A DNA stretch of 64,000 bases from Amphirosellinia nigrospora (lineage: Eukaryota; Ascomycota; Sordariomycetes; Xylariales; Xylariaceae), in the NCBI GenBank assembly GCA_004123355.1, contig SCHM01000004.1, forward strand, positions 2,108,001-2,172,000, in the 5' to 3' direction. This document shows, piece after piece, positions 1 to 64,000 of the stretch. How positions within the stretch are numbered: the first letter of the stretch is position 1; the number at the start of each line of letters is the position of its first letter. The notes below the pieces were generated by a model. It searched no databases and had not been told where the DNA came from. It saw only the letters and a program-made list of their open reading frames with translations. The position numbers and the translations under genes are program-made.

Positions 1-299
1 AATGGGAAGAGCCGCCGAGGGAACCGTCGAGCATAAGATTGATTCATTTTGGTAAATTGCTCGAAGATAGGAATCAACTGAGTCGTGAGTCTTTGCCTAA
101 AAGTTTCATACAAGAACCGATGACCGAGCGCTGCTTACTAACGAACGTACCTATAGACTACCACTTTAGTACCACAACTAAGAATTGGGTACACATGACT
201 GTCAAGCCACAGGACCTACTGGACGAGGAAGAAGCGGCTAAGAAGGTGAAAGAATCCAGTTCGCATAGTGGCAGGAGTGGATGCTGTGTCATCTTATGA
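1..299 (+). CDS. Membrane-anchored ubiquitin-fold (MUB/UBL3-like) protein, 3' part
   Basis: The frame is open from the left edge, so the N-terminus lies outside the window. The visible protein has the second half of a ubiquitin-like fold of the Rad60-SLD_2/UBL3 type: IRLIHFGKLLEDRNQLS, then NWVHMTVKPQ, then an acidic/basic helix (LLDEEEAAKKVKE). It ends in CCVIL, whose last four residues form a CaaX box. The final Leu predicts geranylgeranylation and membrane attachment, as known for MUB proteins. An intron at 85-156 (GTGAGT...CTATAG, branch TTACTAACG) joins QLS to HYHFSTTTKNW. It is 72 nt long and frame-neutral, so the unspliced frame also stays open. The conserved VHMTVKPQ segment and the lipid box make the family call good. 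The partner or E2 is not predictable from the sequence. Confidence 0.78.
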   Translation, partial: WEEPPREPSSIRLIHFGKLLEDRNQLSRESLPKSFIQEPMTERCLLTNVPIDYHFSTTTKNWVHMTVKPQDLLDEEEAAKKVKESSSHSGRSGCCVIL

Positions 300-1245
300 T
301 CAGTGACATAAAGCCGGAAGGACACGTCGTAATATTTTTGATAGCAACATTGCGGCTCGTCCAGATCGATCTTGTGCGGTTGGGCGAGGTAGCTATGAGC
401 CATTAGCGAGACTGGTCAGCATTGGTCATTTTGGTCGAGGATTTTTGTTTTGTTGTTTCCGGGTTTCTTCTTTGGACGCTGAGGCATCGGGCGGCGTTAA
501 AAAGGCGTGTTTTCATACGACTGGGCTGCGGAGCTTGCCCATGGCGCCCAGCGATTGTACTTTAATGTGGGGATAGATATTGCTCAGTGGTGACATCGCC
601 GAATCTATAAAGTGAAGCGGTGACAAGCACACTAACATTCTTTTGGATTTTGAATTAGACCAAGTAATTTGGGGAGCCAAAGATGAAACGCAACTACATG
701 GGCAAGCTAAGAATAATTAATTTGTTTCCGAATCACCGCCCGATGAGCCTATGAAATCCTGTTACGGACGGATCAGGGCGAAAAGATGTTGCACCGTTTC
801 AATGAACGTTGCATATTTCGGTCAAATAAATCATTATCTAAGACGTCAGTGTGAATGTGGCCATTTTCTTGAGGCATTATGAATTCGAACAAAACCGGAA
901 ATCCTTGAAATATTAGATGCAAGGTCTGTTTCTACTACTAGGTTCCCAGCATCATATCGCATGCTGAAGAGCCGTCTATGTGGTGTTCCCGTCTTTGATT
1001 GTAACACTGGATGGTGACGAAATTCTCGGTAAGAAATCCCAGCCGCCGCCGGAACCCGAACGCCGTGATGTGAATTCATCCCGCAGCCAAGCTCATGCTC
1101 CTTGATCAACCTTACGCAAAGCATCCGAGAGGCGAGTGCGTTGGTCCGACCCTTGGCAAACACTATCCATCACTCATCATAAGAGGCCATTTCCACACTT
1201 GCTGGGATCCGTCCCGCCCAAAAGACCAGATCAGATCAGACTCCC
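300..1245. other. Intergenic region between convergent genes
   Basis: This holds the 3' flanks of the MUB gene (+) and UMP1 (-). Frames of about 100 codons (for example 846-1163 on the minus strand) have no recognisable domain and no splice context. I see no gene. Confidence 0.6.
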
Positions 1246-1824
1246 TCAAATCTTCAGCTTGCGCTCCATCTCCTCATGGACACCGAGTGCCCCGCGCTGC
1301 TCCTCGCCGGTAAACACGTCCTCCCAGTCGCAGGAGGCCTCGCGGCCCATGAGGACGTCCTCATGCACGCTGGCGTTGCCGGTGCCGGTGGATCCAGGGC
1401 CGCCGCCCAGGCACGCGGGCCGCCACGAGCCCTCGCGCGTGATCTTCAGCTCCATGCCCCGCCGGATGGGCTCCGCCATCCCGAACGTCTTGCGCAGGGA
1501 CTCCATGCGCAGGCCCTCCTGCGTCGCCTCCCACGCCTTGAGCCGCGACTCGAGCGGGTGCCGGGATACGGGTGCGGCCGCGGACGCACTTGCCGAGGGG
1601 TTCAGGCCTTGTCGTAGTACGTCGTAGACGCCTGGCGCTGACGGTGCCGAGGTTGAGGAGGGCAGGTGCGTGAAAGTGCTGCTGTGCTGGGCGGGGGTAC
1701 GATACGCATCGACTGTGAGTGGGAGCAGAGGTTAGTTCCGGCTCGTGGGTTTCGTTATAGGTATTGGATGATGATGATGGGGAATCATGTTTGCTTGCTG
1801 GGAGTTGGGATGGGTGCTTACCAT
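1246..1824 (-). CDS. UMP1: Proteasome maturation factor Ump1
   Basis: Ump1 is the chaperone that assists 20S proteasome half-mer joining and is the first substrate degraded by the new particle. The C-terminal exon is diagnostic: HPLESRLKAWEATQEGLRM, then MAEPIRRGMELKI, then SVHEDVLMGRE, WEDVFTGEEQ and HEEMERKLKI before the stop. Upstream is the conserved SSTSAPSAPGVYDVL block. The start is unusual: exon 1 appears to be only the ATG (1822-1824), followed directly by an intron (1713-1821, GTAAGC...CACAG) and an exon reading SMRIVPP, which gives the family's MS-x-RIVP N-terminus. Between RIVPP and the SAPSAPG block the frame is broken. One extra C in the C5 run (1693-1697, G5 on the plus strand) would join them. 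As Ump1 is normally important for growth, I read this as a consensus error. The gene is convergent with the MUB gene. Confidence 0.85.
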
Positions 1825-2288
1825 CTTGGTAGTTTTTTAGAACTGAAAATCTCTCCGGTATTCTGTTCCTTTATGAGGTTGAAGCGAACGTCCAATCTGT
1901 GACTATGTACGGGCGGTTGAGGAGGTGTATGTGGTTGTGTATGGGGGAAGCTCTAACGTTCGGCACAACCACTGGCAGGCTCCAGAGAGCTGTCGTGTTT
2001 GTACCTAGGTACCTCTTTGGAGCCTTGCCAAGACCCAAAGCCAGCTGCAAGAGTGGGGCAATCCCGGCTGCGCTAGTGTACCTACCTTGCACCGACCCGC
2101 CCGGCCCTTGGCAGATCCCGGACTTGGATCTATCGTCACATATCCGATTATCGGATTAAAGTTAGTAGCTCTCATTCATTTAGTCAATTAGCATGGCGTG
2201 CCAATTAAGAAAACTGCCAAATGACATCAGGAATTCCAATAGAGCTTAAGGGTATGAGGTACTTATTTCATGTGTACCCATAAAGACC
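1825..2288. promoter_or_regulatory. Divergent intergenic region, UMP1 / ABC-ATPase
   Basis: UMP1 (-) and the ABC-ATPase gene (+) start from opposite sides of this stretch of about 460 bp, so it should hold both promoters. It contains GTACCTAGGTACCTC-type words near 2,004-2,018, which recur in many promoters of this window. I cannot assign a TATA box or a factor site. Confidence 0.4.
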
Positions 2289-4346
2289 ATGCGGCCTCCT
2301 GTGCGTGTCCCGGTGATAAACATCACCAACGGCACCTTCTACCGCCACCACCCGAATGTTAGCTCGATACATCCGAATCCCGCACTCTTCAAGAACCTGA
2401 ACTTCACATTGCCATCCACCACTGATCCTCCAACACACTGGTACGTGGTTGGGCCGTCGTTGAGCGGGAAAACCAGCTTTCTGCAGATTCTCGGGGGATC
2501 TCACCTGTGCATCCCGCCAGCAGCACGGACCTATCCTTACCTATCATCCGATGCAGTTCCACACAGACTGCGGGTGCCGAGCAGGGCGATCCGATACGTG
2601 GGTTTCAACAACGATAGTCTGACGTCCGGTGTCACTACATCGGCCTACCTCTCCGCTCGGTACGAGTCCAAGCGCGAGATCACCGACTTCTCGCTACGGG
2701 ATTTCTTGCTCGGAAACACGCACCTGAATGTCCTGGAGCGGAATCTGGAGGACGAGCCTAATCCTGCGCTCTTGGACCGGGTCGTCAGGGACTTGAAGCT
2801 CTCGCAGCTCCTGGATCTGCCCGTGGCTTTCTTGAGCAATGGCCAGGGGCGTAGGGCGAGGATAGCGCGAGCTTTGCTCACGGCCCCGAGGTCCTGCTCT
2901 TAGACGAGCCGTTCATGGGTCTCGATCCGCCAACGGTTGCTGGGTTGAGCCCGCTTCTTCACGCCTTGGCTAGTAAGGCGAGCCCGAGACTCGTGCTCAG
3001 CGCCAGGCCGCAAGACCCGATTCCTGATTGGATAACACATCTGGTCTACTTAAGAGCGGATTGCCAGGTCGGTGTCATCGGCGAAAGGAAGAGTGTCCTC
3101 GAGAGTCTTCAGGGGTATGTTCGTGGAGTGTGGGGTGGCACTCTCGTAGAAGATGAGAAACTAGCTATACATAATGTACTTCAAATGGGAAGACCCTCAC
3201 TGCCAAGGGTATCCAAGGGGAAGCCTTGATGGGAGATGAGGCTGTGAACAAAGATAAGGCGCAAGTCACTAACGCAGGTGTCAACCCTCTCAGGACTATT
3301 GGGGAACCACTTGTAGAGATGGAAGGCTGTCAGGTGCAGTATCGAGGCCAGGTCGCACTAGGCAACTGGAAAGAGCAGGTCAATGGCAAAGAACGTGAAG
3401 GGTTGACTTGGACTGTTCGGAGAGGAGAGAGGTGGGTGTTTTGGGCCGAACGGCTCCGGCAAAACTACCAGTAAGTGATTCTCGGAATTTTACCCTTTAT
3501 GTTTTGGGCATGAAAGATTGTTAACGGTATCAACTAACTTTGAGCGTTGCAGTCGTATCTCTCATCTGTTCAGATCACCCGCAGACGTATTCGATGCCTA
3601 TAAGACTATTCGGACGCAGTCGCCTACCGCAGCCTGGTTCCGGTGTCGTCCCCTTGACGTTTTGGGACATTCAGGCACGAATCGGACACTCGAGTCCTGA
3701 GATTCATCAGCACATGCCGCGAAGCCTCACCGTCCGCCAGGTCGTAGAAAACGCCTGGGCGGACACGTTTCGCTCCAAGGCGAAGCTTGACGAACAGGCA
3801 ACGGCGAGAGTCGAGGCCTGCTTACGATGGTTTGAAGCAGAGCTGAACCCGGCCTACGCAGCGCCGTCTCAAACCGAGCCACAAGAAGCAGGCCGAGGTC
3901 TTCAATGGGCAGATCACTACATGTTTGGCGAGCTCTCGTTCTCAGCTCAACGCGTCGCATTATTTCTGAGGGCAATCATCAAGAGCCCCGACATCGTGGT
4001 CCTCGACGAAGCCTGCAGTGGTATGGACGACGGCGTCAGGAACCGATGCCTATTGTTCCTCGAGGCCGGCCAGACGAAGCGATACGCAAAACTGAACGAC
4101 GGCTCGGAAACTATTGTCGAGAGCGAGGCTTCGAAGACGGGCACTGTCAAGATTGGAGGCTTGACCGACGACCAGGCCCTGGTATGTATTAGTCATATAC
4201 GAGAGGAGATCCCGAACTGCGTTCGAGAGTGGATTTGCCTCCCCGAGGCAAACACGGGCGAGCCTGCGAGATTTGGTGTAGCGGACGCACCTCTGGCCCG
4301 AGATGAGAAGAGCTGGAAAGCAATATGGGGGATGGAAGGGGCCTAA
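2289..4346 (+). CDS. Tandem ABC ATPase without membrane domain (YDR061W-like)
   Basis: Two ABC nucleotide-binding domains with no transmembrane segment, the layout of yeast YDR061W and resembling bacterial ModF. Domain 1 has a Walker A (GPSLSGKTS), a signature LSNGQ near 2,840 and a Walker B (LLLDEPFMGLDP) near 2,905. Domain 2 has a Walker A GPNGSGKTT ending at the intron, a degenerate signature LSFSAQ near 3,935 and a Walker B (IVVLDEACSGMD) near 4,000. The intron is 3471-3552 (GTAAGT, branch CAACTAACT, GCAG). Three frame breaks are visible: near 2,887 (one base short in CCCC before EVLLLDEP), near 3,192 (one base short) and near 3,437-3,445 (one T too many or two bases short) just before the second P-loop. 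All motifs on both sides of each break are intact, which argues for sequence error over decay. The transported or regulated substrate is unknown. Confidence 0.8.
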
Positions 4347-5147
4347 AAGCTTCACGATGTGCTTGGATGACCTACTCTGTTAACGAATATTAATAGAGGA
4401 CGTAATATCGCCTCTGGAATCTTGGTGCTAGCTATTTGTATGAACACACATTTTAGAATCTAGATATTTCTTCTGAGTAAGTAGAAGATATGATCAAAGA
4501 TCATGCGTACGGTTGGAATAAGAGAAGTGAGTAACACTACAGGCTTCAAAATTGCCGACTGCTACAAAAAAAGTCGAATACACATTATCACCCAATATAT
4601 GCCCATATTACATTCCTTCTTGTTGAACAAAGATGGCATCATGCTGGAACCAACTAGAAATGCCTTCTCGTAAGCATGCAGAGCTTTACTCATGCCTTAG
4701 AGACACAATGTTACATTACAAACAATAAACAAAAATAAAGGAGACAAGTAATACATACATTAAGGGGTACTATGACGGCCACGAGACACTGCAAGTTTCT
4801 TCATACATTATAACATAGCTGGATGCAAGTCGAGGTAAAATCTATACTAGCAATATAGTCATTCCTTTCACAAGCCTCCGGTGTTCATGTTAATAAAAAG
4901 GAGTGATTAGGTGCTTCGACTTTAGCAAATAGCGTCAGACACTGTGGTCAAGTCTACAGCAGGCGAAATGAGCTACGTTAACTAACGATTACTTAAGTCT
5001 CATTTGAATGATTGGGATTGATCACGAAATTGCACATCATAGGCCCGTTTCTAGGCTATTCTTGCCGCTGGAGAAAGTCTTGTACCACAAAGTATTCACT
5101 TACTTCTATTACCACTAGGGCCTTTGGGGGATCACGAACAAGTAACC
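4347..5147. other. Intergenic region between convergent genes
   Basis: AT-leaning 3' flanks of the ABC-ATPase gene (+) and the Smr gene (-). Several AATAAA-like words are present around 4,725-4,740. I see no coding potential. Confidence 0.55.
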
Positions 5148-7386
5148 TCACTTTACCATCCCAATTTCGACACCTTGGCTGAGTATATCCACCTCCTCTT
5201 TGACTTCAACCGCTTCTCTCGGTTCCTCTCTTGCCAATGACCTATCCCAGCTTCTTGCATCGATGCCAAGGATACCCCCCATGCTGTTGCGGTCGCCAGG
5301 CACCGAAAATTCTCGGTAGGCGTACCTCCATTCGTTTAGGAAATTTCTAATAGCCTTGCCAACTTTGTCTTTGCCGTTCTTACTGTGATGTCCAGTTCCT
5401 GTAATTGCATACACGGGCTTACTCTCATTGCTATTGTCAAGCAGGACCCTTTCTAAATACTCAACTGCTTCTTCGGGGTGTAGCCCATGTAGGTCTACGT
5501 AGATCTCTGGGATCCCCGCATTGCCTTTATTTCGGCCTTCATATAATTCACGTGCAGCGTCTCGATGTGCCTTTCGCATCAGGTCATTTTCACTTTGGCC
5601 CCGAAGGCTGAGGGCTTTGGCCGCCCGAGCGTCATTGCGGTTCCATGCTTGCGCAGCACTAAGCAAATGTTAGATTGTAACAATGACAGAATATTGTTAA
5701 ACTCACCTTTGAAGAAATTTATTACGCAGGCCGCCGTGTTTGATAGCCTCTTGACGAGATTTCAGGTAAGCCTTGTTCGCCTTTTCTCGGTCTCTAGCCA
5801 AGGTATTTGTTTAGGCATTGGAATGGCCTGGGCTGCGGCGCTATTTTCTCCATTTTTAAGATTTGTGCTGCTTCCATTTCGGCCGATTTTTTTCGACTCA
5901 AGCCGATTTGGAACTGGGCTAGGTGATGGCGACATCTTCACAATATCGGCCAGAGAACTGGGAGTGTAATTTCTTTATGTCCATGACCATGCCCACCGCG
6001 CTTCCCATGATGCTTCTTGCTAGGCTTAGCGGAAGCAGAGCTGAGAGAAGGAAAAGCATCGTTGTCGTCCATCGATGGGGCAACAGCGCCATCCTTTGTT
6101 TGAGGCCGGCTTCCCGGACGTGAACGTGAACGGCTCCTGTCGTTGACTCCATAAGTGTGCATAGGTTTCAGACCTGGGGCGGAGTCAGGGCAGCACCCGT
6201 GTAATTGAAGCTGGGAGCATAAGGGTTTAGTTCGGGAGTGGTTGGGCGCAGGGCCGGAAAAGCGTTGTGGTCCTGAACTTGGAGGTTCTGGGATTTCTGA
6301 GGTGGAGTGCTACTACCATCTACGTTGAGTCGATTTATGAGATGGGCTGGATCATGAGAGAAAATGCATGTGTCCCCAGCCAAACAGTTTCCCATTATCC
6401 AGTACCTATATAGATTAGTGAGTTAATCGTAACAAAGAGAGTGAGCTTATCACTAACTTGCAGATATGGTTGCTCAAGTCATGGCTAAACCGGCAATCCG
6501 CTCTTAAGCATTGGCCGGTGGATAAGTAGAACTTGCAGATGATACCGGTTTTCTGCTGGGTAGATGGTGTACTGGGCCTGATATCGGGCGTCGTGGACTT
6601 TCCAATGAGGATGCTCTTCGACTCGGGCGAAAGGGTCGTAGCATCGGTAGATTCCGAGCCCTGCGATTCCATCATGGCTGTGATAGTTGCACTGAGATCA
6701 TAGCCATGCAACGCGAGGGCATTTTCAATTTCTTCATCAGTCTTAGAGTGGCCCAAGATGGAACGGAGCATGTCATAGGGGGTCATATCCGACTGCTGAG
6801 CTGAAACGTATTCGGGTGCGGCGGCATTTAAGCCGCTCACATTTCCTACGGAGGACGACACACTAAGTGCATCGTCGCTAACGAGCCAATCAACATTTTC
6901 GGTCTGGAAGTCCCCGAATATTTCGTGCGCGGGACTCGTGTCGCTAGCAAATACGTATGCATTAAGGTTTGGACTATTAGGGATTACCGGCGCCGCGAAA
7001 GCGAGGCGGGGAGATGGCCGTGGCGACGAAAAGGGCGACACGGTGGAGGATTTTGTTCTACTAAGGCTGGTAGGTATGAACCCCGGGGGCGCCAGGGGGC
7101 TCACGCCTAGGCGAGGCGATCCGGATACCGGAGTTGCAGAGCCTCGCCACGAGGCTGGCGATGGACGGCGGAGAATGGTTTGTCGAATGGGCGGCGGTGA
7201 GGTTGCGCTCCCGCCCGTATCACGGTACCGCCATAATGCATCTAATATCGCGTTTTCTAGAGATGAGCCGGCCAAAGTTGTCTCCCTCTTGAGCAGTTCC
7301 TCGAGCTTATCTGTCTTGTCCTCATCCTCGATGTTCGGATCCTGCAATACAGGGAGGCATAGCTCGTACGTCTCGTCCGAGACCAT
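5148..7386 (-). CDS. CCCH zinc-finger, DUF1771 and Smr-domain protein
   Basis: A likely RNA-associated protein with a C-terminal Smr domain, a fold linked in other proteins to nicking nuclease activity (yeast relative YPL199C). Order: an N-terminal conserved helical segment, a Ser/Pro-rich linker, a CUE-like segment (SILGHSKTDEEIENAL...YDLSATITAMME), two CCCH fingers (CKFYLSTGQC...C...H and CKYWIMGNC...C...H), a further low-complexity part, DUF1771 (SAAQAWNRNDARAAKAL...AHRDAARELYEGRNKGN) and Smr (YVDLHGLHPEEA with the DLHG motif; GTGHHS loop). Introns are 6406-6457 and 5659-5706. Frame breaks near 6,172 (GG), 5,968 (CCC) and 5,806 (AAA) would each be repaired by one base. The C-terminal 172 codons are a single clean frame. 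Product function beyond the domains is inference. Confidence 0.8.
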
Positions 7387-9053
7387 GATGACGCGGCTCC
7401 GGAGCGGCGGATGTCGGGAGGGATAGGGGCTGGAAAGTAAAGTTGCGAGCTATATGCTATAGGGGGGCTTAGCAGCTCTACATATCAAGCATTCATGGAC
7501 AGAGCAGAACAGGTAGCGACCGAATAAGCATACATTCGAAACGAGCGAAGAGAGAAGATGTACTGCGCCTTCGCACGAGCTGAGACGGGATGCTAACTAA
7601 AAGTCGAGTGCCACGGACAATAGGCGACCACTCGCATTATGCAGATGCTACCTATGCTGTAAGACGTAAGGCTACCAAGAGTCGGACGGAAACGAGAGGC
7701 AGCGCTGACACGCCAGCGAGAACGGGGCGGCTATGCGGGCCAAAAATAAAAGAAAGAGGGAGAAAGAGTGAAGGGTGAGGAATGAAGGTGTGCCTCGTTG
7801 GGGGCTTCAAGCTGGGAGACGGGTGGCCGAGTGGTGCTATCCTCACGGAAGTGCACGTCAGGATCGTCGGGTGCTGGTAGCAACAGGTAGAGCAGGTAGA
7901 GTAGTATGAATAGTAGCGGTAGCGGTAGCAGTAGGCTATATGACCGGAGGAGCAGCAGTTGGCGGTAAGATGTGGACTGGCCCGAGTAACCAACAGGTGC
8001 ATCATGTACTGTACTGTAGTCAGGCCTGTAGTGTCGGTATGAGAGGAGGGATACGAATGGGGGAACGTTGATGCAATCAAGTGGGGCCCCGGCCAGGACT
8101 CCTTTACATGAGCTCCTTAGAGTTCTATTAGTGTGCGACCATATACCACCATAGCGCCTTGCCATAGGCAGACCACAGGCGTCTGACGGAGCTTACAGTG
8201 GAGAGCTCTCGCGACGAATTACACTACCATCTCTCATCATCTAATTAAGTCCTGATTAAGTTGTTTACTAAACGGCCCGCTCATTAAATCGGTTTCAGGG
8301 CGGCTTGTACCTGGAGAATGTGGAAACAAGGGGCTCAACTCAACTGCCTGGTGGGTATCGTTACCTGCGTGTACCTTGCCGCCGCCTCCCTATCCAACCC
8401 CGTTCCATGTTTGAAGTGCTACTCCTGTCAAGAAGCCCAGTTAGATATATTCGGGCACTCGTCAATTGCTCGCTTGGACACGTTATATCGACTCGTCCTC
8501 TCGGATCACTTCAGTGTAACCCACCAATTCCTAAACGCCACCGGCCGACAAATTCCGCAAACAGCGAGCACCGCCAGCCACATAACATCCATACCAGCTG
8601 CGTCCTCCAATGCCAGATAAGCACATCGGGGGCTGACATTCTTCCATGTCAGATAGATCATTGTAGTAATCTGCAATGATATCATCTTCGCCTGAGACAA
8701 ACAAAGCCACCTAGCCTCGTACTTGGCACTCACACCCTCACTACCTACCTAAGCGTGCTTTCTCCTCATCCTCTCCAATGGGCTGATTTATGAGATCCAT
8801 CACAGACTTTATGAGTATCAGGGCAAGAGACGCGACGTCCATGCATTCGTAGTTGTGGCAGACGTCGTTAAGAACTAGTCTAATCTCATTATAATAATGT
8901 GTCGTGCAATGACTTTTAAGCCCGATCAGATTACACCAACCTATCCATTTTTATCCGCCCCAGATAACCCCTAATCGTACACTATACGTAGACCTCTACA
9001 CCTGAGCTCTTAGATTATCATGAAGCTCTATGCTCCTGCACTTATTTGTCGCT
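7387..9053. other. Intergenic region, no convincing gene
   Basis: Upstream of the Smr gene and downstream of PMT4. Overlapping minus-strand frames at 7652-8165 encode Ser/Thr/Tyr/Leu-rich low-complexity peptides generated by a GGTAGC/GGTAGAG-rich stretch around 7,880-7,935. A 100-codon plus-strand frame at 8318-8620 has a hydrophobic start but no recognisable family. I do not support any of these as genes. Confidence 0.5.
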
Positions 9054-11555
9054 TCATTTAGCGAAATGGAGATCATATCCCAGCCACTTTCGTCGGAGAA
9101 CCTCCTCTGCGCTGAGACCCGGGTAGCCGTAGGTCAGGGGTAGGAAGAAGTACCAGCCAGCAAGTACTATAGCGAGGATTACACCACATGCTATCCATGC
9201 CGGCACCATACTTTGGCCCGCGAATCGCTCACGGGCAGTGACGTGACGTTGGGGTCCGGCAACCTTCTTGCCGTCTTTGACGTCCTGGTAGCTAGGCTCC
9301 TCGGCCGATGGTTCTGCGTTGAACACGAACTCGACAAAGCTCCCACGATCAAGCACGACGCTAGATGAGCAGGTAGGTAGTGGTGCAAAAAGAGCTGACG
9401 TCCCATTAGATAGAAGGGGAAGTAGTGCGTAGCCCAAGCAAGGAAGAAGAAGCCCGTCGAGTTGTAAAGTCGCGAGCGAGTGCCTGTAATACGTGTTAGA
9501 ATAAATCAATAAAGCGAAAGAAACGGACTGTACTTACGATGGTCTAAAGCATCAATGCCGCGGCGGAGGGAGACCTGATCGGCGCCGATAATACCAGCAT
9601 ACACAGCAATCAGACTGCTAGCGATCCACCAACCAAGCGGGTTGCCGAGGAAGTAAATTTGCTGGCGTGTATCATTCTGGGTCCAAAAGCTGACGCCCCG
9701 GAGAAGGAATGGCCACTGGAAGGGCTGGCTGGCATATGGATGGCTACTAGTCAGTTGACTATTGTGCCAGAACATTGAGCGTTGCAGCTCGAACCACTTC
9801 CGTAGGAAAGGAAGGGTTTTGACTTTGCGCTCTTCCTTAGCACGTCGAGGGGAGTCCGCGGGGACCGAAGGAACATCCTCGACGAGCCAAACATTGGAGC
9901 TAGGTGCAATCTGCTTGTTTCCGTTGATTTCCTGTTGCTTGTGCCCCATTCCGGCAGTGGCTTCGTGTGTGTCCACATGGCCACCTTGCTGGGGTTATGT
10001 ATGAATTTGAAATGACTTGCAACACTCTTGAATTCTTGGTTCTGTTTTCCACCCTCGATTCGTACTTCGAACAGCGTATCAGCTGCACGACTTCCATATG
10101 CATCACCCAGAGGCACAGTAGTAAATTCCTGGTTAGTGGGGTAGTAAGGTGACGCTACATCATGGGATAAAAGAATCGTGTCTGTCACAATGTGGCGAAG
10201 CCTAACGAGCTCATGGTTTTTGACGTGACGACCCATGACTTGATCATCTTCAACTGGCAGAATCTGCCAATAGTTGTTGGTGTCATTGTACGGATAACCG
10301 GTAACCTGTTGACCCTGACTAGAGACGCGACCATCATCGTATCGGAGGGGATATTTCGTATCGTGGCTATGGAGAAAAGCTTTGGTCTCCTTATGGCGAA
10401 TTGTGATAGAATCGTAGTAGTCAATGGTCATGGCATTGGCAGTTAGGACATTGTCGGAAAGGGTCTCTTGAAATTCGGGAGTCATAAAGTCATCACCGGG
10501 TCCAGAACGTGTAAGAACAGCGAAGTGGACTTGGAACCAAAACAAATAGAACAGGAAAGGCAGAATGATTAAGCCCACCGCTCGAGCTGCGAAATGGTAT
10601 CCAAATTCCTGGAGACTCAATGCACCGCCAGGCCGCTTCACGTCCAAAAGGGCCCAGAGATCGATGATCACTGCGGAGCCGATTGTGACGAAAGCAAACA
10701 GACCAACATATTTGGTGGATATATCGCACGATAAGGCAAACCCGGTCAGAATCAACCACTTCCACCATTTACGGCTGAAGGCCTCATGTCTTAGCTTGTA
10801 GAACTTGATGTAGCATAGAAGACTACAGGCCATGGCCAATACCAACGTGGCATCGAGGAGTATGAGTCGGGTCTGGCCAATGTGGGCATTATCGAGAAGA
10901 ACGAGGCCAGCAGCAACGATACAAGCTGGCAGACTATATGCAGACTCCCACATGATCAAGAAGACGACGGAGACGGTTAGGGAACCGAGAAGGGCGGGCA
11001 TGGCGCGGAAGGCTACGTAGGGGACCTTGTTCGAGATGTAGGAGTCTCCAATGTTTTCGAAGTGAAAGTGGCCATCGTACCCGACGAGCCACCCCATCAG
11101 GGCGAAGAGGAGTTTTCCGAAGGGGGGGTGGACATCGAAAAAGTAAGTCTTCTCGAGATAATACGAGGCGAACTAGATATGGATAAGAAGGTGTTAGGCA
11201 GGCGTCCTTTATCTTCATCTGTCCATATACAGAGGTAGGCCGGACATGAGGCACGACTTACCTTGCCGAAGTGCACCTCATCGAAGACGACCTCATTAGG
11301 ATGACTGATACCCCAGAAACGGGTGACGAATGCCAAAACAGTAATAGCAGAGAAGGCAATGCGGTAGCTTAGCTCAGAATTGGAGCCAGCGGATTTCTGA
11401 ATCGGCCTGACGACAACGTCGACGTCCGTGTCGGCGCCAGCAGCAGATCCGGCCTTCTTCTTCGAAGAACCGGGCACGTTGCGCTGGCGCAGACTTCCCT
11501 GCGGAGACGCTGTCGACATGGAGGACGCAATGATGCTCTGGTTGGTTGTGTTCAC
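9054..11555 (-). CDS. PMT4: Protein O-mannosyltransferase, PMT4 subfamily
   Basis: Transfers mannose from dolichyl-phosphate-mannose to Ser/Thr of secretory proteins in the ER membrane. The subfamily follows from VVFDEVHFGKFASYYLEKT and FDVHPPFGKLLFALMGWLVG; PMT2 members instead carry a WDEAHFGKFGS-type motif. Multiple hydrophobic helices follow, then a luminal MIR region (around FLHSHDTKYPLRYDDGRVSS and DVASPYYPTNQEFTTV), and the C-terminal helices with LFLHHYLPAHL. It ends LGYDLHFAK. Introns are 11173-11261 and 9484-9537. Two frame breaks, near 9,945 (GGGG run after PLPEWG) and near 9,337 (TTT run before VEFVFNAEP), would each be restored by one base. The first Met at 11,555 gives a long N-tail; a second Met about 12 codons in is also possible. 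Pmt4 normally acts as a homodimer. Confidence 0.92.
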
Positions 11556-12175
11556 CCGAGATTTGGAGAACCACCCTGGATAGGTTGTGAGGTTAATACA
11601 TCAACCCGGGTGAATACAAGGCTTGCATATTACAAGTATTTAATACCACTTCCAGGGAACCTTGGAATTTAACAGTGCTGGGCACTGTCATTTCTTGATG
11701 GGGAGCTGAAGTAAGGCCACATATGCCACGCCTACTCCACTTAATTGCGCACCTCCTGAAATTCTGCGTAACTACTGTGAACGCTCTGATTGGTGACTTG
11801 ACAGCGTGGCAGGACGTGCTCAGAAATACAGGAGTATTAAAGTTAGAGCCTTAAACTAGTTGTTCAGATTAAACATTTTGATATTAACACCTGCTACTGT
11901 CAATAGCTCTCCTGCTCATGGAAGAAGCTAACCCGCACTGGTAGGTGGCCTATTCTGGCTATCTTGCAGGTACCTACGTACCTACCTACGCAACCTCCAT
12001 CCAAAGATCCAAAGGCGGGTTAGTATCCCGGGGAGCGGAAAAGGAGGGACGGGAGTTCCCGACAACTCTACTACGATGATATATAAAATTTAGCATAAGA
12101 CAACATAGCACCTAATAGTTATATAACTACCTGGGCACCGAAGAGGCTATTATAAAGATTACCAAACAAAGGTTT
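11556..12175. promoter_or_regulatory. PMT4 upstream region and JmjC 3' flank
   Basis: Contains a dense GGTACCTACGTACCTACCTACG-like stretch at about 11,970-11,991, the strongest copy of the TACCTACC word in this window, about 420 bp upstream of the PMT4 start. I see no gene. Confidence 0.45.
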
Positions 12176-14016
12176 CTAGTCTAAATCAAAACCGAAGCTG
12201 AAGCCAGTAGTAGCTCCGTTCGACTCTTCATTCTTAATTCCCACCGCTTCCTCCCATTTTCTCTTTTTCTTCTGATTTCTCTGATTGATATCATCAAGCG
12301 CCTCGTTGAGAAGTTCTGGATAGTTCTGCTCTAGTCGCTCTACAAATAGGTCGAAAGGACTATCAATCGTCCGCTTGAAGCCAGTAACTTGATCGGGCTT
12401 GTTCTTTAGGAAGGAAAGCACATCTGCTAGGTGGGATTTTGGCACAAAGTTTTGGGTGAGAGCTATACCGGCTTCAAGGTTGACAACTAAATGCCACCAA
12501 CCACTAGGCACGTGCAAAATCTCCCCGGCTTTGCAGACCCCTTCAATACAGCCCGGCAACTTCCGAGCCTCTGCATGGAATTCGAGAAGCCACTCGGCTA
12601 TGCTAAGCGGACTAGTAACCTCACTGCTATCATCCGATACGAAGACACCGGGAACCTGCGAAGACGGGGGGAACATAATCCAATACTTCGAGCCTTGTAC
12701 TGTAGCATTAAAGTTAGTAATAGCATTTGCGGAATAGGAATCAAAGTATGAGAAGGGGCGCAATAACCAGAACCAGGGTTATCCCGATATAAATGTGTCG
12801 TGGGCAACGTAACAACAATTATACTAGGAAGGAAGATTCCAATAGTGGCTTACCGACAGCATTCCACGCGCTTGTTGCGTTCGGGTCTTTATGGAAAGTA
12901 GAACCACTACGTGCTGGGCCGACGATAAGCCATCTATGTGCTGGCCTCTCTGCACCTAGTACCTCAAATAAATCAGGACCGAAGCAATTGGGCGGCCAAT
13001 AGATCGAGCCATTTGGAGATCCAATGTTGATATTCATCTTCTCCGCGAACCATCGATCAAACAGGTACAGCGGACTTTCATCATCATTGTTTGACATCAT
13101 GTATTCATAATATGTCGAGAATGGCCAATCAACTGCTTCAGCTCGAAAGCTTGTATTAGAGAACTGTTGATGGAGTTGCTGAATATTCCACTCATGGCAA
13201 ACGGGCCACCTTTGTATGCAATCGGTCAGGATAAAGGGAGTATCGCTCCACTGTTGAGCGAAATCATCATACTCAAGGTCTGTTACACGGGAGATTTCGT
13301 TTGAGGCCGGTATAGTAGATGCGTATTTTCCCAATGCAATATGTGAACAAGCGAAAGGCCTGTGCAAAACATCAGAAAATATGTTGCTACAGTCGATTTT
13401 GCTTCGTGCTTCAGCTGGTAAATCAAGGCATGTAGCTTTCCAGGTGCCTTTCCACACCAGCCCCTTGCTTTCGGTGGGATTTTGTGACCTGCGGATAACC
13501 TGTCAGCATGTTGCTGGAACACGACTGAGAGCCCGCCTCACAACACACCAAGATTCTAGGTACTAGATCAAATTGCGTCCTTGAGAATACATAGCAGACT
13601 CACATGTCTATGAGTCCCTCGTCTAGCTATCTCAAGTCAAGAGGCAAAGATCGGTGACTTTCGCTCTCGGGTATAGTTTTCTTCCATGAACAGGCAATGA
13701 CTCAACGGTTGACTCACTCGAGAAACAGGGTTTTCCATAGATCATCCAATTGCCCAAAGGCGTACAGGAAGCGGCACGTAGAAGAAAGTTGCCTTAGTGA
13801 CTTTACGTCAAGGTACTCGAGGAGGTGTAATATCATCTCATCTGGTAACTGACCAACACCCCCTGTATATTGCCGGGCATTGGGGCCATTTGCAAGGTAC
13901 TGGTTTCCAAGAGGTTTGATACCCATGGGATGGATAGGAATCCAGTCAACAACACTCAATTCGTCGCGGTCCAACATGCTACTCCCTCCATTGCTCTGAT
14001 CTTCCGCAAGCAACAT
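12176..14016 (-). CDS. F-box and JmjC-domain protein
   Basis: An F-box (QLPDEMILHLLEYLDVKSL, then RQLSSTCRFLYAFGQLDDLW) in exon 1 is joined to a JmjC oxygenase domain of the JMJD6-like group. The F-box suggests docking on Skp1/SCF ligases. JmjC residues visible: HKD in GSTFHKDPNATSAWNAV (the HxD metal pair) and the distal His in LHVPSGWWHLVVN; IALTQNFV follows. Introns are 13489-13717 (GTGAGT...GCAG) and 12700-12853 (GTAAGC, perfect TACTAAC branch), restoring LFLESQNPTE and NAVVQGSKYWIMFPP. The tail is basic then acidic (QKKKRKWEEA). No frame break is seen. I chose the Met at 14,016; an in-frame Met at 14,139 also exists but adds an atypical tract. Whether it hydroxylates or demethylates cannot be told. 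Divergent from eIF4A. Confidence 0.83.
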
Positions 14017-14876
14017 TTGAATGATTTGATTGTGTGGCAAATGATAGGTACTATGTATGAAAAAGGTGCAACGTAAGATAAAAATAGTCAAATCTTCATG
14101 GAATGAATCTGTGACTACTGTAGGAACGTGCGCATGCAAAGATTTTGCCCTACCTAAAAGTATGCTAAGTAGTTAATAAATCTACGTACATATAGAGTTG
14201 GGTAGGTACGTGTTCTGGGTACTTCGTTTACCTTAAGCTCACGTACCTTCACAAGAGTTTAGGTACTTAGCTGCTATTCACGTCTAGGTACCTGCCTAAA
14301 CAAGGCACATTGACATCAGAGCTGGGCATTGGCTCACTGCAACAATCAACCCCTCAACCCCTCTCTTTGTTCATTCACCTCTGCAGTCCACAGGCAGGCG
14401 GAGAAGGTACTTAACAGCCAGACCTAGCTACCTGCTGCAAATAAGGTTTTCGGACAGCTAATCCTGCCGCTCGATACGTTAAGTTTGTACCTTTTTTAGA
14501 ACCATAGGTACCTAGTCCAACCCAAATTTCTCCGGAGTTTTCCCCCCACTCAAATTTTTTTTCTTGCCTACTACTACTGAAGAGCGCTTTGGGCTTTTCC
14601 CCCTTCCTTCTGATCCCTCCCAAACCACCTCAGGTTCAAACCACACAACAAACCACATAAAAGGACATCTTCTCCCGGACCGTATCGCTCTCATTTTTGT
14701 TGAGAGCATTACGTCCATTCAATTCTCGTATTTCGTTTCTTTGCCGACTTTATTGCCTCAGTGCAGAAGTCCGCGCTTTTTGTAACCGACCCCACCACCA
14801 CCCGCAGCCCTCCCTCTTCTTGAATTTCAAGCTGTGCTTGGAATTCGAGGAGTAGCACATATCTTAATCCGCAATC
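14017..14876. promoter_or_regulatory. Divergent promoter region, F-box/JmjC and eIF4A
   Basis: About 860 bp between opposite starts. It contains at least six GGTAC/GTACC words between 14,150 and 14,520 (for example TAGGTACGTG, TTTAGGTACTTAG, TCTAGGTACCTG) and a pyrimidine-rich tract at about 14,600-14,870 leading to the eIF4A ATG, typical of highly expressed fungal translation genes. Confidence 0.5.
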
Positions 14877-16261
14877 ATGGCTACCGATAAGGGGCTCGAG
14901 GATATCGAGCAATCCCAGATCGAGTCCAACTATGACGAAACCGTCGACTCTTTCGATGAAATGGCCCTGCGCTCTGAGCTTCTTCGAGGTAAGATGCGCC
15001 GCCACCCACAGATCCCCGCCATGCGCGGTCGCAACTTCATCGGGCTAACATGTGTCTATCCCAGGCGTCTATGCGTACGGTTTCGAGCGCCCGTCTGCTA
15101 TTCAGCAGCGCGCTATCATGCCGGTCATCAAGGGTATGTATTCGTACAACCATCGTATCATGGTCGCATCTGTTCTAATACACTTTAGGCCACGATGTTA
15201 TCGCGCAGGCCCAGTCCGGTACTGGAAAGACGGCCACATTCTCGATCTCTGTGCTCCAGAAGATCGACCCCAATGTCAAGCAATGCCAGGCCCTGATTTT
15301 GGCCCCCACTCGCGAGCTGGCCCAGCAGATCCAAAAGGTCGTTGTTGCCATTGGTGACTTCATGAGCATCGAGTGCCATGCCTGCATTGGTGGCACCAGC
15401 GTCCGTGAGGATATGAAGGCCCTGCAAGACGGCCCTCAGGTTGTCGTTGGCACTCCCGGCCGTGTCCACGACATGATCCAGAGACGCTTCCTCAAGACTG
15501 ACGGCATGAAGATGTTTGTCCTGGATGAAGCCGACGAAATGCTCTCGGTTCGTTCCTCCTATCGCCAGTAAAATGAACATTACCATTACTAACTCTCTCT
15601 CTCTCAGCGTGGTTTCACCGAGCAAATCTACGATATCTTCCAGTTGCTTCCCCAGTCCACTCAGGTCGTCCTTCTCTCTGCCACCATGCCCCAAGATGTT
15701 CTCGAGGTTACGACCAAGTTCATGCGCGACCCCGTTCGTATTCTCGTCAAGAAGGATGAGCTTACCCTAGAAGGTATCAAGCAGTTCTATATTGCTGTGG
15801 AGAAGGAAGAGTGGAAGCTCGACACCCTCTCCGATCTGTATGAGACTGTTACAATCACCCAAGCCGTCATTTTCTGCAACACGCGCAGAAAGGTCGACTG
15901 GCTCACCGACAAGCTGACTGCCCGTGATTTCACTGTCTCGGCTATGCACGGTGATATGGACCAGGCTCAGCGTGATCTTATCATGAAGGAGTTCCGCTCT
16001 GGCTCCTCTCGTGTTCTCATCGCCACGGATCTTCTCGCCCGTGGTATCGATGTGCAGCAAGTCTCTCTGGTCATCAACTATGATCTTCCGGCTAACCGCG
16101 AGAACTACATCCACCGTATCGGTCGTGGTGGTCGATTCGGCCGAAAGGGTGTTGCCATCAACTTCGTCACGGCTGAGGATGTCCGTATGATGAGGGAAAT
16201 CGAGCAGTTCTACAGCACTCAGATCGAGGAGATGCCGATGAACGTTGCTGACCTTATCTAA
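14877..16261 (+). CDS. TIF1: ATP-dependent RNA helicase eIF4A
   Basis: DEAD-box helicase that unwinds 5' leaders for 40S scanning as part of eIF4F. All motifs are present: Q motif region ([19 protein letters not shown]), I AQSGTGKT, Ia [53 protein letters not shown] and [15 protein letters not shown]; the end NVADLI is family-typical. Introns are 14989-15064, 15134-15188 and 15548-15607, the last with a weak GTTCGT donor. The spliced frame is unbroken from ATG to TAA and of normal length (just under 400 residues). It is one of the genes here with no indel, useful as an internal control for the frame-break pattern elsewhere. Confidence 0.97.
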
Positions 16262-17287
16262 ATCCACCTGATTTACTATGACCCCCCGTTTCTACCACTT
16301 TCTCTCTGCATACATTACGTGTCTCTCGACGTTGGTGGCCAAGGGTATCATTCCAGGGTTAGATAGACGTAGGGGACTGGTTTCTGCAGCAGCTGATGCT
16401 ACGGTTGTTGATATGGGCAATCAAATTGCATTCGTCTGGCAGTGGTAGAAAAGTAATTGATGCATCTGGGCATTTTCGGCTATGTATGGGCACCTAATCT
16501 CAGGCGGTGCACGCGCTGCCTGGTGGGAGGAGTCGTTGGTGTTTCTTCGTTTGCTCGTTTCGCGTACGTTTGTACCTAGGCCACCAGATGCTTTCCTCTC
16601 AATGAAAACGCTTTGACTGAACTAATGAACCAAGACATCGTGCTATATCTCCTGTTCCATCATGACTTTACTCTTTCTTTTTTTTTTGCTTGGATTCGCT
16701 CCCGTATCTCCTCTTTAAACGATAGGCTTTAGTAAATATCTCTTCACATCTTTAATAAACGATTTTCAATGATGTTGAGGTCGCTGTTCTCTTGTTCATC
16801 CACCCCCATTTTTGCATATTCCAATAGTGATACAATTCATCAGATCTTGCAGCGTATGTTGCCAAGGCTTTTGGAATACCTATATTGCTGGGTGTCTTAT
16901 TCATCTTGTCCTTCGGTAAGGTTGTGCAACGTGAATGTCAAGATTAGGCAAGTGTGCGGGTGCGACACGGGTGCTTCTAACCGTCTTGTACCCTGTGATA
17001 CTTATATACTCAGGTAGATACTTCGGCGTTAGTCCGTTGTTCTTTGGATTGAGCAAGAGCGCTTAATCAAACAGATGTTTCCAAGGTGTGCTTGCCTTTC
17101 ATTAGATTCGTCCCACCTTTCATACCGATAGCTCAGCTTCTAAGTTCAACATGATTGTCGCAGGTGCTTTTGCTCTCGTCTAACACTCACCGCACAAATA
17201 CGCAATTGGCGGCCCTCCTACTATACCTGGCGCAATTTCATCCTACACTGTCGAAATCGATATGAATGAGTTTTATGAACCGAAGCC
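16262..17287. other. Intergenic region (eIF4A 3' flank)
   Basis: Begins with the eIF4A 3' UTR. AATAAACG words occur at about 16,735-16,762 after a T-rich run and are candidate polyadenylation signals. The frame at 16769-17017 has no recognisable domain. I see no gene. Confidence 0.5.
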
Positions 17288-18459
17288 ATGCCGCCCGATC
17301 AACAAACCAGCGCAGAGACTAGCCGTAAAGCAGCCAACCTTCGAGGGTTACTTCAACAACCGGCTAGCAAACAACAAGTCGGCCCCTTGGTCGCCGCTAT
17401 TGTAGCTCGAGATGTAGACATGCACGGAAGGATGCTTATGGATTTGGGGACTAAAGTGCAGCAGATGGAAGCAAGGCGAAGTTCCGACTCTAAAGATGCT
17501 GTCCAACTTCGAGAACGAATGAATGATATCGAACATGACGCCAAGGACCTACGAGGCCTTATCCAAAACGCTGAACAGGAATACCTAGACAATAAGCTTG
17601 ATCCTGATGAGCTAGAAGCTGTTCTAACCAAGGCGATAAATCAGCACTCTACCGAGACCGCCAGCCATAGACAACATCTTCAAAACATGCAGGAGACAAT
17701 AGAAGGGCAGCAGCAGACTAACAACCGAGTGGCAGAAATGCTAGACACTATGGGACAACGCATCGAAGGAATACGATACAATATAAGCGGGATCAAAGAG
17801 AACTTCAAAACCATGTCCTTTGCCGCACCCATCGTAGAGCGTCTCGTGAAGCTGGAGATGATAACAAAGTGTCTTGACCCGAGGTCTAAGGATGCTGAGA
17901 TCATCAAACATTCCCTAACAGCCATTACAACGAACCCAGACCCCCAGGAGGAACTTGAACACCCAGCAGATCAACCAATGAATGATGGACACACGGTTGA
18001 CGACAGTCTAACAGGTCAAAGTAAGTTATGTATATATTGGTTCCGCTATGGTCGTATTTATGCTAAGATAACGTAGGCAACACCACCTCAAAGCCACCAC
18101 CTAACCATGCAGAGTGGCCTGTTATCGCGCACTTCGTCACAATCTTTCAAGGTTACATAAAACGCTATAAATCTAAGAAACCCAAAGATCACTCGAAGTT
18201 TATCGCAGCTTTTCTAGACGATGTTAATGAAGCAAATATCCATGTCAGTTGCGCTCTACAACGTTACCTTCTAGAGAAGTACCCGGGAAAGGTGACATTG
18301 GTTGACTCAGAAGTCGGTCAACAATATCCAGACATTTTTATTAAACTGACTGGTATGAGATGGAACGACATTAGACGTGCTATATCCGAACACAGAGACT
18401 TGAGGGCCTTTGAGTGGGCTTCAAACGAGGGTATATCGGGACCATTGCCAATTCTGTGA
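17288..18459 (+). CDS. Hypothetical coiled-coil protein
   Basis: I do not recognise this protein. Exon 1 encodes about 245 residues dominated by long Glu/Lys/Gln/Leu heptad-like stretches (for example VQQMEARRSSDSKDAVQLRE and HLQNMQETIEGQQQTNNRVA), which predict coiled coil. An intron at 18021-18076 (GTAAGT...CGTAG) joins to exon 2, which encodes a more globular, Lys/Arg/Phe-rich end (FQGYIKRYKSKKPKDHSKF, then GMRWNDIRRAISEHRDLRAF). The spliced frame runs without a break to TGA at 18,457-18,459. It has no signal peptide or membrane helix. The coiled-coil layout fits a structural or scaffold role, but that is only an inference. It may be lineage-specific. Confidence 0.6.
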
Positions 18460-20192
18460 AACAAGTAAATGAATATAGAAGGAGCAGGAAGGCTTCCCAA
18501 TTATCGTGCAGCAAGTGCCATAGCATTAGCTCTATCGGATGGCTCTACACGGAATGGGCACACGTTTGTAGGCAATTCGAGGCAAACCTTGTATTTTGGC
18601 CGTCGGGGGACAAGCTTTCCTTAACTTTTGACGGAAGAATATTTTAGAGAATGAGATAAGCGGATCTTAGCGGGCAAGTTATCAGCTTAACTTGGTACTG
18701 CAGCCTAGAGAATAAACAGACATCAGAATACCGACAAAGACAAGCGATACACTAATATGAATCGAGACCTGTCCGTTTACCATAGCCAGATGCTATAAAA
18801 TGGCGATCGACTACATCTCGTCCTGCCCTCGGAGCCTTTGGTCATAATTTATACAACCGACCATGCCAACACGGAGCGACCGTTTCGCCCTTTGGCGAAA
18901 AAAACGGAGAATCAATAGGGGTTGCCCCGGCGGCATCGCGGGTGTAGCGCATAGTCAGTCCCAGTCACTGAGGGTCGACACTGCGAGGGAAGCTAGTAGG
19001 GGGGTAGTAGTAATCTTCAGCAGAATTGTATCTTTACGATGGCCCTAGGACTGGATAATCCTAACATTTGCTATTGCTAATAGCTGGAAAGAGCCGCCGG
19101 GGACTTCGACGCCCCATTCGGGCGACCATCGGACTTGCTGGTCGAGCGATTACATTATGCTAACATTCGCCGTTGCCCCGGGAGGACCTCCGTGGGAGGC
19201 GGGCGGATCGAAGATCGGATGGTCTTGAGGCGAAGCCTTGAAAGAAAGAGGTGAGCTCGGCTTGGAAGTCTGCGCCTAGGTTTGTGATTATGGCTCGTGG
19301 GTGGGGGAGGCGAAGATGATGATGTTAATGGCGACAGTCTTAGCTGGACGCCCATCGTGCGGTTAGTAGGTATGTCGTATACATCATGTCTATGAGAAAC
19401 TCGCAGTACGTGATTTTCAGGCTCGTATATTCCGCGATAAGAGGAAACGAAAAGAAATAATAGGGAGTGTGTGATAGTGTGAAGTGTTTGGAATCCCAAG
19501 GTAGTTATGAACAAGTTAATTATCTGGCTCTAAAAACGAGTCTGTATGCCTGACCAACTACAACGTGATTCTCACGTATTCTCGACGGTAATCTGCCCCA
19601 TGAGTTCTATATTGATCGGGATGAAGCCCCTTTATGTTTAATGAATGGCCAACAAGCCGTCTGCTTCCGTGTTGTGGATATTCTTAATCAGACAACGGAG
19701 GAACGATGCATACCTTGACTCTCCTACGTACCTACCTAGTAACATGATATAAACAAGATAAAGTTGGAGGTCTACACAACCGACCGGAAACTGCATCGAA
19801 AAGGTAGGTAGAAGAGCTGTCGGAAGATCACCAAGAACGGCTGTCTTCGACCTCAACTGACAGAAAGCCCGCCCACTCGCCCGCTCTCATAGAGAGCAAC
19901 CACGAGGTACCAAACCAGACTGCGGCTTCTATACTCGATTCATCACCTCATATCCCAAGCGCCTACCCCAGGGCGGCGTATCACTTCATTTAGATGCTTG
20001 AAAGGCGACTAAACTGCCTGCTCCCGTTAGGCCCTCTCACAACAGCACTCCACCAATAGCTCATCAACCTGCCCTTCGCCCAGTCGATTCAATAAACGAA
20101 AATCTCAAAGCCTACCTAGGTATCGACAACGATACCGTATTGTGAGAAGATCAGTTGCAACAGACGCCACCGTCAAGAACACAATCACAAAC
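18460..20192. other. Intergenic region, no convincing gene
   Basis: About 1.7 kb. Frames at 18863-19048 and 19155-19514 are Arg/Ser/Pro-rich and look like chance frames. CGTACCTACCTAG occurs at about 19,728. The last 300 bp are pyrimidine-rich and probably the leader of the next gene. Confidence 0.45.
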
Positions 20193-20700
20193 ATGGCAGA
20201 CGCCGACATGTCCCTGGAACGAGACTGGGACCGAGACCCGATCCCACTTCCCGTCATGGGGATGACGGCATCAGAGTACCAGACGGCCTTGTGAGCACCT
20301 CTCCTCTTCGTCCCGTCTGCTCTACGCCTTTTCTCCTCAATATTACTCTCTCGGTCAATTCCTACCCCATCCATCCCCTTTATCCATCTAGCTTACAACA
20401 ACAACCCCTACCTACTTACCAACCTGCCTAAATTCCCTTCTGACATGGCGTGTAAAAGAGAGAAATATATTAACGTCTCAATCATCACCTAGCGCATATC
20501 TCGACCACATCAACTTTTCGCGCGAGATCGAAGAGTTCAAGGAGCAACGGCGCAGGGGCTCCATGGCCAAGATAGTAGAGCATATACCATTCTGGAAACG
20601 TTTCGAGTTCTGGGCTCTGATTCTAGGCACTATCTCGTTGTTGCAATCTGTATTCGCGACATGGCTTTTGCCTCTGCTGACCAAGAGAGATAAAGACTAG
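20193..20700 (+). CDS. Small single-pass membrane protein, unknown
   Basis: A short two-exon gene. Exon 1 (20193-20290) reads MADADMSLERDWDRDPIPLP and continues VMGMTASEYQTA. An intron of 202 nt (20291-20492, GTGAGC...CCTAG) leads to exon 2 with YLDHINFSREIEEFKEQRRR, GSMAKIVEHIPFWKRFEFWA and a hydrophobic helix (LILGTISLLQSVFATWLLPL) just before a basic end (LTKRDKD). About 100 residues with an acidic N-tail and a single C-terminal helix, so probably tail-anchored; the membrane cannot be told. The frame is clean across the junction, which is the main support. I know no family for it. Confidence 0.55.
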
Positions 20701-20905
20701 CTTTACGAGGTGGCAGTTAGACTCTAGTGGTAGAGGGGGAAATCGCCACATACTATTTCACATCACTTCGGAATTCAGCCTTGAGGTGAGGAATTACGAG
20801 GAGCTCGAAACTGTAGGACAAGGGACTGGTGAAAGCTAAATTAATGGTGCAATACCACTTAATAACCTAGTCGTCACGTACCACTACGAGGCTGCTAGAA
20901 AATAC

Positions 20906-23526
20906 TTATCGAAGACTCAAGTCTTCTACACCAGATGATAATCCGGTTGTATCTAGCCCGGTGTACTTATTTATCCAACCCAATACCTCCTTATGCCACA
21001 CGAGTGAATTCTCTGGCTTCAAGACCCACTATGGAAGAGAACAAATTAGCATACGAATAACCATAAGGAGTATTACTTGCTCTGTCCATCTAGTACCCTC
21101 CATTCCGAGCTAAAGGAAAGAAAGAACATGCAAGAAAATTGGAGGGTATAGAGAGGTTTATGCTTACATGGTTTTCATCTGGAAACATGAGGAATTTCGA
21201 AGGCACGCCGCGGGTTTGTAGGGCATTGAACGCAGCAAGGCCCTCAGAAATAGGTAGGCGATAGTCAAGTTCGCTGTGAATGACAAGCTGTGGTGTAGCC
21301 CACTCGTTAACGAATGCAGCAGGGTCCCATTTTTCATAGAGATCACGATTCTCCCAAGGTGTCCCGCCCATATCGTGGATGACGAAGAATAGCTCTTCGG
21401 TCGCCCAGTCTGCTAGTGTGTTAAATATTCCGTCGTGGCACACAAGCGCCTTGAATTTACGGCCTAATGGATGACCTTGGATCCAGTCTAAGTAGAACAC
21501 GTATCATTAGTATGTTACATTCAAACCACGGGAACTAAAAGGGTCTAATGCTTGAAGGCACGACAGAGAAGGAAGAAGGCATGAAATAAGGGAAGCTAAG
21601 GATAATGAATGTAAGGTTTCTCACTGATCATGAAGCCACCATATGAGGCACCTAACGCCACAGCATTATTAGTATCGATATAATGGAGATGCTCGGCAAT
21701 GTGCTCAAAACAATTGACAAGGTCGTTGTACGGTCGTCCACCCTATTCGGACATGAAGAGTTAGTAGCTGCGAGTCATAGACGGGAAATATAAAAGCGTG
21801 TAGCTTGTGTCGATAGGAAAAGTATGACGTCCGTGATTAGCAAAACCCCATCCCCGGGATATCTCTGAACGTAATAGATAGGAGAATAAAACACTTACCC
21901 AGTCTAGCGCGATGTCATCAACATATTGCTGGCCGTATCCTGTGCTTCCAGTTGGGTTGGGCATAACGGCAACGTAGCCCTGCTCAGCAAATATAGCAGG
22001 ATTCCAGCGAGTGGACCATGAGTCTCCCCACGCGCCTTGCGGTCCACCGTGAATCAAGAAAGCTAACGGATATTTCTTAGCAGGATCAAAATTGGAGGGC
22101 TTCATTACAAGTGCGTGACTCTGATAATCGCCGGCGCCTTTGAACCAAAATTCGTCAAACTGGCTCCTTGACAGACCTAAGGTCTTGCCTTCTTTAGAAG
22201 CTGACGATATAAGGACTTTGTCTTTATTCGAGCTTGGATCTAGGATCGAATATGAGGAGTTGTCAACAAGTGAAGTGGATGTCAGGAATAATCGACCGTC
22301 GTTGCTAGCTAGATTTAGGATGCTTGTGACCGACCCCTCCTTAGTTAAAGGACTTGGTAGCTCTTTCGCATCAAGGGGAGTAGAAGGGAGCTTGAAAACC
22401 AACTGTCGCCCCTCTTGCTCTGCTGTCACGTACAGCTCGGCATCATCGTTACTCCAGACTATAGAATCCGGCCGCAAATCCCAGCCGCCGTTTCCATCAT
22501 CAGTTTTGTAGAACTCTTGCACGTTGCTTAGGTCCTCGATATTCGGAATTAGCATGAGCCGCGTTTTATCGGATTCGTATTGTTTATGTCGCATACGAGT
22601 GAAGGCGAGCCTGCCACCATCATGGGAGAAGGTTGGTGATGCGCTATAACCCTGAAGCTCTCCGGTCTTGATGATTTGGGGGAAGGGAGGTTCCTCCTCG
22701 GTGAATGTCTTGAGAGGGACGTAGTAGACATCGGTTTTTGTCCACATTGCAGGGTTGATCTTGGGATCTTTTGATAGGAACACAAGCCCCTTTTTGCTGA
22801 TGTCAAAATCTGACGCACCCCCGAAGGCCGGGACTGGGCACTCCAGCTTTGTGCCTGCCAATGCGTTGACGAGGCCCGACCCCTGGAGCTTATATTTACC
22901 GGATTTCTCGTCCTTCTGTAACGCGCCGTAAAACACAGCATTCTTGTGCTTCGACACGTACGTGTCCCAATGTCTGACGAAGAGACTCGAGTAAACACGG
23001 GCTGTTGATCGCGGCTTCTCCTCGCTTAGAGCATCGCGCATATTGCCGGAGGCGGATGTGGGCGCCGTTAAAGCCAAGGCGATAGTGCCGTTGCCAATGT
23101 CCTTAGTCTTCAAGTTCGATATGGAGCACCTGAAGCTCTGAATGACTTGGGCGTCCAAGCCGGGGTTCGAGGTGCTAGTTAGCATGAGGCACGAAACGGC
23201 ATCCTGATCGCTGGTGTGGTTGACAAAAATAAACTCGTGTTCGGAGATCCATGTTGGGTCGCTATAGGCAGGGTTGTCGAAGAGCTCAGTGGAGTGGCCG
23301 GACGATATATCCAACAACTTGATGGCGGTTTTCTTTGAGTGGGTCTCGAAAGAGTATTGCGACACTGCGAGGTTTAGTCTCGCCCTGATACACCCAGACA
23401 ATGCGTCCTCCGGCTGGATTTACCTGTGTAGAGAGCAAACTTCCCGCTGGGGTTGGGGACGGCAGGGCTCCGGCGTGGGGCCGAGAGGAGCACCTCGGGG
23501 GTGAACTCGGTGGCTAGGATAGTCAT
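20906..23526 (-). CDS. Dipeptidyl-peptidase V-like S9 serine peptidase
   Basis: Prolyl-oligopeptidase (S9C) family enzyme: an N-terminal beta-propeller and a C-terminal alpha/beta hydrolase domain. Visible: HGGPQGAWGDSWSTRWNPA (oxyanion side), nucleophile GASYGGFM, acid SELDYRLPIS and base DENHW. Five introns: 23365-23423, 21743-21898 (branch CTACTAAC), 21488-21624, 21029-21167, plus no break in the long central exon. Exon 1 starts MTILATEFTPEVLLSAPRR at 23,526. There is no signal peptide, so it is likely cytosolic, unlike the secreted DppV of aspergilli. It would release dipeptides or acyl-amino acids from peptides. The reading frame is intact throughout. (Four introns are placed with coordinates; I found no need for a fifth.). 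Confidence 0.88.
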
Positions 23527-24324
23527 TGTCGAAGACGGAAACAACAACTAGGAACGAGGGTCGTTTGGCGTGCTCTTAACCGAAAGATTGCTCGATGGCA
23601 CGAGCGAAACTCACGAAGAAGGAGATGTCTTCCAGGAATGGGGAGGGGTGTTAGTCGAGGCGGCCTAGGTGCAGGCACCGAAGGGGAGGCACCCCAAGAT
23701 CTCAACTGATCGTCACCCCGCAGTGGGACGCCCAGCTCCCTCTACTTATTCCACCTAACCTTAAGGTCGAGAGCGGACCGCTTCTCCACTTGTCTGCATT
23801 GGCATCCTAACCATCCTAACCTAAGGTATGTACCTAAGGTCACTTAGCTACGCTAGAATTCGGTCTGGTGTCGAGCTCCCGCCAGGCCCACACTGTATCC
23901 AGGGTAGCATTTGATGCAAGTGGCTCACCCTCCTCCTCCTCCGATACGTTTGCAGATGAGCCCACTGGATATCGCACGCGTGTAAACAGATTCACACCTC
24001 GGGAACAGGGCTTGCGAGGAATGGAAGTACGCAATTCGAGAGGTATGGCCTCGGTAGGTATCTCTCTCTGTTAAGTGCAATTGAGAACTTCTAAGCTCCC
24101 TCCATGCCATCTGTGTATATAAAAAGTCTAGGTCGGCTACCTACCTCTATGGGGTATCATATGTTCTGGCTACACAACAAACCAACTGCCGCACCGCTCC
24201 GTTCCCCTACCAGTGAAGTCCACCGTAGCAGAAGAGCCGTGACGCCTCGAACGCCGAACGCTGTGAAATGGATATGGTAATTCAACAAGAAAATATGTAG
24301 GCTGGTCGCGCATAACTGTTTGTC
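23527..24324. other. Upstream region of the S9 peptidase gene
   Basis: Contains the leader and promoter of the peptidase gene and the 3' flank of EAF6. TACCTAAGG and CTACCTACCTC words occur at about 23,830 and 24,138. No gene seen. Confidence 0.45.
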
Positions 24325-25038
24325 TTACTTTCGGGATCCGAAGTGTGTGCGTATCTTCTTGACCTCGCGTGTGTCGATCTCGCTATCCTCGGCGTCGGCC
24401 TCTTTCTTCGTCTTCTTTTTCTTGTTGCCTCCCTTTTTGTCCGTCGCTGAGGTGGGCGTGGGGTGGTTCGAGCCGCCATCCTTGTCTTTGGCAAACGAAG
24501 TCGAGATAGGCGTTGGCGCGGCTGGTGTCGATGCTGCCGACTGGGCGTCTGCATGGTCGGGCTATTGAAACGCGTCAGCTCCATCTTATCATATCTCGGT
24601 GCCTCCTTCTCTTGGGAATCATGCTCATACATGGGTGGGGTTGTGCGATATGGAAGACCTCGAGAAGATGCGGTTCTGGTCGGTCAAGCCGGTGCGCTTC
24701 CGCTGGGCCGTGGCATTCGTACTGCCCTTAATGTAGCCATCGAAACCGGTGATGATATTCCCGTAGGGTGTGCTCTCGAGATATTCGGTTTCCTTCTGTA
24801 GAATAGACTGTTCTTGTGCTACCTGGAGGGAGATGAGCTTTAGTCAGAGACCACCGCTCGCAAATGCGTGTTGTCTGGTTCGGACGCGGGAGTCACTCAC
24901 GAGCTGGCGTTCGATGAGCTTCCTGTTCTGAAGAAGCTCTTTAAGGTACTGTCGCTGTTTCTCATAGTGCGCAAAACCAGGTTGATCGCCGTTGGTGCCC
25001 GCGCTGGAACCCGTGGCCGGCTGCACGTTTTCCGACAT
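24325..25038 (-). CDS. EAF6: Histone acetyltransferase (NuA4/NuA3) subunit Eaf6
   Basis: Small conserved subunit of MYST acetyltransferase complexes. Exon 1 starts MSENVQPATG and carries the coiled-coil core YEKQRQYLKELLQNRKLIER; exon 2 continues VAQEQSILQKETEYLESTPY, then GNIITGFDGYIKGS and DQNRIFSRSSISH, the signature Eaf6 block. Exon 3 is a Lys-rich tail ending VKKIRTHFGSRK. Introns are 24823-24900 (GTGAGT) and 24562-24630 (GTATGA). I chose the start at 25,038 because MSEN is the family N-terminus; an in-frame Met at 25,086 would add 16 atypical residues. The frame is intact. Confidence 0.9.
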
Positions 25039-25886
25039 GGTAGAGTCAAGCGAATCTTCGTGGTTCTTCCCGTCTCTATTGAGCAATCGTGTTTATCTGC
25101 TAAACGTAGCAGAGGGCGAGGTTAACTATCTATAGGTACCGTCGCACCCACTGTAGTTGCGTTAGGTAATCCTAGTGCCCACCTCAGCCACCATAGCCAC
25201 TTCCACAAGCCACACTACCTAGCTATCTAGGTAGTGTATAGTCCCGAAGGACAAGGGTGTAATTATTATTTGGGCCTATGGGTACTATCCACTCCTACAG
25301 TACACACATACATAGTATATCCTTTCAATTTAGATATTTGAATATTACTGCCCGCACATGCCACGGTACTCTTCATGTATTGTTAGGTCTGATATGTTGT
25401 GAGCGAGATCATCTCATTAGTACAATAGGTTTGGTGTCAACACAAATGGTACTGTTTGCATAAAACAGAAATGGATTACGCACATCATCGAACAGCATCT
25501 TTGCATGGAAAGGATCTACCAGTGGTATGAGTTATTGAAATGGTTAGTACCTGGTTGCCAGCCCCTCGTAGGAAATTTAGCGAGTATAGTGTTGATGAGC
25601 CTATCTAAGGAGCAACAACTAGACAGCACACATGGTAATTTTGACTAACTACGAAATATGCATCGAGTTGCAAGGTGTTCCTATGTCCGTGAAACTTTCC
25701 AGGAAATCGAGAATACTACCACTTACTCTCCATCTTAATATTTGTTCAATCCACAAGGTAGTGGAAGCGATGTGGACTCTGCTACAAGGATAGCAGGATG
25801 AAAATGTATCAGGTCTGAATAGTCTCATTTTGCTTCTGTAAAGTACATGTGAACGAACCGCTAAATGAACGACAACATAACTAACC
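25039..25886. other. Intergenic region, EAF6 upstream
   Basis: EAF6 promoter side followed by the 3' flank of the PWI/RS gene. It contains CTAGCTATCTAGGTAGTG at about 25,219-25,236, a variant of the recurring promoter word. No gene seen. Confidence 0.45.
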
Positions 25887-27702
25887 TCAACCTAATACCG
25901 TGCAGGAGTTTAATGCTGGGATGGCTGACGTGCCATTGGGAAACTGAATCTGCATCTCTTGCAATATTAGCGTCACCTGCCAACCGTATCGCTGTTCGAG
26001 GTTCTTCTCTTCATTATTCTGTCTTTTAAAAAGCTTCTCTTTTAGTTCGGTAGCCCGCTGTTCTGGAGTCTTAGTCTGACGACAAAGAGTCAGCTCTTGA
26101 CACGGGGAATAGTCAGAAACAGAATCCCTATCAAGAAGAACGAACCTCCGAGGCCGCCGAGGCCGATTGATGTTTAGGTGGTCGGGGTCTGTCTTCATCT
26201 TCCGAAATATCAGCGGGTCTGTTGTTACGCGATCGGGGGGACCGGAGTGTTTCCGGCTCTTCGAGGGACCAGGCCTATCAGGAGATGCACTGGCATCTCT
26301 GCCTCTGCTTCTACTACTAGTCGGGCTTCTTCTGCGTCGAGATCGTCTGCGGTTCTCTGGCGACTCCGATCGGCTGAGGCTCCGAGAGAAAGACCGCCTT
26401 AGCCGCCCGCGATGACTAGGAGATGGGCTGCGACTGATTAATTCGCGTACTGATCGCCTTCTTGGACTGCGGGACCGTGATCGAGATGACGAGAATGATC
26501 GAGATCGGCTTAGTCGACGACTATCTCTGCGTGTTGATGACCTTGACCGACTTGGCGAATTGGAGTATCTGCGTCTTTTCGGGGCAGGTGAGCGTGATCT
26601 ACTGCTACCTTCCGAAGCAGAACCACTGTCAGGGGAGGATGTGTTATGTCCGCTACGATTGCCGCGACCCCGAGGATTCTTATTTCGGCCAGATGATCGG
26701 TCTCGTTTCCTGTAACGTGGCGGAGACCGGTTCCCAGCCCGATGCCGAGGTGGACTTGCAGACTGTGGACTACCTCGCCGAGCACGCCTGTTGTTATTGC
26801 TTAGTGATCGCGACCGAGATGAATTCCGCGAGCCTGTAGATGCTGAGCGGGTGGGGGAACGTCCTCGCCGAGTGTCTTCCCGGCGCGCGTCGTCCTCCAG
26901 GCACATAGCGGTCACGGTTTCCTTGATACGAATCGCGATCTCTCCTAGGAGGAGATCCGCCTCGACCTGCACCGCGTCCGAACCCCCTACGATCATCAAA
27001 GGCTCTATCTCCGCCCCGTCTGCCTCCACGCCAGTTGTCCCCCCGGCCCCCTCGAAAGCCACGGTCTCGCCGTTCTCGATCTCGGGTATCGGCTAGCTCG
27101 CGATCTCGACGCTCTTGTGTTTCGCGACGAAGGCGGGCTTCCTCGGCTGCTTTATCCGCATCGATCTTCTCTGGTCAGCTATGGGTAGTAGAGGGCCCTG
27201 AACTGGCAGAGCATACCTTTTCCTGGATGAGCTCAAGCTTCTTGGCTTCCAGCAGTTCTTTCGGGACGCCTTGTGGACTAGACTGGGCACTCAAGCAGAG
27301 CTTCCAAAGCTCTTTACAGAAAGGTGCCGTGTCCTTGTCCAGGAAGCCTGTAAGTTGGATTTGCAGGGATTTAATGTCGGGCTGTGGCATGCAAGTTAAT
27401 CCTCTCGTAGTGCTGCGGTAGGTGGACCCGGAAGGAATGCACATACAAATCGAGGTCCGTCAATCAAGTTGAAACATAGCTCTATCACCACGTCGTCCTC
27501 AGAACCCAGGATCTCGGATATTCTGCTGGCAATCCATCTATGGAGCGGCCGGTCAGTTGTTGTTCCGGGTGACAGAGTCGGAGGGATGTATCTCCTACTT
27601 TTTCATGACCTGAAGATTGACCTTTTGCATGTCAACCTTCTGGTTAAACTCGGGAGGAAATTTGGTAGCTCTCAAGAGCTTTGCGTCTACGCTCGCCGCC
27701 AT
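25887..27702 (-). CDS. PWI-domain, RS-rich splicing protein (SRm160/SRRM1-like)
   Basis: Nuclear splicing coactivator. The N-terminus ASVDAKLLRATKFPPEFNQK, then VDMQKVNLQVMKKWIASRIS, then FPDIKSLQIQLTGFLDKDTA is a PWI nucleic-acid-binding domain. It is followed by a charged helix (LELIQEKIDADKAAEEARL), an RGG-like stretch (FRGGRGDNWRGGRRGG) and a very long RS/SR tract (for example SFSSSRSRSRSPRRR). Introns are 27538-27598, 27382-27446 and 27166-27216; the last acceptor has alternatives 3 nt apart. One frame break lies near 26,885 in a GCGCGCC stretch after RDRYVPGGRR (one base extra or two missing), and the RS frame resumes at once. The C-terminal end after TELKEKLFKR is atypical and could hide an intron. 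Confidence 0.82.
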
Positions 27703-28405
27703 CCGAATCGTGTCTTTGAGCGTCGAAAAGATGTATCTAGCTACGATACGTAATCGTGTAGACTATTGTGTCGGGTAATGTGGAGGGAAAAGAGAGGTGA
27801 CGTCTGCGATTTGGCTGGTGGGTGGGAGTTTTACTTTCCGGACGCGTCTTATCTAGCGGCTTTTATCGGGTGCCGGCTAGAGTGGGTCTAAAGTGGACGT
27901 GATGCTCAAGGGCAGTTTTATACCAAGATTTACCTACCTAATTAACTGCTTTATTTGTCTGTACTGAGGTAAATTTATATGCCAGAAGGTTTTTGTCTAC
28001 TTAGCAAAATAATAAATTCCCCAACGTTGAAATCTATAGACTGAATCTAAAGGGAAGAAAGTTGTAGCAGTCCGAAAGAGGCTGGTTTCATCGCAACAGG
28101 CTACTTATACAAGTATACTGTCGCCTGGAGCACACTTTTGATAGGCCACCTGCTTGTCGGGCCTGTGATGTTGTTTCTCTCTCTCTGGTTTGTTCTTCTT
28201 TTTTCTCAGGAACACTATTTTCCAATTGAACATTTAGGGAGCGAAAGCCTCTAGCCACACTAGCCCAAATTCAGTAATTACCTTTACGAGCCTAGTTTGA
28301 TACAACTATCTCCTAATTTTGATAGCAACATCTGTCTTTTCTTCTTTCTACTTCGCCAATCTAAGGTGGGAAAGGGCACATTCTAGCCATGATCTGAGTT
28401 GCGAT
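27703..28405. other. Intergenic region
   Basis: Promoter of the PWI/RS gene, then the 3' flank of the isochorismatase-like gene. TTTACCTACCTAATT lies at about 27,930. No gene seen. Confidence 0.45.
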
Positions 28406-29198
28406 TTACTTCTCAAGCAGTGCCAGCCACTCCTCCGCGTTCATCACCGATGCTTGTTTCGAGAGCACCTGTTGTAGCAAGATGTTGTGCACCTCGGCCT
28501 TGGAATCCGCACACAGGTCAGCAAGGACTGTGATTCATAGTCCATATCATAGGCCTGGCGGACCGTCGACAACACGGCACCACCTGTGGCGAGGCCGGCA
28601 ATCACGAGCTTCTCAATCCCCGAGGACCGTAGCACAATGTCTAGGTCGTTGCCATAGAGGGCCGATACCGTCGTTTCTTGATGTGGATATCATCGGCCGC
28701 CGCCTCGGCAATGCTGGATGCAATTGCACTGATGCGTCCGTGTCCTTGAATTGCCCAGAGGCCCTCACACGCGCCGTCATCTGGTTTCGTGGCGAGGCGT
28801 CTGCATAGTTTGGCCGAAATGACGCTATACGTATTTAGTAGTTAGACAAAATACCAAGCAGAGCGAATATTTCACCCGGTTTTAATTAGAAGTTTCGGAG
28901 CATGTAGATGAATACGCACTTGTAACTTGAATGACGGGAACCCAGCTTTACGGGCAGCCGCTAAGGTTGAAGATATCTTGGCAAGGTATTGATCTGTATC
29001 AATGGCGCCGTTCACTACAACACTCAGAGTTGGTTATTTAGAGCTGATTTGTCGGAGTTTTAGAAGTTTCAGACACTCTCTGGTCTTGAAAAGCAAACTT
29101 GGTGGTCTGAAAGTTGCCAAAAACAAGAAGAAACTATAACGTACCCATTCCAACTATTCCAGTTTGGATATCAAGGAGGAGGAACGCATTTTTTCCAT
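28406..29198 (-). CDS. Isochorismatase-like cysteine hydrolase, frame broken in this sequence
   Basis: Recognisable segments in order: NAFLLLDIQTGIVGM (catalytic Asp strand), NGAIDTDQYLAKISSTLAAA, PVIQVTTSFRPNYADASPRN, then HIKKRR with VSALYGNDLDIVLRSSG, IEKLVIAGLATGGAVLSTVR and ADLCADSKAEVHNILLQQVL, ending EEWLALLEK. Notably, the usual catalytic Cys position (xATxxCV in many members) reads GLATGGAV, so it may lack the nucleophile or use a different one. Breaks occur near 28,533, 28,668, 28,710, 28,962 and 29,190, each explained by one missing base. Two introns lie between NGAID and the first exon and after QVT. With five breaks in under 800 bp this is either a young pseudogene or a badly sequenced stretch. 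The segments themselves are well conserved. Confidence 0.62.
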
Positions 29199-29995
29199 GA
29201 TGAAATAGGTTGGCAGATGATGATTGAGTTTCGAGTAAGTATATATGAAAATGGTTGCGGGAACCTAAGAAAACAATCAAACATACAATACTACCTTGTA
29301 TTTATATATCTCCTCCTCCGCTTGTATGCCCGACTCTATCGGGTCGCCATTCATGTTTACTCAACTCCGGATCGGATGCGAAGACCAAGTGTGATTGGGT
29401 CCGCTAACTGGAATACCCACCAACCCGGAACCGATCCGCATAAGCACGTTCCTCGTGTGTTGATCATGGATAACAAGTCTACCATATATAACAACCGTGG
29501 TTGAGCCTCCAGGCGGATTTCAAGACAACCTGCTCTCACGGTTAGCGAACAGGAGCTCAATGTCAAAAGGTTGGGCTGCGAAAAGAACTATACTGTGAGG
29601 CAAATGTATCTTATCCCAACTCTTACAGTGAACTAATTTAACCAGTTAGACCCCCTAGACAAAGGCTAACCATAGGACGGATTGTCAAAGACGACATGTG
29701 ATAGGCAGTTTTAACTGCCGGAGCTGGTGCTTGATGCTTTTCTGCATATATATCTAGTGCGCGAGAGATTGTGTCGCATAACCGCGAACGCACAACAGAC
29801 GCCCATTCGAGTCCATAATATCGTATATTCGTATGCCGTGCCCTCATTACCATTAATATCATGTATGCTCCAAATACAACGCAGATTTTTTAAGAACGCT
29901 AAACTAGTAATAGCAAGATCGCATAGACCGAGGCCAATCCTGTCGCAAAGCTGTGATCCGTCAAAGTCTCAGCGCCGTTTGCATATCCGTAATCC
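29199..29995. other. Intergenic region, no convincing gene
   Basis: Promoter side of the isochorismatase-like gene and the 3' flank of the next gene. Frames at 29217-29504 and 29727-30068 show no recognisable domain. I see nothing else. Confidence 0.45.
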
Positions 29996-30719
29996 CTATT
30001 CGTCCATCACGTATGTGTCCTTGATAACGCCATTGACCGTGAAATCCATCAATTCTCGAAACTCCTGAGGCCAACCTAGGTTCTCCCAGGGTAACGTATC
30101 CTGGGTGGCTCGCTTCGGTCTCGCTCGTGAAGAAACGGTGACTTCTTCTGTTCCGATGTGGACGCCGTCTGCTGTTGCTGTTTCGCTGCCAGCGCATTGA
30201 TTTTCTCGCGCGCCTTCATCAAACTGCTGTTGTCTTGTTCCTTCAGCTTTGCGCGGATCTCGTAGAGAAGAGCAAGGTGGAAGCCCTGTCGACATCCGAG
30301 TCCGCGGCCTATAGGAGCTATTAGTATACCAAATAGTGGGAAGTAATGTAGCCAACGCACATGTTCGCCACGAGGAGTTCCCGGTATGGAAGGTGTCGCG
30401 GAATTGGTTCTCGAAGAGGCGGCGAGAAAATGCGACAGCCATATTTGTCAGTGAGACGACCAACAGAGGAGGAGACGTTATGCGACCCTCGGTAGCGCTC
30501 CGCCGATGATGTCCTTGGCTTGGGGTTGGTCCTGAGAATCGACAATTTTGTTGGCTGAGACGAGGGTTTTCGCAGCGGTTTGATCTTGCTGTGGTGAGAC
30601 GCGGTAAATGTCAGCCACCCGTATCGCGGCGGTGAGGGCGGAGGTCAGAAAGGATAACATACAGCGGCTTGGAGATCATTCAGATCAGCCAGCATTTGAG
30701 CTAACTGGAGAGCCTCCAT
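29996..30719 (-). CDS. Conserved-looking hypothetical protein, frame broken
   Basis: I do not recognise a named family. Exon 1 starts MEALQLAQMLADLNDLQAA (30,719) and ends at an intron (30589-30662, GTATGT...CACAG). Exon 2 contains QDQTAAKTLVSANKIVDSQD, then RYRGSHNVSSSVGRLTDKYG, and ends near 30,362 at GTGCGT. The last exon gives DSDVDRAST, LLYEIRAKLKEQDNSSLMKA, REKINALAAKQQQQ and, after a frame change, ATQDTLPWENLGWPQEFREL and FTVNGVIKDTYVMDE before the stop. At least three one-base breaks (near 30,283, near 30,140 and in exon 2) interrupt it. The charged helix and the WENLGWPQEF end look conserved. Soluble; function unknown. Confidence 0.5.
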
Positions 30720-31291
30720 AATGACATGTATAAGCGAGAATGCCTAGTTGTCTGTATAACGCGATCGTTGTCGTCTTGAGAAAAGGTTGGTTGGTATACA
30801 GAGAATTATATATTTGAATGTAGTGAACTTAGGTTTCGTAGGTAATGTAGGTAGGTGTAAGGTTTGTGATGTAAGGGGGTAGAGGGAAATTAATTCTTAT
30901 CGCTAATTGATTTACGTTATCACCTAGTGGAAAAGCCATGCTTTACATCCCAAATCCCACTTACCTTGACAGATAAGTACCTCCCTAGATACTTGCCCAA
31001 CATCAGTACCTAGGCATGACCGTACTTACTTCTTTACGTGCAGAACGTCTACTAAGTGTTCGAGACCTGTTCTAGAGTATGGGGCACGACCCCGCTATCC
31101 GGCATGCCGATGTTCCTAAAATACTGCGTTGGGTACTTCCAGGTCCAGAAGGACGGCGGGCATGCGATTATTTACCCCATACGTCTTAGCCCCAACCCAT
31201 TCCCCAGCCCGGCTAGCTATCACAGCGGCAAGGCACATATTCATATCCCCGGATGACGTTTTACAGTATAAGAGTAGGCGATTAATTACTA
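30720..31291. other. Left flank of the transposon nest
   Basis: Ordinary-composition sequence up to the TA target site at 31,292-31,293. It contains GTAGGTAGGTG at about 30,847 and TACCTAGGCATG near 31,010. No gene is supported. The change to extreme AT content starts within about 60 bp after the target site. Confidence 0.5.
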
Positions 31292-31293
31292 TA

Positions 31294-31342
31294 ACGTAAC
31301 ACACAAGCATCCTGCACACATAAGCATCCTGCATACTTTTTC
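31294..31342 (+). repeat. Left terminal inverted repeat of the pogo-like element
   Basis: Begins ACGTAACACACAAGCATCCT. It pairs with 47,167-47,215 in reverse complement with 4 mismatches in 49, all transitions. Inside it the unit AAGCATCCTGCA(C/T)AC occurs twice in tandem, as often seen for transposase-binding sites. Confidence 0.9.
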
Positions 31343-31399
31343 GCACTTTTGTACGAACAATTAATATAATTTAATAATAATATAAAAAATTAATTAAAA

Positions 31400-32938
31400 C
31401 TAATTAGAATTGTTTTCGCTAGATGTTTTTATTTTGTTTTAATATATGTGCGCATTATATCTGGGCTCGCTATAAATCTTATAGCACTGTTTATTTATAA
31501 TATTTTTCTTTATATAATAACTATTTAATTATATTTATTATTTATTTAGCTTTTAATAACTTTTTTAGTTTTTTAATTTTATTTTTTTATATAATAAATA
31601 TTTTTTTAATTTAAATCTGTTTATTTTTTATATAATAATGTTAGTTTAGTTTATAATTTGTTTTTTAAAGTTTAGTTATTTTAAATTAAAATAATATAAC
31701 TTAATATTTTAATATATTTGTTTTTTTTATAATTAAATTAATTATATTTAAAATAGCTATAAAAAAGCTATTTTAATATTATATAACTTTTAATTTAATA
31801 TATTAAGCTTATAATTTAGTATTTTTACGTTATAAAATATTTATAACTTTTAAATCTAAAGTCCGTTAAATAACTTTAAGGGCGTTTTAGTTAAATTTTT
31901 AGGCAAAAATTATAAAATAATATATATTAAATCGTATAAAATAAAGCTAACTTTTCGAAAGTTTTTTTTAATATTTTTAATATTATTATAGCTTTATATA
32001 TAATAAAAAATAACGTAAGAAAATTTTCTTTTTTAATATAAATAATATAAACTTAAGCTAATTTATTGATTTTTTTACTATATAACTATTTTAAAAAACT
32101 AAAATAATTAATATTTAAAAACTAAAGTTTATATAATAAATAAGTAAATATATAAAAAATAATAATATTATATTTTTAGCGTATAATTTAAATTTAATAA
32201 AATAGTAATTTTTATAGCTATTTAAAATTAAAAAGTAATAAATACTTTTTATATAACGCGCTATATAGTTATTAAAATATTTAATTTAATTTAAACTTTT
32301 TTCGTTTATAGTTTAGTTATTTTTTATTATTTTAATTTTTTAATCGGTTAATAAATAATTATTTTTATATTAAAATAATAAATAAGTTAACCCGGTTAAA
32401 ATAATATATAGCAAAATAAAATAGCTATATAATAAAATAGTATAAATAATAGTTATTTATTCTTAATTACTTTATTAAATAGTTTTTAGTTATTTGTAAC
32501 GTTATATAACGTTATAACTATTTTAAACGATATTTAGTTTATTAAAACTTTATTTTATTAAAGTTATAAATATTTTTTTTTAAATATTTTTAGCTATAAT
32601 TATATTTTATATAAGTTTAAACTATTTTTAATATTTATTAGGATTTTCGTATAAAATTTACTAGTAATCGATTCGGTAGTTAAAACGCGTTTAAAAATTA
32701 AATAATTATTATATAAAGTTTAAAGCTTAGTTAACCTTAATAAATAATATATTATATTTACGTAATAATTAATTAGCTATATTTTAATATTATTTAATTT
32801 AGGCGGAAATTTTTGCGTATTTAAATTAAATATATATTATACGACTGATTTTTTTTCGAATTCTAATAATTTATATATTGCTAGCTGTTTAGTTTGCTTA
32901 GATAAAATTCCATCGCAACGCGTACGAAAGGTCGACCA
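31400..32938 (-). pseudogene. Transposase fragment, remainder, heavily RIP-mutated
   Basis: Minus-strand continuation of the Fot1-like transposase after the insertion. It is readable near the junction (TFRTRCDGI, KQTKQLAIYKLLEFEKK) and then decays. Stops fall where Trp or Gln would be expected, consistent with RIP. The DDE catalytic residues cannot be located with confidence. Confidence 0.6.
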
Positions 32939-32943
32939 AAAAA

Positions 32944-33214
32944 AGTTACGGATCTGCAGGCTCTGGTGGCTGTGCCCCACCACTAGCCACAGCACCCGTA
33001 ATCTCCACTTGCAGTAACTGCCACTCGCAGTGAATGCAGTGCAGTGAATGAAGGCAGGCACTGGCAGTGAATGCAGCTGCCCTACGCGAGTATTTAAGCA
33101 GCTGCCTATACTGTAGATTTAGACCTTCCTTCCTTCCTACTTTATCTATAGATTTTATATACAATATACTATATATACTAAAGCTTTATTTTTTCGAGTA
33201 TATAAAACGTAATT
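32944..33214 (+). repeat. Left LTR of element A
   Basis: 271 bp, AGTTACGGATCTGCAGG at the start and AAAACGTAATT at the end. Its first about 180 bp are GC-normal and carry GCAGTGAATGCAG repeats and a TATTTAAG box (about 33,090). The last 90 bp are heavily C-to-T mutated compared with the right copy. Confidence 0.9.
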
Positions 33215-35845
33215 ATTTATAAATTATTTATAATATTATAAACATTAAAACTATTTTTATAATATTTTTTAATTAAACTAAATAATTAATTTAATTTAAA
33301 AATATTAAAATGCTTTTTAAAAATAAACTAAAATAAAAACGTATATAGCTATATATACTAAAGCTTTTATTAATATTTTAAATTTATTTATTTCGAATAT
33401 TTAAAACGATAAGCTTTTTATAATAAAACTTTAATAAATAATAAAAAATATATTTATTTTAGCTTTTTAAACTATATAAAAATTATAATAATAAGCCGTA
33501 AAAGCTAATTATTTTTAATTAATTTAATATAGTAATTTTATAGTATTAATAAATATATTTAAAAAATAAAAATTCAATATAAATATTGCTAGTTTTAATT
33601 ATATAATTTAATATTTAGCTAATAATTATATAAAATTATAAATAAAAAAACTAAGCTTAGCTTTTATTTTAAACTAATAATATAATATAGTAAAATAATC
33701 TAGCTTAATTTTAATAAAAATATAAATTAAACTAATATAAATAATATATATAAAGATTTTATTATTTTTAAAAATAAAAATATATATTTTTTTAATAATA
33801 GTTTATTATTATTTAGCTATTAATTTATATATTTATTAAAAAATTAAATAAATAAAATAAAGTTTTGTTCGATTAAATAAAAAATAAAATAAAATTATTA
33901 TTTTTTATAATAAATATATATTTAATATATATTATTAACGTTTTTTAACTTATAATTAAAAATAATTTTAGCTAATAATAAACTAACTAATAAACTATTA
34001 ATTAATTATTAAATAAACTATAAAAAATAATTAAATAGTATAATTACGCTTAAAATAACTTAAATATTTTAAACTAATAAATAATTAATTTATTAAATTA
34101 TTATAAAATAATTTTTATTTTATTAAATAATAAAAAAAATAACTAATATATAGCTAAAATATTAATATTTATTTTTATAATAATATAATTAAAAATAAAT
34201 TTAAAAAATATAAATTTAAACTATATAAAATTATTTTAAATTTAATATTAATTAGTTTTATAATAACGTAGCTAAAATAGTTAATATTAAAACTTATATC
34301 GAAAGTTATATAGCTAACGATTTTTTTTTTATTTTTTATCCGATTATTTTAACGTACTAGTTAATTTAAAAGCTATTTTAAAATATTTTAAAAAATTTAT
34401 ATTAACTATAATAAAAAAACTAAAGCTAATTTTTAATTATTTAGTTTTAATTAATATATATTAGCTAAATTTTTTAAGTTTTAAACTATTTTTATTTATT
34501 TAGCTAATAAAACTAAATTTAATAAAATTAAATAAAAAAAAAAGTTTAAAAATAAACTATTTTTTAATTAATAATTAAAGCTATATTAAAATATTTAAAA
34601 AAAAATATTAATTTCGATATTTATATAAAATATTATTTTAAATAGTTTATTATTTAATAATAATTAATTATAAATAAAAAAAATTTATAAAAAAAAATAT
34701 AAAAGTTTACTGCTACGATTTTTATTTTTTTTTTTTTACTTTTATTTAAATAATTTTTTATTTTATTTTAAAACTAAACAATAATAATAATAATTTTGCT
34801 TAATTATTTAAACTTAACGCCGATAAAATATAATAATTAATTTTTAACAGTAAATATTTTAACTATTATTAGTAAAAATATATTTCAAAAGAATATTTAT
34901 TAAAAAATTAAATTTAATAAATAAAAAAACTTAAATTATTATTATTTAACTATATATATAATTAAATATTAAGCTAGCTAATATATAAAAAATAAACTTA
35001 TAATAAGTATAAAAAAAAAAAATAACTTTAAAAAAAATAGCTTTTTTTTAAAAAAATATTTTTAAAAAATACTATTAGTTATAAAATAAATCAATAAAAA
35101 AATATTTAAACAGAAAATTTTTATTATATATTTATACTTTATATAATAATAAACTTTTTTTAACTATAAATAATTTTTTAAATATAAAAATAAATATATA
35201 TAAATATAAACTAATAATTCGTAAAAAAAATTATTAAACTATTTAACTTTATTATTATTATAGATTTTTTTATTAAAAAAGTTATAAAATATAATAGCAA
35301 AAATAGAAAAAATATTAATCGGGCTTTTATTATTAATTAAAATATATAAAAAACTTTTAAAAATAAATTTATAACTATTATTAATTTAATTTATAATATT
35401 ATTTTAAGCAAACTATAATTTAAATATTATAATATTTTATTAAATTATTAAAAAACTATTTAATATTTTTATTTTAGCTATTTTTTAATTATAATATAAA
35501 ATATTATTTAATAATAAATAAAGTAAATATATAATTATAATATTTAGTTTATTAATTTAATACCGATTAATAAAACTATAACTTTAAAATCGAAAAAATA
35601 TAGCATTAATAATAAAAAAAAAATAAAATAATATTTAAAAAATATAAAACCGAAAGTATTTATTTTAAAATGTAGCAATTTTATAAAAAAAAACTTCGAA
35701 AATAAAACAAGCAATATTTAATTAGCTTTTATTAAAGTTTATTTTTAAAAAACGTAAAACTTATTTAAAAAATATAGCTTTAATTTTTATTTAAAAGTTT
35801 AATAAAAAAAGCTTATATTATATAAAATAAAATAATATTGGTTAA

Positions 35846-36132
35846 TATTATAATTGTAGTATTACTTACGTACGGAGTTAATACATTAGTATTAACTATA
35901 TACGATAGCTAATTATTAACTGTAGTATTAGCTGTTCGTATAACAGAATTAAGCTAATATGTCCGCCCGATTTAGTTATACAGTATATTTAATAAAATTC
36001 TTTTTGTATAAAAAAATTCTTTATATAAAAGCCTAGCTTTTATACGAATAGTTAAAAAAAATAAATCGATATATATAAATATTTATCTTACTTTTTATTA
36101 CGTATAATATTATACTTTTTAGCTATTTAATA
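35846..36132 (+). repeat. Left LTR of element B
   Basis: 287 bp. Recognisable core words shared with the right copy: TAGCTAATTATTAACT, AAAAATTCTTT and AAAGCCTAGCTTTT. It still contains GTCCGCCCGATTTAG near 35,960. Confidence 0.87.
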
Positions 36133-39100
36133 TTAATTAATATTTTTAGTTAAAAAATATAAATTAGTAAAAATAAAAACAAAATTTAAACTTAGTTATA
36201 TAAGCTACGTTTTTTATATTATATTTTAGTTCTTTTAATGCTATATTAATAAAAAAAAAATTAATTATTTAACGTACTTTAGTACTATATTTTATATAAA
36301 AGTTTAATTAATAGCGCGTAATTATACTACTTTAAATTATTATTATACGAACTACGTAAAAATTCGTAATATAACTTAACAACTTTTTTTATCCGTAATA
36401 TTTTCGAATATAATAAAAACGATAATTAATCGTATAATAGCTAATATAAGCAAATATAAAAATATTATACTTTCGAAAAAGCAGCTAAAATAACTTTTTA
36501 TTTTTTTAGCTAATATTTTATATAATAGTATAGCCAAAAAAATCGCCTAAAAAACCGGTATACTTTTAAATTTCGTACGAAAAACTATTAACCCTCGTAC
36601 GTATAAAAATATTTTATAAAACTTTAAAACAGCTATTATAAAATAAATTAACGCGTAAATAATATACTTATATATAAAATATAGTTATATTTATATAATT
36701 TAAAAAACCTTTAAAAAATACTAATAAAAAACTTCGAAATAATAAAACCTAAAATATTTAATAGGATTAATACCTAAATTATTAAGAAAATTTATAACGC
36801 TTTTTATACAAAAAGCGTTTTAAATTAAAAACTTATAAAACAATTAAAAAAAAACCGTATATAATTTATAAAAAGCAAATATACTTTAGCGTATAAATCT
36901 TAAATTCCTATACAACTATCTCGGACAATATCTATATTCTTTACGCTAAATTAATAACTTTAAAATTAACAAATTTTTTATACAATAAAATAACTTTATA
37001 ATCCTTTTTTTTAAACAAAAAAATAAAAAAAAAAAAACAAAAAAATAAACAAAAAAATAGCCGTAAAACAACCTACGTACGTAACTAAAAGCTGGCCTTT
37101 TAACCCTAAAAATAAACATTATACGAAAATAAAATACTAAAAGCAAAATTCTAAAAACCTTTTATAACTATTAAACATTACTTATTACTTATTTTAGTTA
37201 ATAACCTACCTCTTATACAAACAGGAAATATACCATACTTTTAACGTATAATAAAATACTTAGTTCTTTAAAATCCCTTTCAAACCTTAAATAACCTATT
37301 TATTACACAATATTAAATATAAAAATACCTTTATCTAAGATCTAAATCCCTTTTACGTATAATATTTAAAACAAAGCTATCTTATTTACGAAATACTAAA
37401 TCTTTTAAAAACCTAGCAAAAAAAAAAATTATTTTAAAAAACTATACAATTTATTTTATAATAAAATATAATAGTTTATTAATTATTATTATAAACTTAA
37501 AATTATAAAAAATTAGTTTTATATTATATTCTTTATAATATTAACCAACTATACGAAAGATTATTATATATACTATATTAGCCCTAATTATACGTAGAAA
37601 AAAACATACCAAACTATAAATTTATATTTTAATACAATTATAAACTATAACTAATATTAAACTAATTAAACTAATATTACTTTCGTATAAATATATAAAC
37701 AAAAAAAAAACTTATTTCCGTACAAAGCGTTAAAAGTTATAATTAATAAACTATTTAAAGCTTAAAAAACATTTAAAACAAAATACTTAAAAAAAATTCA
37801 CTTAAATATAACTATTATACGCGCGTATAAAAGTATCCTAAAATTCGAAATAGCACTTATTTTTTAAAAACCTACGTATAAAAGATTCTTTTTAAACCTT
37901 TTTTATTTCCGGGTTAAAAAAAACCTAACAATTTAGTACTTTATATAAAAAATAAAAAATTTATATTATATAAATCGACAATATAACTAAATTAACTATT
38001 ATCTTATATAATATAAAAGTACTACATAATACCTTAAAAATCTCTAAAAACAATATATTAGCTAAAATATATAAATAGCTATCCCCTAAAAAACCTACAT
38101 ACAAATAAAAAATACTTTATTTACTAAAAAAAAAGTGCTAATTAACCAACTATACTCTTTAAAAAAAATCTCGCGCGAAAAACTAATACTTTAATACATA
38201 TAAAATAATATTCGAAAATAAACTAACCCCCGAAAAATTTTTAATTTATTTAACTAAATATAAAAATTACTTAAATATATACAATAAAAAAAAAAAAAAA
38301 AATTTAAATATACAAAATAAAACATCATATAATATATTATAATATAATATTTATATATTATACAACAAAGGAAAACATCTAATTAATAACTACGGACTAA
38401 CCGTTTAACCTATTTATATTTAATAACTAATATCGTACGAAATACTAAAATATTATTTAAAATATAAAAGCCTCGAAATTTTCCACTATAAAAAACTATA
38501 AATAAAGGCTTACGTACAAAAAAAACCTAAAAACCAGAATTACTTAAACCTTTAAAACAGCTAAAATAAACTTTAGCAAAAACTATACGATAATTTCGGT
38601 TAATATAATAAAAATTAATAACTAAATTAGCTATATAATATTTTATATCCTAAATACCCTTACCTTATTCTTATTCTTTTTAAAAAATATAAACTACTTA
38701 AAAGCATATTTTAATAATATAAAAAATATTATTATACAAAAAAAAAATAATATTCTTATTATACGTAAATAAAGCCACCCGTTTTTTAATATTAGCTTAT
38801 ACAAAACAGCTAACTACTTTATAAAAACTAAGCTACGCTATTTATATAAACGATTTAAATACCTTTATATAAAAAAATTATATAAAATACTATTTTACGC
38901 AAAATATAAAATCGAACAATTTATTCTAAAAAAAATCTAAAAATTTTATTATTATTACTAAACGTATAATAAAATTTTACAGCGATTTAAATTTATAATT
39001 AAAAATAACTATAAATTTAACTATAAAATAATTATAACGTTATATAAATAAACAATTAAAACGTATTATATATATTAACGTTACTATATTATTTTAAACA

Positions 39101-42100
39101 GCAACTTTTTTAAAATTAATATTTATATAAAACATATAAAAAATATTATATAAATACTAGATTAATATTTACTAAAAACCTCTTAATAATATTATATATA
39201 ACCTTAAAACAAATTTTTATTAAACGAATTTAAAAAATATACTAAAATAATTAACGTATAATGCCGCGAAATATTTATCGAAACATATTAAATAATAAGC
39301 AAAATAAAACAAATATATAAGCTATTTAAATATACGTACAATATTTTTCGGGAAAAAATCGATATATATATAAATAATAAATTAATTTTATAAATAATAA
39401 TAAAAGCATTAAATAATACCGCTAAACCTAATAGTTTTATATTAACCTTTTTTATTTTTAAAGCTTATTTTCGTATTAATAAAAAGTTTTTTTTTTTCTT
39501 TTTATATAAAAGTAGCAGCCGTTTAAAAAGTAATAAAAATACTATATAAAAACTATGCAAAAATTAAAATTAATTATATAATTAATAAATAAAATAAACT
39601 ATTTTCGTATATATATTTATATTTCTTTTTCGAAACGAAATTTTAATATAAAAAAAAAAAATAAAATAAGAAAAACTATACAAAATTAAAACAATTAAAA
39701 ATTAAATATAATTATAGTTTCGATTAATAAATTAATACGTTTTTAATATACGTAAATTAAACTATATTACTATACGAAAAATATTTAAGCAAATAATTTA
39801 AACTAGAATAATATATAATTTATATAGCTAATAGTTATTAAAAAAAACATAGTTAGCTAAAAAAAAAAAATTTAGCTTTATTATTATATAACGCTTAAAT
39901 ATACTTATTATATAATATTTAAATACTATAGACTTTTTTAATAAAAAAAAAAAAGCAAGCTTTTAAATTAGCAATTAATTATATACGGATAAAATTATTA
40001 TAACCCTTAATAAACCGTTTAAAAAGTTAAACGTAATAAAAATTAATAAACTTATTATATAAAGCGTTTTTAAATTTTATTATATAACCTAAATATTTAT
40101 AGGAAAAAATATATTTTTAAATCCTATTTTATATAAAAAGTTAAAAAAAAAATTATAAAACTATATAAAAAGTTTAAATTTATTATATAAAAATATAATA
40201 ATATTAAAAAAAATATTATTTTAACTTAATTACTAACGATTTAACAAATAAGCTAATAGCTAATTTTAATATTTAGCTTTACTTTTATATAAAATTTCGA
40301 AACTTTATATAAGCTTAAAAATATTATTTAAGCTTATATTTAATTAGAAATAAACTATTGCGCAATATTTATACTTGTTTATTTTTAAAGCTAAAAAAAA
40401 ATACCCTTTAAAAACTATTTTATATATTATACGACCTTTATATAGTTTAGCTAAATTTAAGCTATATTAGTTTAAAATATATTATTAATATTACCAGGAA
40501 AAACTTAAAATATAAATATTTATATATAACTTATATTTATTAATTATATATAATAGTTAAATATTTTTAAAATAACTAAAATATAAACGGATAATACGTT
40601 AAGTTTTATTACGCTAAACTTTTCGTCGCGTAAAAAAAAAAAACTTAAATAAATAAAATTTCGCGCGAAGCTAAAAAAAACTTTATTTTTTAAATATTTT
40701 TTCGAATTTAATAGCAAAAAAATTTTTTATACGAATAAAATATTATAATAATTTAAAAAAGTTAAACTAAAAATTTAGCTAAAATTAACTTTTATATAAA
40801 AAAATTCGCTTAAGCTTATATTTTTTAACGAGCTAAAAAGGCATATATTAATAATATATATTAATTTAAAGCTATATATAATTTTACTATTACAGCTTAA
40901 ATTATTAAGCTATAATCGCATAATATTAAGGTATTAAATAAGCGGATTAAATAATAAAAAAATAATTTATTAAAAAAGCTTATATTTATCTTTTTCGATT
41001 TCTATTATATAAAACTTTTTATTTTTATAAACAGATTATTTATAAATAATATAAATATAACTTTATAGCTTAAATTTATTATTATATTTATAGTCGAAGC
41101 TTATATAAAAGATATAATAAACTTAAATTTTAAAATCGAAAGCAATATTATATACTAAAATTCGAATAAATATAAAAAAGTTACGCAAAATATTTTAGCT
41201 AACGAATTATATAATATAGTTAGCGGTTTTAATAATATTATTACCTTTTATATAATATTTTAAAAAGTTATAAAATATTTAATTATTTCTAATATTTACT
41301 ATTTTATATTTAAATTTTAAATCGTTATATAATTGCTTAATTAAAAAAATAATTTAAAAAAAAAATTAATAATAAATATTATATTTTTTTAAAAGTTATA
41401 TAAAAAAAAAAAATCTTTAAAATATAATAAATTAATAATAAAAATAACCTAGCTAATATATTTATTAAACGTACGTTAAACTAAATATTAAAAACTCTAG
41501 TTTTTACAAATAAGCTGCTTATATAAATTAAAATATTTATTAAAAAACTATAAAAAGTATATTCGTATAATAAATAATAGCTAAATATATATAAAAGTAA
41601 TATATTACGTATAAACATTTAAAAAACAGATATTATATATAAATAGTAAAAAAGTTAAAAATTATAATAAAAATAATAATTAAAATTTATACCCCGAAAA
41701 ATAATACGTATAATTAATTTCTTATTTTTCCTTCTTTTTCTTTTAAACTTAAACTATATATAATAAAAATAATAAACATTGTGCGATCGCTATATATAAG
41801 CGTTATAAGCGCTATTTTAAAAAACTTAATATTATATAATATTAGTTAAACGGAATATTTTAATAATTAACGTAACCGCTATACAGACTATTTTAATATA
41901 AAATAATAATTTAGCTATAATTTTAAACAAAAATTATATAAAAATATTTTTTCTAACATATAAATTTCGCTTATATATTAGCGAAAATAATAGTCGACAA
42001 TACCCAAAAAATAATATTATACAAAAAAGTAAAAACAATTATACTTTTTCGTTTTATTATATAATAAAATAAATTAACTAAAACATATATTAAAAATTAT

Positions 42101-42973
42101 TCGTATAAAATAAATAAATAAAAATATACGTACGTTTATATATTAACGCTAATATAAAAGCTTTATAAGCCCGATTTTTAGTAAAAAAGCTATAGACTTT
42201 AGTAGCGCTACTATTTTTTAAACGTATAAAATTTTAAAACTACGCAATACTATTAAAAATAAAAAGCGTAAAACGTAAATAAAGAACCCCAATAAAATTA
42301 GTAGGTCTTACAACAGCTATTATTAATATTAATAACAATTTTGCTTTAATTGTTTATTAATATATATTTAAAAGAACTTAGAAAGCTTTACGTATAATAA
42401 TAATAATAGCAATAATAATAATAATACTATTGTTAATATTACTAATATTACTAGTGCTATTATTAATATTATTATTAATATTACGCTTATTATATAATAA
42501 TTATTAAATTTAATACTATATAAGTTTGCAAAATTAGTTAAAGTATACGTATAAAGTGTATATATATACGTATATATATATATATATATATAAATAAAGT
42601 ATATACGCGTAAAAAAAAAAAAAAAAAAAAAGAAACAGAAAAGCAATATAAAAGTAATTTAACCTATATATAATAGCAGCAAATATAAGGATAATATATA
42701 TTTAATTTTTTAAAATATTTAAATAAATTAATAAAAGAATTATATATAATAATTATATATAAGTTAGCTTTTTTATTTATATTTGCTAACTTTTTTTTTT
42801 ATATAGTTATATAAATACTAGGTATTTTAAAAAAATAGCAATTTAATATATTATTAGGCGCTTTTTATTACGTACTTGCTATATAATATATTTAATATTT
42901 TTTTTACGTTTAGATTTTTATATTAAAAAAATAATCGTACGAAAGTACGCTATAGCTAAAAAAAAAAAACTAA

Positions 42974-43260
42974 TATTATAATTATAATATTATTTATATA
43001 TAAAGTTAATATATTAATATTAACTACATATAATAGCTAATTATTAACTATAATATTAGTTATTCGTACGATAAAGTTAGGCTAATATATCCGCTTAATT
43101 TAGTTATACGGTATATTGTAGCAAAATTCTTTTTATATAAAAAAATTCTTTGCATAAAAGCCTAGCTTTTGTACGAATAGTTAAAAAAAATAGATTAATA
43201 TATATAAGTATTATCTTACCCTTTGTTACGTACGATATTGTACCCTTTAGCCACTTAATA
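42974..43260 (+). repeat. Right LTR of element B
   Basis: 287 bp, same length as the left LTR; differences are nearly all transitions. It keeps more G/C at the end (ACCCTTTGTTACGTACG), whereas the left copy reads ACTTTTTATTACGTATA there. Confidence 0.87.
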
Positions 43261-46200
43261 GTTAATATAAAAAAAAACTAATAATTAAAATATTTAGCTT
43301 AAATATTATTATTTTTAATATAATAAAAAAAACTAAATAAAAAACGTTTATATTATTAATATAATAAAGTTAATAAAATAATCGGAAAATTAAAAAAAAT
43401 AAAAATAACTTTTTAAAAAAAAAATAAAGTTAAAATAAAAAGTATAAAAAAAATATTTAAAAAATATTAAAACTTAATATATATTTTAGCCAAGTAAACT
43501 TTAATATGCTATTGTTATATTATTTATAAATAAACTATAAAATAAAGTTTTTAAAAATAAATTTAAAGCTAATTTAAAATATAGTTTTTTATATAAATTT
43601 ATTAAATAAATTAAAAGCTATATAAAAATTTTAGTTAAAAATTTATACAAAAGCTTTATTAAATTTAATAATATTTTATATATAATTTATTTTGTTTATA
43701 AAAAAAATAAATAATAAGTTTTATTTTTATATAAATTATTATAAACTAAACGAAATTACGAAAAAAAACTAATATTTGCTTTTTTTATTAAAAAAACTTT
43801 AGCCTATATTATTAAAACGAAAATTTTTACTTAATTAATATATAATAAATATTTAATTATATTTATATACTATTCGGGAATAAAAATTATATAACGTTTT
43901 ATATAAAATATAATATATATTAATTGTTAATATTATTATTTAGTTTATTAATAGATTTTCGACGTTTTAATAATATATTAATAATATATTATTTAATTTT
44001 TAAACGATTTATAAATAATTTACGCTAATAACGTTATTATTTATTCAGAAATAATAAAAAATATATTATTTATATATATATATACTAAAATAATTAATTT
44101 AAGCAAAATATAAATTAATTTAAAAAGTCTAAGTTTTACACGTTATTAAACTAAGTTTTTAAGCTATATTATTATATTAAAAAAATTTAAATAAACTTTA
44201 TTAAAATTAACGTTATATTAATAAAAAAATTCTTATATATTAAAAAACGTATATAATTTTTTTTAGGATTTTATAATTTTTACTAAAATTTATCGATATT
44301 TAAAGTTAGTTATAACGTTTTTAAACCGATTAATATAAAAAGCATATTTTTTAAATAAACTAAAAAATAAAAAGTTATTTTATTAGTTTAAAAAAGCTTT
44401 AATAAAATCTTTTTTATTAAAATATTTTAATTATAATTATTAATAAAAATTAAAACTAATATATCCGATAGTATAAGCTTTAACGTATTATTATAATTAT
44501 ATAATAAAACTTAGTATTTTATAGCGTTTTTTCGAAAATATTTTATAATATTAAATTAAACTATAATATTTATAATAAAAAATTATTAATAGTTATATTA
44601 TGTTTTAAAAAATAAAAACTTAAATTAATTAATAATTAATAAGCTTTTTTTAATATTTACCGATAATTAAATATTAAAGTTTTTAGCAAAAAAATAATAT
44701 TTTATTTTAAAATAAGCTAAATAAATAATTTTTTTTAAAATACGATTTTTTAATATTATATCGCCCCGGTAAAAATAATTATTAGCTAATGTTTTATTAT
44801 AAAAATAAAAAAACTTAATAATATAAAAAGCTAAAAAAAAAATATAACGCTATTTTATAATATTTTAGCTAGTAAATAATATAATACGATTAATTTTTAT
44901 ATAAATAAAGTTATATTAAATAAATTTTATTAAAATATACAATAAATTAAATATTTTTATAAAACTATAATTAATCGAGCAAATTTTTAAAAAAAACTAT
45001 AAAAATATAAATATAAAGATTATTATTAACAAATTAAAAACAATAAGCTAAAAAATTTATAAAAATTAAAAAATAAATTAATTATATTTTACGGACGCCT
45101 AGTTATTTTTAATTTTTATATTTAAAATATATTTTATTAAAAAAATATATTATAAAATATTTATTATATATTTTAACAAAAATAAAATATATAAATTTAT
45201 TACCGAACGTTATTAGTAGCTTAAATTAAATAAAATTATAATCGTTATATAATAAACTATATAAAATATAAGCTTACTAAAGTATTTAAAGATAAAATTT
45301 CTAATAAACTTATATTTTTTTTAATATTTAAGCGCGTATAATATTATTTTATTATTAATTTTAAATAAATATTAAAAAATAAATATAAATATAATAACGT
45401 ATTAATTATAATAAACTATTTAAGCAAACAAGCATAAATTATATTTATACTATAAAAACAACCGTAAAAAATACTGCTAAAATATATTATAAAAATTTTT
45501 TTTAAATTTTTAAAGTATTTATAATTATAATTTTAAACCGTAAATTTTAATTTATTTCTACTTTTATAAATAAGCTATATAAACTAATAAAATAAAATAT
45601 ATATTAGCTATTATAAAATATTATAAAATTATAAAACAAATAAAAATTATAAATAAATATATTAATTAAAAATTATAACTATATATAAATTATTATTAAA
45701 ACGATTAGTTTAAACGTATATTTGCTATAAATTATATTTAAGCGTTAATTTTTATTTTAATAAAGTTATTATTTTATAAAGTTAAAATAAGTTTTTTAAT
45801 ATTATTTAATTTTAATTAAAAAATCGGACTATAAATAAAAAGCTATAAAAGCTTTTAAAAAAAAAAAAACAATTTAAATAAATATATAAAAAAAAATAAA
45901 AAAAATAGCGTAGTTTATTAAATTAGCTAAAAAAAACTTATAATATATTTAAAAACATATAATTAATTAAGCTAATAAAAGTTAATAAAAACTTAATTTT
46001 AATATAAAAAATTATATATTAATTTTAAAAAAAAAACAATTTTAAAAAATAAACCGTTTATTAAATAAGCTAGATTTTTTATAATATAATAAAAGTTTAA
46101 AATATACAAAAAAAAGAAATATTTTTATATTAAACATTTTTATAATTTAGAAAATATTAAATCGTTATTATATAAATCGATTATAAAAATATTTTAATAA

Positions 46201-46743
46201 CTTATTACTAAATTAAAAAGCAAAAATTTAAAAAAAAAATAATAAAACCCGAAAATAAAAAAAAATTTACTATTAAAAAAATACAAACATTTTAATTTTA
46301 TTATTAAAAATTATAATATAAATAAATTAAAAAAATTAAAACCCCGATAATATATAATATTTAATAAAAATTTTAAAAATAATATAAAAGTACTAAAAGA
46401 TTTTATAATATAAACCTTAATTTAGCCGGACTTTTAATAAAATTATAAATATAGCTAAAAATAACGTAAAAAACAAATTTAATAAGCTATATTTAAACGA
46501 TAATAAAGCTATAGTATAAAAAAAAAATAACGTAAAAAAAAACATATAAATATTATATATGCTTAAATATTATATTAAGTAAAAAAACCTTAAGCGACGT
46601 ATAGAAAAACTAATATAATAATTTAACAGTATAAAGGCTTGCGAGAAATTATATTAGTAGAAACCCGAAGCGATCCCTCCTTTTGCTAAAAAGCAGTCGC
46701 GACTTCAACCCCGGTTAAATCACTCTTTTTTTCGAAGGGAGAT

Positions 46744-47014
46744 AGTTACGGATCTACAGGCTCTAGTAGCTGTGCCCCACCACTAGCCACAGCACCCGTA
46801 ATCTCCACTTGCAGTAACTGCCACTCGCAGTAAATGCAGTGCAATGAATAAAGGCAAGCACTGGCAGTAAATGCAGCTGCCCTACGCGAATATTTAAGCA
46901 GCTGCCTGTACTATAGATTTAGACCTTCCTTCCTTCCTACTTTATCTATAGATTTTATATGCAATATACCACATATGCTGGAGCCTTGTCTCTTCGAATG
47001 TGTAAAGCGTAACT
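46744..47014 (+). repeat. Right LTR of element A
   Basis: 271 bp, the same length as the left LTR. Compared with it, the first part shows G-to-A changes (CTACAGG for CTGCAGG, AGTAAATG for AGTGAATG), while the last part is better preserved (CCACATATGCTGGAGCC). Confidence 0.9.
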
Positions 47015-47019
47015 AAAAA

Positions 47020-47118
47020 CATTATAGATTTTTACAGCGCATCGTAACAATAATTTTTCGTCGCGTTCTATAGCTCGTAATACAAACTATAGATTGCTTT
47101 CTCGTATAACAGCGCCAT
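47020..47118 (-). pseudogene. Transposase fragment, N-terminal part
   Basis: On the minus strand this encodes VIRESNL, a stop, then RAIERDEKLLLRCAVKIYNV up to the retrotransposon A junction. The same open frame continues at 32,938 downward on the other side of the insertion (FWSTFRTRCDGI). The start codon at 47,118 is one base out of frame with the rest. Confidence 0.65.
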
Positions 47119-47166
47119 TATTAGTTATTAAAATATTTAAAAATAAAAATAGAAAGTGTAGAAATA

Positions 47167-47215
47167 GAAAAAGTATACAGGATGTTTGTGTGTGCAGGAT
47201 GCTTATGTGTTACGT
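47167..47215 (-). repeat. Right terminal inverted repeat of the pogo-like element
   Basis: In reverse complement it begins ACGTAACACATAAGCATCCT, with the same tandem sub-unit. It is followed by TA (47,216-47,217), the other half of the target duplication, and lies about 318 bp upstream of the FAHD1-type start codon. Confidence 0.9.
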
Positions 47216-47217
47216 TA

Positions 47218-47533
47218 TCCCTATTTCACGGAAATGTTCTAGCGCTGCCGCCGAGCGACCCGGATTTACATTTACAACCGTTACTCGGCGCCAATTCTTC
47301 CGGCGTTCTACGGGTTCTAACGACAACTTGCCGGTAGCTGACCCGAGCAAAAAAAAAAAGCCGCATTGGCGAATCACGAACTCTTGCTCGACACCTGCGA
47401 CGCGCGCCCTCCTCCAATCCGACCCCCGCATCGTAATAGACCATTGGTGTCGCTTGTATAATACTCCCGTTAAGGAACAGTATATATCACGCAAAAAGAC
47501 AGCTGGAGAGCTATCTCCGAATCATTCGTCATC
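47218..47533. promoter_or_regulatory. Short upstream region of the FAHD1-type gene
   Basis: Only about 316 bp separate the transposon end from the start codon, and composition returns to normal immediately after the TA target site. Open frames crossing it (for example 47094-47537) run in from the transposon and show no domain. The gene's promoter must either fit here or use transposon sequence. Confidence 0.5.
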
Positions 47534-48374
47534 ATGAACGTCTTTCGTCGCAGCTTCGCTATGGCTGCATCTCCAGCCTCTGGCCTTAGGCAGGCTCGCA
47601 AGGTTGTGTGTATTGGGCGTAATTATGCGTACGTATGAGCGATAATACTTTCATAGGGTTTACACGTGATTGACAGCGTGTTGCAGGGACCATATTGCCG
47701 AGCTCAATAGCGCCCGGCCTAAGCAGCCCTTCTATTTCTTGAAGCCTACGTCTTCCATTCTCCTCCCGGGAGAGGGCCCAGTTAAAAGGCCGAAGGGCGT
47801 CGAGCTCAGCTATGAGGTTGAGCTGGCCTTGGTCATTGGAAAGACATTAAAGGACTTTCCAGTTGAGGATACAGCCGGTGCCCTCGACGCCATTGAGAGT
47901 AAGCCCCCGCCTCTTCTGTGGTACCCCTGCTTATGATTTCTTGTAGGCTATGCGTTGGGTATCGACATGACTGCCAGAAATGTCCAGTGGGAGGCTAAAA
48001 AGAAGGGATTGCCTTGGTCAATCAACAAGGGCTTCGACACCTTTTTACCTATGAGCAACATTATTCCGAAGTCGGCCATTCCCAACCCGCATGCTATAGA
48101 GCTGTACCTATCCGTCAATAATGAGGTCAAACAGAAAGACTCAACAAACCTTTTCCTCTTCAAGATTCCTCAAATTTTGAGCGCCATCTCTCAAGTCATG
48201 ACTCTGGAGAAGGGTGACATTGTCCTAACAGGAACCCCGAAGGGCGTTGGACCTGTACTCCCTGGGGAGGTCATGCGCGCCGGTATCAGAATTGATGGCA
48301 AAGAAATTGAGGAGTCCAAGATCGAAGTCGCCGTTGAAGAGTCAACAGGTGCTTATGCATATGGTGAGACATAG
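47534..48374 (+). CDS. Acylpyruvase, FAHD1 type (fumarylacetoacetate hydrolase fold)
   Basis: FAH-fold hydrolase or oxaloacetate decarboxylase of the FAHD1 type, commonly mitochondrial or cytosolic. Visible: KVVCIGRNYADHIAELNSAR, FFLKPTSSILLPGEGPVKRP-like segment (here FYFLKPTSSILLPGEGP), VELSYEVELALVIGKTL (metal-binding Glu pair), YALGIDMTARNVQWEAKKKG, PWSINKGFDTFLPMSNIIPK and GDIVLTGTPKGVGPVLPGE. Introns are 47629-47686 (GTACGT...TTGCAG) and 47899-47946 (GTAAGC...TGTAG). The start at 47,534 gives MNVFRRSFAMAASPASG, a short basic, Ser/Ala-rich end that could be a mitochondrial presequence. The frame is clean. Immediately downstream of the transposon nest. Confidence 0.9.
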
Positions 48375-48760
48375 TAAGGACTGTTGGAAATAACCAGTTT
48401 ATCTAGTTCGAAACGTTCATAAAATCTCAGGCCTCTTTGATACCACAAGAGTACCAAGCAATATATACCCACAATCTCCTTACATACTGTTGTCTACTAT
48501 ACTACAATTAAAAAAAATCAAAAGGAGTCAGAGTAACGCCCCTTCAACGAGATCGAGAACGTCACGCGCACCACAAGTAGAAAACCGAGCATTCAGGCAC
48601 AGCTTGGAAATACAGCACGGAATTAGAGCGTCAAGAACCTGGCACTAGAATGTCGTGTTTGTAAAAAGGTTCTACTAGTTCATTCTCCCAAGTTAAACTC
48701 CAAAATTCTATCTCCCTATTCCTCTGCGAGATAAAGCGAGTCTACAAATGATTCAAATTA
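48375..48760. other. Convergent 3' flanks (FAHD1-type gene and chitinase)
   Basis: Short region shared by the 3' ends of two converging genes. No coding potential seen. Confidence 0.5.
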
Positions 48761-50662
48761 TTAAGCGCCAGGCATCCCATGCCGGATGTTCATGTACTGG
48801 CTCGTCGGGTAGCGCAGATTGTTTGGCGTACGGTCAAGCCAGTCAAGGGTACGGGACATCGTCTTGACAAGGCTTCCGTGACCAGACCGATCGCCGCTCG
48901 CTTCCCAAAAGACGCGCCGCCGAGTCGTCTATTACGGATGTAGTTGGCCTTGAAGGACGTACTGTGGACATTATCGTATGAAACCAACTCGCGGCGAATC
49001 CGGTCGTAGCTATAGGTCGCCTTGGCCACGTCGTCGAAGTTCTCTCGCCCGCCCGCCTTTGGGAGGTCTCTGTAATACCAGACGCCAGGCTGCGGCCCCC
49101 CGGTACCAATAGATGTATAGTTCTGGCCCAGCCCGACGTTCCATTGAATGATCGCCCATAGAGCGGCAAGCCAACCACGATCTTTTGCCCGCTAATCCCC
49201 AGCGATTCGTAATGCCGCACTGCGTCGTCTGTGTTGAGGGGCGTGGATGCTTCATTAGCCTTGTTTGCGAACACATTTGCTTGGTGTCCGCTTTTCGGGT
49301 TCCAGCTGCCGGAATAGTCATACGACATAAGATGCCTAGCAGAAGAGGCGTTAGTGTACTACTCCATTTGACTTGGAGGCACCTAGATAAACAAGATGAC
49401 AATCAGTATAGGAGAAGGAAAAAAGCTCACCAAATGTCGACGTATCGATCCATTCCCGGCAAATCGACAAACTCCCAGTTAGTTGGGCCGGCGGGGCTCG
49501 CAATTGTGACCAAGAAGCGGTAGTGTAGGCGATTATAGAACGAATACCGATCGAAAGCCTCGCGACACGCCGCACCAGCTTGACGAGATTATCCTCTCTA
49601 CCTCATTCGTCGGTACTCCCAATCGATATCAACTCCGTCAAAGCCCCAGTCTGTCACGATCTTGACGGCGGATTTGGCGAAAGTCTGCCGGCGCATTTCA
49701 GTCGACGTCGCGGCCGCGAATTTGTGCGTGAACTCCCCGCCGCCGACCGATAGGAGAACCTTCAGGTGGCGATTCCACTTCTTGTGGATATATAATTGCT
49801 TCACAGCCCCGTAGGCATTATGGCCCGGTTCCCAATGGGCGTCATCGGGGTATTTCTGATTCAAATCCGCTTTAGGGTCTGCGGGTAACACCGTCCCGTT
49901 AGGAGCAATATCTGCGAAGGCACTGCAACACTTGGAGTCAGTTATCGCTATTTGGGCGTGCTATGTAAGTGTCCCAGTAGCTGTCAGATATTATCTTGGT
50001 CCAGACACAAAACACTATCCCCTTGAAAGCTCCACAGCAGAAAATGCCTCGATGATTCTTACTACATAACGTGACTTAAGTCGTCCACTGGGAGTTTCTG
50101 AGGTATGTAATTCGACTGAGCAATACCCCTGAAATCAATTAGCCGCCGATTACGTTTCAATAGAGGCTCAACCAACCAGCTTGTGAAATACACCGTATTC
50201 TTGAATCCTTTGAAAGGACCAGGAGGCGGTGGCGCGGCGGCGGCGGTAAACCCCCAATGCTAGTAGGTGTTGGAATGAGGTACTTGTGGGAATAGAGCTT
50301 CCTGTTGTAATGCTACTATTGCCCGAATTTGTAGGGGTGATACTGATACTGGTCAGGCTTGTGAAGATACAGTCGTACTAAAATCGGAACTGCTAGTGGG
50401 AACTGGCGATGTACTCGTGGGGTGCCATCGTCTGTGGTTCCAGCACTCGAACTAGTTGATGTTCCCATTGTTATCGATGAAGATGATGTGATGATACAAG
50501 AATCGCCTTCGTGGCTACTCGTTATGTTCGGAGCTGCGACATAGATGGTCGTAGGTAAGAATATTGTCGTCGTTGCGAGAGCACACTCGCTCGAGCTCTC
50601 TATTGCAGATACGATTCAACCAAAAGGCTTTGGGCTAGAGCCCAAGAACTGCTTCTACCCAT
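48761..50662 (-). CDS. GH18 chitinase, frame broken in this sequence
   Basis: Glycoside hydrolase 18, fungal endochitinase type. Segments in order: a Ser/Thr-rich stretch (SSSSITMGTSTSSSAGTTDD), a Pro-rich link (APPPPGPFKGF), FKNTVYFTSW, QSNYIPQKLPVDDLSHVMYA, AFADIAPNGTVLPADPKADL, KVLLSVGGG, the catalytic FDGVDIDWEY, HYRFLVTIASPAGPTNWEFV, LMSYDYSGSW, GLPLYGRSF, VSYDNVHSTSFKANYI and FWEASGDRSGHGSLVKT. It ends RHGMPGA. At least four introns; the 50,0xx and 49,9xx ones restore SWGIAQSNY and MYAFAD. Breaks lie after DIDWEY, near 49,590, near 49,570, near 49,127 and near 48,906, each fixed by one base; the S/T-rich part has more. The start (50,662) is a guess and no clear signal peptide is seen, so the N-terminus may lie elsewhere. 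Confidence 0.75.
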
Positions 50663-53600
50663 TTTGGCTTCCTATCCTTCTTTCCAGTGCTTTTGAAACG
50701 TCGACTAGGTGAGTTGTTTGGAAAGACTACCAGATTTTGACGCTCTCGTATATTAAACCTACTAATGAATGTTCGCAGTCACCATAAAAACCGAATGTCT
50801 TTCAGATATCTCTTGTGCTAGAAAATTCTATTTGTATATATGTATGTACTACACTCTTTGACGCGTACAATAGCCCAGTCTCATATTAACGACCAGACCG
50901 GACCTAATGACGCGGCAGCTCACTGTGGCCTCATCGAATTGCGAGCAATTGACCATCGCGCAAGCAATATATCATGCAGTACTTTATTAGCCTGTGCAGA
51001 GCAATGTTATAGAATCACCATAAGGCGACATTACGATGCGACTCTGAGTTCCAGCAACGGCCGTACTTGGTAGCTGGGCCGAGCTGGGCACTCTTGGAAA
51101 GGGCCGAGAAGTGAAGAAAGAATGGGAAATCAAGATTGGCGAGTCTGAGGACGATCAGAGCTCTCTTTTTCGGAAAAAATGGTGCTGTCTCGGGACGCAA
51201 GTCGTCGGTAAATGGAAGGCAGTATCGGGCTTCATGCCGGTTGTTCCCAGCTTATAGCGGCTTTGTGCTATGCAGATCCGGCCAGGGTAGAAGTCTGGCC
51301 ATCGTGCTTTGGACCAGTCATCTGATTTTGTCTAGTCTATTGAATAAGAAATATTGAATCGTACTGGTTTGGCATCTTCCGCCGTTAGCCTAGAACATGC
51401 TTTGCATATCTGAGCAACCATTCATATGAAGGCAATCCACTTAGCAATCGATAAACATGTTGTTCACAATGATGTAACATTGTGTGTGCTGACTTCGCTG
51501 CAACGTCTTCCTGCGTTGCTGTTGGAGTCGAGTCTGGCCGGGTGGGGAATTGGGGTAGTTAGAAATTTCGAATTTGACAGACGAATTGGACTCACACCCA
51601 ACAAGATAGATCATGATCTGGGGATGGGCTAATTCTACTGATGAAGGATTCGCGATAGCCCTAGCCGACTCATTCGATTGAATAACCTGGATCTAGATCA
51701 TTGTGATAACGCCGTGCTGCATCTACTGCAAGGCGAACATTGGGTGTTATGGCCTGGCTCAATCCTCTAGATCGCTTCCGCATCCTACCTTCGTTTGGTT
51801 GGGCGGCGATACTACCCTAATTTACCTTGAGGATGGATAGCAGCTTAAAATAGTTACGTTACAGACCTTTCCCGCCTTTATCTCGGTTATAATCTCAGCC
51901 TCAAATCATTCAGTTATATGTACACATGTATAAAGGTATTTTACTTTTTCAAGAATGAGATGGCGTACTTGATAGCTCTAAAAATTGGTGGCAGAGGCTA
52001 TTCGACCTGTTCATTGTTTTATGCTGGCTGACTAAATACGCATTTATTGGTCCTTCGGTGTCGGAGATGTGTGTGTAGGTAGGCAGAGAATCGCGAGTAT
52101 ATTAACAGTAGGTAAATATGGACAGGAGCTATACTACATATTATCGTCATCAGATGTCTATAACTTCTTGTCTACTAGACTCTTTTAGGTTTTGATAGTC
52201 ACAGAACGGCGGTTTATGGCCCCCTCCCTATTTTCCACATATTTTCTAAGTTTTCATACCACGAACCATTTCTTTCAGAAAATATTTTTTCAAAAAAAAG
52301 TAAAATTGAATCATATAGCTAGGGAGTTGATTTAGTAGAAAAAGACATATCTTTAATCAGACGAGAAAGAATTTATAGACATAAAGCGTTTATGCCGGAA
52401 TTGTAGCCTCGGCTAGGAACAGAAAAACTGTTAAGTGGTACAACTAAGGACCTATTCACTGCTTAATAAAGTGGTCAAATAATCACTAACTTTCCTAAAT
52501 CCACGGGCGGCATCATCGCTTGTATACATTTATACGTGTAATCTAGTAATATTTCTATATTGTAGGATACCTAGAAATCAATCACTTGACAAGCACATAT
52601 ACGTAGAATGTCTATACTAACCTCTCCTATTTCTTAGGGGCCAGTATGAAGTGCTAGTTGCTCTCGGGGGAGAGCCTCAGTGACCGGTATGAACTAATAT
52701 GTTGCTTGTTCTTAAAAGAGTGCAATTACTAGGGCGTGTTCAAGGATCTTAACAGGCGTACATAGCTATTTAGCTTGTTTGATGAGTAACTGTATCAATT
52801 TAATTACCTCCGCCTTTTTCTTTTCATTTCCTTATATAGATAAAGAAAGAAATACTCTCTGCATTGCTTGACTGTCTCGATAATTACGTGATAGTCATAG
52901 CTAGCCGACATGGATGATACAAAAGTGATGTATAAGGGAAGATATAAAAGAAGTCGAAAGAAATAAAAGAATCCAAGATGGAAATAAAACTAGCAGATAT
53001 TTATAAGAAGTATACAGAGGACGCGCGAGAAAACAGGCGAAAGAGAAAATCAATACTGATGTGACTAGGCGTTGCAATTCTCATTGCTGATATTCCCTGT
53101 ATGGACTATAGAAGCTCTAGCAATGTAGCATGTTTGCTCAAATTTTCTTATGTACTTTTGCTCTCTGCTCTGTGATATAATGGCTGTGGGCTTAGGAAGT
53201 TTACTTCTGCCATAGTCAACTGTAATTGTCGTATCCTCAATGTTGCGAAGAGAAATGTATACTTCACGCAACAGTCGCCAAGGAATCCATGCCGCTTTCG
53301 GCACAATAATGCACACCACCGGGCTCCCCTATTTTAGTTGAGTCCATCGACGCTAATAGAATTAGGTTGTATTAGACCCTGTACTCACTGATTGTATGCA
53401 TTCAACTTGTATTTGTTTATTTAGCAGCCGTTATGAACCAACATCTTGCTACTTAAGAGATCAGGGTGGTGCGGTTTGACTGCACGTACCTTGCACTGAG
53501 CATATACACGTGCTAACCTCATTGTAGATAAAGATAAGCAGGGGCTGGGTGGCGTAGCAACACAACGCCCTCACCGCCAAAGTCCCCAGCAAAAACTCAC

Positions 53601-53708
53601 CAGCTGTAACGCGTTATGCTATCCTCCAAAGCAAAGAACAGTTTAAACAAGCTCAGCGTCAAAAAAGCCACCAAGAAATGAAAATTGCAATTGCGCACAA
53701 ATTCCAAG
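50663..53708. other. Long gene-poor stretch
   Basis: About 3 kb of moderately AT-rich DNA. Small frames (50840-51073, 51136-51357, 51426-51632 on plus; 53065-53319 on minus) have no recognisable domain and no matching splice partners. I support no gene here. It may contain old, unrecognisable repeat remnants. Confidence 0.45.
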
Positions 53709-55336
53709 ATGGCACCCGATTCTTTTCACCAATTTTCGTTCTTGCCGTTTGAGCTCCGCCGGATGATATATCTATTTGCCTCACCTCCCCGCTTTGTTGA
53801 CGTTCAAGAACATCACGAGGATCGTGAAGACTTCGAAGACAGATTCGGATACACACCTGTCCAAGTGAAACTCCATCCATCTATAGCATATTTTGCGCGT
53901 AATTGGAGAAATCGATTGCCATCGAGACCCGCACCTTGGCGCTCAAACAGGCATCACCAATCGACCCTTGATACGTATGGATTTGGCTGTCCTCGTCCGA
54001 AACATCAACCATGGGAATCAACTAAAGAAGTCCCGGGTATCTCTCATCATTATATCTCGGATAATCACGATATAGCATGGGAATTTGTCCGCAGCGGGTC
54101 ATTCTATAGTGCCGCACCGATACCACCGCTGTTGCATGTGACGAGGGAGTCTCGTCAAGTTCTAATAGACTATGGGTATGAACTGGCATTCCGAACTCGG
54201 ACTTGCGGGCCCCAAGTTGTAAGAACTTTTGCAACTATCTTCTTGTTTCGACAACTTAACCCCCCCCCCCCCCCCTCCAAAAAAAAACAGCCCTGACTAG
54301 CAACTGACTCCGAAATTAACAGTGGTTCAATTTCAAAATTGACATATTATATATTGGTTTATTTCAAGAGGAATGGCGTGACTATTCACTTCATTTCTTA
54401 CTCAGTGGGAATAAAGAATGGGATATTGGACAGTTTGATCCCCTGGACTTGAACAAGGTAAATCGCTGGAGCCTGTCTTAGAGACATGACATGCCTTCAC
54501 ATATCCTACCCCCGCGACTTTTACAAGCTCCCGAAACTCTAAGTGATTATTACTATAAGTGGACATTATTGACTTTGGACTTATATATAGGTCAGACGCC
54601 TCGCTCTCGGCAGTTCGGGCCATGTTGTAAGCCCCAGTTATCCGAATGGCGCTGAGGATATCTCTAGTATATTGGGTCTCTTCACCAACATCGAAGAACT
54701 GTTCCTAGAAGAAGCCGGGTTCCGCAACGTGAGCTTCGGCTCTTCCGTGGATGGTAGGCTCGACGGTAGTGAACTCTGGTGTCATACACCCCCTCTGGAG
54801 ATTGATGCTCTGTCGAGCCCATTCGAATATGAGGATATGGTCCACTCTACTGGGCGGATCATAGAGATCTGAAGTCATACAAAGAGGATAACATGGGAGA
54901 CGGGTCTAGTTACTTCGTCGACAGGGCCCATATATTCGAGGAGAAGTTGACGTCGAGGAGGGATGAGCTCGTACTTCGCGACTCGTTAACTCCGTGGAAG
55001 ATCCCGGAACTCAAAATTGTATACATCGGCTACCCATCGTCGTGCAGAAAACTATTTAAGTGGAGGTGGAAATCGTGGAATCGTTTTCAAGACATGAGAG
55101 ATGAGCAAGCCCGATCTGCCGCCAAGGAAGAGGCGCAACGTTCCATTGATGTCCCGAAACGGCCACTTTATCACATACGGGACGCACCGCCATCTCCGTT
55201 CGTTCAGCAATTTCAGGACGACATGGATGCCCTCGAGGAGACGCTATATTATGATTACGAGTATCATGGTGGTTCCCCCCACACAACGTATGATTGGATT
55301 TTCACTGGAACTATGGATGCGCCAAGAACGGAATAA
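53709..55336 (+). CDS. 2EXR-domain protein
   Basis: Fungal-specific 2EXR family (a domain common in accessory and incompatibility-type gene sets; biochemical role unknown). N-terminal signature: FHQFSFLPFELRRMIYLFAS, then PPRFVDVQ; later PPLLHVTRESRQVLIDYGYE and WFNFKIDILYIGLFQEEW are the typical second half. The C-terminal part is charged (KLFKWRWKSWNRFQDMRDEQ). Introns are 54219-54322 and 54458-54590. The first intron contains a run of 16 C followed by TCC and 9 A (54,260-54,287), a hard stretch to sequence. A frame break near 54,850 (one base missing between MVHST and WADHRDLKSY) joins the last part, which ends DAPRTE. The start at 53,709 is the first Met in frame next to the domain. Confidence 0.74.
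54260..54275 (+). repeat. C16 homopolymer inside an intron
   Basis: Sixteen C in a row, then TCC and nine A, within intron 1 of the 2EXR gene just upstream of the acceptor. It is far from the AT-rich block and unusually long for a C run. Its exact length is likely to be uncertain. Confidence 0.8.
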
Positions 55337-56116
55337 TTAGCATGTTACTATTTCTTTCGTCAGACACTCAAACCTTGTGTATAATGGGCTGGCCTGCCCA
55401 AATTACTGAATTATCGGTTACACATATATTTGTACAAAATGGAGTCAAAATGTGCCGAGCGCACAGTTCTGAACTAACATCGTGTATATTAGTTTGCTTT
55501 TAGTATTAATGGCATTTACTTGATATAGCCGCACGCTTGAAATGAACTATGTAGCAATGCAGATAGGCTAGCTCAACTCATTTCTCTCGTATAGCTAGCT
55601 CTAGGGCGCTACTCTAGTCATATTGCCCATTAGTCCCAGTTCCGAACCCTAGTCTGCTGGAAATGTTACTACTCTCAGCTTTGCCTTCCAATTAAGTGGC
55701 GATAGAGACATTGCACAGCCCTACATATGGTATTTTATGACCAGCCACACTAAAAGTTATTGTAAAAACCTACAAGTTAACGCCTTCTATAATGCGTAAC
55801 ATAAGCAGTCAGACCATGATGTGTTCGGAGATCAATTTCATGCTGAGCCCGCCGTATCAAACGCTAGGCCTGAGTAAGCTTCTTCGTTAGCCAGAATCTC
55901 CAATTCCACTTGCTTATTGTATCAGCTACAGTCAATTTGTCGAGTTGAATACAAAAGCGTATTTGATGGACTATATTACAACTCTAGTATACAAATCACG
56001 CTTCCGAGGTAGACACATAATTGTGTTTGTAGCAAATAAATTGATCGTCAAGATCAGTAATCGTACCTGTCTCTGGAGGTTCGTTCCCAATCTCAATTTG
56101 TGAGTATTTCTCTTAT
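55337..56116. other. Convergent 3' flanks (2EXR and LPMO genes)
   Basis: 3' sides of the 2EXR gene (+) and the LPMO gene (-). No frame with a recognisable domain. Confidence 0.5.
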
Positions 56117-57344
56117 TTATATCTTAGCCAACCCAAACAACCGGCTCTGGTGCAACGAAGTCATTGGCGGAAAAGTTGTGCGCGAGGCGTATGAATAAAC
56201 ATCAAAGTATACGTCTATTTCGTGTCGCCGTAAGCAACTCTGTAGTTCATAACATTGATCTTGGGGGAAGCTTACCACTCTGATCTCGCTTATAAATACC
56301 AGGTATCTTAACCAAGGGCGCTGGAGTTCCGATATTGGCAGTAGGGTTGGTAACTTCAATCTGAGCGCAGCTGACGTAGTATTGAGCATCGACGCGGTTA
56401 GGGAATATGTGTTCGAACCTAAGGAGATACTTGCCAGGTGGCGTGGACTTCGGAATAGTAAAGTTATACTGTCATATTACTTTAGCATGATTCTTCAATA
56501 ATAACTCGTAAATGGATAGATTCGATAGTCATCTTACACTGTCGAGCCTGTAGGTTCCCCAAATAGCCTTGAATTGGTCATAGAATTGCGCCGCCCATGG
56601 ATCAGAGAAGTCTAAGGACTGCTCGGTGCGGTTCGTCACGCTCAAGATCTTAAACCAGTCGCCGTCGCCTGTGTAGTGGTCTAAATCATCCGAGGGGGCT
56701 TTGGAGAGCCACTTGACAGTGAATTAGTAACTTCTATCATAATCAATATAATGAGAGCATTTAAGAGTCTAGTAAATGTTGAAATATACGGAATTGTAGA
56801 TGACTTACTGCCGATGCAAAGCCTGGGTGATACATCCATGGCTTTAGGTCTCCCTGTTTTCGAATTAGTCACAAAGAAATTTCAACGAGCTCGTCCAATG
56901 TGGCCATGAAACAAGGCTGTTTTAGGATACACATTTGGCCTACCCCAAGCATTGGTTCTCCCGCTCCAATCCCTACTAAGTCACCAGCCTGAACCGTGGC
57001 AGTTTTGACAGCCCCTTGAAAATCCGACGCATTGCGACCACATCTCATGTCAACCGAATCCGGGTCAGTCATTGGAAAGACCAAGGCTAAGTCTGGAGTG
57101 GCATCAGTCTTGGCTGAAGTTCTCTATCGCTAGTCAATAGACAGTATCGAATGCGAACATGTTTGACAAACCGGATATACTCCCATGTCTTCGTCCATTG
57201 GCCGTCTAGTATCAAACGACCGAAGAGATCTAATGAGATTCCTATTAGCAAGGTCGGTATCGAAGTAAAAAAGTCACAATACGTACAGTGAGCCTGAGCA
57301 GAGCTCAAAAGAGCCGAAACAGCACAGAGGGAATAAACCTTCAT
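56117..57344 (-). CDS. AA9-like lytic polysaccharide monooxygenase
   Basis: Secreted copper enzyme that cleaves polysaccharide chains oxidatively. The signal peptide MKVYSLCAVSALLSSAQA is followed directly by His, the first residue of the histidine brace. Splicing 57230-57286 gives HYLFGRLILDGQWTKTWEYI, like AA9 N-termini. Then PMTDPDSVDMRCGRNAS, TATVQAGDLVGIGAGEP, MYHPGFASA (second brace His), WLSKAPSDDLDHYTGDGDWF, SYNFTIPKSTPPGKYLLRFE and AQYYVSCAQIEVTNP (axial Tyr). Other introns are 56854-56943, 56712-56808, 56469-56537 and 56215-56275; the last leads to the C-terminus VYFDVYSY...FGLAKI. The junction after YIRF/VKH (about 57,140-57,170) is unclear; a 35-44 nt intron or a frame break are both possible. 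Sequence is divergent, so substrate (cellulose or other) is not assigned. Confidence 0.8.
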
Positions 57345-58720
57345 TTCGTCGAATTTTCAAAGCTTAGTGTCGTGGATAATTTGAGGCTCTTAACAAAACG
57401 AAGTTGAGAAAATCACTATTATTTATACAGTCATATCCACCTCCACTAGGCTCTATTGTTAGACTGACATATTAACCGCCGAGCGGCTGCAAATTATCAC
57501 GATACCACCCTGCGATGTGTGTTACCGGAACGCTTGACTCCTTTAGGATTTGACAGGCCGCACCTCGACCATATCCATTTTATCATGCATTGGTTACAAC
57601 TTCACATCTTTTTGATTTGCTAATCTAATGAAATGGAATATAATTTCAATTGGTAACGGAAATGAGGGGTGCACATACAACTGAGCTGCCAAGCAAATGT
57701 CCGAGCCGCGATTGACCTAGCAATGCGAGTTTGTAAGAGGCCCTGGTGTCAGGACCTCTGGTAGGGGGTAGGTATGACTCTTGTTATTGCGCGAGGGATC
57801 TATCGGCCAATGATAACTAGTCTCTATCTATATACACATACGCTCTTTGTCTATAGGCTTCACCGACTACTCACATCGTGACACCTGGTGACATGTGTGG
57901 TTGAATCTGAGAACCTAAGAACACTCAAGAGTATCCCCACATAGCGGGAGGGAAATCTTTCCTCGAATTTTGGGCCGGAGTATCACTTCTCAATGAGTCA
58001 CTACTCTCGGCCAGTTGTGAGTCGCCACCTTAACTATTTTAACGCACGACAAGACGATTAAAGGAGTGAGGGCTTCAGCGCGAATCAGAATGACTTGTTG
58101 CTTGTATTTTGCCTACGTACCGCTTAATACAATGTTGACGAAAATGACTTTTCTTATGTAGCACCTGGAAGGGCATATGTATGCCTACAGTTGTGCATGA
58201 AAACAAGGCTACAAAAGTTCTAAGCCGTGAATATGAAATGAAGAATAAAAGCTGTTTTGTTTGAGACCTCTTTCATATGGCATTTTTTGATGTTACTGGA
58301 AGCCTGCATACAGACGTGCTCATGGTATTATGACGTATTATATTATCACCTAAACAGAGCGATGCTCTATTTCCGCCCCTGTTCACTTCTGAGATCGAAA
58401 TAGCTTTTATACTCAATCTGAACAGTTTTTAAAAGCTATAAAATTATTGAAGATCCAAATCATTGAAGTACTTATCTTGAGGATGAAGCTGCGCTGCACC
58501 ACCACACTTGAAACACGAGGAAGGAACAACCCCGCCACCAAGAGCGCCGAGATACGTACACACGCAGCTAAAGGTCAAGACCAATCACAACGCGGGTGTC
58601 AGCTATAAGGCAACCACAACGGAATATCAGCATCGAAGCTTCAAACCTACCTCGATGAGAGTACAATCCCTCCGATCATCAACAGCACAGGCACCTACTT
58701 CGGCTAAGGGTCTTGCAGCC
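57345..58720. promoter_or_regulatory. Divergent intergenic region, LPMO / prenylcysteine oxidase-like gene
   Basis: About 1.4 kb between opposite starts. The in-frame extension 58508-58720 upstream of the chosen start of the next gene lacks stops and holds a second possible ATG at 58,655. No other gene is seen. Confidence 0.45.
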
Positions 58721-60844
58721 ATGGCACGTTCGCCGTACTATACCACCGCCGACGGTTACGGTACTCCGCCGCCTCCATATTCAAGCCAAGCAGCGGCCAC
58801 AACTGAGCGAGAACCTCTACTCCCTAGCCACAAAAGCAGCCGCATCGTGGTGCCAGAACGCCAAACAGATGGCACATCACTTTTGCCATTACAGCCCTCT
58901 GTGTGATCACCGGCCTTTACGGCCTCGGTCTTCTGGTGTGCTCCTGGGACTCTGCACAGGTGGTGCCGGCGCCTCTACCCATATATAATGTGGCTATTAT
59001 CGGTATGTCATTTATCAAAAGAGCCTTGTTAAAGACGTCGTTTTCTGCCATGGGACAGACTATCTAATGCACCACAAGGAGCCGGTCCTGCCGGCATCGC
59101 AGCAGCCCAACATCTCCGTAACTCACCCGCTACACGACATGTACAGTTCAACATCACCATCTACGAGTCTAAGCCAGTCATTGGCGGTGCCCTTGCATTT
59201 CGCAATACGGATGGGTCTCCCGTGTTTCCCAACAATGACCTGACGCAGAACTTCATCACGGCGAGGACATCACTGGCAACGCTCTCCTGTGGGACAACGC
59301 GCTCTTCACACAGGACTCGGAGAAAATACTTAAAGAAAAGGTCGATTTCTATGAGCTTGGTCCAGAACAGATTGGCTAGTAGGTCCCCTAGTCTCTTTTC
59401 TGACATAACTCAGAAGATCGCACTGGGCGAGAGATAGTGTTAATTAATAGCTGACCATCATCACTTCTCATTAGTTATAAGAGTGCCGTTAGGACAGCTT
59501 CAGCAATGCGACCATTCCGAAAGACTCCGATGTTGATGTGGTTGCGGCTCCTGTGGACATACGGAAGTTCCATTGTAAGTAGTTTTGAGGCCATTTTCTT
59601 ACGGTGAGAGCCTTGAGCGGAAAGTTCATGATATGGTTTAACCCATTTTTACCTATCCAAGGGCGTTGCGTTTGAAGCTCGGAATGGAGATAATTGACTC
59701 GTGGTGTTGCAGGGGCGAGGAGACAATCTGGCACAAGAGGGCACATTGCGCAGTGCCATACTTAACGCACCTTTGATACCGGACGTGGAGAAGATTTTTA
59801 AGTCCCTCGGCGTCTTAGAGCCATTAAAACAACAGGCAAATGCCATGCTCAAGGGCCGTGGCATCAGTGCGCAATACTCCAGAGATATACTTGAACCTCA
59901 GGTCCAACGCGCCTGCGGTCAAAGTTTGAACCAGATCACAGGCCTCACGGCGATGATGGCCGCAGCCCGAGAAGAATCTTCAAACGCATACGGAGGTGGG
60001 GATGTGATAGAAAGACTGCAGCGCATTGTGAAAAGTATCGATGTCGACGTCCGTACATCGACGCGAGTCACTGGTATCAAGTATCTGGAGGTTGGCGAGA
60101 GACAGCCCGCCTGGCTCATCCGGCATGAGAGTGTAGATGGTGGCGGCAGCAGTGGCAGCGGTAATTCCTCCTTCGAACTCTTTGATAAGGTCGTCATGGC
60201 GGCGTTGGACTTTGATGTTCAGCTCGAAAACGGTAATGAACTTATTCACGGCGGCCTGATGACGCACTACAATACAGACGCGAATACCGTGAAGGCTTCT
60301 GTGGGAGAGAAGGATCCCTTCATCCCGGTACAAGTCACATTCTTCACTTCGGACACGAGACTTTCTCCTTGGAGTCATGACGAGGATCAAGTACTCTTTC
60401 TTGAGGCTCAGAAAGCGGCGGGAATGCGGGAACTAGCGTTCGTGCGCGAGATTGTCAGTCCCAACGGCTTCGACACCACGGTTGAGTACCTCTATCGCGT
60501 GCTCTCGGATCGGCCTGTCATTAAGGAGTTGCAGAGTCACGCCAAAATTGCGTGGAGCTATGAAACAAAGGTATGTTTTCATGCCAATTACCGGACTCTA
60601 TGCATTATCTAGCGCTAGGAATTACTAGTTGACTGAACTCTCCAACTAATTCGACTATCGTGTAGATTGAAAAAGCATACCTCTCTCATTTCCGCTACAG
60701 AATTACCCGCCTTTCAAATTGCCGTGGGCTCCTGGTTTCTGGTGGACTTCTGTTATCCAGCGTGCGGGAACAAGTATTGATTTAAACTGGTTAGCTGGCA
60801 AAGTTGTCGCGCAAGAGTTAATCAAAGAGACCATTCAGAAATGA
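58721..60844 (+). CDS. Prenylcysteine oxidase-like flavoprotein, type II membrane protein
   Basis: FAD-dependent enzyme of the prenylcysteine lyase family, which in animals removes the prenyl group from prenylcysteine in lysosomes. After a cytosolic tail comes one helix (ITFAITALCVITGLYGLGLL), then YNVAIIGAGPAGIAAAQHLR (GxGxxG dinucleotide fold) and ITIYESKPVIGGALAF. Further in: FYELGPEQIGYYKSA, MRPFRKTPMLMWLRLLWTYG, GRGDNLAQEGTLRSAILNA, RDILEPQVQRACGQSLNQIT and the end FKLPWAPGFWWTSVIQRAGT, followed by IKETIQK. Introns are 59003-59078, 59379-59474, 59575-59712 and 60571-60665. One-base breaks lie near 58,857, 59,251 and 60,700. The tail has PPPPY and EREPLL (see findings). The start at 58,721 has a good context (GCAGCCATGG); 58,655 is an alternative. 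Confidence 0.8.
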
Positions 60845-61257
60845 GCATCGCGATGGAGAGTCATCAACAGTAGGTACCTAAACCTACATTTAGTTTGTAT
60901 TACTAGGTTCTAGAACTTGGGCGGGCATAAACAGTGTTAGGGATATCATGAACGATACCCGTGAATCAAGCTACAATATAGCGAGCAGGTTTTATAATAT
61001 CCGATGGCACGGTCGTGCTTGATTCGTAGAGTCGCGCTGGGCCATTCCAAGAAGTACCAGAGATTGAGGACCTTGCGAGTTGGATAAAGTGGGGTCAAAT
61101 CAAAGGGAAACTCGCCCAAGCAGCTGGCATTCTAAGCCTCCGACAACGGCCGTCAAAACCCCTCCAAATGAATGTCAACCTATAAGCATCTGACTTACGT
61201 CAATTCCAGGTTTCACCTATGAACAGCCACATCCAACCAAGACCCGTCAATTGAGCT
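60845..61257. promoter_or_regulatory. Intergenic region upstream of the RidA-family gene
   Basis: 3' flank of the prenylcysteine oxidase-like gene and the promoter of the RidA gene. No frame with a recognisable domain. Confidence 0.45.
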
Positions 61258-61877
61258 ATGTCAATATTTCGGAGAGCTCTATTCACCTCAACACGACAGA
61301 TCAAATCGACTAACCGTCTCATAAGTCCTCTACCAGCACACCGAATCCCCTCTCTTTCGACATTCACCCCAATTCGCACCATGGCCGACATGACCCCTGT
61401 TTTCAGCAAAGATGCGGCTCCCGTGAGTATCCTATTCTAGCCGTAGTTAGTGAATATTGCTTGACTAATGAAAGTCGATAGCCGCGGGCCCTTATGTATG
61501 ACCTACGGTTCCCCGCGTCTTGTCCTCGTAACGTGCCTGACATGAAATTGAAAATAGTCACACGCCATCAAGACCCCCACGGCCATCTACTGCTCGGGCT
61601 CAATTCCCATGGACTCTGAGGGCAATCTCATTACGGATCTATTACCGAACAGACTACTCAGGTCTTCAAGAACCTGAAGGCCGTGCTCACAGAAGCCGGC
61701 TCCTCGCTCGACAAGGTCGTCAAGGTCAACATCTTCTTGGCGGATATGGCTCGTTCGCCGAGATGAACGAGGAGTACGCGAAATGGCTCACTCACAAAGC
61801 CGGCTCGCAGCTGTGTTGCCGTCAAGACTCTCCCCAAGAATGTTGATGTCGAGATTGAATGCATCGCACTACCATGA
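61258..61877 (+). CDS. MMF1: RidA/YjgF family enamine/imine deaminase (Mmf1/Hmf1-like)
   Basis: Hydrolyses reactive 2-aminoacrylate-type enamines and imines. The first part ([20 protein letters not shown], then [16 protein letters not shown]) is basic, Ser/Thr-rich and lacks acidic residues, so a mitochondrial presequence. A second ATG in strong context (CACCATGGCC, 61,381) starts [14 protein letters not shown] and could give a cytosolic form. Core segments: [85 protein letters not shown] (substrate-binding Arg just before). A tiny exon (PRA-Y region, about 61,483-61,496) lies between two introns. At least four indels interrupt the frame (near 61,490, 61,635, 61,755 and 61,798). All conserved blocks are present. 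Confidence 0.75.
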
Positions 61878-62354
61878 GCAGGCAGCACATTGCGGTTAGG
61901 CACTGCCCATTCGATACGCTCATTAGCGGCCAAGTGACTAGCGGTAAGGAATAAAGAAGAGGTAGAAATATCTGCAATATAATTCATTTCAGCAACGTAT
62001 TTGAATCTTTGAGACTATGCATCAAACTCAATTAACCAGCTGTCGCAAGAGACACCTGAACGACGGGCTTTATACGACAGCAGGCGTCTATAGCTGGATG
62101 ACATGCAGGGTGTCTGGCACTAGCTACCACAAATTATATTTCTATTATTACCTGAGTACTTGTGTGTCTTCACAAACAGTGTCTCATCTTAGACAATATT
62201 GACCAAGCTCGCCACGTTTACAACTATTTTTTGCTATAAATAGATCTGAGAAACTCAACAGTATGTATCTACAAGTATGCAACCAATTTAATCTATTACG
62301 CTTCCCATTTTTCACGAAGCATCCCTTCGTACGAGGGACCTAATGTTTCAGGTA
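61878..62354. other. Convergent 3' flanks
   Basis: Between the RidA gene (+) and the next minus-strand frame. Small frames lack recognisable domains. Confidence 0.45.
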
Positions 62355-63197
62355 CTAACTAGCATCAAGGCTCACCTGACGAATGTGTTGGCTACACACT
62401 GGTATCACTTTAATAGCTACCGCAATACTTTCAGACGGTGTCGATGGCACATCAATGGTGTTGTATGGGTCGTACTCACCTTCGTTCTCATCGTGGTCCT
62501 CGTCGCCGAGGGCGCCGCCTTTTCCTTCTTCGTCCGATGGTGTCACATGTGTGGGGTCGAGCTTCAGATCATCTACCTGCTTGGTATCCCGCCAGCCTCC
62601 AAGTTCAGAGATCGGCGACATCGAACGGGTTTGGCCTGGTAGCACAAGCCAATTGATTGGCGAGTACGGGCCGGCGAGGACTCGTACCTTGGGATCCCTT
62701 AGTTGCAACGAAGTCATTCGAGACGCACAGTTCCAACCCCAGGATTTGCTGAAGTTGTATATCACCACACCGGGGATGCCGTACAGAAGTTCGATCTCGG
62801 CCTCTTGTCGAACATGGTGAAGCCTCTCTACAGTCTCACGGCTTGGTTCATTGAGTATCTGTTGAACCTCTCTTGTTCCTTTTGTCCTAGGTCCGATCTG
62901 GATTTGTTTCGCTGCCCGCTCTTGTTCTATCGATAACGCTGTCAGGGACTCTGACGTACCTTCATTCAGCCAAGCAATAGTTTCTTTCCGACCTCGATCT
63001 TGTGGTACGAAGGTTATAGTCGCATGGTCTCCGTGGGGATCGCTGCTATAAGCCTGTCGAGGAGAACATGCCGGCATGGGGCCACTTTTAGGTGATAGTC
63101 TCTGAAAGCTCCCCTCTACTGGTGAGCTTATCTGCCTCTTATGCTTTGCTTTATTCTCACTTTTGTGTGAAACGAAAAGTTGCTTGATGCGTTCCAT
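62355..63197 (-). CDS. Hypothetical protein, 280 residues
   Basis: A single uninterrupted minus-strand frame of 280 codons starting MERIKQLFVSHKSENKAKHK. The N-terminal 60 residues are basic and Ser/Pro-rich. A middle segment (RREVQQILNEPS-like: TREVQQILNEPSRETVERLH) looks helical. A part with PINWLVLPGQTRSMSP follows, then an acidic tract (DEEGKGGALGDEDHDENEGE). I recognise no family. Length and clean frame make it the best gene candidate in the last 2 kb. An intron near the 3' end cannot be excluded, since the last 30 residues (VAIKVIPVCSQHIRQVSLDA) look less natural. Confidence 0.5.
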   Translation of the reverse strand: MERIKQLFVSHKSENKAKHKRQISSPVEGSFQRLSPKSGPMPACSPRQAYSSDPHGDHATITFVPQDRGRKETIAWLNEGTSESLTALSIEQERAAKQIQIGPRTKGTREVQQILNEPSRETVERLHHVRQEAEIELLYGIPGVVIYNFSKSWGWNCASRMTSLQLRDPKVRVLAGPYSPINWLVLPGQTRSMSPISELGGWRDTKQVDDLKLDPTHVTPSDEEGKGGALGDEDHDENEGEYDPYNTIDVPSTPSESIAVAIKVIPVCSQHIRQVSLDAS

Positions 63198-64000
63198 CTC
63201 GGAAATATTTTAAGAGTGGTTCTCGAAAGGTGATTTGATGTGATTACGATAATAAGGTAGCCGTCCGTCATCGGAATTCGAGATGGGGGTTTATTAAGAG
63301 CAAATATTGCTAATTGCAACAACCAAGGCCTTTCTTTCAGGAGAAGAACAATTTGGGACTGGTCAAAGAACCAGAGGATTGTTTCTAGTTCATACAGCGA
63401 CAATGTGGATTGTTGGCTCTTTCACCACCCAGATTATGAAAGAAACTATTGTGACTAAGGGTGCAGTGAGTATATGGGTAAGCAGCCCATCATCGTCGGC
63501 TCTAAGCTATATTCTCTTCTTTCTATTATGATGATACTCTCCCTATATGTAAAATATTCATCTATGTTTGGTATATATTATGCATGTTGGCAACTAAGCG
63601 CTTGCACCTTCCACGCATGCGGAGAGATAATATTGATACAGGTACACATAGGTCAATCCAGATTTATTAATTAAACTCCTCATGGCAGCCTCAACAGTAA
63701 AACCGACCCCTAAGAGCCATAATCATTTTACCACGTCATGATAAAGCACCGAGTTGAGTACTAAGTTAGAATAGCCTTGTCATAGCAAGTGTGACTCGCC
63801 GGGTTAAAAGGCGATGGAGTACGACTACGCCTTTGATCTGCCTTTGACAATCTTCGCCTTTCAAGATGGTATATGAACAGTGCCTAAAAATAATCAGACA
63901 AAGGTAACCAGAGCACTAAGAACACAGGTTTGGCCACAATCCAAGGGATACAGGAGGTGTTTAAAAACGCCCCGCCTGTCCTCGTAACGAGGGAGAGGCA
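63198..64000. other. Right end of the window, no convincing gene
   Basis: Frames at 63128-63403 (-), 63307-63531 (+) and 63474-63674 (+) have no recognisable domain. The last 60 bp are GC-richer and may belong to a gene outside. Confidence 0.4.

Follow-up and report, generated by a model that had tools for sequence, protein, structure and literature searches.

Based on base-level junctions, copies elsewhere in the genome and comparison with an unmutated relative, we propose that a nest of three transposable elements in Amphirosellinia nigrospora arose through three successive transpositions combined with strong mutation of the RIP type. The order of insertion is a pogo/Fot1-type DNA transposon, then an LTR element (A) inside it, then a second LTR element (B) inside A. 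To the whole account, with the sparing and timing proposed below, we assign a probability of about 0.87. The nest occupies 31292-47217 of the window, i.e. the whole analysed stretch of 64,000 nucleotides.

Architecture of the nest and order of insertion

The features are as follows (coordinates, strand, description and basis).

31292-31293, no strand: TA target duplication at the left end of the pogo-type element (letters; partner TA at 47216-47217)
31294-31342, plus: terminal inverted repeat at the left end of this element, beginning ACGTAACACACAAGC (inverted arms, sequence)
31294-32943, minus: left part of the pogo/Fot1-type element (copies running across the A site)
32939-32943, no strand: left AAAAA duplication of A (letters; pogo copies)
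32944-33214, plus: 5' LTR of A, beginning AGTTACG (repeat pair; RIP-type change near-absent in the first 200 bp)
33215-35840, plus: internal region of A left of B (GC 0.083; near-saturated with RIP-type change)
35841-35845, no strand: GTTAA duplication on the left of B (L101, an unmutated copy of A, reads GTTGG here)
35846-36132, plus: 5' LTR of B (repeat pair, genome copies)
36133-42973, plus: internal region of B (probable orientation, from an A-rich tract immediately preceding the 3' LTR)
42974-43260, plus: 3' LTR of B (gapped alignment with the 5' LTR)
43261-43265, no strand: right GTTAA duplication of B (letters; L101 comparison)
43266-46743, plus: internal region of A right of B, terminating in the polypurine tract TTCGAAGGGAGAT (RY match to L101)
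46744-47014, plus: 3' LTR of A (light mutation, for the most part G-to-A)
47015-47019, no strand: right AAAAA duplication of A (letters)
47020-47215, minus: remainder of the pogo-type element on the right, with its inverted repeat (inverted arms, copies)
47216-47217, no strand: right TA target duplication (letters)

Single-base junctions and target duplications at all three levels bear out the three-level nest described in the first-pass annotation. With the TA taken as outside, the pogo-type element spans 31294-47215; its inverted arms, TA included, lie at 31291-31342 and 47167-47218 (52 nt, 92% complementary), and it sits at a TA in ordinary DNA of ~47-50% GC. Subtraction of the inner elements, by arithmetic only, gives 1,846 bp for the pogo-type element, 6,651 bp for A and 7,415 bp for B, in agreement with the ~1.85 kb and ~6.65 kb stated earlier. 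The repeat pairs are equal in length, as also claimed: the A LTRs (271/271 nt) differ at 26 positions, all transitions, and the B LTRs (287/287 nt) at 48 of 286 columns, again all transitions, their equality resting on two 1-bp indels that cancel in the gapped alignment. The latter was used instead of an ungapped one, which gave 93 differences including false transversions.

Empty sites at both inner levels establish the order pogo, A, B that had been put forward. The A site is crossed without A in 15 of the 20 examined pogo copies, the other five stopping short of it, and AAAAA is intact in 13 of these 15. The B site is empty in L101, where the left piece of the window's A ends at 3253 and the right piece starts at 3249, the 5-bp overlap that is expected. 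Repetitive AT-rich DNA is hard to assemble, yet a join of unrelated repeats would have to produce both the matching duplications at three levels and the empty sites; we reject this explanation and consider it hardly credible. The genome holds further copies, with at least 41 matches to the B LTR, at least 40 to the A LTR and at least 41 to the pogo left end, those of the window included, and the objection that the ends have no other copies thus fails.

Classes of the three elements

TA duplication, inverted repeats, a length of 1.8 kb and a DDE_1 transposase define Fot1/pogo elements. The DDE_1 profile gave four matches, none of them within the window, and the class given earlier to the outer element is supported by a relative with the same termini (L036, contig C9; 4 and 3 mismatches of 39). 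In this relative, which is ~0.6 kb longer than the window copy, a DDE_1 match of 87.9 bits lies between the termini, and RY (purine/pyrimidine) identity to the left and right parts of the window element is 94.5% and 96.9%, respectively. By analogy to it, the transposase of the window element would lie on the minus strand. Complete copies elsewhere in the genome measure ~1.81-1.85 kb, and by a crude terminus scan 10 of the 20 examined copies are flanked by TA at both ends. The left inverted repeat holds two near-identical ~17-bp subrepeats. The element thus resembles fungal Fot1/pogo members of the Tc1-mariner group in the features named above, DDE_1 being that of L036, and departs from them in that the window copy is split and mutated, with nothing else unusual seen.

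For A, paired LTRs, a polypurine tract and a 5-bp duplication are all present, and no reverse transcriptase profile (RVT_1, RVT_2) is among the matches listed for the window, A included. Its class is taken from the unmutated L101 (6,848 bp). In this copy the two 296-bp LTRs are identical, the 3' LTR is preceded by a polypurine tract, and three ORFs, analysed in separate domain searches, carry reverse transcriptase (RT), RNase H, integrase and chromodomain in that order; the domain search found no gag domain in the gag-position frame. Among solved structures, the RT frame matches 4ol8, a Ty3 RT, and a Ty3 Gag-Pol entry best. RY identity between A and L101 is 0.994 for the left and 0.988 for the right piece, compared with 0.834 (shuffled) and 0.820 (reverse strand) in controls for the left piece only. 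By this relationship A, annotated earlier as an LTR retrotransposon, is classed as a Ty3-type chromodomain element, resembling chromoviruses of the Tf1/sushi group in its RT, RNase H, integrase, C-terminal chromodomain and 5-bp duplication. Alternatively, its LTRs could be two short independent mobile repeats around unrelated DNA, as the repeat often occurs by itself, flanked by 5-bp duplications in 12 of 20 examined cases. However, identical repeats enclose RT, RNase H, integrase, chromodomain and polypurine tract in L101, which the interior of A in the window matches at 99% RY identity, leaving this reading next to no likelihood. It is rejected for the A family, whose isolated repeats are most naturally interpreted as solo LTRs.

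The 10 nt directly after the 5' LTR of A are complementary to LTR positions 226-235; in a shuffle control, a match of at least 8 arose in 87 of 5000 shuffles. Self-priming elements, such as those of the Tf1/sushi group, have a primer-binding site complementary to the 5' end of their own transcript (principle described in PMC2864245), and reverse transcription of A may likewise be self-primed.

B has paired LTRs and the GTTAA duplication in the window. In eight examined loci the TG start of its LTR is kept in L003 and L008 and the CA end in L005 and L007, no single copy among them keeping both. Neither RVT_1 nor RVT_2 is found in B among the matches listed for the window, and no protein domain was found. 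Compared by RY coding with 26 loci (22 RT, 4 DDE_1), pieces of B reached best scores scarcely above controls, for example 157 against L084 versus a codon-shuffled maximum of 143 (40 shuffles), and no clear match to the 22 RT loci emerged. Assignment of B as an LTR element, made in the first-pass annotation, is supported by the paired LTRs, the duplication and the survival of TG or CA ends in four of the eight loci.

RIP-type mutation and the seams

RIP is tied to the sexual cycle and a RID-type enzyme. All three elements are strongly AT-rich, and in A both strands carry C-to-T transitions, preferentially at CpA. Compared with L101, 82% of the G:C pairs in the interior of A have undergone RIP-type change, in every dinucleotide context (CpA 713/747, CpT 600/720, CpG 632/816, CpC 554/768), with ~1% transversions; the 5,775 aligned columns contain 54 transversions and 18 reverse transitions. 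RY coding is the source of the identity figures behind our conclusions, plain BLAST with AT-rich pieces having returned masses of chance matches. One point against the proposed account is that the extent of RIP is not a simple function of age: the pogo-type element, though older, has kept a higher GC (0.147) than A (0.083-0.113). C-to-T change with CpA preference in transposons and AT-rich blocks is described in parts of the literature on Leptosphaeria maculans, Trichoderma reesei and Fusarium poae (PMC4352252, PMC5496416, PMC4994206); the nest resembles these cases, and differs in the extent of change across all contexts in the interior of A, scored against an unmutated copy, and in that its seams may record order.

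The pogo/A seams are largely spared from RIP-type change and the A/B seams are mutated. The first 200 bp of the A 5' LTR keep 100/104 G/C, compared with 451/2694 in the A interior (p = 2e-68), while the parts of A lying up to 100 bp from B retain 15/105, much as the interior does (p = 0.59). On the two sides of A, the flanking pogo sequence of the window retains 28/34 and 27/35, and the pogo mid part 136/275; the same flank regions in 15 pogo copies without A show fractions of 0.17-0.57 and 0.18-0.61. The surprise expressed earlier at clean junctions in such DNA is thereby partly explained: the pogo/A seams for the most part escaped mutation, and the A/B seams are mutated with duplications that are still identical. 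Gene conversion from solo LTRs after RIP might instead have restored the A LTRs, unmutated solo copies being abundant, but the spared tract extends beyond the LTR into pogo on both sides, where other pogo copies are more mutated. This explanation, in our judgement very improbable, is rejected since the tract ends do not coincide with the LTR ends.

In nine of the 15 pogo copies that lack A, too, G/C retention is higher near the A site than in the mid part, by at most 0.21 compared with 0.30 in the window. The outer pogo ends of the window are relatively spared, too. Given these copies and ends, part of the seam sparing is not due to A. Ten A 3' LTRs, that of the window among them, keep more G/C the higher the GC of the adjoining 300 bp (Spearman 0.92). 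Leaving out the window copy and L026, whose adjoining sequence itself resembles an LTR, gives 0.90 on rounded values.

The spared pogo/A seams and mutated A/B seams suggest that A entered an unmutated pogo copy and B an already mutated A. The identical GTTAA copies weakly favour B after RIP, weakly because both copies could have mutated independently, with a probability of about 0.68 from context rates. A competing explanation holds that B inserted before any RIP and that its seams were mutated later, as RIP or heterochromatin spread through long repeat blocks, in which case seam sparing says nothing on order relative to RIP. Spared A LTRs do tend to adjoin GC-richer DNA and mutated ones AT-rich DNA, a pattern that spreading would produce, and B sits deep within repeats; the left pogo/A seam, however, is spared although it lies between the mutated pogo mid part and A interior. 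We regard spreading as unlikely, though it is the most serious of the rivals.

The pogo/Fot1-type transposon inserted first, at a TA in ordinary DNA, followed by A within it and B within A, each of these two with a 5-bp duplication. In the history that we favour, with B arriving after RIP, A would have entered before the pogo copy was mutated. RIP would then have mutated both, sparing 200 bp of A and ~100 bp of pogo around the left seam and a broader, less marked zone at the right, presumably because homology to other copies ends at the seam. Finally, B would have entered the mutated A and been mutated afterwards.

Terminal sequences of A and implications

TG...CA LTR ends are typical of, without defining, Ty3-type chromoviruses, and a CA-3' end is usual for integrases. 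The LTRs of A read AGTTACG...CGTAACT: the first seven bases are present in 17 and the last seven in 19 of 20 examined LTRs, and exact 5-bp duplications adjoin this boundary in 12 of the 20, compared with at most 4 for other tested boundaries. Errantiviruses of the Zam clade have an envelope gene and no chromodomain; A, in contrast, has a chromodomain, and the only ORFs of at least 120 aa on its coding strand are the gag-position frame, the two frames of pol and one of 150 aa that overlaps them. According to PMC3601003, Sushi chromoviruses have LTR ends TGTYANR...CNTNACA, from which the AG...CT of A differs, and Zam-clade integrases the motif AGTTAYRK...TAAYT, which the A ends AGTTACGG...TAACT fit. 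The likeness to these insect elements looks convergent, and the A integrase would join ends reading CT-3' instead of CA-3'. AG...CT ends in fungal chromodomain elements appear in none of the titles and abstract openings searched in the open literature, a scope that makes this weak evidence of absence. We consider the exchanged terminal base and the pattern at the seams each of modest novelty.

Transposon nests are ordinary in fungi, and their occurrence within RIP-mutated DNA is in general no new observation. Tentatively, and with somewhat less than even confidence, we combine two features: the outermost base pair of A swapped at both LTR ends relative to the TGT...ACA of Sushi, converging on the Zam motif, and RIP that spares ~100-250 bp per side of seams between repeats that were both unmutated at first RIP, so that seams serve as an insertion clock. 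RIP-mutated DNA of this kind is usually dismissed as unreadable; RY coding reads through near-total RIP and separates transversion divergence from the order of insertion and the timing of mutation. Whether CA-3' is symmetrically replaceable in a chromodomain element is a question to which the AG...CT ends are relevant, and seam sparing, if general, would bear on the reach of RIP homology recognition at a repeat edge.

Insertion order and the outer element

Direct comparison with uninterrupted relatives in the same genome confirms the insertion order claimed by the first-pass annotation: the pogo/Fot1-type DNA transposon was in place first, LTR element A inserted into it, and LTR element B into A.

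Features of the nest (window coordinates)
31291-31342 and 47167-47218: inverted arms of the outer element, 52 nt with the TA included, 92% complementary
32944-33214 and 46744-47014: LTRs of A; 26 differences, transitions only
35846-36132 and 42974-43260: LTRs of B, with a GTTAA duplication; 48 of 286 columns differ in a gapped alignment, transitions only

A search with the pogo left end gave at least 41 matches including the window's own (best 40 of 67 candidates scored), so that other copies with the same end exist, and 20 were fetched for comparison. The A insertion point is crossed uninterrupted in 15, with AAAAA intact in 13 of these (L040 and L044 differ), while L048, L051, L055, L056 and L057 end short of the site. 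Full-length copies measure ~1.81-1.85 kb. In the 15 that cross the site, transitions relative to the window copy number 188-229 and transversions 2-53 (0.1-2.9%), so that their 11-15% divergence is mostly compatible with RIP. The B site, in turn, is unbroken in L101, an essentially unmutated A-family copy, where the left window piece stops at position 3253 and the right piece starts at 3249, the 5-bp overlap expected for an empty site.

The class of the outer element is assigned by relationship, its own protein not being the basis. The DDE_1 profile matched four places across the genome, none of them in the window. Among them, L036 on contig C9 has termini that differ from those of the window pogo at 4 and 3 of 39 positions, carries ~0.6 kb extra between them, and aligns with purine/pyrimidine-coded (RY) identities of 0.945 (left part) and 0.969 (right part). 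L035 and L036 gave the best local RY scores for the left part, 1030 and 985; controls reached at most 131. The proposed pogo/Fot1 affiliation thus stands through this relative, and the profile match sought in the window itself was not found.

For B, a 901-bp internal query was matched over nearly its full length at least 39 times elsewhere, at 86-90% identity among 40 scored. Its ends were probably canonical originally, because among eight loci examined two start with TG and two others end with CA. The first half of B (36133-40000) contains 434 C and 194 G, reflecting either strand-asymmetric loss or a sequence skewed from the outset.

RIP and the timing of insertion

GC averages 46-50% outside the block and falls to 8-25% within 31.3-47.2 kb, a few seams excepted. 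Aligned piecewise to L101, the A interior shows RY identities of 0.994 and 0.988 and plain identities of 0.538 and 0.579. For the left piece, the shuffled control gave an RY identity of 0.834 in 153 blocks and the reverse-strand control 0.820 in 133, versus 35 blocks for the real alignment. Changed cytosines amount to 713/747 at CpA, 600/720 at CpT, 632/816 at CpG and 554/768 at CpC, or 82% in all; the 5,775 columns compared contain 54 transversions and 18 reverse transitions. These figures include a small real divergence, as L101 is a sister copy and not the ancestor. The order CpA>CpT>CpG>CpC, here near saturation, is also that quoted for N. crassa in an excerpt of PMC5496416.

Mutation is uneven across the seams. 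The A 5' LTR keeps 100/104 G/C positions in its first 200 bp and 12/28 in the following 71 bp, the A 3' LTR keeps 115/132, and the A interior 451/2694. The pogo flanks of A keep 28/34 and 27/35, more than any of the 15 A-free copies (0.17-0.57 and 0.18-0.61), whereas the middle part of the window pogo (136/275) lies only at the top of their range (p = 6e-6, near the A site versus middle). However, nine of the 15 also retain more near the site than mid-element; the difference reaches 0.21 in these and is 0.30 in the window. The outer ends of the window pogo are likewise relatively spared (0.75 and 0.70, compared with 0.31-0.68 and 0.12-0.78 in other copies). The right seam is mutated asymmetrically, G-to-A at 130/221 and C-to-T at 53/176 (p = 1e-8), a pattern that single-strand action would leave. 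Across a set of ten A 3' LTRs that includes the window's, retention follows the GC of the adjoining 300 bp (Spearman 0.92; 0.91 from rounded values; 0.90 without the window copy and L026, whose neighbour starts like another LTR).

Sparing of its pogo flanks argues that A entered before RIP of pogo. The 100 bp of A adjoining B retain 8/55 and 7/50 G/C positions on the two sides, indistinguishable from the A interior, and the duplication site reads GTTGG in L101 and GTTAA in both window copies. This lack of sparing at the A/B seams, together with two RIP-type changes common to both duplication copies, argues that B entered after RIP of A, although independent mutation would be expected to leave both copies alike in ~2 of 3 cases. 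That transposons nest in RIP-mutated AT-rich DNA is already known. Here, with pogo in place, A would have entered it while pogo was still unmutated; RIP would then have mutated both while sparing their seam; B would have entered the mutated A and been mutated by RIP in turn.

Genomic setting

The window lies at C6:2108001-2172000 of a 48.1-Mb genome in 11 contigs, and five of ten flanking ORFs searched carry ordinary eukaryote domains, e.g. protein mannosyltransferase and glycosyl hydrolase 18. RIP and the kinds of element present point to a filamentous fungus as host. Contig C9 (1.33 Mb, <3% of the genome) holds 20 of 41 RVT_1 matches among those listed (E up to 1) and three of the four DDE_1 matches (C9 loci: L035-L037, L079, L080, L096 and L098). 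It may be an accessory contig that shelters elements from RIP, by analogy with the escape reported for Fusarium poae supernumerary chromosomes in part of PMC4994206. Five stop-free RVT_1 matches of equal score (99.2 bits; L091-L095, at C1:5499608, C1:12638343, C4:2326918, C4:7647740 and C4:7655988) possibly mark the recent expansion of a different reverse-transcriptase element.

Ends, class and apparent recent movement of element A

Of twenty A LTR loci retrieved by similarity (L059-L078), 17 start with AGTTACG and 19 end with CGTAACT; their lengths cluster around 270 and 295 bp. An exact 5-bp duplication adjoins this boundary in 12 and is absent in eight; no other boundary tested gave a 5-bp duplication in more than four, and 4-bp portions of the 12 duplications likewise count 12. 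Relative to a TGTTACG...CGTAACA arrangement, the outermost pair alone is swapped, at both ends; RIP yields transitions and thus cannot cause this T-to-A change. L101 has the same ends as other A LTRs. These differ from the TGTYANR...CNTNACA given for Sushi chromoviruses in a passage of PMC3601003 and fit the AGTTAYRK...TAAYT given there for the insect Zam clade. The 10 nt directly after the A 5' LTR show complementarity to LTR positions 226-235, an arrangement known from self-priming elements; self-priming is a lead for A.

In a 40-bp test, L076 lies next to internal region and the other 19 not clearly so (L070 scored 0.75 upstream). These loci include unmutated LTRs with perfect duplications in AT-rich DNA, mostly without internal region alongside: the 12 with exact duplications have GC of 0.46-0.50, and in 11 both 200-bp flanks are below 0.30. 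Such LTRs may be too short for RIP, a length threshold for which is applied in PMC4994206, or may be late arrivals. In L063 and L026 a second AGTTACGGAGT stretch directly follows the LTR, a possible tandem arrangement.

L101 (G000:C4:4987900-4995300) has identical 296-bp LTRs, an ATTTA duplication and GC of ~0.5 between the LTRs, in surroundings of ~0.1. Its three frames, searched separately, encode reverse transcriptase (113 bits), RNase H, integrase zinc-binding and core domains, and a chromodomain; domain search of the first frame found no gag domain, its only match, to HeLo, lying below cut-off and being set aside. Against solved structures, the reverse-transcriptase frame matched 4ol8 and 7q5b best, the latter named Ty3 Gag-Pol. 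Identical LTRs and no visible RIP, in a copy embedded in AT-rich DNA, suggest that A moved recently, when most RIP of the DNA around this copy had already taken place.
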